From Casimicrobiaceae bacterium (GTDB lineage Bacteria > Pseudomonadota > Gammaproteobacteria > Burkholderiales > Casimicrobiaceae), in NCBI GenBank assembly GCA_025056355.1, contig JANWWI010000007.1:1-64000 (forward strand): a DNA stretch of 64,000 nucleotides. The letters run 5' to 3'. Position numbers and translations under genes: made by a program. Shown one piece after another: positions 1-64,000 of this stretch. Numbering within the stretch: the first letter of the stretch is position 1; every line of letters starts with the position of its first letter. The notes beneath the pieces are model-generated. The model had not been told where the DNA came from. It was given only the letters and a program-made list of their open reading frames with translations, and did no database searches.

Positions 1-566
1 AATACGTAGCCAAAGCCGAAAAGAATCGGTTCCCATCGGTCATGGTTGGAATCAGGCCGGTTCGGCCAAGTACTCTCCACGACAACGATCCATGGGCGCA
101 CCGTCGAAGCCGCCCAACTCTGGAGTACCTCGGCCTCGGCCCCTTCAACATCGATTTTCAGCCAGTGAACGTGAGGAACATTCAAGGAATCAAAAACACT
201 AGACAACGGGAGTGTTGCAACAGTGATTTCTCGCGCCGAAAACCCCGCGTGTTGGTGCTGTTGGGCAATCTCCAGATCCAGTGTCGATAACCCGGTATCA
301 GGAATTTCGAAAAACTTTCGTACACCAGCGTTGGCAGCAATGGCGACCTCAAGAACGGTTTCATCCGGACGGTGCTCACGAAGCAGTCTCGCGTAATGAG
401 AGACGGGTTCAATATGAATGCCGCGCCAGCCCCGTTCGTAGAAAGCTAAGCTGACCGAGTCGATGACTGGATGTTGCGCGCCGACATCGATATAAAAACC
501 TTTATCGATATGCTTCAACGCCCGAAAAAGTAAAACGTCCTCAAAATTTTGCGCGTATGAAATCAT
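1..566 (-). CDS. FkbM family methyltransferase, partial (3' end beyond left edge)
   Basis: Reading the minus strand from the ATG at 566 gives an uninterrupted frame of 188 codons to the window edge. The protein opens with MISYAQNFEDVLLFRALKHI, carries the glycine-containing SAM-binding stretch YIDVGAQHP, then IEP, and later WLKIDVEGAE. This is the usual N-terminal layout of FkbM-type SAM-dependent methyltransferases, which often O-methylate sugars or polyketides and sit among glycosyltransferase genes. The carboxy end lies outside the window. The gene and its upstream region are visibly richer in A and T than the GC-rich genes to the right, which suggests acquired DNA (inference). The substrate is unknown; a surface glycan is a reasonable guess because the next genes are glycosyltransferases. 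The family call is firm and the function is not. Confidence 0.85.
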   Translation of the reverse strand, partial: MISYAQNFEDVLLFRALKHIDKGFYIDVGAQHPVIDSVSLAFYERGWRGIHIEPVSHYARLLREHRPDETVLEVAIAANAGVRKFFEIPDTGLSTLDLEIAQQHQHAGFSAREITVATLPLSSVFDSLNVPHVHWLKIDVEGAEAEVLQSWAASTVRPWIVVVESTWPNRPDSNHDRWEPILFGFGYV

Positions 567-586
567 TGGGGTTGCTCGGGGCGTAT

Positions 587-601
587 CCCGAATCGTTCGG
601 G
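587..601. promoter_or_regulatory. Short perfect inverted repeat upstream of the FkbM gene
   Basis: CCCGAA-TCG-TTCGGG forms a perfect 6-bp stem about 20 bases upstream of the FkbM start at 566. It would sit in the leader of that transcript. It could be a small hairpin or an operator half-site pair, or chance. The rest of the gap (602-754) is comparatively AT-rich and holds no gene I can recognise. Confidence 0.25.
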
Positions 602-754
602 TCGTAAAACTAAGAAAATGTCAGCTGCGCACGCCGGTTTTTGTGTCGAAAGTTTGCGCTTTCTTTACACGGTAATCGGTCCCATGGCGCCAGGAGCCAA
701 CAGTAGAAATCGGTCAGCCTGTGACGGGAGGGAAAGGTCTCCGTAGGTAGAAAG

Positions 755-1108
755 TTACGGGTCTAAATCGTCCTCCTCGCCTTTGTTTTTTTTGTTGGCC
801 GTCGCCAGCAACGCAAACTGTTGGGACAGCTGACGCACCTCGCCGCTCAGACGTGCAAGCACGAGATCGGCGTGCAGGGCCTTGCCGCCGAGCAACACCA
901 ACGCGGGTAGGGCCAAGACCCAGTCGGAGACCCCGGCGAGATCCTCGCCCAAGCCCAGCAGCCAATAAGTCGTTAGTGCTGCAAAGAAAAGAGTGAAGCC
1001 GACCCAAAACAGGGAGCTTCCAAGGGGAAGTTGATCCCGGCGTATCAGCACAACGATGAGCGCAAGCAGTGACACGCTCAGCGCAAATAAAAGAAGAGGC
1101 AGTGTCAT
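755..1108 (-). CDS. DUF2304-type small membrane protein
   Basis: 117 residues starting MTLPLLLFALSVSLLALIVV, with about three hydrophobic segments (roughly residues 2-22, 30-52 and 60-78). A charged C-terminal tail, rich in Q, K, E and D, follows. This size and layout fit the DUF2304 family, which is commonly encoded beside a DPM1-like GT2 glycosyltransferase and is thought to be its membrane partner. That is exactly the context here: the ATG at 1108 overlaps the stop of the upstream GT4-GT2 fusion gene in an ATGA. The frame stays open far upstream, but those codons lie over the glycosyltransferase gene, and the ATGA overlap decides the start. The family call is by layout and neighbourhood, so moderate confidence. 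Confidence 0.7.
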   Translation of the reverse strand: MTLPLLLFALSVSLLALIVVLIRRDQLPLGSSLFWVGFTLFFAALTTYWLLGLGEDLAGVSDWVLALPALVLLGGKALHADLVLARLSGEVRQLSQQFALLATANKKNKGEEDDLDP

Positions 1109-2988
1109 GACCAGGCGTCTACCGGCACGGCGAGCGAGCGTAACTTGTGACCACGTTTGCATGCGGCGAGGAGCGTGGTTTGGGAAAAATATCGCGCCAC
1201 CTCGCCCCAGTTCGAAAACACGCGTGATCCCCCGACTCGCCTCGGGCCCATGCGCACGCTCACTTCGCGAACCATCAAACGGTGCGCTGCTAGGAGATGG
1301 AGGACACCGACGTCTTGGTGTTCGAGAAGGCAAGCGCGACGGCCCGCAAGGGTGGCAAGCGCCGTGCGTCGGTAGAGCCGAAACCCCGATGTGAAATCCA
1401 GCACCCGTAACCCCGTGATCCATCGAAACCACGCCCACGCCAGTCGCCGCAGGCGAGTCGCTCGGGCGGGACAGCTGCCAATGACGGCGTCCACGCCGCC
1501 GGCGGCGTCGAGCAGTTTTTGGATCTCGCTCGCAAAATGCTGCCCGTCGGCATCCATGGTGATGACGGCGCTGTAATTGTGGCGGAGCGCGTAGCGAATG
1601 CCAGTCTGGGTTGCACCCCAAGCGCCGAGGCGTAGCGGCAAGCGAAGCACGATCGCGCCGGCCGCGCGGGCGCGCTCGGCGGTGGCGTCGGTGCTTGCAT
1701 CATCGACGACCACGACGTCAGGGTAGCCATGCGCCTTGACATCGGCCACCACCTCGCCCACGGTGGCCTCTTCGTTGTACGCCGGGATCACCACCAGCGG
1801 CCGCTCGTGCGCTTCGGGTTGCGGATGATCGGGGTCGAGGACGGCTTGAACGATTCGCTCAAGCCGCTTCGTCACGCTTTCGATTTCGAAGCGCTCGCTC
1901 GCGAGGCGCCGACCGTTTTGCCCCAGAGCCGCAGCAAGCGCCGCGTCTCGAGCCAGGCGCTCGATAGAGGCTGTCCATGCCGGCACTTCATCGGGCGGCG
2001 GTGTGAGCGCGGTGAGGCCTTCGCGGGCGAGCTCACGCACGCCGCTGCCTTCGAGCCGCGAAGCGATGATCGGTAACCCCGCCCGCATCGCCTCCACAAG
2101 CACAAGGCCGAAGGCCTCCGTGCGCTCCCGGCTCGGCAGCGCGAAGGCTTGTGCCGTGTGCAGCAGGGCAAGCTTTTCGTGTTCGGTGACGCGAGAGAGC
2201 AACCGAATGCGCACATCGCCGCCGGGGATCTGCGCAATCAGCCGACGCAGCTTTGGCCCCTCTTTTCCGTCACCGACGAGCACGAGGGCGACATCTTCAA
2301 GCGGGGCGAGGGCACGGATCAGGGTGTCGAAGCCTTTGTAATAGGTGAGTCGCCCAATCGCAAGAAGCCGAAACTGCCCCTCTGGCCATTGTGAGGCGGC
2401 CCAGGCGAGTTCGTCGGCGTTGGGTTGCCGATCCGGGTATTCGAGCCCAAGGGGAATGGCCACCGTGCGATCGCGGTAGGGCTCGAGCGCTTCGCTTGTG
2501 ACTAAGTAGGAGGCCGAGGTTGCGATGACCAGATGCGCGCGCTCGAGCACGAGCCGCTCGTAGGGCCGGTAGAAGGGGTAGAGCCAGCGCAGCAGGCGTT
2601 GATGTTTGGAAGCGACCACGTCGCTGTGCCAGTGAATCACCCACGGGAGTCGGCGCGCGCTCGCGAGCGTCAGGCCCGCAAGCGGTGCCATGTTGGGCAT
2701 GTGCCAGTGCAGGTAATCGGGCTTGAACTCCGCAATCGCGCGGGCAAGTTCGCGCCTGAGCGCCGGTGCGATCGGAACGAAGGCAACTTCGCGAGTCACC
2801 GGCACACGGCGAAGCCACGGCGGGTCGTCGGTCGGGAGAGGAAAACCCGGTGGATGGTGGGCAAGCGCAAAGGCTTCGATGCCTTGGCGGCGCTGTTCGC
2901 GCACCAAATCTTCCACGAAGCGCTCCACGCCGCCATGAAACGGCGCCCAGTACTTGCAGACGTGCAGGACGCGGCCGGTGAAACTCAT
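1105..2988 (-). CDS. GT4-GT2 fusion glycosyltransferase
   Basis: 627 residues with two complete glycosyltransferase units. Residues 1 to about 390 form a GT4-type (GT-B fold) enzyme: it begins MSFTGRVLHVCKYWAPFHGG, has the early HGGVE loop, RLTYYKGFDTL, LVGDG, and the donor-site EAFGLVLVEAM with its paired glutamates. From about residue 397 a GT2 (GT-A fold) domain starts with VVIPAYNEE, followed by VVVDDASTD and the metal-binding DxD in MDADGQH (about 479-481), then DFTSGFRLYRR as in dolichyl/polyprenyl-phosphate mannose synthases. The C-terminus lacks the transmembrane anchor some GT2 enzymes have, and the next gene encodes a separate DUF2304 membrane protein that could supply it. The start ATG overlaps the upstream gene's stop by four bases. 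One chain could both extend a glycan (GT4) and make a polyprenyl-phosphate sugar (GT2). The acceptors are unknown. Confidence 0.85.
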   Translation of the reverse strand: MSFTGRVLHVCKYWAPFHGGVERFVEDLVREQRRQGIEAFALAHHPPGFPLPTDDPPWLRRVPVTREVAFVPIAPALRRELARAIAEFKPDYLHWHMPNMAPLAGLTLASARRLPWVIHWHSDVVASKHQRLLRWLYPFYRPYERLVLERAHLVIATSASYLVTSEALEPYRDRTVAIPLGLEYPDRQPNADELAWAASQWPEGQFRLLAIGRLTYYKGFDTLIRALAPLEDVALVLVGDGKEGPKLRRLIAQIPGGDVRIRLLSRVTEHEKLALLHTAQAFALPSRERTEAFGLVLVEAMRAGLPIIASRLEGSGVRELAREGLTALTPPPDEVPAWTASIERLARDAALAAALGQNGRRLASERFEIESVTKRLERIVQAVLDPDHPQPEAHERPLVVIPAYNEEATVGEVVADVKAHGYPDVVVVDDASTDATAERARAAGAIVLRLPLRLGAWGATQTGIRYALRHNYSAVITMDADGQHFASEIQKLLDAAGGVDAVIGSCPARATRLRRLAWAWFRWITGLRVLDFTSGFRLYRRTALATLAGRRACLLEHQDVGVLHLLAAHRLMVREVSVRMGPRRVGGSRVFSNWGEVARYFSQTTLLAACKRGHKLRSLAVPVDAWS

Positions 2989-5063
2989 GATCGCGCCGGT
3001 GTAGCTGTGAGGCCTAATCGCGCGGCAAGCGGTTCGAGTTGGGCGTATTCTGCCGCGGCGAGCTTTGTGCGCGCTTCGGTCAGCAGCGTTTGTGCGCGTT
3101 CCCGTTGGCCCGCTGCCGCGAAGGCTTGCAGCGCGCCGGCGTACAGGCGAAGGCTTGCTCGTTCGTTCAGAAGCGCGGAGAAGGCCGCCGCGGCCTCGCC
3201 CGGTTTTTGCTCAGCCAGCAGCGCGTAGGCGCTTGCAAGCCGGGTGTGGAAGGCGCGCGGATCGAACGCCTGGGCGGTGCGAACATCGCCGAGCGTGTCG
3301 GCATCCGCTTGACCGAGCGCGAAACGAAGCAGGGCGCGTCGCGCGTGCGCCTCCGCTTTCACGCCCGGTTCTGCGCGCGGGCTCGCGATCGCCCGGCTGT
3401 AGGCGTCGAGCGCAAGCACGGGCTCCCCGTGGGTCTCAAGCAAAACGCCCGCATTGACGAACACGAGCGAATCCTCGATGCCGCGCCGCACCGCGCCGGC
3501 GAGGGCTTGCAGCGCCTGAGCGATGCGCCCGTTTTCGGCGAGCCACTCGGCGGTGGCAAAGAGTCCCTCGCCACCATCGCCGAGTCGTGTGGAGTGCTCG
3601 AAGTCGCGCAAGGCAAGGCGCGCTTGCCCCGCTTCGCGAAGGGCCGCGCCGCGGTTGAAGTAGGCACGCGACTGCCCCGGCGTGAGCTCTTCCGGCAGCT
3701 TGGCCACGGCATCCTCCCAAACCGCAAGCGGCGAGCGCATGCTGTAGGCGCGCTCGTGAGCAAGCAGGCTGGCCAGGACAAGCGCCACCGCGGCACCGAC
3801 CGCCAGCGCGCGCCGAAGCGCGGGCCGCTCGGGCGCTTCCGCCGGCGCGAGCGCCAGCGCAAGCCCCGGCAGCGCGATTGCCCACAAATAGCTGCGGTAG
3901 AGGACGAAAGGGTCCTGAATCCAGACCGTGGCGAACTCCGTGACATAAAGCGTGGTGACGAGCAGCAGGCACCACGCCGCAAGACGTACGCGGATCGAAC
4001 TCGAGAAGAGGCCAACGCATGCCCCGGCGAGGAGCGCCAGATAGCCGAGCACGCCGAGCACAAGCGCCAAGTCGTCAAAACTGACGGGGAAGCGCGGGCG
4101 CAGGTCAATCGACATCGCGCCGACGTTCGGGACGAGCCAGAGAAAGCCGTAGTGGAAGAACAGCCGCATTTCGTTGGCAATCGAAAGCGGCCAGATCATG
4201 CCCTCGATGCCTGGGGCGATCAGCGAGAGCTGGCGCACGTAGCGGACCGAGGCTTCATCGAAGGGCTGACCGATCAGATGCCCATAGCGCTGAAAGAGCA
4301 GGTAGCCACCGGCGAGCGCCAACAAGGCAAACGGCAGCAGCCAAACAAGCACACGCCTGGGCGAGGGCCGGCGCACGATGACCACAATCCCAAGCATCGC
4401 AGCCGGTAGGGCCACCGCGTACTCTTTGGAAAACATGGCTGCCACATAGGCGAGCAGTGCGCCCAGCAGCGCGTAGGGATGGCCACGATCGGCCCAAAGG
4501 AGCGTGCACCAAAGCGCGAGCAGGGAAAAAAGCGTGGCCAGAACGATCGACCGCTGAACGAGATAGGCCACCCCGTAGACCGCGACCGGATGCAGCAGAA
4601 ACCACGCGCAAGCGAAACCGAGCACTACCACGCCCCAGCGGCCCTCGGGCAGCGGCAGGCTTGTCCAGACGCCGGCTTGCGTCGTCTGCGGCGAGGGCGG
4701 CTCGTTTGCAAGCACGCGTGACAGCGTGCGGTAGAAGCCAAACAGGGTGAGCGCAACGAGCGCATGCAGTGCGACGTTGATCGAGCGCTGCCAGAGTACA
4801 TGTCCTTCGCCGAAGAGCCGCTCGAGTGCGACGATCGAGTGATAGGCGATCGTGCGCACCTTCAGCGTGAAGAGCTGGGCGTAGTCGTTTCGGAAGCTCT
4901 CGCGGCTGATCAGTTCATCGTCGAAGAAGAGCGGGGCGTTGAGCACCGGGTGATAGATTGCGGCAAGCAGCAGCAGTGCGCCGAAAATCCCCGCCGCACC
5001 GAGCGCAAAGTCGCGCAAGGACAGCGGCGGACGATTCCGGTCCGAAAGGACGAGGGTGCTCAT
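2985..5063 (-). CDS. TMTC-like integral membrane protein with C-terminal TPRs (putative GT-C glycosyltransferase)
   Basis: About 692 residues from the ATG at 5063. The frame is open to 5237, but those extra codons lie in repeat DNA and spell Pro/Gly-rich peptide, so I reject the longer form; ATG 5069 is also possible. Residues 20 to about 435 hold around ten hydrophobic segments. After the first comes FFDDELI, with an acidic cluster at about 48-50 where GT-C enzymes carry their catalytic acids. LHPVAVYGVAYLVQR (about 157) and FSKEYAV (about 211) resemble conserved stretches of the eukaryotic TMTC O-mannosyltransferases and their bacterial relatives. From about residue 464 to the end are TPR-like helices (RAYFNRGAALREAG and so on). 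TMTC proteins use a dolichyl-phosphate sugar; the next genes could make such a donor. The activity is inferred. Confidence 0.7.
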   Translation of the reverse strand: MSTLVLSDRNRPPLSLRDFALGAAGIFGALLLLAAIYHPVLNAPLFFDDELISRESFRNDYAQLFTLKVRTIAYHSIVALERLFGEGHVLWQRSINVALHALVALTLFGFYRTLSRVLANEPPSPQTTQAGVWTSLPLPEGRWGVVVLGFACAWFLLHPVAVYGVAYLVQRSIVLATLFSLLALWCTLLWADRGHPYALLGALLAYVAAMFSKEYAVALPAAMLGIVVIVRRPSPRRVLVWLLPFALLALAGGYLLFQRYGHLIGQPFDEASVRYVRQLSLIAPGIEGMIWPLSIANEMRLFFHYGFLWLVPNVGAMSIDLRPRFPVSFDDLALVLGVLGYLALLAGACVGLFSSSIRVRLAAWCLLLVTTLYVTEFATVWIQDPFVLYRSYLWAIALPGLALALAPAEAPERPALRRALAVGAAVALVLASLLAHERAYSMRSPLAVWEDAVAKLPEELTPGQSRAYFNRGAALREAGQARLALRDFEHSTRLGDGGEGLFATAEWLAENGRIAQALQALAGAVRRGIEDSLVFVNAGVLLETHGEPVLALDAYSRAIASPRAEPGVKAEAHARRALLRFALGQADADTLGDVRTAQAFDPRAFHTRLASAYALLAEQKPGEAAAAFSALLNERASLRLYAGALQAFAAAGQRERAQTLLTEARTKLAAAEYAQLEPLAARLGLTATPARS

Positions 5064-5157
5064 CGGCATGCATTTTGCCGTAGCGTTTGATGGCGCCGGC
5101 GGGGATGAGGAGTGTGGGAAAAGCGCGCGCGGCGTGGCGGTCAGCTTGCCCCGGGCG

Positions 5158-5340
5158 CCCTCACCCGGCGCTTCGCGCCACCCTCTCCCAGGGGGAGAGG
5201 GGAACTTCAAGCGGCTGAGGCCTAGACGCTGGAGCAACTCAAACCCCCTCTCCCTCTGGGAGAGGGTTGGGGTGGGGGCTAGCTACTTCGCTCGCGCTCC
5301 ACACTCCCTCTCCCTCTGGGAGAGGGTTGGGGTGAGGGCG
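5158..5340. repeat. Three GC-rich palindromic intergenic repeats
   Basis: The 332-base gap 5064-5395 has no gene. It holds three copies of a stem-loop element built on CCCTCTCCC...GGGAGAGGG with a flanking TCACCC or GGTGAGGG: about 5158-5203, 5244-5279 and 5303-5340. The last two share an identical 29-base core (5246-5274 and 5306-5334) spaced exactly 60 bases apart. The first copy has a different left flank. Elements of this type are scattered through many proteobacterial genomes. They would form strong RNA hairpins, and their direct role here is unknown. Confidence 0.8.
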
Positions 5341-5395
5341 TCTTCAAGCCACCAAGGCCCATCCCTGGCCGCGACAGCACCAACGGATGCCGGCC

Positions 5396-6670
5396 TTACC
5401 CTTGCGCGTAGGTGCGCGCATCATCGATCACCTTGCCGTCGTTGGGCAGCGTGCCGGGCGGGAGCAGTTCCACCTCGCCGCCCAATTTGGTGATGTCGCG
5501 CAGCGCCTCCTTCACGCGCGCCGCCAAGCCCTCCGGCGCGGCGACGCATTCGGCCTTGAGGGTCATCTGGTCGCGATCGTCCGGGTTGGTGATGACGAGG
5601 CGCACGCGGCCGAGCTCGGGGAAGCGCTTGGCCACTTCGGCCACTTGCGAGGGATGGACGAACATCCCCTTGACTTTGGCCGTTTGATCGGCCCGGCCCA
5701 TCCAGCCTTTGATGCGGGTGTTGGTGCGCCCACTGGGACAACGCCCCGGCAGTACCGCCGAGAGATCTCCGGTGCCGAAGCGAATGAGCGGATAGTCGGG
5801 GTTGAAGGTGGTCACGACCACTTCGCCGACCTCGCCCTCGGGGACTGGGTCGCCGGTGCCGGGCCGGACAATCTCGACGATGAGGTCCTCGTCGATCACC
5901 ATGCCTTCGACATTGCCCATCGCGTCCGGCGCCTCGTAGGCGATGAGCCCAACGTCCGCGGTCGCGTAGCACTGGCTCGCGATGATCCCGCGCTCGCGCA
6001 GCATCTGCCGAAGCGCGGGCGGGAAGTACTCGCCGGAGACGGCGGCCTTTTTGAGGCTCGTGATCGGTGTGCCGAGTTCGTCGGCCTTTTCAAGCAGGAT
6101 GCGCAGGAACGAGGGTGTGCCGACGTATCCATCCGGCTTGAGATCAAGCATCGCGGCGATCTGCTGCTCGGTGTTGCCCACCCCTGCCGGAAACACCGTG
6201 CAGCCGAGTGCCAGCGCCCCGGCATCGAGGATCCAGCCGCCCGGGGTCATGTGATAGCTAAAGCTGTTATGGATCAGATCCCCGGGCCGGAAACCGGCGG
6301 CGTAGAGGGCGTTGGCGGTGCGCACATAGGCGTGCATTTCGGGCCCTTCGGGCTCGTAGATCGGCCCCGGTGAGGCAAACACGCGCGCCGCGCGCCGGAC
6401 GGCCGAGGGCCCCCAGCCGATCGCGGCCACGCCGCCGAAGGGACGGTTCGCCTTTTGCAACTCGAGCAGCTCGTTTTTGCGCAGCACCGGCAGTCGGGCG
6501 AGCGCCTGGCGGGAGGTGATGGCGGCCGGATCAATCTGCGCAAGCGATTGCGCGAAGTACGGCGCATGCGTCTTCGCATGCGCGATTTGTGCCGGCAGGC
6601 GGGCGAACAAATCGGCCTCGCGCTCGGCCGGGTCGCGAAAGCTGCGGGGGTCGGGAAAGCGCTGTTGCAT
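5396..6670 (-). CDS. Phenylacetate-CoA-ligase-like acyl-adenylate-forming enzyme
   Basis: 424 residues, close to the usual PaaK length. The ATG is at 6670. The sequence has GTPSFLRILLEKA, SGEYFPPALRQ, ASQCYATADVGLIAYE (acyl-adenylate site), then VVTTFNPDYPLIRFGTGDLS and IKGWMGRADQTAKVKGMFVHP, which is the hinge and C-terminal subdomain of the PaaK branch of AMP-forming ligases. These enzymes activate a carboxylic acid to acyl-AMP and then to acyl-CoA. In betaproteobacteria, paralogues of this kind are often found beside branched-chain-amino-acid-type ABC transporters and a second acyl-CoA synthetase, as here (10.9-17.9 kb), although four unrelated genes intervene. Whether the substrate is phenylacetate or another aromatic or fatty acid cannot be read from the sequence; the rest of a paa pathway is not in the window. 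Confidence 0.8.
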   Translation of the reverse strand: MQQRFPDPRSFRDPAEREADLFARLPAQIAHAKTHAPYFAQSLAQIDPAAITSRQALARLPVLRKNELLELQKANRPFGGVAAIGWGPSAVRRAARVFASPGPIYEPEGPEMHAYVRTANALYAAGFRPGDLIHNSFSYHMTPGGWILDAGALALGCTVFPAGVGNTEQQIAAMLDLKPDGYVGTPSFLRILLEKADELGTPITSLKKAAVSGEYFPPALRQMLRERGIIASQCYATADVGLIAYEAPDAMGNVEGMVIDEDLIVEIVRPGTGDPVPEGEVGEVVVTTFNPDYPLIRFGTGDLSAVLPGRCPSGRTNTRIKGWMGRADQTAKVKGMFVHPSQVAEVAKRFPELGRVRLVITNPDDRDQMTLKAECVAAPEGLAARVKEALRDITKLGGEVELLPPGTLPNDGKVIDDARTYAQG

Positions 6671-6712
6671 GGTGTGTGCTCGTCAGGCGACGGGCTGCGT
6701 GGGCGCGGACCC

Positions 6713-7525
6713 CTATTGCCGGGGCTCACCGCGTGCATTCACGCGGATCGTCGGGCCGGGCGGATAGGTCATATGAACCGTGTGGTCTTGGCCGCGGAAG
6801 GTGTAGCCGACCTCGTAGTAGGCGATCTGCCCCGAGGGCGCGCTGTCGCAGCGGCGGATTTCCTGGGGTACGCCGAGACTTCCGCCGCCCGCTTGCGCGC
6901 CGATGGCGGCACCGGCGACTGCGCCCACGGCCGTGGCGATGTCGTTACCGCGACCGCTTCCGATTTGGTGCCCGATGATGCCGCCGATGATGGCGCCCAC
7001 GACCGCACCGCCCAAGTTGGGGTTGCCCGCGGTGGCGGGCCGATGCTCGACCCAGCAGCGTTGTTCCGGCGGGCCCGTGATGGCGCGCACATAGACGACC
7101 GGCGCCTCGTAGAGCCGCTCGCCGGGGCGCTGGTAGTAGGGATAGACGTAGGCATCCGGCTGCGGAATCGCAAGCTCCCAGTGATCGTCCACGCCGCGTC
7201 GATAGGGCCGCACCGAGGTGATGAGATCGTTCATGCCGATCGCGCGCAGGCTGGCGTGGCTGCCCACTTGAAAGATCACACAGCGGCCGCGAAAGTGATC
7301 ATGCTCACAGGCAAGCCAGCGCCCAGCCTCGACAATCGCCGAGGAGGCCAGATCGTTGAAGCCAAGCGCTTTCAAGTTCGGCACCGCCCCATTCAAGGTC
7401 ACTGCACGGCCGCGAAAGCCGTCGTCTTCGTAGAGCGTGATGGTGGCCTGCGCGGCGCAGGCGGAAACGAAAAGGAGGGCCGCCACAAGGGCGCGGCCAA
7501 AACCGGTGGGTCGACGTACGCGCAT
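6713..7525 (-). CDS. Beta/gamma-crystallin and glycine-zipper envelope protein
   Basis: 270 residues from the ATG at 7525, chosen because it is followed at once by a good signal peptide (RRPTGFGRALVAALLFVSAC, cleavage near AQA). Residues about 28-110 contain two beta/gamma-crystallin-like Greek-key repeats, TLYEDDGFRGRAVTL and CEHDHFRGRCVIF, each followed by a short SxxxxGMND-type loop. Residues about 168-215 form a glycine-zipper 2TM segment (GGAVVGAIIGGIIGHQIG and GAVAGAAIGAQAGG) of the Rickettsia 17-kDa antigen type. It should be exported and associated with the outer membrane. Calcium binding by the crystallin motifs is possible but not shown. The gene is divergent from the FAD oxidase at 7641, with about 115 bases between. 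Confidence 0.75.
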   Translation of the reverse strand: MRVRRPTGFGRALVAALLFVSACAAQATITLYEDDGFRGRAVTLNGAVPNLKALGFNDLASSAIVEAGRWLACEHDHFRGRCVIFQVGSHASLRAIGMNDLITSVRPYRRGVDDHWELAIPQPDAYVYPYYQRPGERLYEAPVVYVRAITGPPEQRCWVEHRPATAGNPNLGGAVVGAIIGGIIGHQIGSGRGNDIATAVGAVAGAAIGAQAGGGSLGVPQEIRRCDSAPSGQIAYYEVGYTFRGQDHTVHMTYPPGPTIRVNARGEPRQ

Positions 7526-7640
7526 GAGCAGCCTGCCACGGTGTTCCTGATGCGACCGCGTGATTATCAACCGCGTGGGGGCCGATCGTCGAGCCGGTCC
7601 TAAGCGCGCGTGCCAGCGCGATTCCGCTACGCTCCCTCGT

Positions 7641-9053
7641 ATGCAACTGGATCGTTTGCGTGCAGCATTTTCCGGTCGGCTGATCACCGACCCGGAGCAG
7701 ATGGCGCCCTATCTGATCGATTGGCGCAGACGCTGGCAAGGGCGGGCGCTTGCGGTGGCGCAACCCGACACCGCCGAGGATGTGGCGCGCGTGGTGCGTT
7801 GGTGCGCATCCGAGCGCGTGCCCATCGTGCCGCAGGGTGGAAACACTGGCCTCTCGGGGGCAAGCGTGCCGGATGGCTCCGGCCGAGCGCTCGTGCTCTC
7901 GCTCAAGCGGCTTGACCGTGTGCGCTCCGTCGATCCCATCAATCAGACGATGACGGTTGAGGCCGGGGTCGTGCTCGCGCAGGCGCAAGCGGTGGCCGAG
8001 GAGCACGGGCGGCTATTCCCCCTGTCGCTCGCTGCCGAGGGCTCGTGCACGATCGGCGGGAATCTTTCTACCAATGCCGGCGGGGTGGCGGTGCTTCGCT
8101 ACGGCAATGCGCGTGAGCTCTGCTTGGGGCTTGAGGTGGTGACCGCGCAAGGTGAGCTCTGGGATGGCTTGCGCGGCTTGCGCAAGGACAACACCGGCTA
8201 CGACCTGCGCGATCTGTTCATCGGTGCCGAGGGCACGCTCGGGATCATCACCGCGGCGGTGCTCAAGCTCTTCCCCCTGCCGAAGGCGCGGCTGACCGCA
8301 TGGGCGGCGCTTGGGCGGCTGGCCGATGCGGTGGCGCTGCTCGAACGCGCGCGCGAGCGGCTCGCGGAGCGGCTCACCGCGTTTGAGCTGCTCACGGCCC
8401 CCTGCATCACGCTCTTGCTTGAGCAAATCCCCGAACTGCGCTGGCCGATGCGGGAGCGCTCGACCCATGCGGTGCTGATCGAGCTCTCCGAACCCGAGGA
8501 TGAGGCCGCAGGGCGCGCTGCGCTTGAAGCGCTCCTGGCCGAAGCGATGGAGGCCGGATGGATTGGCGATGCGGCCGTGGCGCAGAGCCTTGCGCAGGCG
8601 CGCGCATTCTGGGCGCTGCGCGAGCGCATGAGCGAGGCTCAGGCGCGCGCTGGACGTAACATCAAGCACGATATTGCGCTGCCGATCTCGCGCATCCCGG
8701 CCTTTGTCGAGACGACCAACGCGGCGCTTGAGGCCCGCTACCCGGGGGTACGCATGATCGTCTTTGGCCACTTGGGCGACGGCAATCTGCACTACAACGT
8801 CTCACCGCCGGTCGCCTCGGTCGATGTACTCGATGCGATCGAGCCCGAGGTCAACGCGCTTGTCCATGATGCGGTGCATGCGTCGGGCGGCTCGATTTCG
8901 GCCGAACACGGCGTGGGCGTGCTGCGCCGCGCCGAGGCGCTTCGCTACAAATCGCCCGTGGAGCTCGAACTCATGCGGCGCATCAAGCAGGCGCTCGATC
9001 CGCTCGGCATCTTGAATCCGGGCAAGGGGTTGGGTGATGCTCTCGCGCGCTAG
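7641..9053 (+). CDS. FAD-linked oxidase, GlcD / D-2-hydroxyacid dehydrogenase type
   Basis: 470 residues. I take the ATG at 7641 (MQLDRLRAAF) rather than the earlier in-frame codon at 7560, which would put about 27 basic residues before the domain. The FAD-binding PCMH domain covers about residues 35-215, with VPQGGNTGLSGASVP (pyrophosphate-binding loop), SLAAEGSCTIGGNLSTNAGG and FIGAEGTLGIITAAVLKL. The C-terminal substrate domain has GHLGDGNLHYNV, a conserved metal/substrate-site motif, and SAEHGVGVLRR. Enzymes of this group oxidise D-lactate, glycolate or D-2-hydroxyglutarate and pass electrons to quinone or cytochrome. There is no GlcE or GlcF partner nearby, so a stand-alone D-2-hydroxyacid dehydrogenase is more likely than glycolate oxidase. 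The exact substrate is not determinable. Confidence 0.85.
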   Translation: MQLDRLRAAFSGRLITDPEQMAPYLIDWRRRWQGRALAVAQPDTAEDVARVVRWCASERVPIVPQGGNTGLSGASVPDGSGRALVLSLKRLDRVRSVDPINQTMTVEAGVVLAQAQAVAEEHGRLFPLSLAAEGSCTIGGNLSTNAGGVAVLRYGNARELCLGLEVVTAQGELWDGLRGLRKDNTGYDLRDLFIGAEGTLGIITAAVLKLFPLPKARLTAWAALGRLADAVALLERARERLAERLTAFELLTAPCITLLLEQIPELRWPMRERSTHAVLIELSEPEDEAAGRAALEALLAEAMEAGWIGDAAVAQSLAQARAFWALRERMSEAQARAGRNIKHDIALPISRIPAFVETTNAALEARYPGVRMIVFGHLGDGNLHYNVSPPVASVDVLDAIEPEVNALVHDAVHASGGSISAEHGVGVLRRAEALRYKSPVELELMRRIKQALDPLGILNPGKGLGDALAR

Positions 9054-9271
9054 CGCGGCGAGGGCAAATCCGCGCTCGTCAGACACGCTCGTTGGGGCGG
9101 CCGAGCGTCAATTTTGCGCCGAAGACACAAGGGGCTTGACGGCAAAACCCGCGCATTGCGGTTGAGGATCTTGCCAGTGTTTGCCGCGCGCGTTTGAATC
9201 TTGCTTTCAGAACACGCAGCGCCGCGCTTGCTCGCCCGCGCGCTGCACAACAAGCAAGGAGGAAACACTTC

Positions 9272-10528
9272 ATGAAGCAAAGCGCGCGCAAAGCAGTCGT
9301 CGTCGTTGCCGCCTCGGCCCTTGCGGCCGGCTGTGCCATGCTGCCGGGCAGCTCGGGCGGACCCGCTGTGGTGTGGCCCGATCTGATCATTCAGCTGCAT
9401 CAAACGCAGGGGGCCTTTCTTGTCGATCCCAAAACCGATCGTGTGGTGGCCAATCTGCCCACGGGGGCCATGGCGAACCTTGGCTCCACAACCCCCGACG
9501 GACGCAAGGTCTACATCGCCAACGAGGCCGTGGGCGGACGCAACGTCTTTGTGATCGATCTGAACGAGCGGCGCGAAATCGCGCGGCTGGAAACCGGCAA
9601 CCGGCCGAAGCATCCTTCGGTTTCGCCCGATGGCAAGTGGGCCTTTATCAACCACTGGGGCTTGGACAACGGCAAGCTGCGCCTCACCTTCATTGATACG
9701 GCGACCGATCGCATCAGCAAGGTGATCGACCTCGATGTGCGCGGCAGTCTCCCGGGGCCCACCCCGACCTCGATGCACAACGCCTGGAGCCTGGATTCGC
9801 GCTACCTGTTCACCGTGAACCGAGTCGACGATGAGCTCGTGATCGTAGACACACGCGATTGGAGCGTGGCGCGCAAAGCGATGCCTTCCAAGCCGCACTA
9901 TCCGGTGCCAAGCCCGGATGGGCGCGAGCTGTGGATGGTGGTCGAAGGACGTGATGCGAGCAACCCGCCGATGGCGATCATCTACGACCTCACACGGCCC
10001 GGCATGCCGGAGGTGGGTCGGCTCATGCAGCCCTTACAAGCGCAAACCGTGATCGAAGGGCACCACGGCAACTTCTCGCAAGACGGTCGCTACTTTTTCA
10101 TGCTGAACCGCGGCCCTGGCAACCGAAGCGAAGGCACGGAAGTGGCCGTGTTCGATGCAAAAACCCGGCAGTTGGTGAAGGTCATTCAAACCGGCTCCAC
10201 GGGGATCGGCCACACCTACAACACGCCCGATGGACGCTATGCCGTGGTGACCAACTACGGCAACAACATCGTCTCGATCATCGAGCTCTCCACCCTGTCC
10301 GTCGTGCGGGATTTGCCGGTCGGCAAAGGGCGAAACGGTCATGTGGCCTTCACGAAAGACGGGCGTTTTGCCTATGTCTCGAATGCAGGCGATGGCAACT
10401 TGCACAAAATCGACATGCAGGCGCTGCGTGTGGTCGGCGAGATCAAAACGGCCAATGCCCCGGGCGGTGCACAGGTGTTCAACGTCTGGACCAACGTGTT
10501 CGAGGAGTTGCCGCGTCACACGCGTTAG
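9272..10528 (+). CDS. YncE-like beta-propeller lipoprotein
   Basis: 418 residues. The ATG at 9272 is preceded by AAGGAGG at about 9256 and opens a lipoprotein signal peptide, MKQSARKAVVVVAASALAAG followed by the lipobox cysteine, so the longer in-frame start at 9194 is rejected. The mature part is a run of about seven beta-propeller blades with repeated phrases such as TTPDGRKVYIAN, VSPDGKWAF, PSPDGRELW, YNTPDGRYAVVTNYGNN and FTKDGRFAYVSNAGDG, as in YncE and cytochrome-d1-like propeller proteins. No haem motif CxxCH is present. It is probably anchored on the periplasmic face of a membrane. The role is unknown; related propellers are often found with quinoprotein or metal-related systems, but the neighbours here give no support for that. 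Confidence 0.75.
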   Translation: MKQSARKAVVVVAASALAAGCAMLPGSSGGPAVVWPDLIIQLHQTQGAFLVDPKTDRVVANLPTGAMANLGSTTPDGRKVYIANEAVGGRNVFVIDLNERREIARLETGNRPKHPSVSPDGKWAFINHWGLDNGKLRLTFIDTATDRISKVIDLDVRGSLPGPTPTSMHNAWSLDSRYLFTVNRVDDELVIVDTRDWSVARKAMPSKPHYPVPSPDGRELWMVVEGRDASNPPMAIIYDLTRPGMPEVGRLMQPLQAQTVIEGHHGNFSQDGRYFFMLNRGPGNRSEGTEVAVFDAKTRQLVKVIQTGSTGIGHTYNTPDGRYAVVTNYGNNIVSIIELSTLSVVRDLPVGKGRNGHVAFTKDGRFAYVSNAGDGNLHKIDMQALRVVGEIKTANAPGGAQVFNVWTNVFEELPRHTR

Positions 10529-10541
10529 GGATGCGAGGGTA

Positions 10542-10848
10542 GCCCTCACCCCTGCCCCTCTCCCGCGGGGAGAGGGGAAAAAGAAACCCGCTCGCACAAC
10601 ACGTAATTGAAGAGGCTTTGGCCTCTTCCTCCGAGGAGAAAGGGGAAGCAAGAACCCCCGCCGCAGGGAGCGGGTGGCCCGCCGGGCTGGGTGAGGGAGC
10701 TGGCGGTGAGATGGGTTCGGCTCTCCCTCTTCCACCGGAGATGAAGCCCCGTCAATCCCTCACCCCTAACCCCTCTCCCAGGGGGAGAGGGGAAAGACAA
10801 ACCCTCTCCCGCCGGGAGAGGGTGGCCCGAAGGGCCAGGTGAGGGGGC
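10542..10848. repeat. Cluster of GC-rich palindromic repeats between convergent genes
   Basis: The 337-base gap 10529-10865 between the ends of the propeller gene and livF has no gene. It contains four copies of the same element family seen at 5.2 kb: about 10542-10580 (CCTCTCCCGCGGGGAGAGG), a degenerate copy at about 10655-10699, about 10755-10797 (CCTCTCCCAGGGGGAGAGG) and about 10802-10848 (CCCTCTCCCGCCGGGAGAGG). The strong stems lie between two converging transcription units and could end or protect both messages (inference). Confidence 0.8.
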
Positions 10849-10865
10849 AGAGCGGAAGCTCGCTC

Positions 10866-11669
10866 CTACGCCAACCAACGCTTGCGCCGGCGGTAACTCT
10901 TGACCTCGCGGAAGCTCTGCCGCCTGCCCGAGGAGACGCCGAGGTAGAACTCCTTCACATCCTCGTTATCTGCAAGCGCCTTGGCCTCGCCGTCCATCAC
11001 CACGCGGCCGTTTTCGAGGATGTAGCCATAGTCGGCGTACTTGAGCGCGATGTTGGTGTTTTGCTCGGCCAGCAGGATCGAAACCCCTTCCTTCTGATTG
11101 AGGTCGCGCACGATCTCGAAGATTTCGGAGACGATCTGCGGCGCAAGCCCCATCGAGGGCTCATCGAGCAGGATCATCTTCGGGGCGGCCATGAGCGCGC
11201 GGCCGAGCGCGGTCATTTGCTGCTCGCCGCCCGAGGTGTAGCCGGCAAGCGACTTGCGCCGCTCTTTGAGCCGCGGGAAGTAGTGATAGACCTTTTCAAG
11301 CTCGGCCTGCATCTGCGCGCGCGATAGCGAACGCGTGTAGGCCCCCGTCATGAGGTTTTCTTCGACGGTCAGGTGGGCGAAGCAATGCCGGCCTTCCATC
11401 ACTTGGCAAATGCCCATGCGCACCAGATCGGTGGTGGTGAGCCGATCGGTGCGCACGCCGTCGAATTCGATCGAGCCTTTGGTGACCTCCCCACGCTCGG
11501 TGCGAAGCAGGTTGGAAATGGCCTTGAGCGTGGTGCTTTTCCCCGCGCCGTTTGCACCTAAGAGCGTGACGATCTTGCCCTTGGGCACCTGAAGCGACAC
11601 GCCCTTGAGCACAAGGATGACGTGGTCGTAGATGACCTCGATGTTGTTGACGGAAAGATAAGCGCTCAT
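10866..11669 (-). CDS. livF: Branched-chain-type ABC transporter ATPase LivF
   Basis: 267 residues from the ATG at 11669; a TTG two codons upstream is also possible. Walker A is GANGAGKST, the signature is TSGGEQQM, and Walker B is KMILLDEPSMGLAP, followed by the H-loop region in ILLAEQNTNIAL where a glutamine replaces the usual histidine, as is normal for LivF. With LivG it forms the ATPase pair of a LIV-type (HAAT) uptake system. It is the last gene of the operon that starts at 17886. The C-terminus has a short basic tail (SYRRRKRWLA). The ligand of the system is not shown by the sequence; the two CoA ligases nearby suggest a carboxylic acid rather than leucine. Confidence 0.9.
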   Translation of the reverse strand: MSAYLSVNNIEVIYDHVILVLKGVSLQVPKGKIVTLLGANGAGKSTTLKAISNLLRTERGEVTKGSIEFDGVRTDRLTTTDLVRMGICQVMEGRHCFAHLTVEENLMTGAYTRSLSRAQMQAELEKVYHYFPRLKERRKSLAGYTSGGEQQMTALGRALMAAPKMILLDEPSMGLAPQIVSEIFEIVRDLNQKEGVSILLAEQNTNIALKYADYGYILENGRVVMDGEAKALADNEDVKEFYLGVSSGRRQSFREVKSYRRRKRWLA

Positions 11670-11772
11670 GCTCAAGATCGCGCGATGGGATCAGGCAGCG
11701 TGGGCGTGTCGGCGGCGACCGCGCAAAGCTTGAAAAAATCGGCCAACCTTGCGTGGTGCCGACACGCCGGCG

Positions 11773-11815
11773 CTGCCGCCTCGGAGGCGGGAAGCAACCT
11801 CCCGCCCGAGGCAGC
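11773..11815 (-). terminator. Imperfect GC-rich hairpin after livJ
   Basis: The sequence around GCCTCGGAGGCGGGA, loop AGCAACC, then TCCCGCCCGAGGC forms a long stem with a two-base bulge, just 15 bases past the livJ stop on the minus strand and before livF. It lacks a T run, so full termination is doubtful. More likely it attenuates or stabilises, giving more of the binding-protein message than of livF (inference). Confidence 0.5.
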
Positions 11816-11829
11816 CCCACAAGCCGGCT

Positions 11830-13149
11830 TTAGAGCTTCAGGCAGCCGGGGGTGATTTTTTTCTCCTGGGCGTATTTGAGCGAAGATTCGCGCACCATTT
11901 GCTGAATCATCGCCCGATCGCCCATGATCCAGTTGGGCGTGACGGCCCGCCACTGCTTGCCATCCCAGGTCTGCACCTTGACCGCGCCCGAGCCTTCGTG
12001 ATCCTGGCAGGAAGTCTTGATCGGCGGGAACATGCCCAGCACGCCCAGTTCGCGCTGGCGCTTCTCGTCGATGTTCAAGTTCTCAAGCGCCCAGCGCATC
12101 TGCTCGCCCGTAATCGGTTTGCCCTTGCCGAAGCGTTCCTGGGCGATGCGCATGGCTTCCACGTAGATGATCGCCGCCGTGACGCCGCGCATGTGATAGA
12201 CCGAACCGATACGGTCGCGGTCGGCCAGATTGCCCTTGCCAGCGCCGTAGACCTTCTGCCGGATCTCCTCGATGAGCGGGTACTTGCCCGGGGTGTTGAA
12301 GGTCATCGTGGAATAGCCCTTGGCGGCGTCACCGGCGGGGATGACGTCCTCTTCGGAGCCGGCCCACCAGACGCCGAGGATCTTCTCACGCGGATAACCG
12401 ACCCGCGCCGCGGTCTTGAGCGCCACGGCATTCATCACGCCCCAGCCCCAGAGGATCACGTAGTCCGGATTCTCGCGGCGGATTTGCAGCCACTGGGCGT
12501 TTTGTTCGTTACCCGGGTGCGCCACCGGAATCTTCACCAGCGTGAAGCCGAGTTTTTTCTCGTAGGCCTCAAACACCGGGAAGGGCTCCTTGCCATAGGC
12601 CGAGTCATGGTAGAGGTGCACGATCTTCTTGCCGCGCAGCTTTTCCATGCCGCCTTCCTTGTCGCCCAGGTACTTGATCATGCCGGCGGCCTGGTTCCAG
12701 TAGTTTGTGATGAGCGGGAAGACCCACGGGAAGACTTCGCCGTTGGCTGCATCCGAGCGGCCGTAGCCCATGGTCGTCATCGGAATCTTGTCGTTGGGCA
12801 GCCGGTCGAGGATGCCGTAGGCGATGCCTGTCGACAGCGGCTCAACCACCGTGGCCCCGCCGCCACGCTTCTTGAGCCGCTCGTAGCACTCCACCCCGCG
12901 CGAGGCGTTGTATTCGGTCTCGCACTCTTCCCAGACGATCTTGACCCCGTTGACCCCGCCTTTCATGTTGACGAGGTTGAAGTAGTCGATCACGCCGCCG
13001 AAGATGCCGGTGCCGCCCGAGGCGTAGGGCCCGACGCGGTAGGACAGAAGCGGCACGAATTGTTCGTTGGCAAGCGCCGAGGGCACGGTGAGGGCCGTGG
13101 TGGCGGCCGCGCCAAGCGCGACCAGCCAGCGGGTGAGCTTGGTGTTCAT
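11830..13149 (-). CDS. LIV-type ABC transporter substrate-binding protein
   Basis: 439 residues. The ATG at 13149 follows an excellent AAAGGAGG and begins a secretion signal (MNTKLTRWLVALGAAATTAL, cleavage near ALA-NE). The rest is a periplasmic binding protein of the branched-chain type: TGIFGGVIDYFNLVN near the start, VVEPLSTGIAYGILD, HLYHDSAYGKEP in the hinge region, and PDYVILWGWGVMNAVALKTA. It captures the solute and docks on LivH/LivM. At about 439 residues it is somewhat longer than leucine-binding LivJ/LivK (about 370) and fits the larger subgroup often linked to aromatic or other carboxylic acid transport. The frame stays open far upstream, but that is over livM and lacks a start with a ribosome site. 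It lies between livM and livF. Confidence 0.88.
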   Translation of the reverse strand: MNTKLTRWLVALGAAATTALTVPSALANEQFVPLLSYRVGPYASGGTGIFGGVIDYFNLVNMKGGVNGVKIVWEECETEYNASRGVECYERLKKRGGGATVVEPLSTGIAYGILDRLPNDKIPMTTMGYGRSDAANGEVFPWVFPLITNYWNQAAGMIKYLGDKEGGMEKLRGKKIVHLYHDSAYGKEPFPVFEAYEKKLGFTLVKIPVAHPGNEQNAQWLQIRRENPDYVILWGWGVMNAVALKTAARVGYPREKILGVWWAGSEEDVIPAGDAAKGYSTMTFNTPGKYPLIEEIRQKVYGAGKGNLADRDRIGSVYHMRGVTAAIIYVEAMRIAQERFGKGKPITGEQMRWALENLNIDEKRQRELGVLGMFPPIKTSCQDHEGSGAVKVQTWDGKQWRAVTPNWIMGDRAMIQQMVRESSLKYAQEKKITPGCLKL

Positions 13150-13202
13150 GACAATGAGACCTCCTTTCTGCGAGTGGTTGGCATGATGTGCGTGCATCGG
13201 AA

Positions 13203-14261
13203 TCAGTGCGGGAACGGCCATAGCCGCAGCTTTTCCTTGCCGATTTGCCACAGCCGGGCAAGCCCGTGCGGCTCCGCGATCAGGAAAAAGATGATGAGCG
13301 AACCGAAGATCATGAGCTCGACATTTGAGGTGACCGAGTTGGGCAGCCCTGTGTAGTGCACGATCCAGGACAACACGATCGGGATGAGCACGATAAACCC
13401 GGCGCCCAAAAATGAACCTAGGATCGACCCGACCCCGCCGATGATGATCATGAACAAGATGCGGAAGGAGAGGTCGAGGTTGTACGCCTCGGGTTCGACG
13501 GTCCCCAGATAGCAATAGGCATAGAGCGCGCCGGCCACGCCGCAGTAGAAGGAGCTTACGGCGAAGGCGCTGAGCTTGGCGCGCATCAGGCGGATGCCGA
13601 TCACCTCGGCCGCTACGTCCATATCGCGCACGGCCATCCACGAGCGTCCGACGTTCGAGCGCACGAGGTTTTTGGCGATCAGGGCCATGACCACCACGAT
13701 CGTGAGCACGAGCAGATACTTCTCGGCCGGCGTGTCGAAGTGATAGCCCGCAATGACCACCTGCTGGGCTGTGATGACGCCCGAGGGGGAGTAGTTCGTA
13801 AACCACGGCACCTTGGTCAGGCACCAGACGACAAAGAACTGGGTCGCCAGGGTCGAAGCCGCCAGATAAAAGCCTCGGATTCGCAGTGAGGGCAGACCGA
13901 AGAGGAGCCCGACCAGCGCCGCACAGATGCCGCCGAGAATGAAGGCGAGCAGGATAGGCATGCCCTCGATGCGAAGCACGAAGTTGTAGCTTGCAAAGGC
14001 CCCCACCGCCATAAAGGCGGCCGTGCCGAGCGAGAGCTGCCCCGCGTAGCCGGTCAGGATGTTCAAGCCGAGCGCGGCCAGCGAAAGGATCAGAAACGGA
14101 ATCAGGAGGGCCGAGAACACATACGGCGTGGCCACGAGCGGCACGACCACGAACGCAAGCACGGCGAGCACGAGCATCGCAATGCGGTCTTGCCGGATCG
14201 GGAAGATTTGGCTGTCGGCTTCGTAGCTCGTCTTGAACTGACCGGCTTCGCGGTAGATCAC
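13203..14261 (-). CDS. livM: LIV-type ABC transporter permease LivM
   Basis: 352 residues, starting at a GTG at 14261, three bases after the livH stop. It has about ten hydrophobic segments and the LivM hallmarks LGLNILTGYAGQLSLGTAAF, SLRIRGFYLAASTLA, GRSWMAVRDMDVAAEVIGI (the EAA-like coupling loop that contacts the ATPases) and IIIGGVGSILGSFLGAGF. It pairs with LivH in the inner membrane to form the channel. The N-terminal 28 residues are hydrophilic, as is common in this family. The assignment is firm; the transported solute is not known. Confidence 0.92.
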   Translation of the reverse strand: MIYREAGQFKTSYEADSQIFPIRQDRIAMLVLAVLAFVVVPLVATPYVFSALLIPFLILSLAALGLNILTGYAGQLSLGTAAFMAVGAFASYNFVLRIEGMPILLAFILGGICAALVGLLFGLPSLRIRGFYLAASTLATQFFVVWCLTKVPWFTNYSPSGVITAQQVVIAGYHFDTPAEKYLLVLTIVVVMALIAKNLVRSNVGRSWMAVRDMDVAAEVIGIRLMRAKLSAFAVSSFYCGVAGALYAYCYLGTVEPEAYNLDLSFRILFMIIIGGVGSILGSFLGAGFIVLIPIVLSWIVHYTGLPNSVTSNVELMIFGSLIIFFLIAEPHGLARLWQIGKEKLRLWPFPH

Positions 14262-14264
14262 GCT

Positions 14265-15161
14265 TCACACCCTCCGGATGATTTTTTCGCCGAAGAGCCC
14301 TTCGGGCCGCACGAGCAGGAACAAAAGCGCAAGCACGTACGGAAACCAGCTCTCGATGCCGCCGCGCACGTAGGGCCCGAGGAAGACTTCGGCGAGCTTT
14401 TCACTGGCGCCGATGATGAGGCCGCCCACGATCGCTCCGGGCACCGAGGTAAAGCCGCCCAAAATGAGCACCGGCAGCGCCTTGAGCGCCACAAAGGTGA
14501 GCGCGAACTGCACCCCATTTCGCGCGCCCCAGAGCAGGCCCGCCACCAGCGCAACGATCCCCGCCACGGCCCAGACGATCGCCCAGACCTGCTTGAGCGG
14601 AATGCCGACCGTGAGCGCAGCCTGATGGTCATCGGCCACGGCACGCAACGCCCGGCCGATCTTCGTCCGGTTGAAGACGAAGGCGAGCACTGCCACGAGC
14701 ACCCCACAGATGAGCGCCGCAAACACGTCAAACTGCGACACAAGGAGCCCCGTGCGCTCCATAACCCATTCGAAGGGGATGTCTTCGAGTCCAATGTCGA
14801 GCTTGCGCACGTTGGCGCCCCAGATGAGCTGGGCGAAGCCTTCGATGAAGAAGGTGAGCCCGATCGTGGCCATGAACAGCGTGATGTCGTGCTGGTTGAC
14901 CAGGGGTCGCAGCACGAAGCGCTCCGTGGCAAAAGCGAGCACGACCATCACCGCCGCCGCGATCGGGATCGCGGCCCAAAGCGAAAGGCCGAATTCGTCT
15001 TTCAGGCCTGCCACGGTGAGCGCGGCGAAAAACACCATCGCGCCTTGCGCGAAGTTGAACACGCCCGAGGCTTTGAAGATCAGCACAAAGCCAAGCGCCA
15101 CGAGGGCATACATCACGCCCGACAGTAGCCCCGCGATCAGCACTTCGAAAAAGAACTGCAT
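14265..15161 (-). CDS. livH: LIV-type ABC transporter permease LivH
   Basis: 298 residues from the ATG at 15161, the usual LivH length. It has about eight membrane segments and the family stretches SGVMYALVALGFVLIFKASG and FNFAQGAMVFFAA near the start, and GRALRAVADDHQAALTVGI as the cytoplasmic coupling loop. GGFTSVPGAIVGGLIIG is near the end. The start overlaps the livG stop by one base (TGATG), so translation is coupled. It forms the membrane heterodimer with LivM. Confidence 0.92.
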   Translation of the reverse strand: MQFFFEVLIAGLLSGVMYALVALGFVLIFKASGVFNFAQGAMVFFAALTVAGLKDEFGLSLWAAIPIAAAVMVVLAFATERFVLRPLVNQHDITLFMATIGLTFFIEGFAQLIWGANVRKLDIGLEDIPFEWVMERTGLLVSQFDVFAALICGVLVAVLAFVFNRTKIGRALRAVADDHQAALTVGIPLKQVWAIVWAVAGIVALVAGLLWGARNGVQFALTFVALKALPVLILGGFTSVPGAIVGGLIIGASEKLAEVFLGPYVRGGIESWFPYVLALLFLLVRPEGLFGEKIIRRV

Positions 15162-15943
15162 CAGTGCGCTCCGAGGTAGGCTTTGATGACCTCCGGGTTG
15201 GTGCGAACCTCCTCCGGGGTGCCGTCGGCGATCTTGCGCCCGTAGTCAAGCACGACTACCCGGTCGGAGATGTCCATGACCACGCCCATGTCGTGTTCGA
15301 TCAGCACGATCGTGGTGCCGAACTGCTCGTTGGTTTCGAGGATGAAACGGCACATGTCCTGCTTCTCTTCGACATTCATGCCGGCCATCGGCTCGTCGAG
15401 CAGAAGCAGGGTCGGCTCGGCGGCAAGCGCCCGCGCAAGCTCGACGCGCTTTTTGATGCCATAGGGCAGCCGCGCCACCGGCACCTTGCGCACATGCTGC
15501 AGTTCGAGAAAGTCAATGATCTCCTCGACCTTGCGCCGGTGCTGCATCTCCTCTCGCCGCGCGCGGCCAAACCACAGAGCTTGCTCAAACAGCGTGGCGC
15601 GCATCTTGAGGTTGCGGCCGGTCATGATGTTGTCGAGGACGCTCATGCCCGAGAAGAGCGCGATGTTTTGGAACGTGCGCGCGATGCCTTGCTCGGCCGC
15701 TTTGTGCGTGTCCACATCACGCCGCGTTTCACCGCGGAAGGTGATCGTGCCCTCCTGCGGGTGGTAGACGCCGTTGATCACGTTGAGCATCGAGCTCTTG
15801 CCGGCGCCGTTGGGGCCGATGATCGCGCGGATCTCATGTTCGCGCACATCGAATGACACATCGGTGAGCGCTTTGACGCCACCGAAGCGCAGCGAGACAT
15901 GGTTGACCGAGAGCAGGACGGGACCGATCCGACGCGCGTTCAT
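15161..15943 (-). CDS. livG: LIV-type ABC transporter ATPase LivG
   Basis: 260 residues, ATG at 15943, overlapping the stop of the acyl-CoA synthetase gene by four bases (ATGA). Walker A is GPNGAGKSS, the signature-like region is ARLPYGIKKRVELARALA (the degenerate signature typical of LivG), Walker B is LLLLDEPMAGMN, and the switch is VLIEHDMGVVMDIS. It energises LivHM together with LivF. The operon order, ligase-livG-livH-livM-livJ-livF, is a recurrent betaproteobacterial arrangement. Confidence 0.92.
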   Translation of the reverse strand: MNARRIGPVLLSVNHVSLRFGGVKALTDVSFDVREHEIRAIIGPNGAGKSSMLNVINGVYHPQEGTITFRGETRRDVDTHKAAEQGIARTFQNIALFSGMSVLDNIMTGRNLKMRATLFEQALWFGRARREEMQHRRKVEEIIDFLELQHVRKVPVARLPYGIKKRVELARALAAEPTLLLLDEPMAGMNVEEKQDMCRFILETNEQFGTTIVLIEHDMGVVMDISDRVVVLDYGRKIADGTPEEVRTNPEVIKAYLGAH

Positions 15944-17886
15944 ACCCGGCTCCCCGGAGTGGTCACAGGAACGCGCACCACGTCACAAATGCGGATGTTG
16001 GCAGCCACGATGCCCGTGCGACCATCTTCGAACTTGACCTGCGTTTCGATGTATTGCTCGGCTTTGCCGGAGAAGAGCGCCTCAACCAGCGGCGCGTATT
16101 TCTCCGCGATGAAGCGGCGGCGGACCTTGCGCGTGCGCGTGAGCTCATCGTCGTCTGGGTCGAGTTCCTTGTGCAAGATCAGGAAACGCGCGATCTGCGA
16201 GTGAGCGAGCTCGCCTTCCTGCGCGAGCTCGCGGTTGACCTGTTCGACGCATCCTCGGATCAGGTCGTAGACCTCCGGTTTGCCGGCCAGATCGACGTAG
16301 CCCGAATACGTGAGGCCGCGCCGCTCGGCCCAATTTCCGACCGCGGTCAGATCGATGTTGATGAAGGCCATGACGCTTTCTTTGCCGTGGCCAAAGCACA
16401 CCGCTTCTTTGATCTGCGGGTGGAACTTGAGCTTGTTTTCGATGTAGTTCGGCGCAAACAGGGTGCCATTGGCCAGCCGTCCGACGTCCTTGGCGCGGTC
16501 GATGATTTTCAAGTGTCCGTCGGCATCGAACACGCCGGCATCGCCCGTGTGGAAGTAGCCTTCAGCATCGATCGCTTCGGCCGTTGCCTCGGGCCGCTTG
16601 TAGTACTCCTTGAGCACCATCGGCCCGCGCACGAGCACTTCACCGTTCGGGGCGAGTTTGACCTCCACGCCCGGGGCCGGCTTGCCAACGCTGTCTAGTT
16701 TGACCTGGCCATCGGGCTGCATGGTCACGTAGGCGCAGGTTTCGGTCTGGCCGTAGAGTTGCTTCAAGTTGATCCCGAGCGAGCGATAGAAGCGAAACAG
16801 ATCCGGGCCGATGGCCGCACCGGCCGTGTAGGCCACGCGGATCCGCGACAGGCCGAGTGTGTTCTTGAGCGGGCCATAGACCAAAAGGCGGCCCAGCGCG
16901 TAGGCGAGGCGGTCTTTGAGCGGCACGGGCTTGCCATCGAGCAAATCGGCCCCAACGCGTCGCGCCACTTTCATGAAGCGGTCGAACATGGCCCGCTTGA
17001 GTCGCCCGGCGTCCTCCATGCGAATCATGACGTTGGTCAGCATGCCCTCGAAGATGCGCGGCGGGGCGAAGTAGTAGGTCGGGCCAATCTCGCGCAGGTC
17101 GATCATGACCGTATCCGCCGACTCGGGGCAGTTGACCGTGTAGCCCGCCACAAGCCATTCGGCGTAGCTGAACAAATGGTCGCCGACCCACGCCATGGGC
17201 AGGTAGGACAGCACGTTTTCTTGCGCGCTCAGGCGATCGAAAGCCACCGCACCCCGAGCGGCAAAAAGCATCGCCGCGTGGGTTTGCACCACCCCCTTGG
17301 GCTTGCCGGTGGTGCCCGAGGTGTAGAGGATGACGGCCACATCCTCGCCGCGGCCGGCGGCCAGTTCCCGATCGAGCTGCTCGGGATGCTCGGCAAGCCA
17401 CGCCCGTCCGCGCTCGCGCAGAGCGTCGAGGCTCATGAGACCCTCGGCCGTGTAGTTGCTTAGCCCCCGTGGATCCTCGAAGAGGATCCAGCGGATGCGC
17501 GGTAGGCTCTGCCGTGCTTCAAGCAGCTTGTCGACCTGCTCTTGATCCTCGACGACGGCGAATTCGATTTCGGCGTCGTCGAGCACGAAGGCGAGCTCTG
17601 AGGCGATTGCATCCTGGTACATCGGCACGGCCACGCCCCCGAGCATCTGCGCGGCGGCGAAGGCCATGTAGAGCCGCGGGCGGTTGTCGCCGATGATGGC
17701 CAGGTTCTGTCCGCGCCGAAAACCAAGTGCTGCAAGTCCGGCGGCGATTTCGCGCGTCTCGGCAAGGGTGTCGCGCCAGCTCCAGGTTTGCCAGATGCCG
17801 AGATACTTTTCGCGCAGCGCCGGAGCCTCGGGCCGGGCTGTGGCGTGTGCCACGAGCAGGCGAGGAAAGGTATCCCCCGCGGTCAT
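15940..17886 (-). CDS. Long-chain-type acyl-CoA synthetase (AMP-forming), first gene of a liv-type operon
   Basis: 648 residues, ATG at 17886 preceded by AAAGGAGGAG. The P-loop of the adenylate-forming family is VILYTSGTTGKPKGV, followed by YLPMAWVGDHLFSYAEWL, LKQLYGQTETCAY, and the hinge segment YFHTGDAGVFDADGHLKIIDRAKD, then LANGTLFAPNYIENKLKF with the lipid-type C-terminal domain. It activates a carboxylic acid with ATP and CoA. It heads the operon encoding a LIV-type importer, so the two probably act on the same imported acid: uptake, then CoA capture. Length and motifs fit the FAA1-like long-chain branch, but such operon-linked members are also assigned to aromatic or cyclic acids. Regulation may occur through the inverted repeat at 18004-18027. 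Confidence 0.88.
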   Translation of the reverse strand: MTAGDTFPRLLVAHATARPEAPALREKYLGIWQTWSWRDTLAETREIAAGLAALGFRRGQNLAIIGDNRPRLYMAFAAAQMLGGVAVPMYQDAIASELAFVLDDAEIEFAVVEDQEQVDKLLEARQSLPRIRWILFEDPRGLSNYTAEGLMSLDALRERGRAWLAEHPEQLDRELAAGRGEDVAVILYTSGTTGKPKGVVQTHAAMLFAARGAVAFDRLSAQENVLSYLPMAWVGDHLFSYAEWLVAGYTVNCPESADTVMIDLREIGPTYYFAPPRIFEGMLTNVMIRMEDAGRLKRAMFDRFMKVARRVGADLLDGKPVPLKDRLAYALGRLLVYGPLKNTLGLSRIRVAYTAGAAIGPDLFRFYRSLGINLKQLYGQTETCAYVTMQPDGQVKLDSVGKPAPGVEVKLAPNGEVLVRGPMVLKEYYKRPEATAEAIDAEGYFHTGDAGVFDADGHLKIIDRAKDVGRLANGTLFAPNYIENKLKFHPQIKEAVCFGHGKESVMAFINIDLTAVGNWAERRGLTYSGYVDLAGKPEVYDLIRGCVEQVNRELAQEGELAHSQIARFLILHKELDPDDDELTRTRKVRRRFIAEKYAPLVEALFSGKAEQYIETQVKFEDGRTGIVAANIRICDVVRVPVTTPGSRV

Positions 17887-18003
17887 CGACGAGTAATCTC
17901 CTCCTTTGAACTTGGACGATGCTCCCGCGCCGCATCCTAGCGACGGTTTGCGGCGCGGTCTACCCGGCGGTTTTTTGTGAAGGCCATGTCTCGCTCACAA
18001 AAC

Positions 18004-18027
18004 AAAACCGACCGGGCAGTCGGTTTT
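18004..18027. promoter_or_regulatory. Perfect inverted repeat, candidate TetR-type operator
   Basis: AAAACCGAC, six bases (CGGGCA), then GTCGGTTTT: a perfect 9-bp inverted repeat centred between the divergent acyl-CoA synthetase operon and birA. The inner part, ACCGACCGGGCAGTCGGT, is of the kind bound by TetR-family regulators of fatty-acid and aromatic-acid genes (from general family knowledge). No regulator gene lies next to it. The T run after the right arm means a plus-strand terminator cannot be excluded, although no plus-strand gene ends here. Confidence 0.45.
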
Positions 18028-18041
18028 TATGAAGGAGTCTA

Positions 18042-18134
18042 ATGGCACTTGCGTTTGCGGCGCCCAAGGGATATCCCTTGACTTGTTCGTGGCGGGGCCA
18101 GCCCGCGCGGCGAGGGGTAACACTGCGCCGCTAG
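18042..18134 (+). CDS. Candidate 30-residue leader peptide upstream of birA
   Basis: An ATG at 18042 is preceded by GAAGGAGTCT, one of the better ribosome sites in the region, and opens 30 codons ending at TAG 18132-18134, only 10 bases before the birA ATG. The peptide begins MALAFAAPKGYPLTCSWRG and ends in basic residues; I recognise no family. birA itself has no clear ribosome site, so the small frame may serve mainly to bring ribosomes to birA by coupling. It may also be chance. The 16-base palindrome at 18065 lies inside it. Confidence 0.35.
   Translation: MALAFAAPKGYPLTCSWRGQPARRGVTLRR
18065..18080. repeat. Perfect 16-base palindrome
   Basis: CAAGGGATATCCCTTG is a perfect palindrome about 65 bases upstream of birA and inside the candidate leader frame. 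It could be an operator for a dimeric regulator. No half-site family is recognised with confidence. Confidence 0.4.
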
Positions 18135-18144
18135 CCGATCGGCC

Positions 18145-18966
18145 ATGGACATCGAGTTCATTGAAGCGATCGATTCGACCAGCACGGAGCTCATTCGGCG
18201 TGCGCTCGCCGATGGAGCCGGGGCGATTCATGCCCGCGCTATCGTGGCGGATCGGCAGACCGCGGGTCGTGGTCAGTATGGCCGGCGCTGGGTCGACCGT
18301 GGCGAGCTTCCTGGCGCGAGTTTGCTGCTCAGTGTCGGATGGGCCGTGCCGCGGGAGGCGCGGCTTGACGGTCTGAGCCTTAGCGTGGGGGTGGTGCTTG
18401 CGCAAGTGCTTGAAGCCTGGGCCAAGCCGCCTCGTGCGCTTTTGCTCAAATGGCCCAACGATGTGCTCCTGGACGGCGGCAAGGTAGGCGGCATTTTGGT
18501 CGAGGCGGTCAATCCGCCGCAGGCGCAGGAAGGCCGCGCCGTGGTCATTGGTATTGGCGTCAATCTCTGTGCTGCGCCCGATCCGGTTTGCCCGCCCGAG
18601 GCAGCTGCGGGCACGGTGGTTCCACGTGCGCTGACCCCCGAGACGAGCGCTCCGCAGGCGCTTCGCGAGGCCGTTCTTGCCCGGCTGCTGCCGAGGCTCG
18701 AGGCGCGTCTTGAAGGCTTCGTGCGCGACGGATTTGCCAAGGATCGGGGGGCGTATCAAGCGCGCATGGCATGGCGCGGCAGGGCAGTGCGGGTCGAGGC
18801 CGGGGACGGCTCGATCGCGCGTGGCATCCTTCTGGGCGTGACGAGCCACGGCGCGTTGCGTCTCGAGGGGGCAGCGGGCCGTCTTACACTCCACTCAGGA
18901 ACGGTTCGCCTCGACCACGAACCGCCGCGCGCGATCGAGCCCGTTTTCGAAAACCGACGAAGCTGA
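18145..18966 (+). CDS. birA: Biotin--[acetyl-CoA-carboxylase] ligase (no DNA-binding domain)
   Basis: 273 residues. The catalytic core starts at once with FIEAIDSTSTELIRR, then VADRQTAGRGQYGRRW (the biotinyl-AMP glycine/arginine loop), LLLKWPNDVLLDGGKVGGIL (catalytic lysine region) and VVIGIGVNL. A C-terminal SH3-like cap follows. It attaches biotin to the carrier domain of acetyl-CoA carboxylase and related enzymes. The N-terminal winged helix that makes E. coli BirA a repressor is absent, so this is a monofunctional ligase. It is the first gene of a run with coaX and a SPOR protein, a common betaproteobacterial arrangement. Confidence 0.93.
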   Translation: MDIEFIEAIDSTSTELIRRALADGAGAIHARAIVADRQTAGRGQYGRRWVDRGELPGASLLLSVGWAVPREARLDGLSLSVGVVLAQVLEAWAKPPRALLLKWPNDVLLDGGKVGGILVEAVNPPQAQEGRAVVIGIGVNLCAAPDPVCPPEAAAGTVVPRALTPETSAPQALREAVLARLLPRLEARLEGFVRDGFAKDRGAYQARMAWRGRAVRVEAGDGSIARGILLGVTSHGALRLEGAAGRLTLHSGTVRLDHEPPRAIEPVFENRRS

Positions 18967-19005
18967 CGCAAACGAGATTCATTTCCCATTGCCGCCGGAG
19001 CCCTC

Positions 19006-19818
19006 ATGCTGCTCGCCCTCGACGTCGGAAACACGCGCCTCAAATGGGCGCTCATGAAGGATTTGACAATCGCCGAACGAGGATCGATGTTCGTGGCCGA
19101 GGTCGACGACTTGGTCGCACGGTTTGGATTCGATCGCCGTCGGATCGAGCGCGTTGTGGGCAGTTGCGTGGCCAGTCACTTGACGCGCGAGCGTCTCGAG
19201 CGGCAGTTTCGAGCGCTCGGACGCGAGATCGAGTGGATTCGCGCCACAGCCAGCGCCTGTGGCGTGGTCAACCGCTACGACGATCCCGCACGGCTGGGCA
19301 CGGACCGCTGGGCGGCGCTCGTTGCGGCGTTCGCGCGAGGGCTTGCACCCTGCGTCGTGGCAAGCGCCGGCACTGCGCTGACGGTGGATCAGCTCGACGC
19401 GGACGGCCAGTTTCTCGGTGGGGCGATCGTGGCGGGTTATCACGCGATGCTCGGCGGCTTGGCCGGGAACACCGCCGCACTTTCGGTCGACGCGGGCGAG
19501 TGGTCGCCTCAGCCGCGCAACACGCGCGACGCGCTGGCCACGGGGGCGATCGATGCCATGGTGGGGGCGATCGAGCGAGGCCGCCTCCGGCTTGAGACGT
19601 ATCGGCGGGAGCGCGGCGATCACGGCGCGGTGCGGCTCGTGCTCACGGGAGGCAGTGCATATCGTCTTCTACCCTACCTGCCGCCCGATACGGTCGCGGT
19701 CGAAGCGCTCTGCCTGGAAGGCGTGGCGCGCATTGCGCAAACGTTGACGAGCCAGCGCGCGGCAGCGCCTCGGCACGCCATCCCGACTGGGCTTTTGAAC
19801 GGCGGCGCAGCGAGGTGA
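19006..19818 (+). CDS. coaX: Type III pantothenate kinase
   Basis: 270 residues, ATG at 19006. The ASKHA-fold motifs are visible: LLALDVGNTRLKWAL (phosphate-1 loop), LGTDRWAALVAAF (family signature with the catalytic aspartate), VVASAGTALTVDQLD (second phosphate motif) and AIVAGYHAMLGGLAGNTAAL. It phosphorylates pantothenate in the first step of CoA synthesis. CoaX enzymes are not inhibited by CoA, unlike type I CoaA. It lies 39 bases after birA and 4 bases before the SPOR gene. Confidence 0.93.
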   Translation: MLLALDVGNTRLKWALMKDLTIAERGSMFVAEVDDLVARFGFDRRRIERVVGSCVASHLTRERLERQFRALGREIEWIRATASACGVVNRYDDPARLGTDRWAALVAAFARGLAPCVVASAGTALTVDQLDADGQFLGGAIVAGYHAMLGGLAGNTAALSVDAGEWSPQPRNTRDALATGAIDAMVGAIERGRLRLETYRRERGDHGAVRLVLTGGSAYRLLPYLPPDTVAVEALCLEGVARIAQTLTSQRAAAPRHAIPTGLLNGGAAR

Positions 19819-19822
19819 GGCG

Positions 19823-20482
19823 ATGCGGCGCCTGGTGGCCTGGCTCGCCGCGGCCAACCTCGTTGCGGGCGCTTGGTGGTACCTTGAGTTCCAAATGCGC
19901 GCCGAGACGGCGGCCCAAGCCCGCTTCCAGCCGTTCAACGACGAGAAAGTTCGGCTGCTGACTGCGCAGGAGGTGGCACGACTCGGGCCGGCAAAGGTGG
20001 CGCAGCTCAATCACGCCTGCGCCGAGTGGGGGCCCTTGAACGAGGCTGAGCGCGTGCGCGCCCTCAAGTTGCTTGAGCCCCTTGCACTCGGGCGCACGTT
20101 GAGCGAGCGCAAGGTCGAGGTTGTCGCGGAGCACTGGATCGTGATTCCGCCGAAGGCCAACCGCGCGCAGGCCGAGCGCGCCATGGCCGAGTTGCGCGCA
20201 CTCAAGGTCGAGGATGCGGTGCTGCTGACGGAGCCCGGGCCGTGGAATCTGGCCATTTCGCTCGGGCTGTTTCGCGATCGAGCCCGTGCCGAGGCGCGGC
20301 TCGAGGAAGTCAGGGCAAAAGGCGTCCGGACGGCGACCTATCGCCAGCGGGCGCAAAGCCTGCCGATGACGATGCTGGTGGTGCGCGAGCCCTCGCAAGC
20401 CGTGGTTGCACAACTGACAAGCCTTTCCGCGCAAATTCCCGGCAGTGCGGTCTCGACGGGGGCCTGTCCCGAGATCCGATGA
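19823..20482 (+). CDS. SPOR-domain membrane protein
   Basis: 219 residues. One N-terminal membrane segment (RRLVAWLAAANLVAGAWWYL) is followed by a helical, charged linker and a C-terminal SPOR-like fold at about residues 125-205 (AISLGLFRDRARAEARLEEVRAKGVR, with the typical fluctuating beta-alpha pattern). SPOR domains bind denuded peptidoglycan glycan strands at septa. Small SPOR proteins directly downstream of birA-coaX are common in Burkholderiales, but their role is not defined. It is the last gene of this run and is followed by a terminator-like hairpin. Confidence 0.7.
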   Translation: MRRLVAWLAAANLVAGAWWYLEFQMRAETAAQARFQPFNDEKVRLLTAQEVARLGPAKVAQLNHACAEWGPLNEAERVRALKLLEPLALGRTLSERKVEVVAEHWIVIPPKANRAQAERAMAELRALKVEDAVLLTEPGPWNLAISLGLFRDRARAEARLEEVRAKGVRTATYRQRAQSLPMTMLVVREPSQAVVAQLTSLSAQIPGSAVSTGACPEIR

Positions 20483-20530
20483 ACTGCTCGCAGAGGGGCC
20501 GGCAGATGCGCTCCGGAGCCGAGCGCGTGC

Positions 20531-20555
20531 AGCCGGCAGTGCCGCGCGGCTTTTT
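20531..20555 (+). terminator. Terminator-like hairpin after the SPOR gene
   Basis: AGCCG ... CGGCT forms the base of a GC-rich stem (20531-20551, with GGCA/TGCC also able to pair) followed directly by a run of T to 20555. It lies about 50 bases after the SPOR stop and runs into the last codon of the convergent restriction-enzyme gene, so it may serve both directions. Confidence 0.55.
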
Positions 20556-21141
20556 ACTCAGCTGCGCGAGGGGCGATCGACGACGGCCGATGCGCCTGCC
20601 AACGCTTGAGGATGGTGAAGGCGTCAGAGAGTCGCCCGCCACAACCACTCAACCAGTCGGGCGCCTGATTCGGGACCACGGTGAACCAGAACGTATCGGT
20701 TCCCCGTCGCCCGGCGTGCTGGGGTAACTGTCCGAGGACATGCCTGTGGAGCTGTTCTTTCTCGATGACCCAGCAATGCGCATCAAAAGGCGAAATACCG
20801 AGACAGATCGCGGCATCGTAGCGCTGATCGCGCAGTTGCTGGAACTTGTAGCTTCCGCTGGCCCAAAGCGTTGAAAACTTGATCTCGACGCGCCGCCCGG
20901 CAATTACGCGGTCGGCTTCCGAGTCGCCGCTTGCCAGGACGTCGAGGCCTTTTGCCGCACACCAACCGGCGACCAGTTGCTCGCCGATTTTGCCGCGCCT
21001 CCGCGAAGGACATTTCAAAATCCAAGCAAAGGGACTGCCGCTCCATGGATCTTCCTGCGTCGGCGCGATGTATTCCCGCTCGAGTCCCGAGGCCAGCGAG
21101 GCAAGCAGCGCAACCTCGGGATCCGTGATCCTTGGCTTCAT
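20554..21141 (-). CDS. Candidate type II restriction endonuclease (PD-(D/E)xK)
   Basis: 195 residues from the ATG at 21141; a TTG eleven codons upstream is possible. I do not recognise a named enzyme. A PD-(D/E)xK nuclease core is suggested by KIGEQLVAGWCA (acidic helix, E54), ASGDSEADRV (acidic residues 73 and 77) and RRVEIKFSTLWASG (ExK at 86-88), then KFQQLRDQRYDAAICLGISP and HCWVIEK, the usual beta-strand after the active site in type II enzymes and related DUFs. The gene starts 47 bases after the stop of a DNA methyltransferase gene on the same strand, the typical layout of a type II restriction-modification pair. The recognition site is unknown. The nuclease call rests on motif and context. 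Confidence 0.65.
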   Translation of the reverse strand: MKPRITDPEVALLASLASGLEREYIAPTQEDPWSGSPFAWILKCPSRRRGKIGEQLVAGWCAAKGLDVLASGDSEADRVIAGRRVEIKFSTLWASGSYKFQQLRDQRYDAAICLGISPFDAHCWVIEKEQLHRHVLGQLPQHAGRRGTDTFWFTVVPNQAPDWLSGCGGRLSDAFTILKRWQAHRPSSIAPRAAE

Positions 21142-21188
21142 GGCGATGCGTGGTGGTGGGTTGGGAAACGACAACGTCGCATCAAGTC

Positions 21189-22109
21189 TCAGAACAACGG
21201 CGCTTGTGCCTTGTGCTCACGATGCGCCTCGGGAACGTAGCCGATCCACTGGATGCCGTCAACGCCAGCAAAGCGCGAAGCCATCACTTGCATGGCCTCG
21301 ACCGATGTGTCGACCAAAATGAAGCGGCGACCCAACTCAAGCGCAGCCGCGCCGGTGGTTCCGCTGCCGGCAAAAAAGTCGAGCACAAGATCGCCCGGAA
21401 GGGAGGAGGCCTGCACGATGCGGCGCAGGATGCCGAGCGGCTTTTGCGTTGGATAGCCGGTTTTTTCGCGGCTGTTGGTCGGCACGATCGTGTGCCACCA
21501 CGTGTCGGTGGGCAGCTTGCCGCGAGCTGCCTTTTCGGGGCCCACGAGTCCGGGCGCCATGTAGGGAATGCGCTCGATGGCATCGGCATTGAACCGGTAG
21601 CGCCTAGCGTCCTTCACGTAGAACAAAATGTTGTCGTGTTTGGGGGGCCAGCGGTTTTTGGGCCGTCCGCCGTAGTCATAGGCCCAAATGATTTCGTTCA
21701 AGAAGCACTCGCGCCCGAAAATCTGATCGAGCAGCACCTTGCAATAGTGAACCTCGCGATAGTCCAGGTGAACGTAGAGTGAACCGTGCGGCGCAAGGAC
21801 GCGATGCGCTTCGACAAGCCGCGGCTCCAGAAAGGTCAGATAGTCGTCGAACTGATCACGGAAGCTCATGCGTCCAACCACGATGCTTTCATAGCGTCGA
21901 CCCTGAAAGCCGGTTCGGTCTCCTCGCGCAGACTGCACGGTTTTGAGCTGCGTTCGCTCCTGCACGCGACCGGTGTTGAACGGCGGGTCGATGTAGATCA
22001 GATCGATCGAGGCCGAAGGCAGAGTGCGCAAGACCTCGAGATTGTCGGCGAGGTGAATTTGGCCGATGGCGTTGCCACGCGCCTCGATCGGTGTTTCGTC
22101 GTGGCTCAT
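21189..22109 (-). CDS. Site-specific DNA methyltransferase, beta class (amino-methylating)
   Basis: 306 residues from the ATG at 22109, which overlaps the upstream protease gene stop as ATGA; a GTG at 22121 would add four residues. The catalytic motif IV, LIYIDPPFNTG, comes first and the SAM-binding motif I, LDFFAGSGTTGAAALELGRR, comes near the end. This order defines beta-class N6-adenine or N4-cytosine methyltransferases. GYPTQKPLGILRRIV just before motif I is also typical. The middle part (YDYGGRPKNRWPPKHDN and after) is the probable target-recognition region. With the next gene it forms a candidate restriction-modification system. The gene sits between housekeeping genes, which suggests insertion of the pair as a unit. 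Confidence 0.88.
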   Translation of the reverse strand: MSHDETPIEARGNAIGQIHLADNLEVLRTLPSASIDLIYIDPPFNTGRVQERTQLKTVQSARGDRTGFQGRRYESIVVGRMSFRDQFDDYLTFLEPRLVEAHRVLAPHGSLYVHLDYREVHYCKVLLDQIFGRECFLNEIIWAYDYGGRPKNRWPPKHDNILFYVKDARRYRFNADAIERIPYMAPGLVGPEKAARGKLPTDTWWHTIVPTNSREKTGYPTQKPLGILRRIVQASSLPGDLVLDFFAGSGTTGAAALELGRRFILVDTSVEAMQVMASRFAGVDGIQWIGYVPEAHREHKAQAPLF

Positions 22110-23587
22110 CGGCTGCCCCACCGGCTGCGTCGCTCGGCGGCCTGTTCCTCGAGCTCGCGCTTGATCTCGCGCCGCCTCGCCTCGACGAGACTGGCCTCGA
22201 CGTGGTCGGCGTCTCCGGCTTTGGCCGCAAGTTCGAATTGATCGATCGCGGCCTGCAATTTGCCTTCGTGCACATATTGTTCTCCGAGATAGCGGTGCTG
22301 TTTGAGCCGCTGCCCGGTTTCGGCCGCTGCGCGCGCGGCAATGGCCAGCAGCCGCGTATCAGTGCCGCGTCGGGCGAGCAGGCGCTCAACCACGGCAAGC
22401 GCTTCGGCCGGACGACCGCCGCGCAGCAGGGCTTCGGGGTAGTCATAAAAAAACTGCGCATGATCAGGCCAAGCGTGGCTGGCCCGCTCGAAGTGTTCGA
22501 TCGCGCGGCTCACCTCTCCCGATTCGAGCAGCAAGTGTCCGCGCAGTGCTGCGATCATCGGATGGCGCACGCCCGAACGCTCGATCTCATCGATCACCGC
22601 GAGCCCGCGCGCGTATTGCTTGCTGCGCAAAAGCGCGGCGGCGAGCCCGTAGCGCGTGGCCGCTTCATGAGCGAAACGCCGATCGCGAAGCGCCGTTTCA
22701 AAGTGTTCGACCGCGGCGCGATCGTCGCCGAGGTAGCTGCGCACGAGCGCCCGAACGTAATGAAAATCCTCGCTTTCGCGCACGGCCATGGCATGCGCGG
22801 AACGGGCCACGCGGCCGCGCGCTTCGGCCAGGCGTTCGAGGGTGAGCGGATGCGTGCGCAGGTAGCTCGGAAGCAGCCCGGGATCGTTGAGGTTGGCTGC
22901 CCGCTGCAGCCGTTCGAAGAGGCTCGCCATGGCCCCAGTGTCGAAATGCGCGCGCTCTAGCAGGTTGAAACCGACGCGGTCGGCCTCGCGTTCGTTTTCG
23001 CGCGAAAAATGGAGTGCCGCCTGGATCTGCGCCGCCTGCCCGGCGAGAATGGCCGCTTGGACGCCATCGGCGCTTCCCGCGCGGGCCGCCACGGCAGCCG
23101 CGGCGATGCTGGCAATCGTCATCCAGGTGTTTTTGCGCTGCTCGTCAATCGAGCGTGCGTAGTGACGCTGGACCACGTGCGCAATCTCGTGCGCAAGCAC
23201 GGCGGCCAACTCGCTTTCGCTTTGTGCAAGAGCAATCAGACCGAGGTGGACGCCGATGTAGCCGCCCGGCAGTGCAAAGGCGTTGATCGAGGGGTCGGCG
23301 ACCGCGAAAAACTCGAACCGCTCGCGCAGCTCGGGGTTTGCGACGAGGATCCGGTTGCCCAGGGCTTGCAGATAGGCATTGACCTCGGGATCTTGCAGGT
23401 AGGCACCGGCGGCGCGCAGTTCGCGCATGGCTTCGAGTCCGAGCCGCCGTTCCTGTTGCGGCGAGACGACCGCGGCGCTCGCATCTCCGAGATCGGGCAG
23501 GCGCGGCGTCTGGGCGCTCACGGCAAGCGTGAGGGCCGCGCACAGCAGAGCGCCTGCACCGAGGCTCAAGAGGGGGTTTCGAAGCAC
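22106..23587 (-). CDS. bepA: BepA/YfgC-like periplasmic M48 metalloprotease with TPRs
   Basis: About 493 residues if translated from the GTG at 23587, which places a good signal peptide first (LRNPLLSLGAGALLCAALTLA, cleavage near VSA-QT). A GTG at 23638 would add 17 residues and abut moaC. The zinc site is LAHEIAHVVQRHYA (HExxH) with the third ligand in FSRENEREADRVGF. The C-terminal half, from about residue 290, is a TPR array. BepA-type proteases act in the periplasm on stalled LptD and BamA assembly. The length matches the family (about 490). The stop overlaps the DNA methyltransferase start, so a restriction-modification gene is translated downstream of an envelope quality-control gene, which is unusual. 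Confidence 0.85.
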   Translation of the reverse strand: MLRNPLLSLGAGALLCAALTLAVSAQTPRLPDLGDASAAVVSPQQERRLGLEAMRELRAAGAYLQDPEVNAYLQALGNRILVANPELRERFEFFAVADPSINAFALPGGYIGVHLGLIALAQSESELAAVLAHEIAHVVQRHYARSIDEQRKNTWMTIASIAAAAVAARAGSADGVQAAILAGQAAQIQAALHFSRENEREADRVGFNLLERAHFDTGAMASLFERLQRAANLNDPGLLPSYLRTHPLTLERLAEARGRVARSAHAMAVRESEDFHYVRALVRSYLGDDRAAVEHFETALRDRRFAHEAATRYGLAAALLRSKQYARGLAVIDEIERSGVRHPMIAALRGHLLLESGEVSRAIEHFERASHAWPDHAQFFYDYPEALLRGGRPAEALAVVERLLARRGTDTRLLAIAARAAAETGQRLKQHRYLGEQYVHEGKLQAAIDQFELAAKAGDADHVEASLVEARRREIKRELEEQAAERRSRWGSR

Positions 23588-23643
23588 CTTGCTAAGATAG
23601 CCTACCAGCGTTCCGGTTCCTCGTGTTTTGCTCCACACGCCGC

Positions 23644-24138
23644 ATGGCAGCCGCCTCCAGCGATCTGACGCATTTCGACGCGGCCGGCCAAGCCCACATG
23701 GTCGATGTGGGGGGCAAGCCCGAGACGCACCGCGTCGCGGTCGCCTCGGGGAGCATCCTCATGCAGCCGGCGACGCTCGCGCTTATCCGCTCAGGCGGGC
23801 ACAAAAAGGGCGACGTCCTCGGCATTGCGCGCATTGCCGCGATCCAGGCGGCCAAACGCACGGCCGAATGGATTCCGCTTGCGCACCCGTTGGCACTCAC
23901 GCGCGTGGCGGCCGAGTTTGCACTCGATGAAGACCGCAGCAGCGTCACCCTTACGGTCACGGCCGAAACGGTCGCGCGCACCGGGGTCGAGATGGAAGCG
24001 CTCTGCGCAGTCAGCGCGGGGCTCTTGACGATCTACGACATGTGCAAAGCGGTCGATCGCGGCATGCGCATCGGCGATATTCGGCTCCTCGAGAAACAGG
24101 GAGGCCGTTCTGGACACTGGCGCGCTGAAGCGGCCTGA
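23644..24138 (+). CDS. moaC: Cyclic pyranopterin monophosphate synthase MoaC
   Basis: 164 residues from the ATG at 23644. It shows the family's [19 protein letters not shown] opening, [20 protein letters not shown], the active-site stretch IPLAHPLAL, and [23 protein letters not shown] near the C-terminus. It converts the cyclic pterin intermediate to cyclic pyranopterin monophosphate in molybdenum cofactor synthesis. No other moa gene is in the window. It is divergent from the bepA-like gene, with 56 bases between the chosen starts, and is followed by comEC in the same direction. Confidence 0.95.
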
Positions 24139-24187
24139 GTTGCTGCTTCGGCGCTGAGGCGCAGCAGTTGCGCCACCTTCACCGGTC

Positions 24188-26644
24188 GTGATCATCGAGG
24201 CACTGGCGGCCTTCGCAGTGGGCGTGGCGCTCGCACAGCGCGTGCCGGAATTGCCGCCGCTTGCCGTGACGCTCGTCGTTGCCTCGGCCTGCACCGCGCT
24301 TGCGGCGTGGCGGCTGGTGCGTGGCAAGCCCGGACGCCTTTTGCTGATCGTGTGCGCGCTCGGATTCGGCGCGAGCTATGCCTGGCTGCGTGCCGAGTGG
24401 CGTCTCGCCGAGGCGCTCGATGCGGCCTGGGAAGGCCGTCCCGTCGAACTCGTCGGCGTCGTCGACGAGTTGCCGGCGCGCTATGGCGATGTGATTCGCT
24501 TCGCCTTCCGCGTCGAAGGCGTCTTGACGCCCGGGGCGCGTGTGCCGAAACGTCTGGCGCTTTCGTGGTTTCGGCCCCGTAGCGGCGAGATCGCGGGCGA
24601 GGCCTTACCGGCGCTTCGTGCCGGCGAGCGCTGGCAGTGGTTTGTGCGGCTTTCGCGCCCCCACGGTTACGCCAACGGCCACGGCTTCGATCTTGAAGCC
24701 TGGATGCTTGAGCACGGATTGCGCGCAAGCGGTTCAATCGAGGTGGATCGGCCGATGCGACGGCTCGCCACAAGCGGCGGCGCGTTGACCGACCACGTCA
24801 ATCGCCTGCGCGAGGCGGTTCGCGAACGACTCGACCGCGCGCTGGGCGGGCATCCGGCGCGGCCGGTGCTGGCAGCGCTCACGATTGGCGATCAGCGCGC
24901 AATCCCGGCCGAGCTCTGGAGCTTGTACAACGCCGCGGCCGTGTCGCACCTGCTCTCGGTGAGCGGCGCGCACGTGACGCTGTTTGCCACGTGGGTTGCG
25001 GCGCTTGTGTTTTTCCTCTGGCGCCGCTCGGCGGTGCTTTTACTCCGGCTGCCGGCGCAGAAAGCCGCCGCGGCTGTGGCGCTGGTCATTGCGTTCGGCT
25101 ATGCGCTGCTGGCGGGGTTCGAGGTGCCCGCACAGCGCACCTGCCTCATGCTTGCGGTTGCGGCCTTGGGGCTGTTTACCAACCGGCGGCTGTCGCCGTG
25201 GTTGATCCTTGCCTGGGCGCTTGTGGCCGTGCTGCTTGTGGATCCCTGGGCCACGCTGTCGCCTGGGTTTTGGTTTTCCTTCTTGGCCGTGGCCTTGCTC
25301 GTCTATTTGCATGGGGGCCGCTTCGGTCGCGCCTTGCCCTGGCGCCTGCTTCTGAGCACGCAAGCGCTCATGGCCGTCGGGCTCGCACCAATCACGCTCG
25401 TGCTGTTCGGCCAGGTCTCGCTGATCGGGCCGCTCGCCAACGCGGTGGCGATTCCGCTGGTGACGCTCTTCGTGGTGCCGCTTGCGCTGCTCTGGCTCGT
25501 GGTGCCGGTGGATCTCATCCTCTGGCTTGCGGCTTGGGGCGTCAACGCGCTCACGGCGCTTTGCCAAGCGCTGGTTGCACTGCCGGCGGCGCTGTGGCTG
25601 CAACACACGCCACCGTTTTGGGCGGTGCTGCTTGCCCTGATCGGCACGCTCTATCTGTTTGCGCCGCGCGGATGGCCAGGGCGCTGGGTGGGAGCGCTGC
25701 TATGGCTGCCGATTTTCACCGTGACCCCCGCGCGGCCAAGCCACGGCGAATTTCGCCTCACCGCGCTCGACGTGGGCCAAGGCACGGCGATCGTGATCGA
25801 GACCGCCAAGGCCACCCTGCTCTACGATGCAGGACCACGCTGGACCGATTCCTTCGATGCGGGCAACCGGCTTATCGTCCCCTGGCTGCGCGCAACGGCC
25901 AATCCGCGGCTCGACACCTTGGTGTTGTCGCACCTGGACCGCGATCATGCCGGCGGAGCGCTCTCCTTGCTGCGCGAGCTGCCAGTGGCGCGACTCGTGG
26001 CGAACTTGCCGGCGGGGGAGCCGTTGGCTGAGTTGCTGCGCGCGCAGGCGGCCGCGCGCGCTGTTCGAGTGGAACCCTGTGTAGCGGGGCGAGCCTGGGT
26101 CCGCGACGCTGTGCGCTTCGAACTGCTCGCCCCGCGTTCGGAGAGCGTCGCGACAACCCGTGCCAACGAGGCCTCCTGTGTGCTCAAGGTCACCGCAGCG
26201 CGCGGGCTCAGTGTGCTTTTGCCCGGGGACGCCGAGGGGGCGCTTGAGGCCGAGCTGCTCGCCCTCGGAGCACCGGCGCTGCGCGCCGATTGGCTCGTTG
26301 CTGCCCACCACGGCGCGCGCGGCTCATCGGGCAAGGCGTTCCTCGATGCGGTGGCCCCGCGCCAGGTCATCATCACGGTGGGCCATCGCAACCGCTACGG
26401 CCATCCGCATCCGGAGACCCTTGCACGCTTTGCCGCGCGCGGGATCATCGTGCACCGCACCGACCGCGCCGGGGCCTTGACTTTCGACTCTTCCCGCGGC
26501 GCGTGGCAAGTGCCGCGCGCGGCAAGACAGGCGCATGCGCGCTATTGGCGGCTGCCGGAGGCAACAATCACAAGCCCCCACCCGCCGGCGGGCCCACCGG
26601 TGCAAGACTGGCAATCAGAAGCGACAGCACTGCCGCTGCCGTGA
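24188..26644 (+). CDS. comEC: DNA uptake channel protein ComEC/Rec2
   Basis: 818 residues, GTG start at 24188. Layout: N-terminal membrane segments and a DUF4131 soluble domain (about 1-200), the Competence membrane domain (about 210-490) with SHLLSVSGAHVTLFATWV and GFEVPAQRTCLMLAVAALG, and a C-terminal metallo-beta-lactamase-like domain (about 520-790) with LDVGQGTAIVIE, LVLSHLDRDHAGGA (metal motif) and LLPGDAEGALEAEL. The protein carries single-stranded DNA across the inner membrane in natural transformation. With pilD, pilC and pilB also in the window (44-48 kb), the organism has several parts of a transformation machine. The last 25 codons overlap the end of the convergent DUF3429 gene by 77 bases. 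Confidence 0.93.
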   Translation: MIIEALAAFAVGVALAQRVPELPPLAVTLVVASACTALAAWRLVRGKPGRLLLIVCALGFGASYAWLRAEWRLAEALDAAWEGRPVELVGVVDELPARYGDVIRFAFRVEGVLTPGARVPKRLALSWFRPRSGEIAGEALPALRAGERWQWFVRLSRPHGYANGHGFDLEAWMLEHGLRASGSIEVDRPMRRLATSGGALTDHVNRLREAVRERLDRALGGHPARPVLAALTIGDQRAIPAELWSLYNAAAVSHLLSVSGAHVTLFATWVAALVFFLWRRSAVLLLRLPAQKAAAAVALVIAFGYALLAGFEVPAQRTCLMLAVAALGLFTNRRLSPWLILAWALVAVLLVDPWATLSPGFWFSFLAVALLVYLHGGRFGRALPWRLLLSTQALMAVGLAPITLVLFGQVSLIGPLANAVAIPLVTLFVVPLALLWLVVPVDLILWLAAWGVNALTALCQALVALPAALWLQHTPPFWAVLLALIGTLYLFAPRGWPGRWVGALLWLPIFTVTPARPSHGEFRLTALDVGQGTAIVIETAKATLLYDAGPRWTDSFDAGNRLIVPWLRATANPRLDTLVLSHLDRDHAGGALSLLRELPVARLVANLPAGEPLAELLRAQAAARAVRVEPCVAGRAWVRDAVRFELLAPRSESVATTRANEASCVLKVTAARGLSVLLPGDAEGALEAELLALGAPALRADWLVAAHHGARGSSGKAFLDAVAPRQVIITVGHRNRYGHPHPETLARFAARGIIVHRTDRAGALTFDSSRGAWQVPRAARQAHARYWRLPEATITSPHPPAGPPVQDWQSEATALPLP

Positions 26645-27056
26645 GCTTGAGCCGAAGCGCAAAAAACCAGCCCGGATACCACGGCTCGCGCTTGAGCCGC
26701 AAATCGACGAGAAAGAGCGCAGAGAGCAAGAGGGCCGCCGCCACAACGCTTGCCCGGGCGCCCAGGAAGCCGGCCACACACCAGCCCCCGATCGGCGGCA
26801 GGACCGAGGCCACGAACAAGCCCATGCGGATGCGCTCCGAAAGGCCGGGCGCCAGAAGCGCATAAGCCCACAAGAGCCCGGCCATGAAGCTCGGGATCAC
26901 CATCGCGTAGAAGGCAAGCACCGAGAGGCTAAAGGGCCCGCCGATCATGGGCTCAAACAGCCCGTGGCTACCCAGTGCGAAGAAAACGAACGGCACAAGC
27001 CCGAGGTAGCCGAGCCAGCGGGCCGTACCGCGGACGCAAGCGGCAGTTTCATTCAT
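26568..27056 (-). CDS. DUF3429-type small membrane protein
   Basis: 162 residues, ATG at 27056. About five hydrophobic segments: TARWLGYLGLVPFVFFALG, SLSVLAFYAMVIPSFMAGLLW, GLFVASVLPPIGGWCVAGFL, ASVVAAALLLSALFLV, and a last one near AAAVLSLLIASL. The motif YAMVIPSFMAGLLWAYAL near residue 50 and REPWYPGWFFALRLKLT near the end are typical of the DUF3429 family of inner-membrane proteins without known function. Its 3' end overlaps comEC on the other strand by 77 bases. It is upstream of nothing on its strand and may be a single-gene unit. Confidence 0.7.
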   Translation of the reverse strand: MNETAACVRGTARWLGYLGLVPFVFFALGSHGLFEPMIGGPFSLSVLAFYAMVIPSFMAGLLWAYALLAPGLSERIRMGLFVASVLPPIGGWCVAGFLGARASVVAAALLLSALFLVDLRLKREPWYPGWFFALRLKLTAAAVLSLLIASLAPVGPPAGGGL

Positions 27057-27068
27057 GGCTACTGCTGC

Positions 27069-28072
27069 TCAAGCAATTCGTATCCGTGCAAGCCGCACCG
27101 CCGTGGTCCCTGGTTTCGGGTCGCGGCTTGGCATGATGAGTACCGTGTCGTCGTAGGGGGTGAGCAGCGTACGGCCTCCGTTGCGGGCAATCGCTGTACC
27201 CGCGGCGGGGATCACCTCGAGCCCCTGCACCGGGCGAATCCAGGAAAAGCCCTCCCGATCGACGGTGATCACGTCCGTGACCTCGAGTTCGCGAACTTGC
27301 CCCTCGGTTGCGACAAGCCGTGGCACATCCGCAGGCCGTTGTACCACCCCGAAGTGCTCGAGAAAGCGCCACGCGCACTCGGTCGCAAAGGCCGCAGCCG
27401 AAGGCTGCCAGTGCTGGCCGCATTCAACCAGCAGGGCGGTTTGGGGCTGCCTGGATCGCCAAAGCCCGCATCGTCCCGTAGCCGTCGGCCCGCGGCATGG
27501 CCGGAATCGATCAGGATGTCGCACGGCAGCGCAAGCGCGCGCGCAAGGGCCACCCCCTTGGCCGTGTCGCCCGCCAGCACGAGCGGCGGCGAGGGCAAGC
27601 TCATCGAGTGCAGATCGATCAGGTGATCCACCGTGTCGATCCGCGGGCGTAGCGCTCGTGCACGGGCAAGCTCACGGCTGGTGCGCGCGCTTTCGAGCGT
27701 GTGCGCATCCCAGAGCCGATTCATGTCCTCATCCAACGCCCGCGAGGCAAGTGGCCTTTGCGGGTCGAAGGCAAGATAAGCCTCGGGGTTGGCCAAGATG
27801 AAGCTCACCCGCCCCTGCCGCGGGCGAAGGCGGCCCTCAACGAAGCGCGCAAGCAGTCGATCGAGCGAAATGGCCCCGCAGAACTCGTTGCCGTGAACGA
27901 GCGCAACCACGGCCAGATGCGGTCCGGGGGCATCCCCGGCAAAGCTCCAGACATAGTCGAGGCCGACGTTGCCCGGCCGCCAACGTCGGATGTCCGGAAA
28001 TTCGACCTCGATCGGAATTCCAGGCCGCAGACGTCGTATGCTCCGACGCATGGTGCCTGAGTCTGTAGGCAT
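27069..28072 (-). pseudogene. AstE/aspartoacylase-like zinc amidohydrolase, frameshifted
   Basis: Two overlapping frames together make one succinylglutamate-desuccinylase/aspartoacylase family protein of about 334 residues. The first part, from ATG 28072 (or 28051), has the zinc motif ALVHGNEFCGAISL, FILANPEAYLAF, LDEDMNRLW and VDHLIDLHSMSLPS. The frame then runs wrong after DDAGFGDPGSP. The second part, in the other frame, continues TALLVECGQHWQPSAAAFA, which carries the catalytic glutamate, and then a beta-rich C-terminal domain ending at 27069. Adding one base in the G4 run at 27443-27446 restores a single frame. This is a true mutation, an assembly error in a homopolymer, or, less likely, programmed frameshifting. 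Without a shift the protein would lose its catalytic glutamate. It is divergent from the aldehyde dehydrogenase gene. Confidence 0.8.
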
Positions 28073-28084
28073 GCTGCGATCGCC

Positions 28085-29542
28085 ATGAGTCTTCCGCCGC
28101 CGGAGCACTTTATCGACAACCGCTTCGAGCCCTCGCTCGATGGGGCTCGGCTGCCCATGATCGATCCGAGCGATGGATCGGTCTTTGCCGAGATTGCGCG
28201 CGGCCGGGCGGCCGAGGTCGCACGAGCCGTTGCTGCTGCGCGCCGTGCGGCCGATGGCGGGGCCTGGTCGCGCCTGGCGCCGGCGCAACGCGGGCGCTTG
28301 CTTGCACGGCTTGCGCAGGCCATTGAGGCGCACGCTGAAACCCTTGCCGCGCTTGAAAGCCGCGACTGCGGCAAGCCGCCGCGCCAAGCGCGCGCCGATG
28401 TGGCCGCATGCGCCCGCTACTTCGAGTTCTACGCAGGGGCCTGCGACAAACTGCACGGCGAGACGATCCCCTTCGCGCCGGGCTATCAGGTCTACACCCG
28501 CTACGAGCCGCATGGTGTGACCGGGCACATCATTCCGTGGAATTACCCGCTGCAAATCTTTGGCCGAAGCGTCGGTGGAGCACTTGCAGCCGGCAATGCC
28601 TGTGTGGTCAAGCCCGCCGAGGATGCCTGCTTGTCGCTCCTGGAGCTTGCGCGGCTCATTGCCGAAGTCGGCTTCCCCCCGGGCGCGGTCAACATCGTCA
28701 CGGGGCTCGGCCGTGAGGCCGGCGCCGCGCTTGCCGAGGCCGAAGGAATCGATCACCTCAGCTTTACGGGAAGTGCTGCCACCGGAACGCTTGTGGCGCA
28801 GGCCGCCGCGCAACGGCATGTGCCGGTGACCCTCGAACTGGGCGGCAAAAGCCCGCAGATCGTCTTTGCCGATGCCGATCTCGAGGCGGCGCTGCCGGTG
28901 ATTGTCAACGCGATCATCCAAAACAGCGGCCAGACCTGTAGCGCCGGCTCACGGCTGCTCGTTGAGGCGTCCGCCTATGAGCCTGTACTTGAGCGTCTGG
29001 CTGAGCGCTTTCGCGCCCTGCGCGCAGGGCCGGCGGCGCTCGATCTGGATTTGGGCCCGCTCATTCGCGCCTCGCAACTGGAGCGTGTGCGCGGGTTTCT
29101 GGCCGGGCTCGGCCACGTGCGCGGCGCGGGGGCTTGGGTGGTTGCGCAAGGGGCCATCGTGCCAGAGGCGCCCCCCGGGGGCTTTTATGCAGCCCCGACG
29201 CTTGTGGCCGATGTGCGCCCGGAGTCGACGCTCGCCTGCGAGGAGGTGTTTGGCCCGGTGCTTGCGGCGATGCCGTTTCGTGATGAGGCCGAGGCGGTGC
29301 AGCTGGCCAACGCCACCCGCTACGGACTTGTGGCTGGGGTATGGACCGAAAACGGCGCGCGGGCGCTGCGCGTTGCCCAGGCCGTGCGAAGCGGGCAAGT
29401 CTTTATCAACAGCTACGGCGCAGGCGGCGGCATCGAGCTGCCCTTTGGCGGTGTCAAATCCTCAGGCTACGGCCGAGAAAAGGGCTTCGAGGCGCTGCGC
29501 GGCTTTAGCGTGTTGAAGACGGTCGTGATTCGGCACGGGTAG
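28085..29542 (+). CDS. Aldehyde dehydrogenase family protein
   Basis: 485 residues. The NAD-binding segment is IIPWNYPL and FTGSAATGTLVAQAAA, the general base is in VTLELGGKSPQIVF, and the catalytic cysteine is in NSGQTCSAGSRL. The C-terminal signature VFGPVLAAMPF and INSYGAGGGIELPFGGVKSSGYGRE is also present. These features define an NAD(P)-dependent aldehyde dehydrogenase that oxidises an aldehyde to its acid. The subfamily resembles betaine- or gamma-aminobutyraldehyde-type enzymes but the substrate is not readable. An SDR gene with its own ribosome site follows after 39 bases, so the two may act in sequence (alcohol to aldehyde to acid). Confidence 0.9.
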   Translation: MSLPPPEHFIDNRFEPSLDGARLPMIDPSDGSVFAEIARGRAAEVARAVAAARRAADGGAWSRLAPAQRGRLLARLAQAIEAHAETLAALESRDCGKPPRQARADVAACARYFEFYAGACDKLHGETIPFAPGYQVYTRYEPHGVTGHIIPWNYPLQIFGRSVGGALAAGNACVVKPAEDACLSLLELARLIAEVGFPPGAVNIVTGLGREAGAALAEAEGIDHLSFTGSAATGTLVAQAAAQRHVPVTLELGGKSPQIVFADADLEAALPVIVNAIIQNSGQTCSAGSRLLVEASAYEPVLERLAERFRALRAGPAALDLDLGPLIRASQLERVRGFLAGLGHVRGAGAWVVAQGAIVPEAPPGGFYAAPTLVADVRPESTLACEEVFGPVLAAMPFRDEAEAVQLANATRYGLVAGVWTENGARALRVAQAVRSGQVFINSYGAGGGIELPFGGVKSSGYGREKGFEALRGFSVLKTVVIRHG

Positions 29543-29581
29543 CCTGTGACTGCCCGCTCAAGACACAGCAAGGAGGAGGCA

Positions 29582-30331
29582 ATGAGACTCAACGGCAAGG
29601 TGGCCATCGTGACCGGTGGCGCACAGGGCTTCGGCCGCGGCATCGCGGAGCGCTTTGCGGCCGAAGGGGCGCGGGTGATGATTGCCGACCTTAAGGCCGA
29701 GGCGGCCGAAGCGCTTGCGCGCACGCTCCCAGCGGCGCGCGCTTGCCCCTGCGATGTCTCGCGCGACAGCGACTGGGCACGGCTCGTGGCGGCCACGCTG
29801 GAGGCATTCGGCGGGCTCGACATCGTGGTCAACAACGCCGGCACCTCGCACCGAAACCGCCCGATGCTTGAGGTCGACGAGGCCGAGTTCGACCGCATCT
29901 ACGCCGTCAATGTGAAATCGATCTACCTTTCGGCCAAGCACTGCGTGCCCGTCTTTCGCGCGCAGGGACGAGGCGGGGTGTTCGTGCAGATTGCCTCCAC
30001 GGCCGGCGTGCGGCCGCGGCCTGGGCTGACTTGGTACAACGGCACCAAAGGTGCGGTCATCGTCACAAGCCGCTCGATGGCCGTTGAGCTTGCCCCTGAG
30101 CGCATTCGCGTCAACTGCATCAACCCGGTCATGGGCGAAACCGGGCTACTGGAAACCTTCATGGGGGGAGAGGACACGCCCGAGCGGCGCGCCAAATTCA
30201 TCGCCACGATTCCGCTCGGTCGCCTCTCGACCCCGCGCGATGTGGCCAATGCGGCGCTGTTTCTTGCAAGCGATGAGGCAGAGTTCATCACCGGCGCTTG
30301 TCTTGAAGTCGATGGCGGGCGCTGTGTGTGA
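29582..30331 (+). CDS. SDR family oxidoreductase (short-chain dehydrogenase)
   Basis: 249 residues from the ATG at 29582, preceded by AAGGAGGAGG; the longer in-frame start at 29546 lacks that. The cofactor loop is VTGGAQGFGRGIAE, NNAG is present as VVNNAGTS, and the catalytic tetrad includes S in IASTAG and YNGTK (YxxxK). The C-terminal LGRLSTPRDVANAALFLASDEAEFITG with EVDGGRCV is the glucose-1-dehydrogenase/FabG-like ending. An NAD(P)-dependent dehydrogenase of unknown substrate, cotranscribed with the aldehyde dehydrogenase. Confidence 0.88.
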   Translation: MRLNGKVAIVTGGAQGFGRGIAERFAAEGARVMIADLKAEAAEALARTLPAARACPCDVSRDSDWARLVAATLEAFGGLDIVVNNAGTSHRNRPMLEVDEAEFDRIYAVNVKSIYLSAKHCVPVFRAQGRGGVFVQIASTAGVRPRPGLTWYNGTKGAVIVTSRSMAVELAPERIRVNCINPVMGETGLLETFMGGEDTPERRAKFIATIPLGRLSTPRDVANAALFLASDEAEFITGACLEVDGGRCV

Positions 30332-30377
30332 GAAGCAAGGCGCCCACCGGTCGGCGCAACTCGGACCGGTCTCGAGC

Positions 30378-30656
30378 ATGAGCGCGGCTCCTTGGGCCCT
30401 TGGGCTTGCGGGTGTGGCTTGCCTTGCGCGTGCGTGTGACCTGGCGATCCCGCCTGGGCCGCGCAAGCGACGATGGCAGGCGCACGTGAACGCCGCAGTT
30501 CGCGCCCGCACCGGGCCTCCGCCGCCCGGTGTTGAAGTCGATCCCACCCTGGGCTGGGTCGATCGGCTGTGCGCAGGGCTTGCGGCGATGGTGTTTGTGC
30601 TTCTGGGTGCGGCGTTTCTCTGGGTCGCGTGGGCAAGCGCCCTCACCGCTCAGTAG
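30378..30656 (+). CDS. Small hypothetical membrane protein
   Basis: 92 residues from the ATG at 30378. It has a weakly hydrophobic N-terminus, a Pro-rich basic middle (IPPGPRKRRWQAHVNAAVRA), and one clear membrane segment near the C-terminus (LCAGLAAMVFVLLGAAFLWV). I do not recognise a family. It follows the SDR gene by 46 bases on the same strand and converges on the cardiolipin synthase gene, overlapping it by seven bases. It may be real; the evidence is only the open frame, the membrane segment and the lack of a better use of this gap. Confidence 0.4.
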   Translation: MSAAPWALGLAGVACLARACDLAIPPGPRKRRWQAHVNAAVRARTGPPPPGVEVDPTLGWVDRLCAGLAAMVFVLLGAAFLWVAWASALTAQ

Positions 30657-31831
30657 CGGGCAAAGCCGATCAAGCGCAGGGCCAAGCGGGTCAGCGCATA
30701 GACAAGCCGAGCGCGCAGACGCGGCCAGCCGCGCTGCCGTGACCACTGCACGGGCGTGACCCGATGGCCGTGCTCGCGCGCAGCGCGCTCGAGCCGCTCG
30801 CGCAACCCCGCCGCGAAGGCCTCATCCTCGATCACCACGTTGGCCTCATGCGACAGAAGGAGGCTGAACGGGTCGAGGTTGGAGGAGCCGACCGTCGCCC
30901 AACGCGCGTCGATGACGGCCACCTTGGCATGCAAAAAGCCGCGCCGGTACTCGAGCAGTTCGATGCCTTGCGCGAGCAAAAGGTCGTAGAGCGCGCGTTC
31001 GGCCTCGCGCACGAACCAGTACTCGGGATGCCCTTGCAGCATGAGCCGCACCGCCACGCCACGGGCGCGTGCCCGCGCAAGCGCCTGAAGCAGGCGACGG
31101 CCCGGGATGAAGTAGGCATTGGCGATCCAGATCTGCGAGCGCGCGCGGTCGATCGCTTCCAGATAAGCGCGCTCGATCGCGTGCCGATGGAGAAAGTTGT
31201 CGCGCAAAACGAGGCGTGCTCGTGCCACGCGTTTGAGACGCTCCCACGAGGCAAGCCACGGCGGCTCCCCGGCGGCCGATGGCAGCTGTGGCGGCACCCG
31301 GCGCCGCAGTGCCCGTCCCATGAGCTTTCGTTGCGCGGCGCGCAGCGGCCGCACCAGCGGGCCGGTGATGGCCACCGCGAAGTCGTAGCGCCCCTGCAAG
31401 CGCGGGTCGGTCAGGTTCGCATCATCGTGGATGTTGATGCCGCCGATGAACGCAAGCCGGCCATCCACGGTGAGCAGCTTGCGGTGCAGGCGCTGCAGGC
31501 GGGCAAAGCGCAGATGCGCAAGCGCCCGGATCGGCCGGTAGAAGCGAAGCGCCACCCCGCCGGATCGCAGCCGCTCGGCCAAGGTGCCGATATGACCCGA
31601 GGCCCCGAAGCCATCGATCAAGGCCACAACACGAACGCCGCGCGCCGCGGCGCGCAGGAGCGCCTCGGTCACCGCGCGGCCGGACGGGTCGTCGGCATAG
31701 ATGTAGGTCTCAAGCAGGAGTTCGTGTTGGGCGGCATCGATCGCACGCAGAAGCGCCGGGAAGTACTCCGCGCCGCTTTCGAGAAGCTCGGCGCGATGTC
31801 CAGTCTCGGGCGGGCGACGTCCGGCCATCAT
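30650..31831 (-). CDS. clsB: ClsB-like cardiolipin synthase (phospholipase D family)
   Basis: 393 residues with two PLD catalytic motifs, LHRKLLTVDGRLAFIGGIN (HKD-1, about residue 115) and LHAKVAVIDARWATVGSSN (HKD-2, about residue 300). There is no N-terminal membrane anchor, and the length is that of ClsB (about 400) rather than ClsA. ClsB joins phosphatidylglycerol molecules to cardiolipin at the membrane surface. The ATG overlaps the stop of the endonuclease/exonuclease/phosphatase gene; this gene pair is a standard association in proteobacteria. Confidence 0.87.
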   Translation of the reverse strand: MMAGRRPPETGHRAELLESGAEYFPALLRAIDAAQHELLLETYIYADDPSGRAVTEALLRAAARGVRVVALIDGFGASGHIGTLAERLRSGGVALRFYRPIRALAHLRFARLQRLHRKLLTVDGRLAFIGGINIHDDANLTDPRLQGRYDFAVAITGPLVRPLRAAQRKLMGRALRRRVPPQLPSAAGEPPWLASWERLKRVARARLVLRDNFLHRHAIERAYLEAIDRARSQIWIANAYFIPGRRLLQALARARARGVAVRLMLQGHPEYWFVREAERALYDLLLAQGIELLEYRRGFLHAKVAVIDARWATVGSSNLDPFSLLLSHEANVVIEDEAFAAGLRERLERAAREHGHRVTPVQWSRQRGWPRLRARLVYALTRLALRLIGFARY

Positions 31832-32583
31832 GCCGCACGCGCGACTGTGAGCGTGGCGGTAATCGGTGCGTGATCAGACAAACGCGCCCATTCGCGCCCA
31901 CGATGGACGGCAACCGAGCGCACGGCGAGTCCGCGCACATAGATGCGATCGAGGGGCAGCACCGGCAGACCAGCAGGAAAGGTGAGCGCCGGCATCCCAC
32001 GCGCCGCTTCGAAAGCTTCAACCATGCCCAGGGACTCGAGAATGCGTGTGGCGTCCTGAAGCCAGTCGTTGAAGTCGCCCGCCACGATCAGCGGGGCTTC
32101 TCGTGGCACCAGCCGCTCGATGCGCTCGCGGACAAGCGCCAGTTGCACCGCACGCGAGCGGCGCATGAGGCCGAGGTGCAGACACACACAATGCAGCAGC
32201 ACGCGGCTGCGCGGTAACTTGATCAGTGCATGCAGCAGCCCGCGCTGTTCGACGCGATTGGTCGAGATGTCTTCCTGCTCGGCCGAAACAATCGGAAAAC
32301 GCGAGAGAATGGCGTTGCCGTGGTGGCCATGGTCGTAGACCGCGGCCATGCCGTAGGCCGACCCGGGCCAGATGCCTTCGGCCAGGAATTGGTGCTGCGG
32401 CAGCTCCGGCCAAGCCTCGTGCCGGCGAGCGTGGCGATCGTTACGGCCGACCACCTCCTGCAGAAAGACGATGTCGGCGCCGAGGCTTGCAAGCCGCTCG
32501 CGCAGGATCGGCAGCGTGACGCGGCGGTTGAAGGCGTTCAGGCCCTTGTGGATGTTGTAGCTTGCAACCGAAAGCGTCCGCAT
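31828..32583 (-). CDS. Endonuclease/exonuclease/phosphatase family protein
   Basis: 251 residues from the ATG at 32583. The EEP fold motifs are VASYNIHKG (Asn), VFLQEVVG (metal-binding Glu), LIVAGDFNDW (catalytic Asp and Asn) and the last SDHAPITATL (Asp-His). Members of this family near clsB are often labelled endonuclease/exonuclease/phosphatase and may act on nucleic acids, inositol phosphates or lipids; the pairing with a cardiolipin synthase suggests a lipid role (inference). The longer reading frame upstream of 32583 is over non-coding DNA and a divergent gene and is rejected. Confidence 0.85.
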   Translation of the reverse strand: MRTLSVASYNIHKGLNAFNRRVTLPILRERLASLGADIVFLQEVVGRNDRHARRHEAWPELPQHQFLAEGIWPGSAYGMAAVYDHGHHGNAILSRFPIVSAEQEDISTNRVEQRGLLHALIKLPRSRVLLHCVCLHLGLMRRSRAVQLALVRERIERLVPREAPLIVAGDFNDWLQDATRILESLGMVEAFEAARGMPALTFPAGLPVLPLDRIYVRGLAVRSVAVHRGREWARLSDHAPITATLTVARAA

Positions 32584-32787
32584 CGTAGGCGTCGAGCCGG
32601 CTGAGCCGATCGGCTCGCGCGGGGGCGAGCATAGCGGGTGTGGCCAGAGGCCACCGCCCCACGGCCTGCCGAGCCGGGGTGGGACGAGCACCGAGGATAA
32701 TCGAAGTTTCCCGTTCCCGTTTGCGCCGCGCGAATCATCCGGTGAGGGTTTCGCTTGGGGCGCTGCCTCGCCTTCCAGTTCGACTCT

Positions 32788-34449
32788 ATGCAGTACATCT
32801 TCACGATGAACGGCGTCTCCAAAACGGTGCCGCCGAAGCGACAAATCATCAAGGACATTTCGCTGTCGTTTTTCCCGGGCGCGAAAATTGGGCTGCTCGG
32901 GTTGAACGGTGCGGGCAAATCCACCCTGCTTCGCATCATGGCCGGGGTGGACAAGGACTTTTCCGGAGAAGCCCGGCCGCAGCCAGGCATCAAGATCGGG
33001 TACCTGCCCCAGGAGCCCGAGCTTGATCCGGAAAAAACCGTGCGCGAGACGGTGGAGGAAGCCTTCGCAGAGGTGGCGCGCGCCAAAGCCCGGCTTGAGG
33101 AGGTCTATGCCGCCTACGCCGATCCGGAGGCCGACTTTGATGCGCTGGCGAAAGAGCAGGCTGAGCTTGAGGCCATCATCGCTGCTGCCGATGGCCACAA
33201 TCTCGAGCAGCAACTCGAGGTGGCCGCCGATGCGCTGAGGCTTCCGCCCTGGGAGGCCAAGATTGCCAACCTCTCAGGCGGGGAAAAGCGGCGTGTGGCC
33301 TTGTGCCGGCTGCTCTTGTCGAAGCCCGACATGCTTTTGCTCGATGAGCCGACCAACCATCTCGATGCCGAAAGCGTCGAATGGCTCGAACAGTTCCTAC
33401 AGCGCTATCCGGGCACGGTGGTGGCGGTCACCCACGACCGCTACTTCCTCGACAACGCTGCCGAGTGGATCTTGGAGCTCGACCGTGGCCACGGCATCCC
33501 GTGGAAGGGCAACTACAGCTCCTGGCTTGAGCAGAAGCAAGCACGGCTCAAGCAGGAGGAGGCGCAGGAATCGGCTCGGCAAAAGGCGCTCAAGCGGGAG
33601 CTCGAGTGGGTGCGGCAAAACCCAAAGGGCCGCCAAGCAAAGAGCAAGGCGCGACTTGCGCGCTTCGAAGAGCTCTCGAGCTACGAGTATCAGAAGCGAA
33701 ACGAAACCAACGAAATCTTCATTCCGGTGGCGGAGCGGCTGGGCAGCCAAGTCATCGAGTTCAAAAACGTGAGCAAGGGCTACGGCGATCGGCTTTTGAT
33801 CGATAACCTCTCCTTCATCATCCCGCCCGGAGCCATCGTGGGTGTGATCGGCCCGAACGGCGCCGGCAAATCGACGCTGTTCAAGCTCATCACCGGTGAA
33901 GAAAAGCCCGATGCCGGCGAGATCGTGATTGGGCCAACGGTGAAACTGGCCTACGTCGATCAGTCGCGTTCTTCGCTTTCGGGCGACAAGACGGTCTGGG
34001 AAGATGTCTCCGGCGGGGCCGATATCGTGCAAGTGGGCAAGTTCGAGATGCAAAGCCGCGCCTATATCGGGCGCTTCAACTTCAAGGGGCCGGACCAGCA
34101 AAAGCTCGTCGGTAGTCTTTCCGGAGGTGAGCGGGGACGGCTGCATCTGGCCAAGACGCTGCTCCGAGGGGGCAATGTGCTGCTGCTGGATGAGCCGTCG
34201 AACGACTTGGATGTGGAAACCTTGCGTGCGCTCGAAGACGCACTGCTTGAGTTTGCGGGCACCGCGATCATCATCAGCCACGATCGCTGGTTTCTGGACC
34301 GAATCTGCACGCACATTCTTGCTGCTGAGGGCAATAGCCAGTGGTTCTTCTACGAGGGCAACTACCGCGAGTACGAAAACAACAAGATCCAACGGCTCGG
34401 CGAAGAGGCGGCCCGGCCGAAACGAGTGCGTTTCAAGCCGCTCAAGTGA
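32788..34449 (+). CDS. ettA: Energy-dependent translational throttle protein EttA (ABC-F)
   Basis: 553 residues from the ATG at 32788 (MQYIFTMNGVSKTVPPKR), the expected EttA length. Two ATPase domains: Walker A GLNGAGKST and GPNGAGKST, signatures NLSGGEKRRVALCR and SLSGGERGRLHLAK, Walker B LLLLDEPTNHLD and VLLLDEPSNDLD. Between them is the basic linker with KRELEWVRQNPKGRQAKSKA that contacts the ribosome. ABC-F proteins have no membrane part; EttA binds the ribosomal E site and gates the first peptide bond according to ATP level. The stop overlaps the lpxC start (GTGA). Confidence 0.93.
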   Translation: MQYIFTMNGVSKTVPPKRQIIKDISLSFFPGAKIGLLGLNGAGKSTLLRIMAGVDKDFSGEARPQPGIKIGYLPQEPELDPEKTVRETVEEAFAEVARAKARLEEVYAAYADPEADFDALAKEQAELEAIIAAADGHNLEQQLEVAADALRLPPWEAKIANLSGGEKRRVALCRLLLSKPDMLLLDEPTNHLDAESVEWLEQFLQRYPGTVVAVTHDRYFLDNAAEWILELDRGHGIPWKGNYSSWLEQKQARLKQEEAQESARQKALKRELEWVRQNPKGRQAKSKARLARFEELSSYEYQKRNETNEIFIPVAERLGSQVIEFKNVSKGYGDRLLIDNLSFIIPPGAIVGVIGPNGAGKSTLFKLITGEEKPDAGEIVIGPTVKLAYVDQSRSSLSGDKTVWEDVSGGADIVQVGKFEMQSRAYIGRFNFKGPDQQKLVGSLSGGERGRLHLAKTLLRGGNVLLLDEPSNDLDVETLRALEDALLEFAGTAIIISHDRWFLDRICTHILAAEGNSQWFFYEGNYREYENNKIQRLGEEAARPKRVRFKPLK

Positions 34450-35318
34450 CTCCGCAGCAGACAATCGCACGGGACGTTTCGGCCGTGGGCGTGGCCTTGC
34501 ACTCCGGGGTACGGGTGCGCATGACGCTTAGGCCTGCGCCTGAAGACACGGGCATCGTGTTTCGTCGCGTCGACCTGAATCCGCCCGTGGACATTCCCGC
34601 GCGCGCCGAACTGGTGACCGAAACCCGCTTGGCGACAACACTTTCGCTCGACGGGGCAAAGGTGGCCACGGTCGAGCATCTGTTGGCTGCCTGCGCCGGT
34701 TGCGGCATCGACAATCTACTGGTCGAAGTCGACAACGTCGAAGTGCCGATCATGGATGGCTCCTCGGCGCCGTTTGTCTATTTGATCGAGGAGGCCGGCG
34801 TGGTTGCGCAAGGCAAGCCCCGTCAAGCGATCGAAATCCTTGAGCCGGTGCGCGTGACCGCCGCGCACGCTAGCGGCGAGAAATTCGCCAGCCTCGAACC
34901 GGCATCGGAATTTGAAATCGATTTCACGATCGACTTCTCCCATCCAGCGCTTCCGGCAGAGCTGTGCCGTGTGGCGATGAAGCTGCCGCCCGAGGTGTTT
35001 CGCGAGCACATCAGCCGTGCCCGCACCTTTGGCTTTTCCTTCGAAGCCGATGCGCTTCGCGCGGTGGGTCTCGCGCAAGGCGGCAGCATGGACAACGCCA
35101 TCGTGCTTGACCGCTACAAAGTGCTCAACCCCGAGGGGCTACGCTTTGCCGATGAGCTTGTGCGGCACAAAGTGCTCGATGCCGTCGGCGACCTCTATCT
35201 GCTTGGGCACCCCGTGCGCGGTCGCTACCACGCCTTCAAGTCCGGGCACGAACTCAACAACAAGCTCTGCCGCGCGCTCATTGAACGGCCACAGGCGTGG
35301 CGCTTGGTTCCTGCTTGA
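34446..35318 (+). CDS. lpxC: UDP-3-O-acyl-N-acetylglucosamine deacetylase LpxC
   Basis: 290 residues from a GTG at 34446 overlapping the ettA stop by four bases. The frame is open upstream to 34341 but that part lies in ettA, and homology-like sequence begins with TIARDVSAVGVALHSG, matching the usual LpxC start. Zinc ligands are in TVEHLLAA (His), HKVLDAVGDL (His, Asp), and the catalytic histidine in KSGHELNNKL. It removes the N-acetyl group in the committed step of lipid A synthesis. A little shorter than the usual 300-310. In most betaproteobacteria lpxC follows ftsZ; here ettA takes that place. Confidence 0.92.
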   Translation: MTPQQTIARDVSAVGVALHSGVRVRMTLRPAPEDTGIVFRRVDLNPPVDIPARAELVTETRLATTLSLDGAKVATVEHLLAACAGCGIDNLLVEVDNVEVPIMDGSSAPFVYLIEEAGVVAQGKPRQAIEILEPVRVTAAHASGEKFASLEPASEFEIDFTIDFSHPALPAELCRVAMKLPPEVFREHISRARTFGFSFEADALRAVGLAQGGSMDNAIVLDRYKVLNPEGLRFADELVRHKVLDAVGDLYLLGHPVRGRYHAFKSGHELNNKLCRALIERPQAWRLVPA

Positions 35319-35348
35319 GGGCGGGGCGGGCCTGCCGCAACCGATGCC

Positions 35349-35816
35349 TCAGCCCGAGCGCTTTTGCGCCGAGGCGGAAGCGATACTGCGCGCTAATCGG
35401 CGTACCGCCGTTTGCATGCGCTCACTTTTGAGCGAAGCGGCGGCACGACGGAGTGCCTCGGCGGTCTCGGGACTCGGCTCGCAGCGGGGCCAGCTGGGTT
35501 TTGGGGGGGCGATTTGGAGCCTGGCCACCAAGTCGTTACATTTCAAAGCCTTGGCGTTGGCCGCCGCGAGAATTTCGGCTTGCCGGCGGTGCGCGGCGTG
35601 AAGGGCCTCGGGGCAGGTGAGCGCTACGACCAGACGTCCGTCTGGCTCACGGTGACATCGGGCCACGTGGGGCAAGAGCTGCGGCGGGAAGATCGCCGCG
35701 AGCAGATCCCGCGGCAGCACCGTGTGACGACGCGCCACGCGGAGCCCGGCGGAAAACTCAGGCGCTCGCTCAAGGATTCGCGCGAGCGCTTCTGGACGGG
35801 GATAGAGAGGCTTCAC
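35349..35816 (-). CDS. DciA/DUF721-like protein
   Basis: 155 residues from a GTG at 35816 directly beside the start of the divergent M23 gene. The sequence (EALARILERAPEFSAG, then LLAAIFPPQLLPHVARCH and GRLVVALTCPEALHAAHRRQ) follows the DUF721 pattern of a helix followed by a small beta-sheet. A long helical C-terminal extension follows (ETAEALRRAAASLKSERMQ). DciA-type DUF721 proteins load the replicative helicase DnaB in bacteria without DnaC. The position between lpxC and the M23-secA genes is where betaproteobacteria keep this gene, which supports the call. Confidence 0.65.
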   Translation of the reverse strand: MKPLYPRPEALARILERAPEFSAGLRVARRHTVLPRDLLAAIFPPQLLPHVARCHREPDGRLVVALTCPEALHAAHRRQAEILAAANAKALKCNDLVARLQIAPPKPSWPRCEPSPETAEALRRAAASLKSERMQTAVRRLARSIASASAQKRSG

Positions 35817-36728
35817 ATGCAGCTGATACTGGTCTCAGACGACTTTCGGGTCAAGCGGACCTTTGAGCTCGGTTGGCCCCAGTTGCTCCTTGCGGGGCTT
35901 GTGTTTGTGTTCTTGCTCGCGATCACGGCAACCCTGGCCAATTACCTAGCGCTCAAGTATGCCGCAACGAGCGACCACCCGTTGATCCGCAGTATTTTGC
36001 TCGCTGATCAGCATGCCGAGGCGCGCCAGCGTCGCGAGCAATTGCAAGCCAACATCAACAACCTTGCGCTACGGCTCGGCGAGGTGCAGGCGCACGTGTT
36101 GCGGCTCGACGGGCTTGCCGAAAAACTCGCGAAAGTGGCCGGTCTCAAGCCCCAGGAGCTCCCGAGTGCGCCAATGGCCGGCGGGCGCGGGGGACCCGAG
36201 ACGGGTGCGGTGCCGTTGACGCTCGAAGAGATCGAAACCAGTATCCAGCGCCTGGCCGTTGAGGTTGATGTCAAAAGCGACCAGATGACCGTGCTTGAGG
36301 CGCTGCTCGTGGAGGGCAGCGCACAGCGCAAGTTTCTGCCGACTCTCCCGCCGGTTGAGAACGTCGCCTTCACGTCGAATTTTGGCTACCGCATCGATCC
36401 GTTTTCGGGCTATCGTAGTTTTCACGAGGGGATCGATTTCGCCGCCGAACCGGGCACACCCATCCTCGCCTCCGCAAGCGGCAAGGTCATCGCTGCGGAG
36501 TTTCATCCTGCCTACGGCAAAATGATCGATATCGATCACGGCAACGGGCTTGTGACGCGGTATGCGCATGCCTCCGAGCTTTTGGTCAAAGAAGGCGATT
36601 TGGTGGTTCGCGGACAGTTGATTGCGCGCGTGGGCTCGACGGGGCGATCGACCGGTCCGCACCTGCACTTCGAGGTGCGACTGAACGGCGTTCCCCAGAA
36701 TCCGGCCCGATTCCTCGCGGCGAACTAA
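35817..36728 (+). CDS. M23 family peptidoglycan endopeptidase
   Basis: 303 residues from the ATG at 35817. One N-terminal membrane segment (LLLAGLVFVFLLAITATLAN), a long coiled-coil-like helix at about 65-170, and a LytM/M23 domain from about 200 with NFGYRIDPFSGYRSFHEGID, GKVIAAEFHPAYGKMIDIDHGNG and STGPHLHFEVRLNG (HxH zinc motif). The zinc ligands H and D are present, so it is probably active, not a NlpD-like degenerate form. It cuts peptidoglycan cross-bridges in the periplasm while anchored in the inner membrane. The gene is just upstream of secA, a conserved betaproteobacterial association. Confidence 0.87.
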   Translation: MQLILVSDDFRVKRTFELGWPQLLLAGLVFVFLLAITATLANYLALKYAATSDHPLIRSILLADQHAEARQRREQLQANINNLALRLGEVQAHVLRLDGLAEKLAKVAGLKPQELPSAPMAGGRGGPETGAVPLTLEEIETSIQRLAVEVDVKSDQMTVLEALLVEGSAQRKFLPTLPPVENVAFTSNFGYRIDPFSGYRSFHEGIDFAAEPGTPILASASGKVIAAEFHPAYGKMIDIDHGNGLVTRYAHASELLVKEGDLVVRGQLIARVGSTGRSTGPHLHFEVRLNGVPQNPARFLAAN

Positions 36729-36744
36729 TTCGCCTCCGGCGCCG

Positions 36745-36750
36745 TAGAAT
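36745..36750 (+). promoter_or_regulatory. Candidate -10 element upstream of secA
   Basis: TAGAAT about 150 bases before the secA ATG, in the 171-base gap after the M23 gene. The -35 region is poor. Transcription from here would give a leader of about 140 bases. I see no SecM-like arrest peptide. Confidence 0.35.
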
Positions 36751-36899
36751 GCGGAAGTTTTGCGCAGATTGCGCTGGCTGACGCAAGCGATCTTGTCAGC
36801 TGATTGGCTCGATCCGCGCGCTCCCTCAAATGTGATGGCCTCGTGCTGCGTTCATGAGGCTCGCTGACCCCGCGTCGTCGCTGCTGACGACCACTCCCC

Positions 36900-39656
36900 A
36901 TGTTTGACCGCTTGCTCAAATCGATTTTCGGCAGCCGCAACGATCGGTTGCTCAAACGGTATCTCGCCCGCGTCAGTCAGATCAACGCGCTCGAACCCGC
37001 CATGCGCGCGCTCGACGATGAGGCCTTGCGCGGCAAGACCGCTGAGTTCAAGGCCCGTCTCGATCGCGGCGAACCGCTTGATTCGCTTCTGCCCGAAGCC
37101 TTCGCCGTCGTGCGCGAGGCAGCGCGTCGCACGCTCGACATGCGGCACTTCGACGTACAGCTGATCGGCGGCATGGCCCTTCACGAGGGCAAGATCGCGG
37201 AAATGCGTACGGGCGAAGGCAAAACCCTCGTGGCGACATTGCCCATCTACCTCAACGCGCTCACCGGTCGGGGCGTCCACCTGGTCACGGTCAACGACTA
37301 TCTCGCGCGGCGTGACGCAGACTGGATGGGCCGCATCTACCGGTTTCTCGGTATGAGCGTCGGGGTGGTCGTCTCGCAGCAAGATCACGCGTCCAAGATC
37401 GCTGCCTATCGTGCCGACATCACCTATGGCACAAACAATGAGTTCGGCTTCGATTACTTGCGCGACAACATGGAGTATCGCGCCGCAGATCGACGGCAGC
37501 GGGGGCTCTACTACGCGATCGTGGACGAGGTCGACTCAATCCTGATCGACGAGGCGCGCACGCCGCTCATCATCTCAGGGCAGTCCGAGGGCAGCGTCGA
37601 GATCTACCAAAAGCTCAACGCCTTACCGCCGCTGCTTGCGCGTCAAGCGGACGAACACGCGCCGGGTGACTACTGGGTCGATGAGAAGCAACGCCAGGTG
37701 CATCTGTCGGAGCAGGGTCACGAGAAAGCCGAGCAGTGGCTCGAGGCCAATGGGCTGCTGCCGCCCGGCACGAGCCTCTACGATGCCGCCAACATCTCAC
37801 TCATGCACCACGTCTACGCGGCGTTACGCGCGCACGCGCTTTATCGTCGCGATGAACACTACGTCGTCCAAAACGGTGAAGTGATCATCGTCGATGAGTT
37901 CACGGGCCGGCTGATGCCCGGGCGACGCTGGAGCGAGGGCCTACACCAGGCCATCGAGGCCAAAGAAGGCGTGCCGATTCAGCGCGAGAACCAAACGCTC
38001 GCCTCGATCACGTTTCAGAACTACTTCCGCCTGTACGAAAAGCTTGCCGGCATGACCGGTACGGCAGACACCGAAGCCTACGAGTTTCAGCACGTCTACG
38101 GGCTTGAGACGGTGATCATCCCGACGCACAAGCCCATGATTCGCCGCGATGAGAACGATTGGTTCTTCAAGACCGCGGCGGAGAAGTACGCCGCCATCGT
38201 GCGCGACATCAAGGATTGTTACGAGCGCGGCCAGCCGGTGCTTGTTGGCACCACGTCGATTGAAAACTCCGAGTTGCTCTCCGAGATGCTCAAGCGCGAG
38301 GGTCTGCCGCATCAGGTGCTCAATGCCAAACAGCACGAGCGCGAGGCCATGATCGTGGCCCAGGCGGGCCGGCCGAAGATGATCACGATCGCCACCAACA
38401 TGGCGGGCCGCGGCACCGATATCGTGCTGGGTGGCGCTCTCGAACCCGAGCTTCGCGCGATCCGGGAGGATGAATCGCTGACGCCCGAAGAGCGTGCGCG
38501 CAAGATGGCTGAGGTCCAGGCGGAGTGGCAAAAGCGGCATGACCAGGTGATTGCCGCTGGCGGCTTGCGTGTGATCGGCACGGAGCGGCATGAGTCACGG
38601 CGCATCGACAACCAGTTGCGTGGCCGGGCCGGACGTCAGGGGGACCCCGGCTCGAGCCGCTTTTACCTCTCGGCCGAAGATCCGCTCATCCGCATCTTCG
38701 GCGGCGATCGCATGAAAAACATCATGACGCGCTTGCGCATCCCGGATGGGGAGCCGATCGAGGCAGGCATGATGACGCGTCAAATCGAAAAGGCCCAGCT
38801 TAGGGTCGAGCAACGAAACTTCGACATCCGTAAGCAGTTGCTCGAGTACGACGATGTCGCAAACGATCAGCGCAAGGTGATCTACGAGCAGCGCAATCAC
38901 CTGCTTGATGCCGAGCAACTGGGCGACACGGCCCGACAGATGATTGCGGGCTATGTGGGCGAAGTCGTGACGCGGTTTGTTCCGCCCGACAGTGGCGAGG
39001 AGTCGTGGGATTTGCCGGGGCTGCGCACGGCGCTGGCGGAAATGTCGATTGAGGTGCCGATCGAGCAGTGGCAGGCGCGCGCCGAAGAGCTTGAGGACAC
39101 CGAAATACGCACGGCCTGCGAAGAGGCTGCGCTTGCCCTCTACGAGAGCAAGCGTAGCGCCGCTGGCGCCGAGATCTGGGCCCAGTTCGAACGCAACATC
39201 CTGCTTCAGCTACTCGATACCCATTGGCGCGAGCACTTGGCCAACCTCGATTACCTGCGGCAGGGCATCCATTTGCGTGGCTATGCGCAAAAAAACCCCA
39301 AGCAGGAGTACAAGCGCGAAGCCTTCGAGATGTTCGGCCAGATGCTCGATCGGTTCCGCGCAGACGTCGTGCGCGTGTTGCTGACCGTGACGATTCGCTC
39401 TGAGAGCGACGCTCGAGCGGTCGAGCCTCCTCGTGAACCGCTCAACGTGAGCTATCAGCATGCGGAAATCGCGGGTCTGGGCGGCGAGGAGACCGTGGCG
39501 GTGGCAGAGTCGGAGACGGCCCCCACCTCAGGCGGGAAGAGCGCGGGAGGGCCGGCGCGGCCGTTTGTGCGTCAGGGGCCGAAGCTCGGACGAAACGACC
39601 CGTGCTGGTGCGGCTCCGGCAAGAAGTACAAGCACTGCCACGGCCGGCTCGAGTAG
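36900..39656 (+). CDS. secA: Protein translocase subunit SecA
   Basis: 918 residues. Nucleotide site: [20 protein letters not shown] (Walker A), [20 protein letters not shown] (Walker B and DEAD-like region), [14 protein letters not shown] and [17 protein letters not shown] of the second ATPase fold. After the helical wing and scaffold, a flexible linker leads to a C-terminal zinc motif, [18 protein letters not shown], which binds SecB. SecA drives secretion through SecYEG at the inner membrane. The full length matches the betaproteobacterial form. Confidence 0.97.
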
Positions 39657-39687
39657 GCACAGCAACATTTGGTCGGGATCGACTGCC

Positions 39688-40926
39688 ATGCCGGTTGCCT
39701 ATCAACCCTTGTCCGCTCAGGAGGCACACACGATCGCGGGCGTGACCTGTTACGCCGTCCAGGCCGGGATCCGCAAGGCGAATCGCTACGATTTTCTGGT
39801 TGTTGAACTGGCTCCTGGCGCGGGCGTCGGGGCCGTGTTCACCCAGAACCGCTTCGCGGCAGCGCCCGTTTTGGTTTGCCGGGAGCATTTGGCGCGCTCG
39901 CGCGCGATCCGTGCGCTCGTCGTCAACACGGGTGTGGCGAACGCGGCCACGGGGGAGCGTGGTCTGTCCGACGCTCGCCATACCTGTCAGCTCGTGGCGC
40001 AAGCCCTCGCGGTCGACCGTGACGCAGTGCTGCCGTTTTCTACTGGGGTGATTCTCGAACACTTGCCCGTCGAGCGCATCGAACGCGGGGTGGCGCTCGT
40101 GCAAGCGATGCGCGAGCGCGGCGAATCATCGCCTTGGGATCTTGCGGCGCGTGCGATCATGACCACCGACACGGTCCATAAGCTTGCGAGTCGCCGGGTG
40201 CGCGTGGCCGGGCGGGAGGTCCACGTGACCGGGATCGCCAAGGGTGCCGGCATGATTCAGCCCAACATGGCCACGATGCTCGGGTTCGTCTTTACCGATG
40301 CCGCCATTGCACCCGAGCTTATGCAGCCGCTTGCCCGAGAGCTCGCGCAGGCCAGTTTCAACCGAATCAGCGTCGATGGCGACACTTCAACCAACGACAG
40401 CTTCGTCGTTGTGGCCACGGGCGCCGCTCATCACGCACCGGTCTGCGATTGGCACTCGGAGGCGGGCCAGGCGGTCAAGTCGGCGCTCGAATCGGTCAGC
40501 CTCGAGCTGGCCCAAGCGATCGTCCGCGACGGTGAAGGCGCGAGCAAATTCATCACGATCCGTGTGACAGGCGGGCGCGATGTGGCCGAATGCGACTGCA
40601 TCGCACGTGCCGTCGCGCACTCACCGCTTGTCAAAACAGCCTTTTTTGCCAGTGACCCCAACCTGGGACGAATCCTTGCAGCCGTGGGCAACGGGGCGCC
40701 GGCGGATTTAGACCCCTCGCGCGTGAGCGTGCGTTTGAACGGCGTGCTCGTGGCCGAGGGGGGCGGCCGTGCGGCCAGCTATCGCGAGGAACTGGGTGTG
40801 GCCGCCATGAAAGCGCAAGAGATTGAGGTCGAGATCGCGCTTGGCCGTGGCGCAGCCGAAGCGGTCGTCTACACCTGTGACCTCTCCTACGATTACGTAA
40901 AGATCAACGCCGATTATCGGAGCTAG
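39688..40926 (+). CDS. argJ: Bifunctional ornithine acetyltransferase / N-acetylglutamate synthase ArgJ
   Basis: 412 residues from the ATG at 39688. The self-cleavage site is GAGMIQPNMATMLGF, where the threonine becomes the N-terminal nucleophile of the beta chain. VNTGVANAATGERG and SVDGDTSTNDSF, and the ending ADYRS, are also typical. ArgJ moves the acetyl group from N-acetylornithine to glutamate in arginine synthesis, and bifunctional forms can also use acetyl-CoA. The gene lies 31 bases after secA, as in many betaproteobacteria. Confidence 0.95.
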   Translation: MPVAYQPLSAQEAHTIAGVTCYAVQAGIRKANRYDFLVVELAPGAGVGAVFTQNRFAAAPVLVCREHLARSRAIRALVVNTGVANAATGERGLSDARHTCQLVAQALAVDRDAVLPFSTGVILEHLPVERIERGVALVQAMRERGESSPWDLAARAIMTTDTVHKLASRRVRVAGREVHVTGIAKGAGMIQPNMATMLGFVFTDAAIAPELMQPLARELAQASFNRISVDGDTSTNDSFVVVATGAAHHAPVCDWHSEAGQAVKSALESVSLELAQAIVRDGEGASKFITIRVTGGRDVAECDCIARAVAHSPLVKTAFFASDPNLGRILAAVGNGAPADLDPSRVSVRLNGVLVAEGGGRAASYREELGVAAMKAQEIEVEIALGRGAAEAVVYTCDLSYDYVKINADYRS

Positions 40927-40930
40927 AGCC

Positions 40931-41860
40931 GTGGCGCGGCGAGGATCTGAGCCTGAGGAGGAGTCGTCTGGGGCGGCGTTGGTCGCCGCGCTACGCCGGA
41001 TCGCCGAGGCCATCGAGCGCTTGAGTCCGGCACCGCCGGAGCCTCCGGATTTCGCGCGGGTGCTTGCGGCAGTGTGGAAAAGCACTCCAACGGGCGGGTG
41101 TCTCGTGCCCATTGAAGCCCCCGATCGCGTCGAGCTCGAGCGGCTCGTGGCGATCGAGGCGCAGCTTGCCGCGATTGATCGCAACACGCGTGCCTTTGTG
41201 CGTGGATGGCCGGCCAATCATGTGTTGCTCACCGGCGCGCGCGGCACGGGAAAAAGTTCGCTCGTCAAGGCGATGCTGACGCGCTACGCCGCACAAGGCT
41301 TACGTTTGATCGAAGTGAGCAAAGACGAACTCGCGCATCTTGCGCAGATCGTGGCGCTCGTGCGACGGCAACCGTATCGGTTTGTCGTTTTTTGCGACGA
41401 TCTTGCATTCGATTCAGGCGATGCGAGCTACCGCGCGCTCAAGGCGGCGCTTGATGGCAGCGTGGCCGGCGGCGCCGACAATGTGCTTGTTTATGCAACC
41501 TCCAACCGGCGCCATCTGATGCCCGAATACTTTCGCGAAAACGCCGAGACACGCTACGTGGGCGAGGAGATCCATTTCGGCGAAAGTATCGAAGAAAAGA
41601 TTTCGCTCTCAGAACGCTTCGGCCTGTGGATTCCGTTTTACCCGTTTACGCAGGAGGACTACCTTGCCGCGGTGGAGCGATGGATCGAGTTTCGGCGAGG
41701 TCGGCCGATCGACACTCGGCAGCGTGAAGCGCTCTTCCGAGAGGCACTTCAGTGGGCGCTCGCGCGTGGCTCAAGGTCTGGGCGCGTGGCCGAGCAGTTT
41801 GCGCGCGATTGGCTCGCGCGGCGAGCAGGAGCCGGAAAGCCCCCTGGAGCACGGCCGTGA
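40931..41860 (+). CDS. DUF815-type AAA+ ATPase
   Basis: 309 residues from a GTG at 40931. After a short charged N-terminus comes an AAA+ module: Walker A VLLTGARGTGKSSLVKAML, Walker B FVVFCDDLAFDSGDASYRALKA, sensor VLVYATSNRRHLMPEYF, and the DUF815-specific stretch LSERFGLWIPFYPFTQEDYLA. No substrate is known for this family. It sits between argJ and mutT with coupled starts on both sides (4-base gap and a GTGA overlap). This order is conserved, which suggests a housekeeping role. Confidence 0.85.
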   Translation: MARRGSEPEEESSGAALVAALRRIAEAIERLSPAPPEPPDFARVLAAVWKSTPTGGCLVPIEAPDRVELERLVAIEAQLAAIDRNTRAFVRGWPANHVLLTGARGTGKSSLVKAMLTRYAAQGLRLIEVSKDELAHLAQIVALVRRQPYRFVVFCDDLAFDSGDASYRALKAALDGSVAGGADNVLVYATSNRRHLMPEYFRENAETRYVGEEIHFGESIEEKISLSERFGLWIPFYPFTQEDYLAAVERWIEFRRGRPIDTRQREALFREALQWALARGSRSGRVAEQFARDWLARRAGAGKPPGARP

Positions 41861-42327
41861 AGCAAGGCTTTGAGGCGTGCTTTGATCCCGACGATCCTCG
41901 CCCTCCCACGCGCGTGGCCGTCGGGATTTTGTTTCGCGAGGGCCGGTTCGGACGACAGGTGCTGCTTGCCGAGCGGCCGCCGGGAAAGGTCTATGCGCAC
42001 TACTGGGAATTTCCGGGCGGCAAGGTGGAAGCCGGCGAGACGCCCGAACAGGCGTTGATCCGCGAACTTGAGGAGGAGTTGGCGGTTCGTGTCTGTGCCC
42101 CGCAGGAGCTTGTCTGCGAGCGCTTTAGCTATCCGCATGCCCACGTCGAACTGACCTTTTTCGTCTGCCCGAACTTCACGGGTGAGCCGCGCGCCCGCGA
42201 GAGCCAGCGCCTCGCGTGGGAACCGATCGACGCGATCCGTGTTTCCCCGCTTTTGCCAGCGCTTCTGCATCCGCGCAGTCAAGTCCTTGCCCGGCTGGCG
42301 GCCTGGCAACCGGCTCGAGGGCGTTAG
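41857..42327 (+). CDS. mutT: MutT-like Nudix hydrolase (8-oxo-dGTP diphosphatase)
   Basis: 156 residues from the GTG at 41857, which overlaps the stop of the DUF815 gene; the in-frame ATG at 41752 lies inside that gene and is rejected. The Nudix box is GGKVEAGETPEQALIRELEEEL, complete with the REx2EE catalytic part. YWEFPGGK and the downstream FFVCPNF fit MutT of the 8-oxo-dGTP class, which cleans oxidised nucleotides. The carboxy end APQELV..RQ-type helix is short. The neighbours yacG and zapD on the other strand are standard. Confidence 0.85.
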   Translation: MKQGFEACFDPDDPRPPTRVAVGILFREGRFGRQVLLAERPPGKVYAHYWEFPGGKVEAGETPEQALIRELEEELAVRVCAPQELVCERFSYPHAHVELTFFVCPNFTGEPRARESQRLAWEPIDAIRVSPLLPALLHPRSQVLARLAAWQPARGR

Positions 42328-42506
42328 GTGGCCTCTTCGTCAGCCTCCGGCGGGGTAGCGGGGAGGCCAGGAATGCGATAGGACTCACTGGCCCACGCGG
42401 CCGTGTCGAGCAGACGACAGCGCTCCGAGCAAAACGGCCGAAATGGATGGTCGGGCGACCAGCGAACAAGCGATCCACAAGAGGGGCAATTCACGAGTCG
42501 CGTCAT
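42324..42506 (-). CDS. yacG: DNA gyrase inhibitor YacG
   Basis: 60 residues from the ATG at 42506. The four cysteines of the zinc site are in VNCPSCGSLVRW and PFCSERCRLLD, followed by the acidic WASESYRIPG tail. YacG binds GyrB and blocks DNA binding. The longer open frame upstream adds unrelated residues. It is the 3' neighbour of zapD. Confidence 0.92.
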   Translation of the reverse strand: MTRLVNCPSCGSLVRWSPDHPFRPFCSERCRLLDTAAWASESYRIPGLPATPPEADEEAT

Positions 42507-42519
42507 GGCACAGGCGCGC

Positions 42520-43347
42520 TCAAAGGCGGCAAAGTGTGAGCTCAAACGGGATATCGCGGGTACTCGCCGTGGCCCGTCCGGAGCGCATGAAGTGGCCTCC
42601 GTGCTCAAGCCAGCGGATATTGATCATGTAACGATTCGCGCTCAGTTCGGGCACCGCGGCCCAGCCGGCATCGACGCGAACGATCGCAAGCAGCGGCGCG
42701 CGCGTGCCGTCGAGCGAGCGTTGAAAACTTCCGAGGTGGGCGAGCTCAGCGCAGGGGACACCAGACTCCCGCAGCAGCCGCAACAGGAGCGTGATCGCCT
42801 CTTCGAGCGGCGAGAACGGTTCGAGCCAGCGCTGTAGATCGGCCTTGCGCAAGGCTTCGGGCTGGGCGAGCCAGGCGCCGAGCATGGGCAGCTCGACCGT
42901 GCATACGCCACTTGGGCTTGCCGCGCGTTGACGCACCTGCACGAGCCAGTCGATATCGCGCAAGTGTTGGCCAGGGCGACCGACTTGTGCGTGTAAATCA
43001 CTGAGAACCGTGTCGAGATCGCGCAAAAACTCGGACAACGCGCCTTGTTCGATCTCGGGATTTTCCGCCTGAGTGCTCCAGATCAAGCGCTGCCGATCGA
43101 GCTCGTGCAGCAGATCGGATTTGAGGTCACTACGCGTTGCCGTGTCGAGGATTTCAAACAGCGCAAGCAGCGCCGCGCGATGATCGAGAGCATCGCGACG
43201 GAGGGCGAGTTGTTTTGCGCGCCGGAACTGTTCTTCGAGCCGCAGCCAGCCACGAACTCGTTCGGCGAGCGGAAATTCGAAAACAAGTCGATCCACGGAT
43301 CCGGGAGCGAGCCGGGAATTGCCGCTCGTGGTGAGTTCGGTCATCAT
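42520..43347 (-). CDS. zapD: Cell division protein ZapD
   Basis: 275 residues, ATG at 43347 overlapping the coaE stop (ATGATGA). ZapD family: VFEFPLAERVRGWLRLEEQF near the start, LHAQVGRPGQHLRDIDWL in the middle, and ANRYMINIRWLEH at the end. The all-alpha N-terminal half and a beta-sandwich C-terminal half match ZapD (DUF1342), which bundles FtsZ protofilaments at the divisome. It is one of the coaE-zapD-yacG set found beside pilD in most beta- and gammaproteobacteria. Confidence 0.93.
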   Translation of the reverse strand: MMTELTTSGNSRLAPGSVDRLVFEFPLAERVRGWLRLEEQFRRAKQLALRRDALDHRAALLALFEILDTATRSDLKSDLLHELDRQRLIWSTQAENPEIEQGALSEFLRDLDTVLSDLHAQVGRPGQHLRDIDWLVQVRQRAASPSGVCTVELPMLGAWLAQPEALRKADLQRWLEPFSPLEEAITLLLRLLRESGVPCAELAHLGSFQRSLDGTRAPLLAIVRVDAGWAAVPELSANRYMINIRWLEHGGHFMRSGRATASTRDIPFELTLCRL

Positions 43348-43970
43348 GGATCGTTGGCCCAGAATCGCGCGGCCTGAGCGGCCGCAAGTAGCGTGTGATG
43401 CAACGCCTCGACTTGACGTTGCAGGGATTCGATCGTGCCCGTGTTGTCGAGCACGATTTGCGCGTACCGCAAACGCTCATCGCGCGTGCACTGACGCGCC
43501 ATGATACGCCGTACTGTCTCGGCGCTCAGCGCGTTTCGCAGCCTGACGCGTTCGAGTTGTTGTTCGGGTGCAGCATCGACGACCACGACGCAATCGCAAC
43601 GCGGCAGCAGACCGCCGCGCTCGATCAGGAGCGGGACGACGAGAACGACATAGGGCGTGCCGGTTCGGGCCACGGTCAGTAGCCGATCGACTTCGGCCGC
43701 AATGCGCGGATGCATGAGCGCTTCGAGCCGCTCGAGCGCCGCGGCATCAGCGAAGACCCAATCGCGAAGCCGTGCTCGATCGAGTTCTCCGGATGCGCTC
43801 ACGATACCCGGGAAGGCTTGGCCGATCGCCAAAACGGCTTCACTGCCAGGGGCGGTGATCGCGTGCGAAATCTGATCGGTATCGATCACGGCGGCACCAT
43901 ATTGAGCAAGCTGAGCGCTCACCAGGCTTTTGCCGCTTCCGATGCCACCTGTTAGACCGACCGTGAACAC
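43344..43970 (-). CDS. coaE: Dephospho-CoA kinase
   Basis: 208 residues from a GTG at 43970. The P-loop is GLTGGIGSGKSLVSAQLAQY, then VIDTDQISHAIT (substrate aspartate region) and VVVVDAAPEQQLERVRLRNAL with the lid. It catalyses the last step in CoA synthesis. The coaX gene in the same window supplies the first step. The ATG-like alternatives are inside the P-loop region, so the GTG start is accepted. Confidence 0.94.
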   Translation of the reverse strand: MFTVGLTGGIGSGKSLVSAQLAQYGAAVIDTDQISHAITAPGSEAVLAIGQAFPGIVSASGELDRARLRDWVFADAAALERLEALMHPRIAAEVDRLLTVARTGTPYVVLVVPLLIERGGLLPRCDCVVVVDAAPEQQLERVRLRNALSAETVRRIMARQCTRDERLRYAQIVLDNTGTIESLQRQVEALHHTLLAAAQAARFWANDP

Positions 43971-43973
43971 GGT

Positions 43974-44816
43974 TTAGCCAAAGGCGTAGGAACGCAGTCG
44001 GTCGCCGAAAAACAACGTGACCAGACCCGCGAAAGCCAAGAAGGGGCCGAAGGCGATCGCGCTGCCCCGATGGCCCCGCTTCAGAAGGATGAGCAGAATG
44101 CCAACGCTTGCACCGATCACCGAGGCGAGCAACAGCAGCGCCGGAAGCGCCTGCCAGCCGAACCAGGCACCCAGTGCTCCGAGCAATTTGAAGTCCCCGT
44201 AGCCCATGCCCTCGCGTCCGGTGAGTAACCGAAATATCCAATACACGCTCCAGAGGAGTAGATAGCCGACCGCGGCACCGATCACAGCATCGGGCAGCCG
44301 GGCAAACAGCGCGCCCAAATTGACTAAAAGACCGAGCCACAGCAGCGGTAAGGTGAGATCGTCGGGCAGCAGTTGTGTTTCGAGGTCGATCGCCGCAAGT
44401 GCCAACAGGGCCGCCACAAAAGCCATTGCGGCAAGGGCCTGAAGCGTCGGTCCAAAACGCCAAACGCAGAGGGCAAAGAGCACCCCGGTCATGGCTTCCA
44501 CGAGCGGATAGCGCGGTGAAATGCGCGCCTGACAGGCGCGACAGCGCCCGCGGAGCAACAGCCAGGACAGCACCGGAATGTTGTCCCATACCGCGATGCG
44601 CGTTGCGCAGGCTGGGCACCTCGAGGGCGGCACAAGCAGATTGAAGCGCGGCTGCTCTGGCGGCGCTTCGCCGCGCAGTTCGACCGCTTCGCGCTGCCAA
44701 CGCCGCTCGAGCATGATGGGCAGGCGATAGATGACGACGTTCAAAAAGCTGCCGATCACGAGTCCTAGCAGGCCGGCCGCAAGGCCCGCGACGGCCGGAT
44801 CGAGAACGAACGCCAT
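43974..44816 (-). CDS. pilD: Type IV prepilin peptidase / N-methyltransferase PilD
   Basis: 280 residues, ATG at 44816. The N-terminal domain has the two CxxC pairs (CPACATRIA and CRACQARIS) of the methyltransferase-linked zinc region, after GSFLNVVIYRLP. The aspartate protease sites are AIDLETQLLPDDLTL and EGMGYGDFKLLGALGA (GxGD). About eight membrane segments. It cleaves and N-methylates prepilins and pseudopilins. The gene follows pilC by four bases in the pilBCD operon. Confidence 0.95.
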   Translation of the reverse strand: MAFVLDPAVAGLAAGLLGLVIGSFLNVVIYRLPIMLERRWQREAVELRGEAPPEQPRFNLLVPPSRCPACATRIAVWDNIPVLSWLLLRGRCRACQARISPRYPLVEAMTGVLFALCVWRFGPTLQALAAMAFVAALLALAAIDLETQLLPDDLTLPLLWLGLLVNLGALFARLPDAVIGAAVGYLLLWSVYWIFRLLTGREGMGYGDFKLLGALGAWFGWQALPALLLLASVIGASVGILLILLKRGHRGSAIAFGPFLAFAGLVTLFFGDRLRSYAFG

Positions 44817-44820
44817 GGTA

Positions 44821-46068
44821 TTAGACGACCGATCCGAGTTTGAAAATGGGCAGGTACATCGCGATCACGATTGTTCCGATCACGATACCAAGAACGACGA
44901 TCATGAGCGGCTCAATCAGCGACGAGAGCGCGGCAACGGCTTCGTCGACTTCGCGCTCGTAGAAGTCGGCGACTTTGCCGAGCATGCTGTCAAGTGCACC
45001 GGTTTCTTCGCCGATGCGTGTCATCTGCAGGGCCAAAACGGGAAATACTCTCGTCTCATCCATCGCCACCGTGAGTGCGGTGCCTGTGCTCACGCTCGCC
45101 TGAATCTTCTTCGTGGCATCCGCGAAAACAGAATTGCCCGCGGCACCTTGCACGGCCTGAAGCGAGTCAACGAGCGGGACACCGGCTGAAAACATGGTCG
45201 AGAGCGTACGCGCCCAGCGGGCAACCGCGGCCTTTTCAATCACCGGACCGAGGAGCGGCAGCTTGAGCGAGAGTCGGTCGATCGTGGTTTTGAACGCGGG
45301 CACGCGTTTCCACAGGTACCAAAGCACAAACGCCGTCACGATCGGAATTCCGATCACGACGTAGAAAAACTGAACAAACCAGTCGGAGATTGCCACAACG
45401 AGCTCGGTCAGCCAGGGTAAGTTCGCGCCGAAGCTCGAAAACACCTGCTTGAAGGCGGGGATCACGAACCACATGATGATCGCAACCACCACGATCGCGA
45501 CGATGATGACGGTGGCCGGATAGAACATCGCGCTTTTAATCTTGCCCTTGAGTGCGAGCACCTTCTCTTTGTACTGTGCCAGCCGGTCAAGCACCGATTC
45601 GAGGGTGCCGGAGGCTTCTCCCGCGGCCACCAGGTTGCAGTAGAGCTCGTCGAAGGTCATCGGGTGTCGACGAAACGCGGTGGAGAGGCTGTTTCCGGCC
45701 TCAACGTCGTTTTTGACCTCAAGCAGAAGGCGCGCAAAGCGCGGGTTGGACGAGCTTCGTGCGGCAATGTCAAATGACTGAAGCAGCGGCACCCCCGCGC
45801 GCATCATCGTGGCGAGCTGCCGTGTGAAGAGCGTGACGTCCTTTTCTTTGATTCGGCCGCCGCCGCGAAAAACGACCTTTTTGACCTTGACCTGGGTGAT
45901 GCCTTGCCGGCGCAGAGAGTTGATGACGACCGTTTCACTGGCGGCGCGCATTTCGCCGCGCGCTTTTTTTCCGGCGCGGTCGATTCCTTCCCACTGGAAG
46001 GTACTGGCCTTGACCGTCTCACGCGCGGAGCGCGTTGACTGTCCGGGAGCTTTAGCGGCAATGGCCAT
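44821..46068 (-). CDS. pilC: Type IV pilus inner-membrane platform protein PilC
   Basis: 415 residues, ATG at 46068. Two T2SSF domains (about 75-200 and 280-405), with LFTRQLATMMRAGVPLLQSF and RWARTLSTMFSAGVPLVDSL as the internal repeat pair, and membrane segments near VIIVAIVVVAIIMWFVIP and PLMIVVLGIVIGTIVIAMYL. PilC forms the rotating platform acted on by PilB and is needed for pilus assembly and DNA uptake. Confidence 0.95.
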   Translation of the reverse strand: MAIAAKAPGQSTRSARETVKASTFQWEGIDRAGKKARGEMRAASETVVINSLRRQGITQVKVKKVVFRGGGRIKEKDVTLFTRQLATMMRAGVPLLQSFDIAARSSSNPRFARLLLEVKNDVEAGNSLSTAFRRHPMTFDELYCNLVAAGEASGTLESVLDRLAQYKEKVLALKGKIKSAMFYPATVIIVAIVVVAIIMWFVIPAFKQVFSSFGANLPWLTELVVAISDWFVQFFYVVIGIPIVTAFVLWYLWKRVPAFKTTIDRLSLKLPLLGPVIEKAAVARWARTLSTMFSAGVPLVDSLQAVQGAAGNSVFADATKKIQASVSTGTALTVAMDETRVFPVLALQMTRIGEETGALDSMLGKVADFYEREVDEAVAALSSLIEPLMIVVLGIVIGTIVIAMYLPIFKLGSVV

Positions 46069-46108
46069 CGTCAGATCCTATGCCTTTCGAAGGGATTGCG
46101 GGCGAGGC

Positions 46109-47824
46109 TTACATGTTGGTGACCGCTTCGATCTCTTCAAGCGAGGTGACACCTTGCTTGACTTTGAGCAGTCCCGATTGTCGCAGGTTGCGGACACCCT
46201 CGCGTTGCGCCTGCGCGGCGATGTCCAGCGAGGATCCGTTTGACATGATGATGCGCTGAATCTCTTCGCTGACCGGCATGACCTCATAGACGCCGATCCG
46301 ACCCCTGTAACCCGTGCCCCGGCACGCTTCACAGCCAACGGGGCGGTAGGGGGTCCAGCTGCCATCGATTTCGTGCTCTTGAAATCCAGCTCGCAGTAGG
46401 GCCTCCACGGGAATGTCCGCGGGGGCTTTACAGTTGGGGCACAGCCGCCGCGCAAGCCGTTGCGCAGTGATGAGCAAAACGCTTGATGCGATGTTGAAGG
46501 GCGCAACGCCCATATTCACGAGCCGAGTCAGCGTGCTGGGCGCATCGTTCGTGTGCAGCGTGGAGAGCACCAGGTGACCCGTCTGTGCGGCCTTGACCGC
46601 GATATCGGCGGTCTCAAGGTCGCGAATTTCACCGACCATGATCACGTCGGGATCCTGGCGCAAGAACGCACGTAGCGCTGTGGCAAACGTAAGCCCCGCC
46701 TTTTCGTTGACGTTGACCTGATTGATGCCGGGAAGATTGATTTCTGCTGGATCTTCCGCCGTGGAGATGTTGATCCCGGGCTTGTTGAGGATATTGAGGC
46801 ACGTATAAAGCGAGACCGTTTTGCCTGAACCTGTCGGTCCAGTCACAAGCACCATCCCATAGGGCCGATGGATCGCGTTGAGAAGCAGCTCTCGCTGATC
46901 GGGTTCGTAACCCAAGGCGTCGATACCGATCAGGGCATTCGAAGAGTCGAGAATTCGCATGACGATCTTTTCGCCGAACAGCGTCGGTAGCGTGCTCACG
47001 CGAAAATCGATCGAGCGCGTTTTCGTCAACTGGAGTTTCATGCGTCCGTCTTGCGGGACGCGTTTCTCGGAAATATCGAGTTTGGAAATGACCTTGATTC
47101 GCGTTGCGATTTTGTCTTTGATCGCGAGCGGCGGCTGCGCAACGTCGTGCAGAACGCCATCTTGACGGTAGCGAATTCGATAAAACTTTTCGTACGGTTC
47201 AAAGTGGATATCCGACACGCCGTTGTTGATCGCATCGAGCAAGATTTTTTGGATATAGCGAACAACGGGCGCGTCGTCAACGTCAGCGTCTTCTTGCGGC
47301 GCGGGCGTTCCATCGTCGACCTTGAGGTCAAGGTCGAAATCTTCGGCGTCAACGAACGAGGAGAGCGTTTTGTCGTTGCGTTCGACCAGGATGGTCAACA
47401 GCCGTCCGAGCTTGTCGTCCTCGACGACGACGGGCTCGGCGATCAAATTCGTTTTGAAGCGCAGCTCTTCGAGCGCTTGCAGATTCGTCGGGTCTGATAC
47501 GGCGACAAACAATCGATTACCACGTCGGTGGAGGGGAACGCAGCGTCGCGTGGTGATCAGCTTGATATCGATCCATTCGTTAGCGATTTGGCCGGCGTCG
47601 AACGCGGAAAGATCGAGCAGGGGGACTGCAAAGGTTTGCGAGGCAAACTCCGCGACTTTGAGGGCAGACATTCGCCGTGTGGCAACCAAATGTTCAACGA
47701 AGGTGTGCCCGGCAGCGTTTGCCTCGATCTGTAATCTTTCCGCTTCCGACTGCTTGAGGAGCTCGTGCTGGACGAGCGCGCGCGCGAGACCGGAAAGAAT
47801 GACGTTTGCCGTCGATGTTGCCAT
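46109..47824 (-). CDS. pilB: Type IV pilus assembly ATPase PilB
   Basis: 571 residues, ATG at 47824. MshEN-like N-terminal domains (about 1-170), then Walker A VTGPTGSGKTVSLYTCL, the Asp box, Walker B VIMVGEIRDLETADIA, His box GHLVLSTLHTNDA, and the tetracysteine site CPNCKAPAD and GCEACRGTGYRG. This is the assembly motor. The MshEN fold can bind c-di-GMP in some relatives. The 336-base region upstream (47825-48160) holds its promoter and a tandem repeat. Confidence 0.95.
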   Translation of the reverse strand: MATSTANVILSGLARALVQHELLKQSEAERLQIEANAAGHTFVEHLVATRRMSALKVAEFASQTFAVPLLDLSAFDAGQIANEWIDIKLITTRRCVPLHRRGNRLFVAVSDPTNLQALEELRFKTNLIAEPVVVEDDKLGRLLTILVERNDKTLSSFVDAEDFDLDLKVDDGTPAPQEDADVDDAPVVRYIQKILLDAINNGVSDIHFEPYEKFYRIRYRQDGVLHDVAQPPLAIKDKIATRIKVISKLDISEKRVPQDGRMKLQLTKTRSIDFRVSTLPTLFGEKIVMRILDSSNALIGIDALGYEPDQRELLLNAIHRPYGMVLVTGPTGSGKTVSLYTCLNILNKPGINISTAEDPAEINLPGINQVNVNEKAGLTFATALRAFLRQDPDVIMVGEIRDLETADIAVKAAQTGHLVLSTLHTNDAPSTLTRLVNMGVAPFNIASSVLLITAQRLARRLCPNCKAPADIPVEALLRAGFQEHEIDGSWTPYRPVGCEACRGTGYRGRIGVYEVMPVSEEIQRIIMSNGSSLDIAAQAQREGVRNLRQSGLLKVKQGVTSLEEIEAVTNM

Positions 47825-47852
47825 CGCTAACCTTTCGAGTAAAGCATCACGC

Positions 47853-47876
47853 GATCAATACGTGGATCAATACGTG
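47853..47876. repeat. 12-base tandem direct repeat upstream of pilB
   Basis: GATCAATACGTG occurs twice in tandem with no spacer (47853-47864 and 47865-47876), 29 bases upstream of the pilB ATG. On the pilB strand it reads CACGTATTGATC twice. A tandem operator is possible. Confidence 0.5.
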
Positions 47877-47917
47877 CCTTTCCCAGAGGATGTTGGCGCC
47901 TCAGGTCGACGCTTGAA

Positions 47918-47938
47918 TCGACCCGCTGCGAGGGTCGA
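47918..47938. promoter_or_regulatory. Inverted repeat in the pilB-ffh divergent gap
   Basis: TCGACCC, seven bases, then GGGTCGA: a perfect 7-bp inverted repeat within the 336-base gap. The rest of the gap holds an AT-rich stretch near 48005-48045 (TTGTTTATAAGG) and TAGAAT at 48124-48129, about 30 bases before the ffh ATG, as a likely -10 for ffh. I see no other gene there. Confidence 0.35.
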
Positions 47939-48160
47939 CTGCGCCAGGGCAGCGCGGCGGCTGTGCCGGTCAGGCTCGACTTCGTTGTTGAGAGAAGACT
48001 TGGAATTTGCACGCCAAGTTATTGTTTATAAGGATCAATCAAAAGCTTACTACGTCCCGGTTCGGTGCCGCTCAGGGCGTGGGCTTGTCCGCGGCGACCG
48101 AGCGCGGGCGTCCGGAGGCTGCCTAGAATGGCCTTGACGATCGAGTCTTGAGACCCCGCG

Positions 48161-49564
48161 ATGCCTAGTCAATTGACCGAACGCTTGGCGCGCTTTGTCA
48201 AAGCCGTCCGCGGACAAGCGCGGCTGACCGACGCCAATATCCAGGAGGCGCTGCGTGAAGTCCGCCTCGCCCTGATCGAAGCCGATGTTGCCGTACCCGT
48301 CGTCAAACGTTTTATCGAGCGCGTGCGAGAGGCTGCTCTTGGGGCGGAGGTGGCCACATCGCTGACCCCGGGGCAGGCATTCATCGCTATTGTGCATCGG
48401 GAGCTTGTGGCGCTCATGCGCCCCCCGGAAGGCCAGTCGGCCGAGCTCAATGTCGCGGTGCGCCCGCCGGCGGTCATCCTTCTGGTTGGGCTTCAAGGCT
48501 CCGGTAAGACGACCACCGCAGCCAAGCTGGCTCTTCATCTCAGAACACGCAAGAAAAAAAAGGTCCTTCTGGTTCCCTGTGACACGCATCGTCCGGCCGC
48601 ACGCGACCAGCTGCGAATGCTTGCGCAGAGCGTCGGCGTTGATCATTATGAGCCCGATGAATCAGAGTCCTCTGATCCCGTCGCCATTGCGCGGGCGGCG
48701 CTTGCGTGGGCGCGGCCGCGGTACTACGACGTGCTGATCGTCGATACGGCGGGCCGGCTCGCAATCGACGAGGCCATGATGCAAGAAGTGCGCGCCGTGA
48801 GCGAGGCGGTCGAGCCGCATGAGACGCTCTACGTGGTCGATGCCATGCAGGGGCAGGATGCTCTGGCAACGGCGCGGGCATTCCACGAGCGGCTCCGCCT
48901 GACGGGCATTGTGCTCACCAAGACCGATGGCGATGCGCGCGGCGGGGTGGCGTTATCGGTACGGGAGGTGACCGGCGTTGCGATCAAGCTCATCGGGGTC
49001 AGCGAGAAGCCCGACGGGCTCGAGCCGTTTCGTCCCGAGCAGATGGCCGACCGCATCCTCGGCATGGGCGACATCGTGGCGCTGGTGGAATCGACGGTCA
49101 AGGCGGTCGATGTCGAAAAAGCGAAAGCGCTGGCCGAAAAGGTCAAACGCGGCAAGAGCTTCGATCTTGAGGATTTCCGAGAGCAATTGGCGCAGATGAA
49201 AAAGCTCGGCGGTGTGGAGTCGCTCCTAGACAAGCTGCCGCATGAGCTACAACAGGCCGCGGCCCGAAGCGGAGGCGTCGACCTCCGGCAGATTGCGCGC
49301 ATGGAAGGCATCATCTGCTCAATGACCCCGGCCGAACGACGACGGCCCGAATTGATCAAGGCATCGCGCAAGCGCCGTATTGCAGCGGGGGCCGGCGTGT
49401 CGGTTCAAGAGGTCAACCGGCTGCTTGCTCAGTTCGAGCAGACGCAGGCCATGATGAAAAAATTCTCCCAAGGCGGGATGGGCAAGCTCTTGCGCGGGCT
49501 GGGTCCTCTGCCAGGGTTGTCAGGGCTCAAGACGGGCGCGCCAGGCTGGGCCAAGAGGAAGTGA
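48161..49564 (+). CDS. ffh: Signal recognition particle protein Ffh
   Basis: 467 residues from the ATG at 48161. N domain about 1-90; G domain with LVGLQGSGKTTTAAKLALHL, DTHRPAARDQL, VDTAGRLAIDE and TKTDGDARGGVALS. The methionine-rich M domain begins near residue 330, with MEGIICSMTPAERRRPELI and the C-terminal Gly/Met stretch MMKKFSQGGMGKLLRGL. It binds 4.5S RNA and signal sequences at the ribosome exit and delivers chains to FtsY. Its stop is eight bases from the end of rnpB on the other strand. Confidence 0.96.
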   Translation: MPSQLTERLARFVKAVRGQARLTDANIQEALREVRLALIEADVAVPVVKRFIERVREAALGAEVATSLTPGQAFIAIVHRELVALMRPPEGQSAELNVAVRPPAVILLVGLQGSGKTTTAAKLALHLRTRKKKKVLLVPCDTHRPAARDQLRMLAQSVGVDHYEPDESESSDPVAIARAALAWARPRYYDVLIVDTAGRLAIDEAMMQEVRAVSEAVEPHETLYVVDAMQGQDALATARAFHERLRLTGIVLTKTDGDARGGVALSVREVTGVAIKLIGVSEKPDGLEPFRPEQMADRILGMGDIVALVESTVKAVDVEKAKALAEKVKRGKSFDLEDFREQLAQMKKLGGVESLLDKLPHELQQAAARSGGVDLRQIARMEGIICSMTPAERRRPELIKASRKRRIAAGAGVSVQEVNRLLAQFEQTQAMMKKFSQGGMGKLLRGLGPLPGLSGLKTGAPGWAKRK

Positions 49565-49571
49565 AAAGGAA

Positions 49572-49951
49572 GTGAAGCTGGCCTATAGGCCGGGTTCAGT
49601 CCATCTCGGCTTGCGCCGAAATGGGGCAATCATTCATCTAGGCCCGTCGTTACCGAGGGGCTCGAGCTACCGACCCGCATGCTCCGGCGGGACCACCGTT
49701 TTGCCGGTCGAAGCACCGGCTTCGCATGCCTACTTGGTATTGCTCCGGGTAGAGGTTGCCGCGTTTCACCGTAACTCAATACGCTCGTCTCTGTGGCCCT
49801 ATTCCTCGTCTTATGCCGAGCGGCTGTGGCCGCGCGGGTTTCGACGGACGGCTGTTAGCCGCTACCCTGCCCTGTGGAGCCCGGACCTTCCTCCCGCAAG
49901 CTGGTCTTTTCAGGGGACCGCACTCGCGAGCGATTGCCCGGCCAGCATCAC
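49572..49951 (-). ncRNA. rnpB: RNase P RNA, type A
   Basis: The minus strand holds the conserved core of the bacterial RNase P ribozyme. The 5' and 3' ends can pair as P1 (GCTGGCC near 49945 with GGCCAGC near 49578). GAGGAAGGTCCGGGCTCCA (around 49885) and the ACAGGGCAGGGTAGCGGC that follows form the P4 and core region; GGAGCAATACCAAGTAGGCA matches the J8/9 region, and ACTGAACCCGGCCTATAGGC is the 3' core with P4 return and specificity end. The length of about 380 is normal. The RNA trims tRNA 5' leaders with RnpA. A plausible promoter is at 49961-49989. Confidence 0.95.
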
Positions 49952-49960
49952 AACGGTCCA

Positions 49961-49989
49961 ATTATCTCGTGCGCGAGTTCTGATTTCCA
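49961..49989 (-). promoter_or_regulatory. Promoter of rnpB
   Basis: On the minus strand TGGAAA (49984-49989), a 17-base spacer, then GATAAT (49961-49966) gives a good sigma-70 promoter. A start about seven bases later, near 49954, agrees with the 5' end predicted from P1 pairing. Confidence 0.65.
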
Positions 49990-50103
49990 GGGCAGGCGAT
50001 TGAGCGCCCGCGGGGAGCGATCGCCGCGGGGTCCCGATCCGTTGCCCCATTCGCGCAGTGAGGCAGTATGCGATCAGAGGAGTGCCTCCCTAGAATGCCG
50101 CTT

Positions 50104-51258
50104 ATGTCTGCTTCGCACCGTGACATCGGCGGCTCGCCCGCGTTGAGTTCAAAGGGGACCGATGCGACGGCGACCCGCGAGGACTTTGTCTCCGGAGAGG
50201 CTTTCACGGGGGTGCGACCCGTTGCACCTGCGCATCGCTTCGATCAGGCGGCTCTCGAAGGCTGGCTCGTTGCCAACGTGCCCGGCTTTCGTGGGCCGCT
50301 CAACGTTCAGCAGTTCAGGGGTGGTCAGTCCAATCCGACCTATCGGCTCGACACGCCGCACGGCCGGTACGTGCTTCGCGCCAAACCGGGGCCGGCTTCC
50401 AAGCTTTTACCCTCGGCACATGCCATAGAACGCGAGTTCCGCGTGATGGCCGCGCTCGCCGAAACCGAGGTGCCCGTGCCGCGCATGCTCGCGCTGTGCG
50501 AGGATGAGTCGGTCATCGGACGGGCTTTTTACGTGATGAGCTATGTGGAGGGGCGCGTACTCTGGGATCCGCGCTTGCCCGAGATGGACCCATCGTCCCG
50601 TGCTGCGCACTACGACGAGCTCAATCGCGTGCTCAGTGCGCTGCATCGGCTCGATTGGCAAGGCCTTGGCTTGGCTGATTTCGGCCGCCACGAGGGGTAT
50701 CTGGCCCGGCAGATCGCGCGCTGGAGCAAGCAATATCGCGCCTCGGAGACTGAGCCCATCGAGGCGATGGATCGTCTCATCGATTGGCTGCCCGCACACC
50801 TGCCGCCCGGGGGCGAAGAAACCGCCCTTGTGCATGGGGACTATCGGCTCGATAACGTGATCTTCCACCCTACCGAGCCCCGGATCGTCGCGGTGCTCGA
50901 CTGGGAGCTCTCGACTTTGGGCCATCCGCTAGCGGATTTTGCCTACCACGCCATGATTTGGCGCCTGCCCCCGGGTCCAGGACGAGGCTTGGTCGGGACG
51001 GATTGGCGCAGCGCCGGCATCCCGGAGCTGCAAGCCTATGTGGCACGATACTGCGAGCGTACCGGGCGCTCTGGCATCGAGCACTTTGACTTCTACCTCG
51101 CCTATAACCTCTTTCGCATGGCCGCGATCCTGCAAGGCATCATGAAGCGCGTGGTCGAAGGCACCGCAGCCTCCGACCATGCCATCGAGATGGGTCGGGC
51201 GGCGCGCCCAATGGCCGAGCTTGGCTGGGAGATTGCCCAGCGCATCGACTGCAGCTAA
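50104..51258 (+). CDS. APH/kinase-like protein, ACAD10/11 kinase-domain type
   Basis: 384 residues from the ATG at 50104; in-frame ATGs at 50095 and 50068 are possible. The aminoglycoside-phosphotransferase-like kinase fold shows [12 protein letters not shown] (nucleotide loop), YVLRAKPG (lysine), the catalytic [14 protein letters not shown] (HGDxxxxN) and [19 protein letters not shown] (metal DxE). This subfamily is the part fused to an acyl-CoA dehydrogenase in ACAD10 and ACAD11, where the kinase phosphorylates 4-hydroxyacyl-CoA before elimination. Here the dehydrogenase is a separate gene 10 bases downstream. The substrate in bacteria is inferred from this. TAGAAT at 50091-50096 ends eight bases before the ATG. 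Confidence 0.85.
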
Positions 51259-51268
51259 CCTGCCGCTC

Positions 51269-52519
51269 ATGGACTTCGCTCACTCCGAGAACGCCGAGCG
51301 CTATCGAGCGCGTTTGCTCGAATTCTTCGATCGCTACATCTACCCAAACGAGCGGCGCTATCTCGAAGAGGTCGAAGCCAACACGCGCGCGGGGCGCCGC
51401 TGGAGCCCCACAGCGATTGTCGAGGCGCTCAAACCCATCGCTCGCGCTCAGGGGCTGTGGAATCTGTTTTGTCCGCACCCCCAGTACGGCGCGGGGCTCA
51501 CCAACCTCGACTACGCGCCGCTGGCCGAAATCATGGGGCGCGTGCCTTGGTCCTCCGAAGTGTTCAACTGCTCGGCGCCAGACACGGGCAACATGGAGAC
51601 CTTGATCCAGTACGGCACGCCCGCGCAACAAGAGCGTTGGCTAAAGCCGCTGCTCGCCGGCGAGATCCGCTCGGCGTTTGCCATGACGGAGCCGGCGGTG
51701 GCCTCCTCGGATGCGACCAACATCGAGACCTCGATCGTTCGGGACGGCGAGCACTACGTGATCAACGGTCGAAAGTGGTGGATTTCCGGGGCCGGCGATC
51801 CGCGCTGTGCGCTCTACATCGTCATGGGTAAGACCGACCCGACGGCGCCGATCCACGCCCAGCATTCGATGATCCTCGTGCCGGCCGATACGCCCGGGCT
51901 TCGCGTGATCCGGCCGCTGACGGTGTTTGGCTATGACGATGCGCCGCATGGCCACTGCGAGGTCGTGTTTGAGTCGGTGCGCGTGCCGGTTGAGAATCTG
52001 CTGCTCGGCGAGGGACGCGGATTCGAAATTGCGCAAGGCCGGCTTGGCCCTGGGCGGATTCACCACTGCATGCGCTTGATCGGTCTTGCCGAGCGCGCGC
52101 TTGAGCTCATGTGCAAGCGGCTTGCCTCCCGCGTGGCCTTCGGTCGACCCGTGGCCGAGCAGAGCGTTTGGCATGAACGCATCGCCGAGGCACGCTGCCG
52201 GATCGATCAGGCGCGTTTGCTCACGCTGCATGCCGCCTGGATGATGGATACCGTCGGCAACAAAGCCGCGCGCCAGCAAATTGCGATGATCAAAGTGGTT
52301 GCGCCCAAGGTGGCCTGCGAAGTCATCGACTGGGCGATTCAGGCGCACGGAGGCGGCGGTCTCTGCGAGGATTTTCCGCTCGCCTACGCCTACAGCTTGG
52401 CGCGAACGCTTCGCTTTGCTGACGGCCCCGATGAGGTACACCGCAACGCAATCGCAAAAATGGAACTCGCGCGGCAGGCCAAGGAGGCCAAAGGCGCCCC
52501 ATTGGCCGGACGCCTCTGA
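51269..52519 (+). CDS. Acyl-CoA dehydrogenase, ACAD10/11 type
   Basis: 416 residues from the ATG at 51269. FAD-linked acyl-CoA dehydrogenase motifs: [17 protein letters not shown] (flavin loop) and [14 protein letters not shown], then [33 protein letters not shown] and [16 protein letters not shown]. The C-terminal [18 protein letters not shown] is characteristic of the ACAD10/11 branch. With the kinase gene it makes a two-gene version of the fused enzyme, likely processing 4-hydroxyacyl-CoA or related acids. The genes are coupled. Confidence 0.88.
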
Positions 52520-52535
52520 CGGCTGCAACCGGAAT

Positions 52536-52551
52536 CTGTATATTTATACAG
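52536..52551. promoter_or_regulatory. Candidate LexA (SOS) box upstream of radC
   Basis: CTGTATATTTATACAG: the CTGT-N8-ACAG of the LexA operator with an AT-rich centre, nearly identical to the E. coli consensus. It lies in the 72-base gap between the acyl-CoA dehydrogenase gene and radC and would cover the promoter of radC (start 52592). The site also stands out as AT-rich in a GC-rich region, which makes chance less likely. Confidence 0.7.
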
Positions 52552-52591
52552 TCTTCCACTCGCACTCCATCCGGCTTGCCCTACGCTGCCC

Positions 52592-53290
52592 ATGAGCATT
52601 CGCCACTGGCCGATCGATGAGCGTCCGCGGGAGAAGCTGCTGGAGCACGGGGCTTCGGTCTTGAGCGATGCGGAACTCTTGGCGATTTTCCTTCGGGTCG
52701 GTACGCGCGGACAAAATGCAGTGGAGCTTGCGCGCAGCCTGCTTGATCGCTTCGGATCGCTGGCCGGCGTGGTTGCAGCCGATCGAAAGACCTTCCTTGC
52801 CGTGCCTGGGCTCGGCGAGGCTAAATATGTTCAGCTGCAAGCCGCGCTGGAGCTGGCGCGCCGAACGCTTGAAACAACGCTGACCGAGCGGCCGCTCATG
52901 CATTCCCCGGAGGCGGTGTCCGACTACCTGCGCCTCGTGCTCGGGTTTGAGTCGGTCGAGGTTTTCGTCGCGCTCTGGCTTGACAGCCAGCATCGCTTGA
53001 TTGCGATGGATGAACTCGCTCGCGGCACGCTGGCTCAGGCCTCGGTCTTTCCGCGAGAAGTGGTCAAACAGGCCCTCGCGCGCAACGCCGCCAGCGTGGT
53101 TTTTGCGCACAATCATCCCTCTGGGGTCACCCAACCGAGTGCGGCGGATCGAAGCCTGACGCTGCGACTCAAAGAGGCTCTGGCGCTCGTGGATGTCCGT
53201 GTCCTGGATCACTGTATCGTTGGCGGTGCCGGAGCCTCTGGCATTCACGAACGGCCGATTCATTCGATGGCCGCTTACGGCGAGCTTTGA
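52592..53290 (+). CDS. radC: RadC family JAB1/MPN-domain protein
   Basis: 232 residues. N-terminal helix-hairpin-helix region about 20-95 ([17 protein letters not shown]), then the JAMM metalloprotease-like fold with [20 protein letters not shown] (HxH-x7-S-x2-D motif) at about 170. The full set of metal ligands is visible. The name comes from a repair mutant later shown to lie elsewhere, and the true function of chromosomal RadC is unsettled. Here it sits directly behind a LexA-like box, which suggests damage induction in this organism. Confidence 0.92.
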
Positions 53291-53772
53291 TCGGCGTTGG
53301 TTGAGCCCCCGCGTTCCTTGGCGTGCCCGAGGGCTGCCCGGAGTCCCTCACGGGCGAGTTGGTCGGCGCGCTCGTTTCCCGGATCTCCCGCATGCCCTCG
53401 AACCCAGCACCACTCGATTTGATGCTGAGCGGTGAGTGCGTCCAGTGCCCGCCATAGATCGCTGTTTTTGACCGGCTTGCCTTCGGCGGTTCGCCAGTCG
53501 TTTCGCTTCCACCGAGCGATCCATTCGGTAATGCCGAGACGTAAGTATTCCGAATCGGTGTAGAGCACGACCTCGGAGGGCTGTCGCAGGGCTTCAAGCG
53601 CGCGGATGGCCGCTGTGAGCTCCATGCGATTGTTGGTCGTGAGCGTCTCGCCGCCCGAGATTTCGCGGTAGTGCGGCGGTGAGCACAGCACGGCCCCCCA
53701 ACCGCCCGGACCGGGGTTGCCGCGACAGGCTCCATCGGTGTAGATGATCACGCGGGGCCGGGCCTCAGCCAT
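53275..53772 (-). CDS. rnhA: Ribonuclease HI
   Basis: 165 residues, ATG at 53772. RNase H active-site residues: [11 protein letters not shown] (Asp), [11 protein letters not shown] (Glu), YTDSEYLR (Asp) and [15 protein letters not shown] (Asp) with the basic handle [17 protein letters not shown]. It removes RNA from RNA-DNA hybrids. Its start overlaps the end of the methyltransferase gene by eight bases, and its 3' end overlaps radC by 16 bases on the other strand. rnhA next to a methyltransferase and gloB is a conserved set. Confidence 0.95.
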
Positions 53773-54574
53773 GGCCGTTTCCTTGACGGGGCACCGGACG
53801 AGTGGCCGAGCTCACGGTTGCGGCGCGTGTACGCGATCCGTGCCAGGCGGGACGGATCACGCGCATCCCGGCCACACGCTTGATCGCGCGAATACAGTAG
53901 ACGCCGCCGAGGAAGGGCCAGTACGCCTCGCCCCAGCGCTCGATGCGAGCGAAGCGTTCAAGCCGGCGCTGCTGTGTGACGGGTAAGCCGAAGCACGTCA
54001 GCGAGACGATGGCGAGGTCGAAGCCGAGCAAGGTGAGCCAATCTTTGGCCCGAGGCAAGGAGATGAAATTGTGCGTCCAAGGCGTGCAGTCGCGCCGTCC
54101 AAGGTGGCGGCGAAGCCCGAACAAGGAAAGCGGGTTGAACCCGGTAAGCAAAAGCTGCCCTTCTGGCCGAAGCACGCGGTGCACCTCGCGCAGCACCTCA
54201 TGCGGCCACGGGTCCGCCTCAAGCGTATGCGGTAGGGCGATCAGATCGAATTGATTCTCGGCAAACGGTAGCCGATCGCATTGCGCCACCACATCGACAT
54301 CCGGCTCCAGATCGACGACCCATTGGGAGCGGATGCGACTTGCGGCCAGGACGGACCCGCCCGCACGCCCCACCTGCAGGGCATAGAGTCCGAACAAATC
54401 GGGCAGTTGTTCATCGAAGAAGCGCTGTTCGCGCTCGCGAACAAGTTGTCCGAGAGGACTTTGCCACCAGGAGCTCGCCCTGTCAGCCTCTGGGGTTCCG
54501 GGCGTCCGTGACGGTTCAGTCGGTTCGGCCGGCGCGTCGCGGGCGTTATCGTATACGGGTTGAGTTTCTGCCAT
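53765..54574 (-). CDS. SAM-dependent methyltransferase (class I, rnhA-linked)
   Basis: 269 residues from the ATG at 54574; upstream in-frame codons reach into the divergent gloB gene and are rejected. The class I methyltransferase core is seen in [32 protein letters not shown] (acidic loop) and [19 protein letters not shown]. The C-terminal part has [18 protein letters not shown], typical of the rnhA-gloB-linked family of unknown substrate. A Pro/Glu-rich N-terminal tail of about 30 residues is unusual. The start codon overlaps that of gloB on the opposite strand. Confidence 0.82.
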
Positions 54575-55373
54575 GACGATGAGGACAAAGCATTCTGACC
54601 CCCGCCCGATCATTGAGCCGCTGCCGGCCTTCGCGGACAACTATATCTGGGCGCTGCGACACGGATCGCATGTGGCCGTGGTCGATCCTGGCGATGCCGA
54701 GGTCGTTGAAGCCTACCTCGCAGAGCGCCAGCTCGAGCTCGATGCGATTTTGATCACCCATCATCACGGCGATCATGTGGGCGGAGTGGCGAAGCTCGCG
54801 CGGCAGCACTCGGTGGCGGTTTATGGGCCAATCCGCAGTGGCGCAATCGAAGGCATCACGCATCCGGTGCGCGAGGGCGATTGGGTCGATCTGGAAAGTC
54901 TAGGCCTTGCCTTCGCGGTATGGGAGGTTCCTGGCCATACGCTCGATCACGTGGCCTATGTTGGCGCGGGGATCGTGTTTTGCGGTGACACGCTGTTTGC
55001 GGGCGGTTGCGGTCGGCTCTTCGAGGGCAGTGCTGAGCAGCTCTATCGCTCGCTCGAGCGACTTGCGGCGCTTGAGCCCGACACGGCGGTCTATTGCGCA
55101 CACGAGTACACGGCGGCCAACCTTCGCTTCGCGCAGCTCGCGGAGCCGGAAAACCAGGCTGTGCGTGACCGGATCGCCGAAGTCGAACGCCTGCGTGCCT
55201 TAGGGCGGGCTACGTTACCGAGTTCGATCGGGCTCGAGCGCGCGACCAACCCTTTCCTGCGCTGCACGCAGCCGGGCGTGGTGGCCTCCGTTACGAAGCG
55301 GCTCGGTGACCGGCTGTGGACCCCGGTGGAGGTGTTTGCTGCTTTGCGCCAGTGGAAGGATACGTTTCGGTGA
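54573..55373 (+). CDS. gloB: Hydroxyacylglutathione hydrolase (glyoxalase II)
   Basis: 266 residues from the ATG at 54573; an ATG six bases on is also possible. The binuclear metal motif is ITHHHGDHVGGVAKL, followed by PGHTLDHVAYVG, FCGDTLFAGGCGRLFEG and YCAHEYTAANLRFA, the glyoxalase II signature set. The C-terminal helix domain has NPFLR, which binds glutathione. It hydrolyses S-lactoylglutathione in methylglyoxal detoxification. The divergent methyltransferase gene starts in an overlapping codon. Confidence 0.95.
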   Translation: MTMRTKHSDPRPIIEPLPAFADNYIWALRHGSHVAVVDPGDAEVVEAYLAERQLELDAILITHHHGDHVGGVAKLARQHSVAVYGPIRSGAIEGITHPVREGDWVDLESLGLAFAVWEVPGHTLDHVAYVGAGIVFCGDTLFAGGCGRLFEGSAEQLYRSLERLAALEPDTAVYCAHEYTAANLRFAQLAEPENQAVRDRIAEVERLRALGRATLPSSIGLERATNPFLRCTQPGVVASVTKRLGDRLWTPVEVFAALRQWKDTFR

Positions 55374-55622
55374 ACCTGGTGTAGCATGCGCGCGGTTCAC
55401 ATCCAGGATCCAGTGTGACGGTTGCCGAATTCGAGCGGGCCTCGTTCTTCCATGCAAGTTGCGCGCGTGTGGCGACTTTTGGCCCATCGCTTCGGGGTGC
55501 TCAGTGGCATCGACTGAGTCAACGTTTCCGAACCTGTCTCAGGCAACCGCTGCAAAACCGACTCACGGAGATTCGCCGCTTGGTCGCGCGCTTGCTCGCG
55601 ACTAGCCGATCGAGGTGGTGAT

Positions 55623-57365
55623 ATGTCTCGTCGCTTGCCGCGCCTTCTTTCGCATCTCATGGCGCTCCTCTTGCGTCCGTGCGTCCTCACTGTGATGACC
55701 GCTGTCACCGTCGGGGCGGTGCTCGCTCTGGGGACGGCCGCTGCCGAGTCGCGGGCAAGTGCATACGGGAGCCCAGGTCAGGGGCTGGCCGGGGTGGGTC
55801 GGGAAGCCTCGCGCGAAGAGGCAACGAGCAACCTCGCGGAGCAGGGCCCAACACTGGTGCATCGTGTGGCGGAGGTCAAGCACGGCATTGAGTCGAATCC
55901 GCCGTATGCTGGGCATGGCACGGTCGGGCATTTGCCCGCGTTGCCGGCTTTGCAAGCCCCGCCTGCATCGCCACCGGCTGATTTGTGGGAGCGGATCCGG
56001 GCCGGCTTTGCCATGGAGGACTTGGAAGACAGCCTCGTTGCCCGCTGGGAGCGTTTTTATGCCGAGCGGCCCGACTATGTGGCACGCATCGTCGAGCGCT
56101 CCTCGCGTTACCTCTTCTACATCGTCACCGAGGTCGAGCGGCGCGGCATGCCGCTTGAGATCGCGCTTCTGCCGATGATTGAAAGCGCGTTCAATCCGAC
56201 GGCGCTGTCTCGGGCCAAAGCCTCTGGGATTTGGCAGTTCATCCCGTCGACCGGAAGTCAGTTTGGTTTGAGGCAGGACTGGTGGGCCGATTCGCGTCGG
56301 GACGTTGTTGCTGCCACCCAAGGGGCGCTGGAGTATTTGTCCAAGCTCTACGCCCAATTCGGCGACTGGCACTTGTCGCTTGCTGCGTACAACTGGGGCG
56401 AGGGCTCGGTGGCCCGAGCGATCGCGCGGGCCAAGGCGGCCGGTCGAGACGGGAGCTATCTTTCGCTTGACATGCCGGCCGAGACGCGCAATTACGTACC
56501 GAAGCTCCAAGCGGTCAAAAATATCGTTCGCGATCCGGCACGTTACGGCTTGACACTCAAACCGATCCCCAACGAACCCTACTTCAAAACGGTCACGCTC
56601 GCGCAGCCGATCGACATCAAGCGAGCCATTCAACTGGCGCAGGTGAGCGAGGAGGAATTTCTCGCGCTCAATCCCGCGTACCATCGCCCAGTGATCGGCG
56701 GTCGAAGCGAATATCAGATCCTTCTGCCGGCTGCCAACGCCGATCTGTTTGTCGCCAATCTCGAGGCCGATGCGGGTCCACGGGTTTCCTGGATGGCGTA
56801 TCGCACGCAACCGGGGGATCGGCTCGAGGTGTTGGCCAAGCGCTTCGGGACCACGGTGGCGGCGCTGCGCGCGGTCAATGGCATGCGCAATCCCGCGCCG
56901 GTTCTTCCCCCCGGTTACAACTTGCTGGTTCCCTCCGACGGTCCCTCCGATGAAGCGCTCGGTAGCCTACAAAACGCCGTGTTTACTCAATTTCCGGAGT
57001 ATGTGCCGCCGCGTCTCCATCGGGTGCGGCGAGGCGAGACGCTTGCGAGCGTGGCCAAACGCTACGGTGTGGCGCCGGCGACGCTGGCCCGATGGAATCG
57101 TTTGCCGCCTCGTGCGAGCTTGCGTGCGGGGCGTACGCTTTACGTGAGCGGTCCGGCGCCCGCGACCCAGACGCACCGGTTCATCATGTCGGGCAAGCGC
57201 AGCGCGCTTCCAGTGGCCGAACACGCAACAAAAGCCTCGGGCAAGACGGCTCGAGCCGCAAAACAGCGCGGCAAAGCCTCAAGCCTCAAGGGCAAGAAAA
57301 CGGCCAAGTCTTCGCTCAAAAGCGTTCCGGCATCGAAGGCCAAGGCCAAACTTCGGCGGCGCTAA
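55623..57365 (+). CDS. mltD: Membrane-bound lytic murein transglycosylase D with LysM repeats
   Basis: 580 residues, ATG at 55623 with a GAGGTGG site. An N-terminal signal or anchor (LLLRPCVLTVMTAVTVGAVL), an SLT domain at about 165-310 with LLPMIESAFNPTALSRAKASGIWQ (catalytic Glu) and SLAAYNWGEGSVARAI, then two LysM repeats (YRTQPGDRLEVLAKRFGTT and HRVRRGETLASVAKRYGVA). It cleaves peptidoglycan glycan strands. The last 55 residues are an unusual basic tail (SGKTARAAKQRGKASSLKG, then SKAKAKLRRR) rich in Lys, Ala and Ser, similar in style to the H1-like protein encoded next on the other strand. Confidence 0.9.
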   Translation: MSRRLPRLLSHLMALLLRPCVLTVMTAVTVGAVLALGTAAAESRASAYGSPGQGLAGVGREASREEATSNLAEQGPTLVHRVAEVKHGIESNPPYAGHGTVGHLPALPALQAPPASPPADLWERIRAGFAMEDLEDSLVARWERFYAERPDYVARIVERSSRYLFYIVTEVERRGMPLEIALLPMIESAFNPTALSRAKASGIWQFIPSTGSQFGLRQDWWADSRRDVVAATQGALEYLSKLYAQFGDWHLSLAAYNWGEGSVARAIARAKAAGRDGSYLSLDMPAETRNYVPKLQAVKNIVRDPARYGLTLKPIPNEPYFKTVTLAQPIDIKRAIQLAQVSEEEFLALNPAYHRPVIGGRSEYQILLPAANADLFVANLEADAGPRVSWMAYRTQPGDRLEVLAKRFGTTVAALRAVNGMRNPAPVLPPGYNLLVPSDGPSDEALGSLQNAVFTQFPEYVPPRLHRVRRGETLASVAKRYGVAPATLARWNRLPPRASLRAGRTLYVSGPAPATQTHRFIMSGKRSALPVAEHATKASGKTARAAKQRGKASSLKGKKTAKSSLKSVPASKAKAKLRRR

Positions 57366-57457
57366 GCATCGCCGCGCAAGTGGACCGCTTCGCGGTCGTG
57401 CGCTCTGAGCTCGAAACCTTTTTCGAGCCGAAGCGCGACCGGCCGTTGACCTCCAAA

Positions 57458-57489
57458 ACAAAAGCGGCGCATTTGGTGCGCCGCTTTTT
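57458..57489. terminator. Bidirectional intrinsic terminator
   Basis: AAAAGCGGCGCA, loop TTTGG, TGCGCCGCTTTTT: a 12-bp stem with A and T runs on both sides, about 95 bases after mltD and 50 bases after the end of the H1-like gene. It can end both convergent transcripts. The rest of 57366-57539 holds nothing else I can see. Confidence 0.85.
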
Positions 57490-57539
57490 GTGTGTTGCTT
57501 CTGGCGGCCCCGGGTTTGATCGCAGGGCCACCCGAGACA

Positions 57540-57797
57540 TCACTTTTTCTTCTTCGCCGCTTTCTTGGCGGGCTTCTTCGCGGCCTTCTTCGCCGCTTTC
57601 TTGGCGGGCTTCTTCGCGGCCTTCTTCGCCGCTTTTTTGGCGGGCTTCTTCGCGGCCTTCTTCGCCGCTTTCTTGGCCGCTTTTTTGGCGGGCTTCTTCG
57701 CGGCCTTCTTGGCCGCTTTTTTGGCGGGCTTCTTGGCCGCTTTCTTGACCGCCATGCCGTCGGTGGCCGGGGCCTCTGTGGTCATCACGTCGCTCAT
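57540..57797 (-). CDS. Histone H1-like Ala/Lys/Pro-rich DNA-binding protein
   Basis: 85 residues from the ATG at 57797, with GGAGACC just upstream. After MSDVMTTEAPATDGMAV the remainder is built only of Lys, Ala and Pro, as repeats of KKAAKKPAKKAAKK type to the end. The DNA is a matching tandem repeat from about 57541 to 57750. Betaproteobacteria commonly have such H1/Hc1-like proteins that bind and condense DNA; they vary in length between strains by gain or loss of repeat units. The frames on the other strand through the same repeats are artefacts. Confidence 0.88.
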   Translation of the reverse strand: MSDVMTTEAPATDGMAVKKAAKKPAKKAAKKAAKKPAKKAAKKAAKKAAKKPAKKAAKKAAKKPAKKAAKKAAKKPAKKAAKKKK

Positions 57798-57952
57798 CGT
57801 GGTCTCCTGTAGATGGACTCTCGGTTGAACAACACCGGGGTGCTTGACGGACGTCGTCGGCTTTCTTCAACTCACAGCGACCGAACGTGTCGAGGGGCTG
57901 TCGCTGAAGATGCGTCGTGAACCGACACGCACCTCCCGGTGTCAGCGAGCGC

Positions 57953-57985
57953 TCGATTGATTTAAGGCACACGAAACTCAATCGA
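57953..57985. promoter_or_regulatory. Inverted repeat in the leader of the H1-like gene
   Basis: TCGATTGA (57953-57960) and TCAATCGA (57978-57985) are perfect 8-bp arms around 17 bases. The element lies in the long untranslated leader predicted from the promoter at 58009-58036, and could be a hairpin or an operator. The 345-base gap 57798-58142 has no gene I recognise. Confidence 0.35.
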
Positions 57986-58008
57986 TATTGCGCTTGCTGA
58001 TGCCGCGG

Positions 58009-58036
58009 ATTCTAGCTTGATTTTTTCGGCAAACAA
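58009..58036 (-). promoter_or_regulatory. Promoter for the H1-like gene
   Basis: On the minus strand TTGTTT (58031-58036), 16 bases, then TAGAAT (58009-58014). This would start RNA near 58002 and leave a leader of about 200 bases before the ATG at 57797. Confidence 0.5.
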
Positions 58037-58142
58037 GTGTAGATGCGCCTTCGCGAGCGTTTTGTTCGCGAGTGTTGTTTTGATGCAGCGTGTTGATGCG
58101 TGCTGCGCGACGCTCGAGAGCGCGAAGCTTGGGGTTCGCAGC

Positions 58143-59399
58143 TCAGCCCTCGATCAAACGCTCGCCCGCGATGAGCTCTTCGAAACGTTCGCGCTCGCGA
58201 ATCACGTGCACCTTCTCTCCATCGACGAGCAATTCGCAAGGGCGAAGGCGCGAGTTGTAGTTCGATGCCATGGTCATGCCATAGGCACCGGCGCCCAAAA
58301 TGGCGAGCAGATCGCCGGCCTGAGCGCTCAGCGGCCGATCGCGCGCAAGCCAGTCGCCGCTTTCGCAGACAGGGCCGACGATGTCATAGGTGAGCGATGG
58401 GGCCGCGCGCGGGGCGACCTCGACCACGGCGTGATATGCGCCATAGAGCGTCGGCCGGATCAGGTCGTTCATGGCCGCATCGACGACGGCGAAGTTTCGG
58501 CTCGGTCCCGGTTTGAGCAGCTCGATGCGCGTCAACAGCAGCCCGGCGTTGCCGACAATTGAGCGCCCCGGTTCAAGCAGCAGGCGCAAGCGGCGTTGGC
58601 CGAGTTGCCGGCGGATCATTTCGGCGAAGCGCTCGATCGGGGCGACCTCTTCATCGCGGTAGACAATTGCTCGGCCGCCGCCCACATCGATGTGCTCAAG
58701 GGCAATGCCCGCTTGAGCGAGGCGATCAACGAGATCAAGCAGTCGCGCGATGGCGTCCTGGTAGGGCGCAAGCTCGGTGATCATCGAGCCGATGTGACAT
58801 TCGATGCCACGAATCTCGAGCGTCGGCCGACCGGCTGCGAAGCGGTAGAGTCGCTCGGCATCGGCGTAGGCCACGCCGAATTTGTTTTCCTTGAGACCCG
58901 TGGCAATGTAGGGGTGCGTTTTCGCGTCGACGTCGGGGTTGACGCGCAGTGCGATCGGTGCGCGGCGTCCGAGGCGCTGCGCAACCGCGTCGATGCGCTC
59001 AAGTTCGGCTTCGCTTTCGACGTTGAAGCACGCGATGCCCTGGCTGAGCGCAAAGGCGATTTCGCTTTCGCGCTTGCCGACGCCGGAGAAGATCACCTTG
59101 CCCGGATCGCCTCCCGCAGCAAGTACGCGGCGCAGTTCCCCCTCGGAGACGATGTCAAAGCCGGCGCCCTCGCGGGCAAGCAGCTGAAGAATCGCGAGAT
59201 TGGGATTGGCTTTGACGGCGTAGCAGATCAGGTGCTCGCACGTGGCAAAGGCATCGCGGTAGGCACGGTAGTTTTCAACGATCGTTCGCCGTGAGTAGAC
59301 GTAGGCGGGCGTGCCATGTTGTTCGGCCACCGCCTTGAGAGAAACCTCCTCAAACCAGAGTTCTCCGGCCCGGAGGCTGAGTTGTGGACAGCTCTTCAT
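58143..59399 (-). CDS. lysA: Diaminopimelate decarboxylase
   Basis: 418 residues, ATG at 59399 in an ATGA overlap with the lptM stop. The PLP lysine is in CYAVKANPN, then RVNPDVDAKTHPYIATGLKENKFG, LEPGRSIVGNAG, and GPVCESGDWLARDR (substrate cysteine). The GGG loop reads DVGGGRAIVYRDEE; the usual G-I/L-x-Y is slightly altered. It makes lysine from meso-diaminopimelate. The lptM-lysA order next to cyaY is standard. Confidence 0.95.
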   Translation of the reverse strand: MKSCPQLSLRAGELWFEEVSLKAVAEQHGTPAYVYSRRTIVENYRAYRDAFATCEHLICYAVKANPNLAILQLLAREGAGFDIVSEGELRRVLAAGGDPGKVIFSGVGKRESEIAFALSQGIACFNVESEAELERIDAVAQRLGRRAPIALRVNPDVDAKTHPYIATGLKENKFGVAYADAERLYRFAAGRPTLEIRGIECHIGSMITELAPYQDAIARLLDLVDRLAQAGIALEHIDVGGGRAIVYRDEEVAPIERFAEMIRRQLGQRRLRLLLEPGRSIVGNAGLLLTRIELLKPGPSRNFAVVDAAMNDLIRPTLYGAYHAVVEVAPRAAPSLTYDIVGPVCESGDWLARDRPLSAQAGDLLAILGAGAYGMTMASNYNSRLRPCELLVDGEKVHVIRERERFEELIAGERLIEG

Positions 59400-59620
59400 G
59401 GGTGAGTCTCGGTAAGCCCAGCCGGATCAGCGCGCGATAGGTTCGGGCGCGACCCAAACGCTTCGGTGTCGATGTCCGAGTCCAACGCCAGGGCCACGCT
59501 TGTCGATGGAGGCCGCGGCGCGGGGGGCACGAGTGGCCCTTTTTGTCCGCAGCCAGGCAGCGCGAGTGCCGCAGTCAGAACCATTGCAAGCGGAGCGCGA
59601 GATGACAGAATCGAGCGCAT
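59396..59620 (-). CDS. lptM: LptM-like small lipoprotein
   Basis: 74 residues from the ATG at 59620. A lipoprotein signal (RSILSSRAPLAMVLTAALAL) with the lipobox LPGC, followed by GQKGPLVPP, is the LptM/YifL pattern. LptM binds LptD and helps its folding at the outer membrane. The longer frame upstream is over cyaY and is rejected. The start codon abuts the cyaY start on the other strand. Confidence 0.85.
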   Translation of the reverse strand: MRSILSSRAPLAMVLTAALALPGCGQKGPLVPPAPRPPSTSVALALDSDIDTEAFGSRPNLSRADPAGLTETHP

Positions 59621-59968
59621 ATGAGCAAGGTGGATGATGGGTCGATGAATACCGAGCGCCGTGACTTCGACGCGGCCGTCGCAGAGGTGTTTGACCGCGT
59701 GATGGAGACACTCGATGCCTCCGGCCTTGAGTGCACCTGCGAAACGGGGGAAGGCCTCTTGTGCATCGAATGGTCCAAGGGGGATCAAACCGTGCTGAGC
59801 CGGCATGGGCCCAGCGAGGAGCTTTGGCTCGCGGATCGCAGCGGTGGGTTTCACTTTCGGCTCACCTCCTCCGGTTGGCGCGACACGCGAAGCAACACCC
59901 CGCTCTCCGAAGTGCTCAGCCGCTTATCCGAGCGGGCCACGGGTGTGCGCCTCTCCTTCGAGCTCTGA
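59621..59968 (+). CDS. cyaY: Iron-sulfur cluster assembly protein CyaY (frataxin)
   Basis: 115 residues from ATG 59621, or 107 from ATG 59645 (MNTERRDF), which has GGATGATGGG before it and is about as likely. Frataxin fold: acidic first helix with FDAAVAEVFDRVMETLD, then IEWSKGDQTVLSRHGPSEELWLA and GFHFRLTSSGW. It is an iron donor or regulator of IscS in iron-sulfur cluster assembly. Confidence 0.92.
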   Translation: MSKVDDGSMNTERRDFDAAVAEVFDRVMETLDASGLECTCETGEGLLCIEWSKGDQTVLSRHGPSEELWLADRSGGFHFRLTSSGWRDTRSNTPLSEVLSRLSERATGVRLSFEL

Positions 59969-59999
59969 GCCGCTGCAGCGGGCAGCGAACGGACCCGGC

Positions 60000-60707
60000 T
60001 TACCACGGCTCGAGCAAAACCGAATACTGCTTGATTTCGCGGTCGTGGCGCCGCGCGTCGGGGTCGAGCCGTTCGAGAACGGCCCAGAAGCGCCGTGAGT
60101 GGTTGAGCTGCTCCAAATGGGCCAGTTCGTGCGCGATCACGTGTCGGCTGAGCCGCGGCGGAAGAAGCATCAGGCGCGCGTTGAGGCGTATGCGCCCGTT
60201 CGGATGGCAGCTGCCCCAGAGCGTTTTCGCGCGGCTTAGGCTCACGTGCTTGACTTCAAATCCGGCCGCGGCTGCCAGCGCATACACCTCGGCGGGCAAG
60301 ACCCGAGACGCGATGCGGAAAATCTCCCGATCGAGGGCGGCGAGCGGCACCTGCGCCGAACGCGAGGAAACGAGGCAACCCTCGCGAGTGATCTCCACCC
60401 GGTCTTCGGCGCCGACTCGGAACGCGATGGGCAGTTTCTCGCCCCGCCAGAGCAGGTGTCCGCCCGGGCGCAGGTCGAGCCATTCGCGCTGCCGTTGCGC
60501 TGCAGCCCGCGTCTGCTCGATGATCCAGGCGCGCTGTTCGAGGATTGCCGCCTCGATCTCGGCCGCAGAGGACCAGCGTGGTGCGCTCACCTCAAGACCG
60601 CGTGCCGTGATCAGCAGTCCAATGGTCCGGCGCCGCCGTCGGGTCAACCGATAGGCGATGCCGTGCGCCATGCGTTCGATGGGGCCGTTTGTGCGCGCGC
60701 GTGCCAT
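60000..60707 (-). CDS. ygjP: YgjP-like metallopeptidase (DUF45)
   Basis: 235 residues from the ATG at 60707 (TGATG overlap with plsC). The zinc site is VIAHELAHLEQLNHSRRFW (HExxH and a third His), preceded by SRAKTLWGSCHPNGRIRLNARL, the conserved DUF45 motif. These proteins belong to the YgjP/SprT-like group of cytosolic metallopeptidases with unknown targets. The frame open upstream overlies plsC and is rejected. The order plsC-ygjP is common in betaproteobacteria. Confidence 0.87.
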   Translation of the reverse strand: MARARTNGPIERMAHGIAYRLTRRRRRTIGLLITARGLEVSAPRWSSAAEIEAAILEQRAWIIEQTRAAAQRQREWLDLRPGGHLLWRGEKLPIAFRVGAEDRVEITREGCLVSSRSAQVPLAALDREIFRIASRVLPAEVYALAAAAGFEVKHVSLSRAKTLWGSCHPNGRIRLNARLMLLPPRLSRHVIAHELAHLEQLNHSRRFWAVLERLDPDARRHDREIKQYSVLLEPW

Positions 60708-61453
60708 CACGACGATGCCTTGCCCGTGGATGAGTCGCGCCGGCCGTTGCCGAGCCGCTCGACCTCGGCTTCGATCAGCGCTTCGATCTCTGCGTTGAGC
60801 TCGATCACATCGCGTCCCTGGCTCGGCACGGGCGGCAGAATCGAGAGGGTGATCGTTCCGGCGTATTTGCGCCACGGGTGGCGCGGCCAGCACCAGCCCG
60901 CGTTGTGTGCCACAGGCAGGATCGGCACGCCGCAGCCTTGGGCAAGGCGTACACCGCCGGTCTTGTACTTGCCGCGCTTGCCAGCGGCGATGCGGGTGCC
61001 TTCGGGAAACACGACGATTGAGTAGCCATCGGCGAGACGCCGTCGGCCTTGGGCGATCATTTTGGTCATCGCCTGGCTTCCCGCTTGGCGGTCGATGGTG
61101 ATCGGCGAGGCGAGCGCGAACGCCCAACCGAAAAACGGCACCCAAAGCAGTTCGCGTTTGGCCACAAACGCCGCCGGCGCAAACTGTCGGGCAAGCATAA
61201 AGGTCTCCCACGTCGAAGAGTGTTTGGCCAGCACAACACAGGGCTCGGTTGGGATGTTCTCAAGGCCACGGATTTCGCTGCGGATGCCGCAGAGTCGCTC
61301 AGCAAGCCATAAAAACAGGCGCACGTAGCCTACGCAGAGTGAATAGCGCGCTTTGGCGGGCAGCCAAAAGCACGCGCACACGAAAAGCGCATAGATCGGC
61401 GTGACGAGGGCTTGCAGAGCGAGAAACGCCGTGTTGGCCAGTGCCTGTTTCAT
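60707..61453 (-). CDS. plsC: 1-acylglycerol-3-phosphate O-acyltransferase
   Basis: 248 residues from the ATG at 61453, overlapping gmhB by four bases. An N-terminal hydrophobic helix (LALQALVTPIYALFVCACF), the catalytic VLAKHSSTWETF (HxxxxE; NHQSxxD is altered to KHSSTWE as is usual in this branch), and VFPEGTRIAAG (acyl-acceptor motif EGTR). It makes phosphatidic acid at the inner membrane. Confidence 0.92.
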   Translation of the reverse strand: MKQALANTAFLALQALVTPIYALFVCACFWLPAKARYSLCVGYVRLFLWLAERLCGIRSEIRGLENIPTEPCVVLAKHSSTWETFMLARQFAPAAFVAKRELLWVPFFGWAFALASPITIDRQAGSQAMTKMIAQGRRRLADGYSIVVFPEGTRIAAGKRGKYKTGGVRLAQGCGVPILPVAHNAGWCWPRHPWRKYAGTITLSILPPVPSQGRDVIELNAEIEALIEAEVERLGNGRRDSSTGKASS

Positions 61454-61992
61454 GGGGCTTCGGAGAGGATGGCATCGACCGCGCTTGAGAGGTCGTCGTA
61501 GATGCGCGTCTTGCCGGGCAACTCGGGGGCTTTCTCGGTTTCTTTGCCGCGGCCCGTGCGCACGAGCACGGGGCGGGCGCCAGCCGCCGCAGCCGCTTGC
61601 AGATCGCGCAGCGAGTCGCCGATGGCGGGCACGTGCGCAAGCGACACACCGAATCGCTGCCCGATGTCGATGAACATCCCTGGCGCGGGCTTGCGGCACG
61701 GACAGAGCGAATCGGCCGCATGTGGGCAGTAGTAAATGACGTCAATGCGTCCGCCGGCTTGTTGCACGGCGCGCAGCATCCTGCTGTGAATTGCATTGAG
61801 CGTCCACAGGTCGATGAGTCCCCGGGCAACGCCCGACTGATTCGTCGCCACAGCCACGCAGTAGCCGGCACCGGTCAGTCGCGCAATGGCATCGAGCGAT
61901 CCGGCGATCGGGACCCACTCATCCGGGTGCTTGACGAAGGTTGCCGGCTGTTCGTTGATGACGCCGTCGCGATCAAGGATGACGAGTTTCAT
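61450..61992 (-). CDS. gmhB: D-glycero-beta-D-manno-heptose-1,7-bisphosphate 7-phosphatase
   Basis: 180 residues from the ATG at 61992 (a TTG two codons earlier is possible). HAD-type motifs: VILDRDGVIN (DxD nucleophile pair), VATNQSGVARG, and the zinc site YCPHAADSLCPCRKPAPG, with GDSLRDLQAAAAAG as motif IV. It makes the heptose-1-phosphate precursor of ADP-heptose for the lipopolysaccharide core. It follows glyS by 21 bases. Confidence 0.93.
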   Translation of the reverse strand: MKLVILDRDGVINEQPATFVKHPDEWVPIAGSLDAIARLTGAGYCVAVATNQSGVARGLIDLWTLNAIHSRMLRAVQQAGGRIDVIYYCPHAADSLCPCRKPAPGMFIDIGQRFGVSLAHVPAIGDSLRDLQAAAAAGARPVLVRTGRGKETEKAPELPGKTRIYDDLSSAVDAILSEAP

Positions 61993-62012
61993 GGCCAAGG
62001 GCCGCAGGCTGT

Positions 62013-64000
62013 TCAGCTTGCCAGTCGCGCAAGCTCGGCCACGCGGTTCATCGCATCGCGCAGGTCGGCGAGCAAGGCGAGACGGTTCGAGCGCGTGGCC
62101 GGATCCTCCGACATCACCATCACCTGATCAAAAAACGCATCCACGGGCGCTTTGAGGCCAGCCAGCGTACGCAGGCAAGCCGTGAACTGGCCGGTCTCCA
62201 GTAGACGTTGCGCTTCGGGGGCGACTTGATCGAGCGCGGCTCGCAGCGCCTGTTCGGCCGGTGCCCGTGGCGCCCCTGTCGCAGCGATGGGCTCGCCGGC
62301 TTCTTGGGCTTTGCGCAGGATGTTGGCCACGCGTTTGTTGGCCGCCGCAAGGCTTTCGGCCTCGGGCAGCGCGGCAAAGGCCCGAACCGCGGCCAGGCGC
62401 GGCACGACCTCATCAAGCGGCGGACGAACCGCGAGCACCGCATCGATTTCTCGGCTCGCGTAGCCCTTCTCACGCAGGTAACCGGCCAGGCGCTCGAACA
62501 TGAAGTCAAGCAGCGCGGCGTTGCTCGCCTCGGCGCGCGCAAGCCTCTGGCCAAACTGCTGCGCGGCAAAGGCCACAAGTGCCGGCAGATCGATGCGCAA
62601 GGCCTGTTCGATCAGGATACGCAGCACGCCCAGGGCATGACGACGAAGCGCATACGGATCGCGGTCGCCCGTGGGTATTTGCCCGATGCCGAACAGCCCG
62701 ACCAGCGCTTCGATCTTGTCGGCAAGCGCCACTGCGGTGGCAACCCCGGGCGAGGGCAAGCGATCCCCGGCAAAGCGCGGCATGTAGTGCTCGGCGCAGG
62801 CGGTGGCCACCTCGGGCGCTTCGCCGTCATGAAGCGCGTAGTGTCGGCCCATCGTGCCCTGCAACTCCGGAAACTCGCCTACCATCAGGGTCACGAGATC
62901 GGCCTTGGCAAGCTCTGCAGCCCGGTCGGTCAGCGCGGGGTCCGCGCCGACCTTCGGGGCCAGGTAGCCCGCAATCGCTCGGAGCCGCTCGACGCGTTCG
63001 GCCTGGGTGCCCAGCTTATTGTGATAGACCACCTTGGCCAGGGCCGCAACCCGCGCTTCGAGGCGCATCTTGCGGTCGGTCTCGAAGAAAAAGCGCGCAT
63101 CGGCAAGCCGCGGCCGCACGACGCGTTCATTGCCTTCGATCACCCGGGAGGGGTCTTCGAGGGCCATGTTGGAGACCACCAGAAAGCGGTTGATGAGCGC
63201 CCCTTGCGCATCGAAGAGCGGAAAGTAGCGCTGATGGGTTTTCATCGTCAGGATCAGGCACTCCGAGGGCACCTCGAGAAAGGCGGCATCGAAGCGGCAG
63301 ACATAAACGCTTGGCCACTCCACAAGCGCTGTGACCTCATCGAGCAGCGAGTCGTAGTCCTCCTCGGCTCCGAGGTTTGCACCGAGTTCGCTTGCGCGGG
63401 CTTTGAGCTGCTCGAGGATCAGCGCACGGCGTCGTGCGAAATCCGGCTCCACCCGGCCGTAGCTGCGCAAGAGCTCCTCATAGCGGCTGGCGTGATCGAT
63501 TTCGATGTTGTGAGCGCCTTGAAAGCGGTGCCCGTGGGTGAGATTGCCCGAATCAAGCCCGAGCGCGCGTGCCCGAATCACCTGCTCGCCATGCATGAGC
63601 ACAAGAGCGTGCGCCGGACGCACAAACTGCACCTCGGTCAGCCCGTCGGCGAGCTCATAGTGCATCAGCTTCGGGATGGGCAGCTTTTCCAGCGCCTGCG
63701 TGAGTGCGGCCGGCGCCACCTCGGCCAGTGTTTTTCCGGGGGCTTGGCCGATCAGGAAGACGTACTCGGCCTTGCCGTCGCTTTCAACGACCAGTTTCTC
63801 GCCGCCCAGGACCGTGCCAAAGGCCGCCTCGGCCAGGGGTTCGCGCCCCAGGGCGGCAAGCTTTTTCCGAAGCGCCGCGCTTGCCAAACCCTCCGAGCTG
63901 CGTGCTACTGCAAGCGGCATGAGCTTTTCCCGAATCGGTCTCGGGGGGGCCTCAGTGAACACCGCATTGACCCGGCAGGCCAGACGGCGCGGTGTGGCAA
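62013..64000 (-). CDS. glyS: Glycine--tRNA ligase beta subunit, partial (5' end beyond right edge)
   Basis: About 662 codons are present; the frame is open through the right edge, and its first visible residues, ATPRRLACRV, match the TPRRLA motif about 60 residues into GlyS. The GTG at 63962 is internal and is not the start. Further GlyS signatures are SDGKAEYVFLIGQAPG, THGHRFQGAHNIEIDHA, VFLxxxECLILTMKTHQRYFPL and RFFFETDRKMRLE, and the HD-like and anticodon region GVATAVALADKIEALVGLFGIG. It partners with GlyQ (which should lie further right) to charge glycine tRNA. Confidence 0.95.
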   Translation of the reverse strand, partial: ATPRRLACRVNAVFTEAPPRPIREKLMPLAVARSSEGLASAALRKKLAALGREPLAEAAFGTVLGGEKLVVESDGKAEYVFLIGQAPGKTLAEVAPAALTQALEKLPIPKLMHYELADGLTEVQFVRPAHALVLMHGEQVIRARALGLDSGNLTHGHRFQGAHNIEIDHASRYEELLRSYGRVEPDFARRRALILEQLKARASELGANLGAEEDYDSLLDEVTALVEWPSVYVCRFDAAFLEVPSECLILTMKTHQRYFPLFDAQGALINRFLVVSNMALEDPSRVIEGNERVVRPRLADARFFFETDRKMRLEARVAALAKVVYHNKLGTQAERVERLRAIAGYLAPKVGADPALTDRAAELAKADLVTLMVGEFPELQGTMGRHYALHDGEAPEVATACAEHYMPRFAGDRLPSPGVATAVALADKIEALVGLFGIGQIPTGDRDPYALRRHALGVLRILIEQALRIDLPALVAFAAQQFGQRLARAEASNAALLDFMFERLAGYLREKGYASREIDAVLAVRPPLDEVVPRLAAVRAFAALPEAESLAAANKRVANILRKAQEAGEPIAATGAPRAPAEQALRAALDQVAPEAQRLLETGQFTACLRTLAGLKAPVDAFFDQVMVMSEDPATRSNRLALLADLRDAMNRVAELARLAS

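Follow-up and report, generated by a model that had tools for sequence, protein, structure and literature searches.

What do a membrane protein, a fusion glycosyltransferase and a small DUF2304 protein do together when their genes overlap on one strand? The question is raised by a locus near the start of the DNA analysed here (the window, a stretch of 64,000 nucleotides from a Casimicrobiaceae bacterium, contig JANWWI010000007.1). A preliminary description of this locus proposed that the second and third genes supply a polyprenyl-phosphate sugar which the first, taken to be a TMTC-like protein, could use in the periplasm. Our analysis points to a module by which a sugar or short glycan is first built on polyprenyl phosphate in the cytoplasm and then put to use in the periplasm, probably on a protein, a reading to which we assign a probability of roughly 0.55. 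Computation supports the GT-C fold of the membrane protein, the conservation of its motifs and the linkage of the genes, with the topology coming from prediction.

Organization of the locus

Three genes lie on the minus strand at 755–5063 as open frames whose translations of 692, 627 and 117 residues contain no internal stops. The first (2985–5063) encodes a membrane protein of predicted GT-C type with a C-terminal TPR array, which we call class A; the second (1105–2988) encodes a GT4–GT2 fusion glycosyltransferase, and the third (755–1108) a small GacJ-like DUF2304 membrane protein. Successive genes overlap by four bases, as had been described: TCAT on the plus strand at 2985–2988 (GT-C stop, GT4–GT2 start) and at 1105–1108 (GT4–GT2 stop, DUF2304 start) reads ATGA on the coding strand. 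Because relatives at about 33–61% GT-C identity keep the gene order, the module is more than a chance arrangement.

An FkbM methyltransferase gene (1–566, minus strand, identified with Pfam) follows the module, and the contig ends inside it. The preliminary description suggested that it may modify the sugar, a link for which we find no support: tblastn over 39 stretches (the window, class A loci, two loci resembling the sister class B described below, and displaced donor genes, several of them on contigs that end soon after the module, as in L046, L040 and L078) found the gene in the window only, with the next best match at E 0.18, in agreement with earlier scans of the loci. It is therefore placed outside the conserved module. 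Locus L010 carries a different FkbM-domain protein, of other size and on the opposite strand.

Fold, topology and motifs of the membrane protein

When the modelled membrane domain was compared alone using VIA-align, rows 1–34 were all GT-C enzymes or complexes holding one, the assignment of the GT-C chain within complexes being our own reading, and row 35 was an unrelated design (Z 7.1). The Z scores, of which values under about 13 can reflect just an arrangement common among helical proteins, were 13.7 for chain U of the GPI transamidase, 13.2 for yeast oligosaccharyltransferase, 12.2 for GPI mannosyltransferase I, 11.1 for ALG3, 10.9 for ArnT, 9.5 for PglB and 9.4 for Pmt4. Two such rows were also present, at ranks 24 and 45, when the full-length model was compared. 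Searched against the PDB with Foldseek, the membrane domain had no significant match (lowest E 0.031), and a PDB profile search with the same domain returned none up to E 10. Given the Foldseek result and the caveat on Z for helical proteins, the case for the fold rests on the coherence of the VIA-align list, which supports a GT-C-like fold for a domain modelled at moderate confidence (mean pLDDT 63.9), as the preliminary description had anticipated.

In our reading of the model, 11 TM-like helices are followed by a TPR region (residues 445–692; 2988–3731) predicted to lie in the periplasm, where helical hairpins are modelled and TPR matches cover residues 493–690. In Pfam this gene has only weak TPR matches, all below their cut-offs; the PMT_2 family matches five of eight members of the aligned group (best E 5.6e-5), the window protein not among them. 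A charge test, which is weak evidence here, favours a periplasmic TPR array in 8/8 proteins if restricted to short loops, but no longer does so once the long loops of the window protein are included, its K/R then numbering 4 among 55 cytoplasmic loop residues and 13 among 140 periplasmic ones.

The DD, HPVAVYG and SKE motifs named in the preliminary description are all present, and DD (D48-D49, first predicted periplasmic loop; 4917–4922) and SKE (residues 212–214, third predicted periplasmic loop; 4422–4430) are invariant in eight aligned relatives; the E of its proposed DD-E is not conserved, however, and the H of HPV varies among H, N and S. In the fifth predicted periplasmic loop, the block TEFATVWIQDPFVLYRSYLWA (residues 375–395; 3879–3941) is identical in 8/8 over residues 375–392. 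Seven residues invariant in this set, D48, D49, K213, E214, D320, R390 and Y392, are candidates for catalysis or donor binding. In a wider alignment of 62 rows, 60 (all but L045 and L093) retain both DD and KE, and W-x-QDP occurs in 32/32 class A rows, with R at the W position in 24 of 25 class B/C rows.

Comparison with animal TMTC proteins

Like TMTC1–4 as described in PMC7801869, the window protein has a GT-C domain followed by TPRs, and it may share with them the 11 TM helices and the TPR array on the outer or lumenal side that are predicted for it. The DD of TMTC motif M1 (loop 1), the KE of M4 (loop 3) and the R and Y of M7 (loop 5) have counterparts at equivalent positions in DD, SKE and YRSY, conserved in 8/8, although the E of M7 (ERxxY) is absent from the window protein and its relatives. 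Three further motifs are replaced in all eight: M2 (SHKSYRP) by [SA]Y[GH]S[FI]V, M3 (RxD, loop 2) by RSI, and M5 (DW, loop 4) by D[LM]R. DUF1736 (PF08409), placed between TM7 and TM8 in TMTC proteins, has no match in the window protein in Pfam up to E 1; a PF08409 scan of 40 genomes, including the window's own, gave zero matches, as did its controls, and so carries no weight either way. The bacterial module also differs in bringing its own GT4–GT2 and DUF2304 genes. The layout and some of the catalytic motifs agree with those of TMTC proteins, and the membrane protein would work like one, but with no DUF1736 match and three motifs absent this does not establish it as a member of the TMTC family. 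Full-length homologues combining GT-C and TPR have already been mentioned in prokaryotes (PMC7801869).

The GT4–GT2 fusion and its DUF2304 partner

Pfam places GT4 and GT2 domains in the middle gene, the GT4 half spanning residues 1–390 (1819–2988) and the GT2 half residues 395–627 (1108–1806). The E-x7-E type motif of the GT4 half is intact in 25/25 aligned copies. The GT2 half has as its nearest PDB match a dolichol-phosphate-mannose synthase (E 2.8e-6), in keeping with its earlier likening to a polyprenyl-phosphate mannose synthase, and it matches the PpgS and AglJ models of NCBIfam, both below their cut-offs; its motifs are intact in the window, including the DxD-type site DADGQH (1537–1554). 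The third gene matches DUF2304 in Pfam at 27.3 bits (cut-off 25.5), and the family alignment and HMM agree. DUF2304 is typical of GacJ-like proteins, which help a GT2 (PMC8327497), so that the DUF2304 assignment of the preliminary description holds. In that source the streptococcal GacI–GacJ pair, and the lactococcal WpsA–WpsB pair with a role as initiator, likewise place a GT2 polyprenyl-phosphate sugar synthase directly before a DUF2304 gene. The present GT2 differs in being fused to a GT4 and, by our reading, in having no C-terminal TM helices of its own; the partner GT-C here bears a TPR array and the host is Gram-negative. By these likenesses the GT2 half and the DUF2304 protein are probably a GacI/GacJ-like donor maker, with the GT2 half a putative polyprenyl-phosphate sugar synthase.

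This pair is not constant. GT2 motifs are degenerate in 11 of the 27 fused copies scored while the GT-C and GT4 persist, so the GT2 half probably does not supply the donor in every case. Degeneration is frequent in one family, f49, in which the GT4 motifs stay intact. Outside f49, 10 of 11 loci have DUF2304 beside the GT2, two of them with an unfused GT2 (L011, L167); inside it, 1 of 18 does. One of the 11 copies with a degenerate GT2, L166, which lies outside f49, keeps its DUF2304 gene, with the same 4-base overlap as in the window. Loss of DUF2304 is associated with GT2 degeneration at a Fisher p of 0.016 with L166 counted as degenerate (0.0016 otherwise), among loci that are related and in a contrast that largely follows f49, for which reason we do not regard it as a test. 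The proposed logic of donor synthesis plus donor use gains from the GT2 and DUF2304 evidence, but it leaves the GT4 idle and sits poorly with the degenerate copies.

Conservation of the gene set

In 28 of the 31 class A loci that could be evaluated, the GT-C gene has the GT4 gene immediately after it on the same strand, with gaps of −4 to +32 bases when start codons are chosen by script. Of the three cases without this adjacency, two (G001 and the Azoarcus of L015) have a GT4–GT2 elsewhere. At L010 only a GT4 adjoins the GT-C and a GT2 lies on another contig of the genome; for a related GT-C, L132 (genome G686), the only GT4 is a distant one elsewhere in its genome. The GT-C genes of L040 and L078 lie at contig ends, and in neither genome was a GT4–GT2 detected at E ≤ 1e-20. 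In a sample of 399 genomes from the order, which includes that of the window, each of the seven with a fusion at E ≤ 1e-60 has a class A GT-C adjoining it, as judged by coordinates with up to three candidates scored per genome. A class-wide sample gave a match in 2 of 321 genomes, one of them the window's own; such first-look screens score few candidates per genome, and absences in them are soft. The class counts leave out L054 and L080 (broken GT-C frame), L093, L045 and L134 (upstream flank 0.5 kb).

Since the GT4 adjoins in 28/31 loci while DUF2304 and the GT2 motifs vary, GT-C plus GT4 is the constant core, and no other partner accompanies the GT-C gene as constantly as the GT4 half. The three-gene set of the preliminary description is thus borne out in relatives for the GT-C/GT4 pair, but DUF2304 is missing from 17 of 18 f49 loci.

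Neighbouring genes and candidate acceptors

Class A and the sister class B differ in their surroundings. Within the fetched flanks no pilin gene neighbours any of 33 class A loci, whereas class B directly follows pilin genes in 15 of 19 loci, with L133 adding one, in a scan that did not include three class B-like matches (G333, G224 and G129). By analogy, the position of class B hints at protein acceptors.

Clustering of the neighbours of 28 class A loci found no constant acceptor gene. The GT-C cluster covered 26 loci and the GT4–GT2 cluster 24, gene calling having missed some, and every other cluster covered at most 11. The next three (11, 9 and 9 loci) occurred only in f49 and in L013, a near relative of that family, and smaller ones crossed families in a few loci. 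One gene, whose start resembles that of metK, is common to 11 of the 28. Exported-looking proteins with fn3 or DUF1565 domains stand beside single loci (L041, L011).

Pilin genes proved uninformative as a marker of a class A acceptor, being present in 17/17 class A genomes searched and also in two genomes with no class A match. The surroundings of pilin genes were examined in 13 class A genomes; a pilin frame was picked up in seven and the other six were dropped. A sulfatase-family protein follows the pilin in the window's genome and a PglL-like ligase in that of L154, and these neighbours speak mildly against class A acting on pilin.

Proposed mechanism and alternatives

We propose that the GT2 half would charge polyprenyl phosphate with one sugar, the DUF2304 protein helping as GacJ helps GacI, and that the fused GT4 half would add a second to give a lipid-linked disaccharide. 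Once a flippase had turned the lipid-linked glycan over, the GT-C/TPR protein would transfer it to an acceptor in the periplasm; this is most likely a protein, which the TPR array would hold. The GT-C reaction may be served by the DD of loop 1, the KE of loop 3 and, close to the phosphate of the donor, the QDPFVLYRSY loop. Confidence differs among the parts. We consider it likely that the GT-C partners the GT4–GT2 as a periplasmic transferase dependent on polyprenyl phosphate; that its acceptor is a protein is only somewhat favoured, and that the glycan moved is longer than one sugar is a tentative suggestion, somewhat less likely than not. Mannose as the sugar, like protein as the acceptor, is what we infer.

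The strongest competitor, though an unlikely one, is modification of a surface polysaccharide by a three-component-type system, in which the GT-C would add a polyprenyl-phosphate sugar to O-antigen, capsule or exopolysaccharide in the periplasm, the GT4 having a part in the assembly of that glycan. Systems of donor synthase plus GT-C (PMC11127046) and GT2–DUF2304 pairs (PMC8327497), as presented in these sources, do act on polysaccharides. GDP-mannose-pathway genes, at E ≤ 1e-30, lie near 4 of 33 class A stretches versus 0 of 17 for class B/C, too few to use. Those near class A are presumably ManC in L011 and L014 and Gmd in L119 and L126. Against a polysaccharide acceptor, housekeeping genes are the neighbours of many loci in the richest family (compare the metK-like gene above), the sister class B follows pilin genes, and TPR arrays usually bind proteins.

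Less probable still is a glycolipid pathway in which the GT4 glycosylates a membrane lipid on the cytoplasmic side in the manner of PimA, the GT2 supplies a sugar on polyprenyl phosphate and the GT-C, like PimE of mycobacteria, elongates the glycolipid once it has been flipped. The best PDB matches of the GT4 half are indeed PimA (E 6.8e-20), the constancy of the GT4 is expected if it makes the acceptor, and loss of the GT2 would just change the source of the donor. But good matches to the GT4 half also include Tll1590 and a D-inositol 3-phosphate glycosyltransferase, so the PimA match is not specific, and the TPR array would have no clear role. That the membrane protein is instead a scaffold or flippase-like partner of the GT4–GT2 is very improbable: GT-C-like proteins with no known transferase activity exist (PIG-U is one), a GPI transamidase chain heads the VIA-align list and the model is of moderate confidence, but a scaffold has no obvious need of seven invariant candidate residues.

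Returning to glycan transfer to protein, a bolder version seems to us possible but unlikely as a whole: that the module is a bacterial counterpart of TMTC in which the GT4–GT2 builds a polyprenyl-phosphate disaccharide that the GT-C/TPR protein transfers en bloc to exported proteins selected through its TPR array, with the motif-poor but full-length GT2 of f49 perhaps acting as a carrier-binding scaffold for the GT4.

Relation to known systems

To our knowledge Ppm1–Pmt, a bacterial pairing of donor maker and transferase, includes no GT4, DUF2304 or TPR array. In this actinobacterial system a polyprenol-phosphate-mannose synthase works with a membrane protein O-transferase that uses its product, from genes that in S. 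coelicolor (sco1423 and sco3154) are not neighbours, unlike those of the module (PMC5882110). TfpW of Pseudomonas aeruginosa group IV, an arabinosyltransferase that the title of a cited reference calls a GT-C, glycosylates the pilin with which it is associated (PMC11841053); it is comparable to class B, which follows pilin genes, and class A differs in lacking a pilin neighbour and bringing its own donor genes. Three-component Gtr/GT136 systems also join a lipid-linked donor synthase to a GT-C (PMC11127046); they include a flippase gene and, unlike the module, have no GT4 fusion.

The preliminary description knew of no bacterial system with this gene set. For the gene pair this agrees with a literature search of open-licence papers by title and abstract start, whose listed matches included no paper on the GT-C/GT4–GT2 pair or on class B, but Ppm1–Pmt and prokaryotic GT-C plus TPR proteins were already in print, as cited above. 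If our reading is correct, many Burkholderiales would have, as a self-contained unit, a periplasmic glycosylation module with the TMTC layout, which would offer a genetically tractable bacterial model for TPR-bearing GT-C proteins and their choice of acceptor, and the pilin-adjacent class B would form a further set of candidate pilin glycosyltransferases open to direct testing.

A conserved three-gene module, probably for glycosylation

The three minus-strand genes at 755–5063 form a real, conserved module, probably for polyprenyl-phosphate-dependent GT-C glycosylation with a TMTC-like transferase. In transcription order, the translated frames encode the GT-C membrane protein (2985–5063, 692 residues), a GT4-GT2 fusion (1105–2988, 627 residues) and a DUF2304 protein (755–1108, 117 residues), and both frames and sequence bear out the 4-base ATGA overlap that the preliminary description had noted at both junctions. 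An FkbM gene (1–566) follows 188 bases after the DUF2304 gene; it is truncated, since the window (G000:C148:1-64000) starts at a contig end. A stretch of dispersed repeats lies upstream of 5063, and the genes beyond it do not appear, from reading of the open frames, to be glycan genes. A dispersed repeat (CCCTCTCCC...GGGAGAGGG type) occupies 5155–5341, just upstream of the GT-C gene, and this stretch accounts for 47 of the 49 places in the window's genome that were listed for the query. Among the open-licence papers listed as matches we recognised no study of the module.

A predicted GT-C fold with TMTC-like layout

Single-sequence searches of the window GT-C returned TPR only, with weak matches, and Pfam PMT_2 matches five of eight aligned GT-C sequences, the window protein not among them. 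In this alignment, whose other members are 32–60% identical to the window protein, DD (48–49), R70, Y74, S76, R93, N96, H100, R171-S172, S212-K213-E214, D320, R322-P323 and the block TEFATVWIQDPFVLYRSY (residues 375–392) are invariant. The AlphaFold2 full-length model (pLDDT 77.4) has a C-terminus resembling TPR structures, preceded by eleven predicted TM helices. With the membrane-domain model (pLDDT 63.9), VIA-align rows 1–34 are all GT-C enzymes or complexes holding one, in which the GT-C chain was assigned by our reading (GPI transamidase, oligosaccharyltransferase, GPI mannosyltransferase I, ALG3, ALG12, AftA, AftB, AftD, ArnT, AglB, PglB, Pmt4 and Emb among them); row 35 is an unrelated design. 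For helical proteins Z below about 13 may reflect a common arrangement, and it is because the list is of one kind that we take the predicted fold to be GT-C-like, as the preliminary description had anticipated, and the protein to be, on its model, a GT-C with C-terminal TPR. Foldseek with the same model gave nothing below E 0.03, its first four matches being GPI transamidase and oligosaccharyltransferase chains. K/R charge in short loops, with outer-side loops of >45 residues omitted, favours the predicted orientation (TPR outside) in 8/8 sequences; counted over all loops of the window protein (4 among 55 inner and 13 among 140 outer loop residues), it does not.

TMTC proteins are described in PMC7801869 as having 11 TM helices, lumenal TPR and seven motifs. 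The window protein shares M1 (DD), the KE pair within M4, and both the R and the Y in M7, but lacks M2, D of M3, W of M5 and E of M7, and no DUF1736 match was found in it with Pfam. The proposed TMTC-type transferase thus holds for predicted layout and part of the motifs, though not as far as TMTC membership. Full-length prokaryotic GT-C plus TPR homologues are already mentioned in the discussion of that paper.

In a tree of 61 GT-C domains, class A, the window type (31 rows, about 650–690 residues), has branch support of 100/100 with the outlier L132 and 64/80 without it; class B (about 550 residues) forms more than one clade and class C (about 770 residues) lies apart from class A. With all classes pooled, 44/399 genomes of the order sample match the window GT-C at E <= 1e-12, as do 2/321 of the class-wide sample, the window's own genome included. 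The last loop reads W-x-QDP in 32/32 class A rows, whereas in class B/C the W position is R in 24/25 rows (H in L067) and the QDP site is QE in 23/25, a difference that is a candidate specificity switch.

GT4 is the most constant partner, and DUF2304 goes with GT2

Linkage was evaluable at 31 class A loci (window, L010–L015, L039, L041, L046, L074–L077, L118–L132, L135, L136); L040 and L078, at contig ends, were left out, and genome searches found no GT4-GT2 in their genomes. GT4-GT2 is the same-strand next gene in 26 of the 31, the L046 copy being cut by the contig end and the L122 copy frameshifted, and GT4 alone adjoins in two (L010, L011), with gaps of -4 to +32 bases. At L122:6371-8177 the GT4-GT2 matches fall piecewise in different frames, adjoining an open GT-C gene. 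GT4 is not adjacent in L039, L015 and L132; genome searches placed GT4-GT2 elsewhere for L039 (genome G001) and L015, a distant GT4 only for L132, and the GT2 of L010 on another contig. Because some are near-copies (L076/L136, L013/L118), the loci do not represent independent events. Seven of the 399 genomes in the order sample (own included) have the fusion at E <= 1e-60, and a class A gene adjoins it in all seven. An open frame near the displaced GT4-GT2-DUF2304 genes of G001 (L165:262-1506) starts like what we take to be a group II intron reverse transcriptase.

The search for the three-gene set that was first proposed thus bears out GT4 beside class A (28/31) but not DUF2304 in family f49 and the loci close to it in the tree (L012, L013, L074, L077, L118–L131), where it occurs in 1/18 loci (L012, opposite strand). 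Outside f49, DUF2304 adjoins GT2 in 10/11 loci (window, L011, L041, L075, L076, L135, L136, L165–L167), the exception being L014; the cut-off L046 does not count towards the 11. In L011 and L167, DUF2304 comes directly after a GT2 that is not fused, so DUF2304 goes with the GT2 half.

The GT4 motif is intact in 25/25 aligned fused copies (L122 was omitted from motif scoring, its frameshift spoiling the alignment), while 10/25 GT2 halves depart from consensus at both of two sites, DADGQH and the second D of VxDD, four of them retaining DxD itself. With L166, one of two copies read later and without DxD, 11/27 scored are degenerate (L074, L077, L013, L118, L120, L121, L124, L126, L127, L131, L166). 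All remain open and full-length beside an intact GT4 motif; from their motifs, these GT2 halves may be inactive. Nine group in a single clade (100/100) whose branch is long, in a tree whose program flags long branches; L131 is separate. GT4 halves are more alike than GT2 halves in the degenerate group (0.70 vs 0.60) and less alike in the intact group (0.52 vs 0.60). The GT2 halves of L013/L118 cluster with other degenerate ones and their GT-C with L123/L125, a pattern suggesting that one gene was exchanged between lineages.

Proposed pathway and acceptors

GacI/GacJ and WpsA/WpsB, GT2 plus DUF2304 pairs according to PMC8327497, are matched by the window's pair. The proposed mannose synthase-like GT2 is upheld in its family resemblance (best PDB match dolichol-phosphate-mannose synthase, E 2.8e-6), not in its specific sugar. 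As the most constant GT-C partner, GT4 should act in the GT-C pathway, where we favour that it would lengthen the lipid-linked sugar. It could instead make a glycolipid acceptor for the GT-C, the best PDB match of the GT4 half being PimA, or build a polysaccharide acceptor.

Pilin neighbours were sought by pattern search in fetched flanks of none (contig ends) to 14 kb. In class B, a sister class that is likewise GT-C plus TPR, the gene lies downstream of a pilin gene in 15/19 loci (L079, L083, L085, L087, L088, L092, L042, L081, L091, L063, L064, L066, L067, L069, L072), and an added scan found pilin upstream of class B-like L133 too; within these flanks there was none upstream of class C (0/6) or near class A (0/16, then 0/17 more, 0/33 in all). 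Elsewhere in the window's genome (L147:3076-5741, G000:C82) the gene after a pilin gene, in the same orientation, encodes a membrane protein of the sulfatase family that may transfer a phospho-group to pilin; in another class A genome (L154:4830-7184) a gene for a PglL-like ligase (Wzy_C, Wzy_C_2, PglL_A) comes after the pilin gene. Together with TfpW, the precedent for GT-C pilin glycosylation in PMC11841053, the class B linkage suggests that pilin is the class B acceptor and these enzymes candidate pilin glycosyltransferases; by kinship with class B, a protein is a fair guess for the acceptor of class A.
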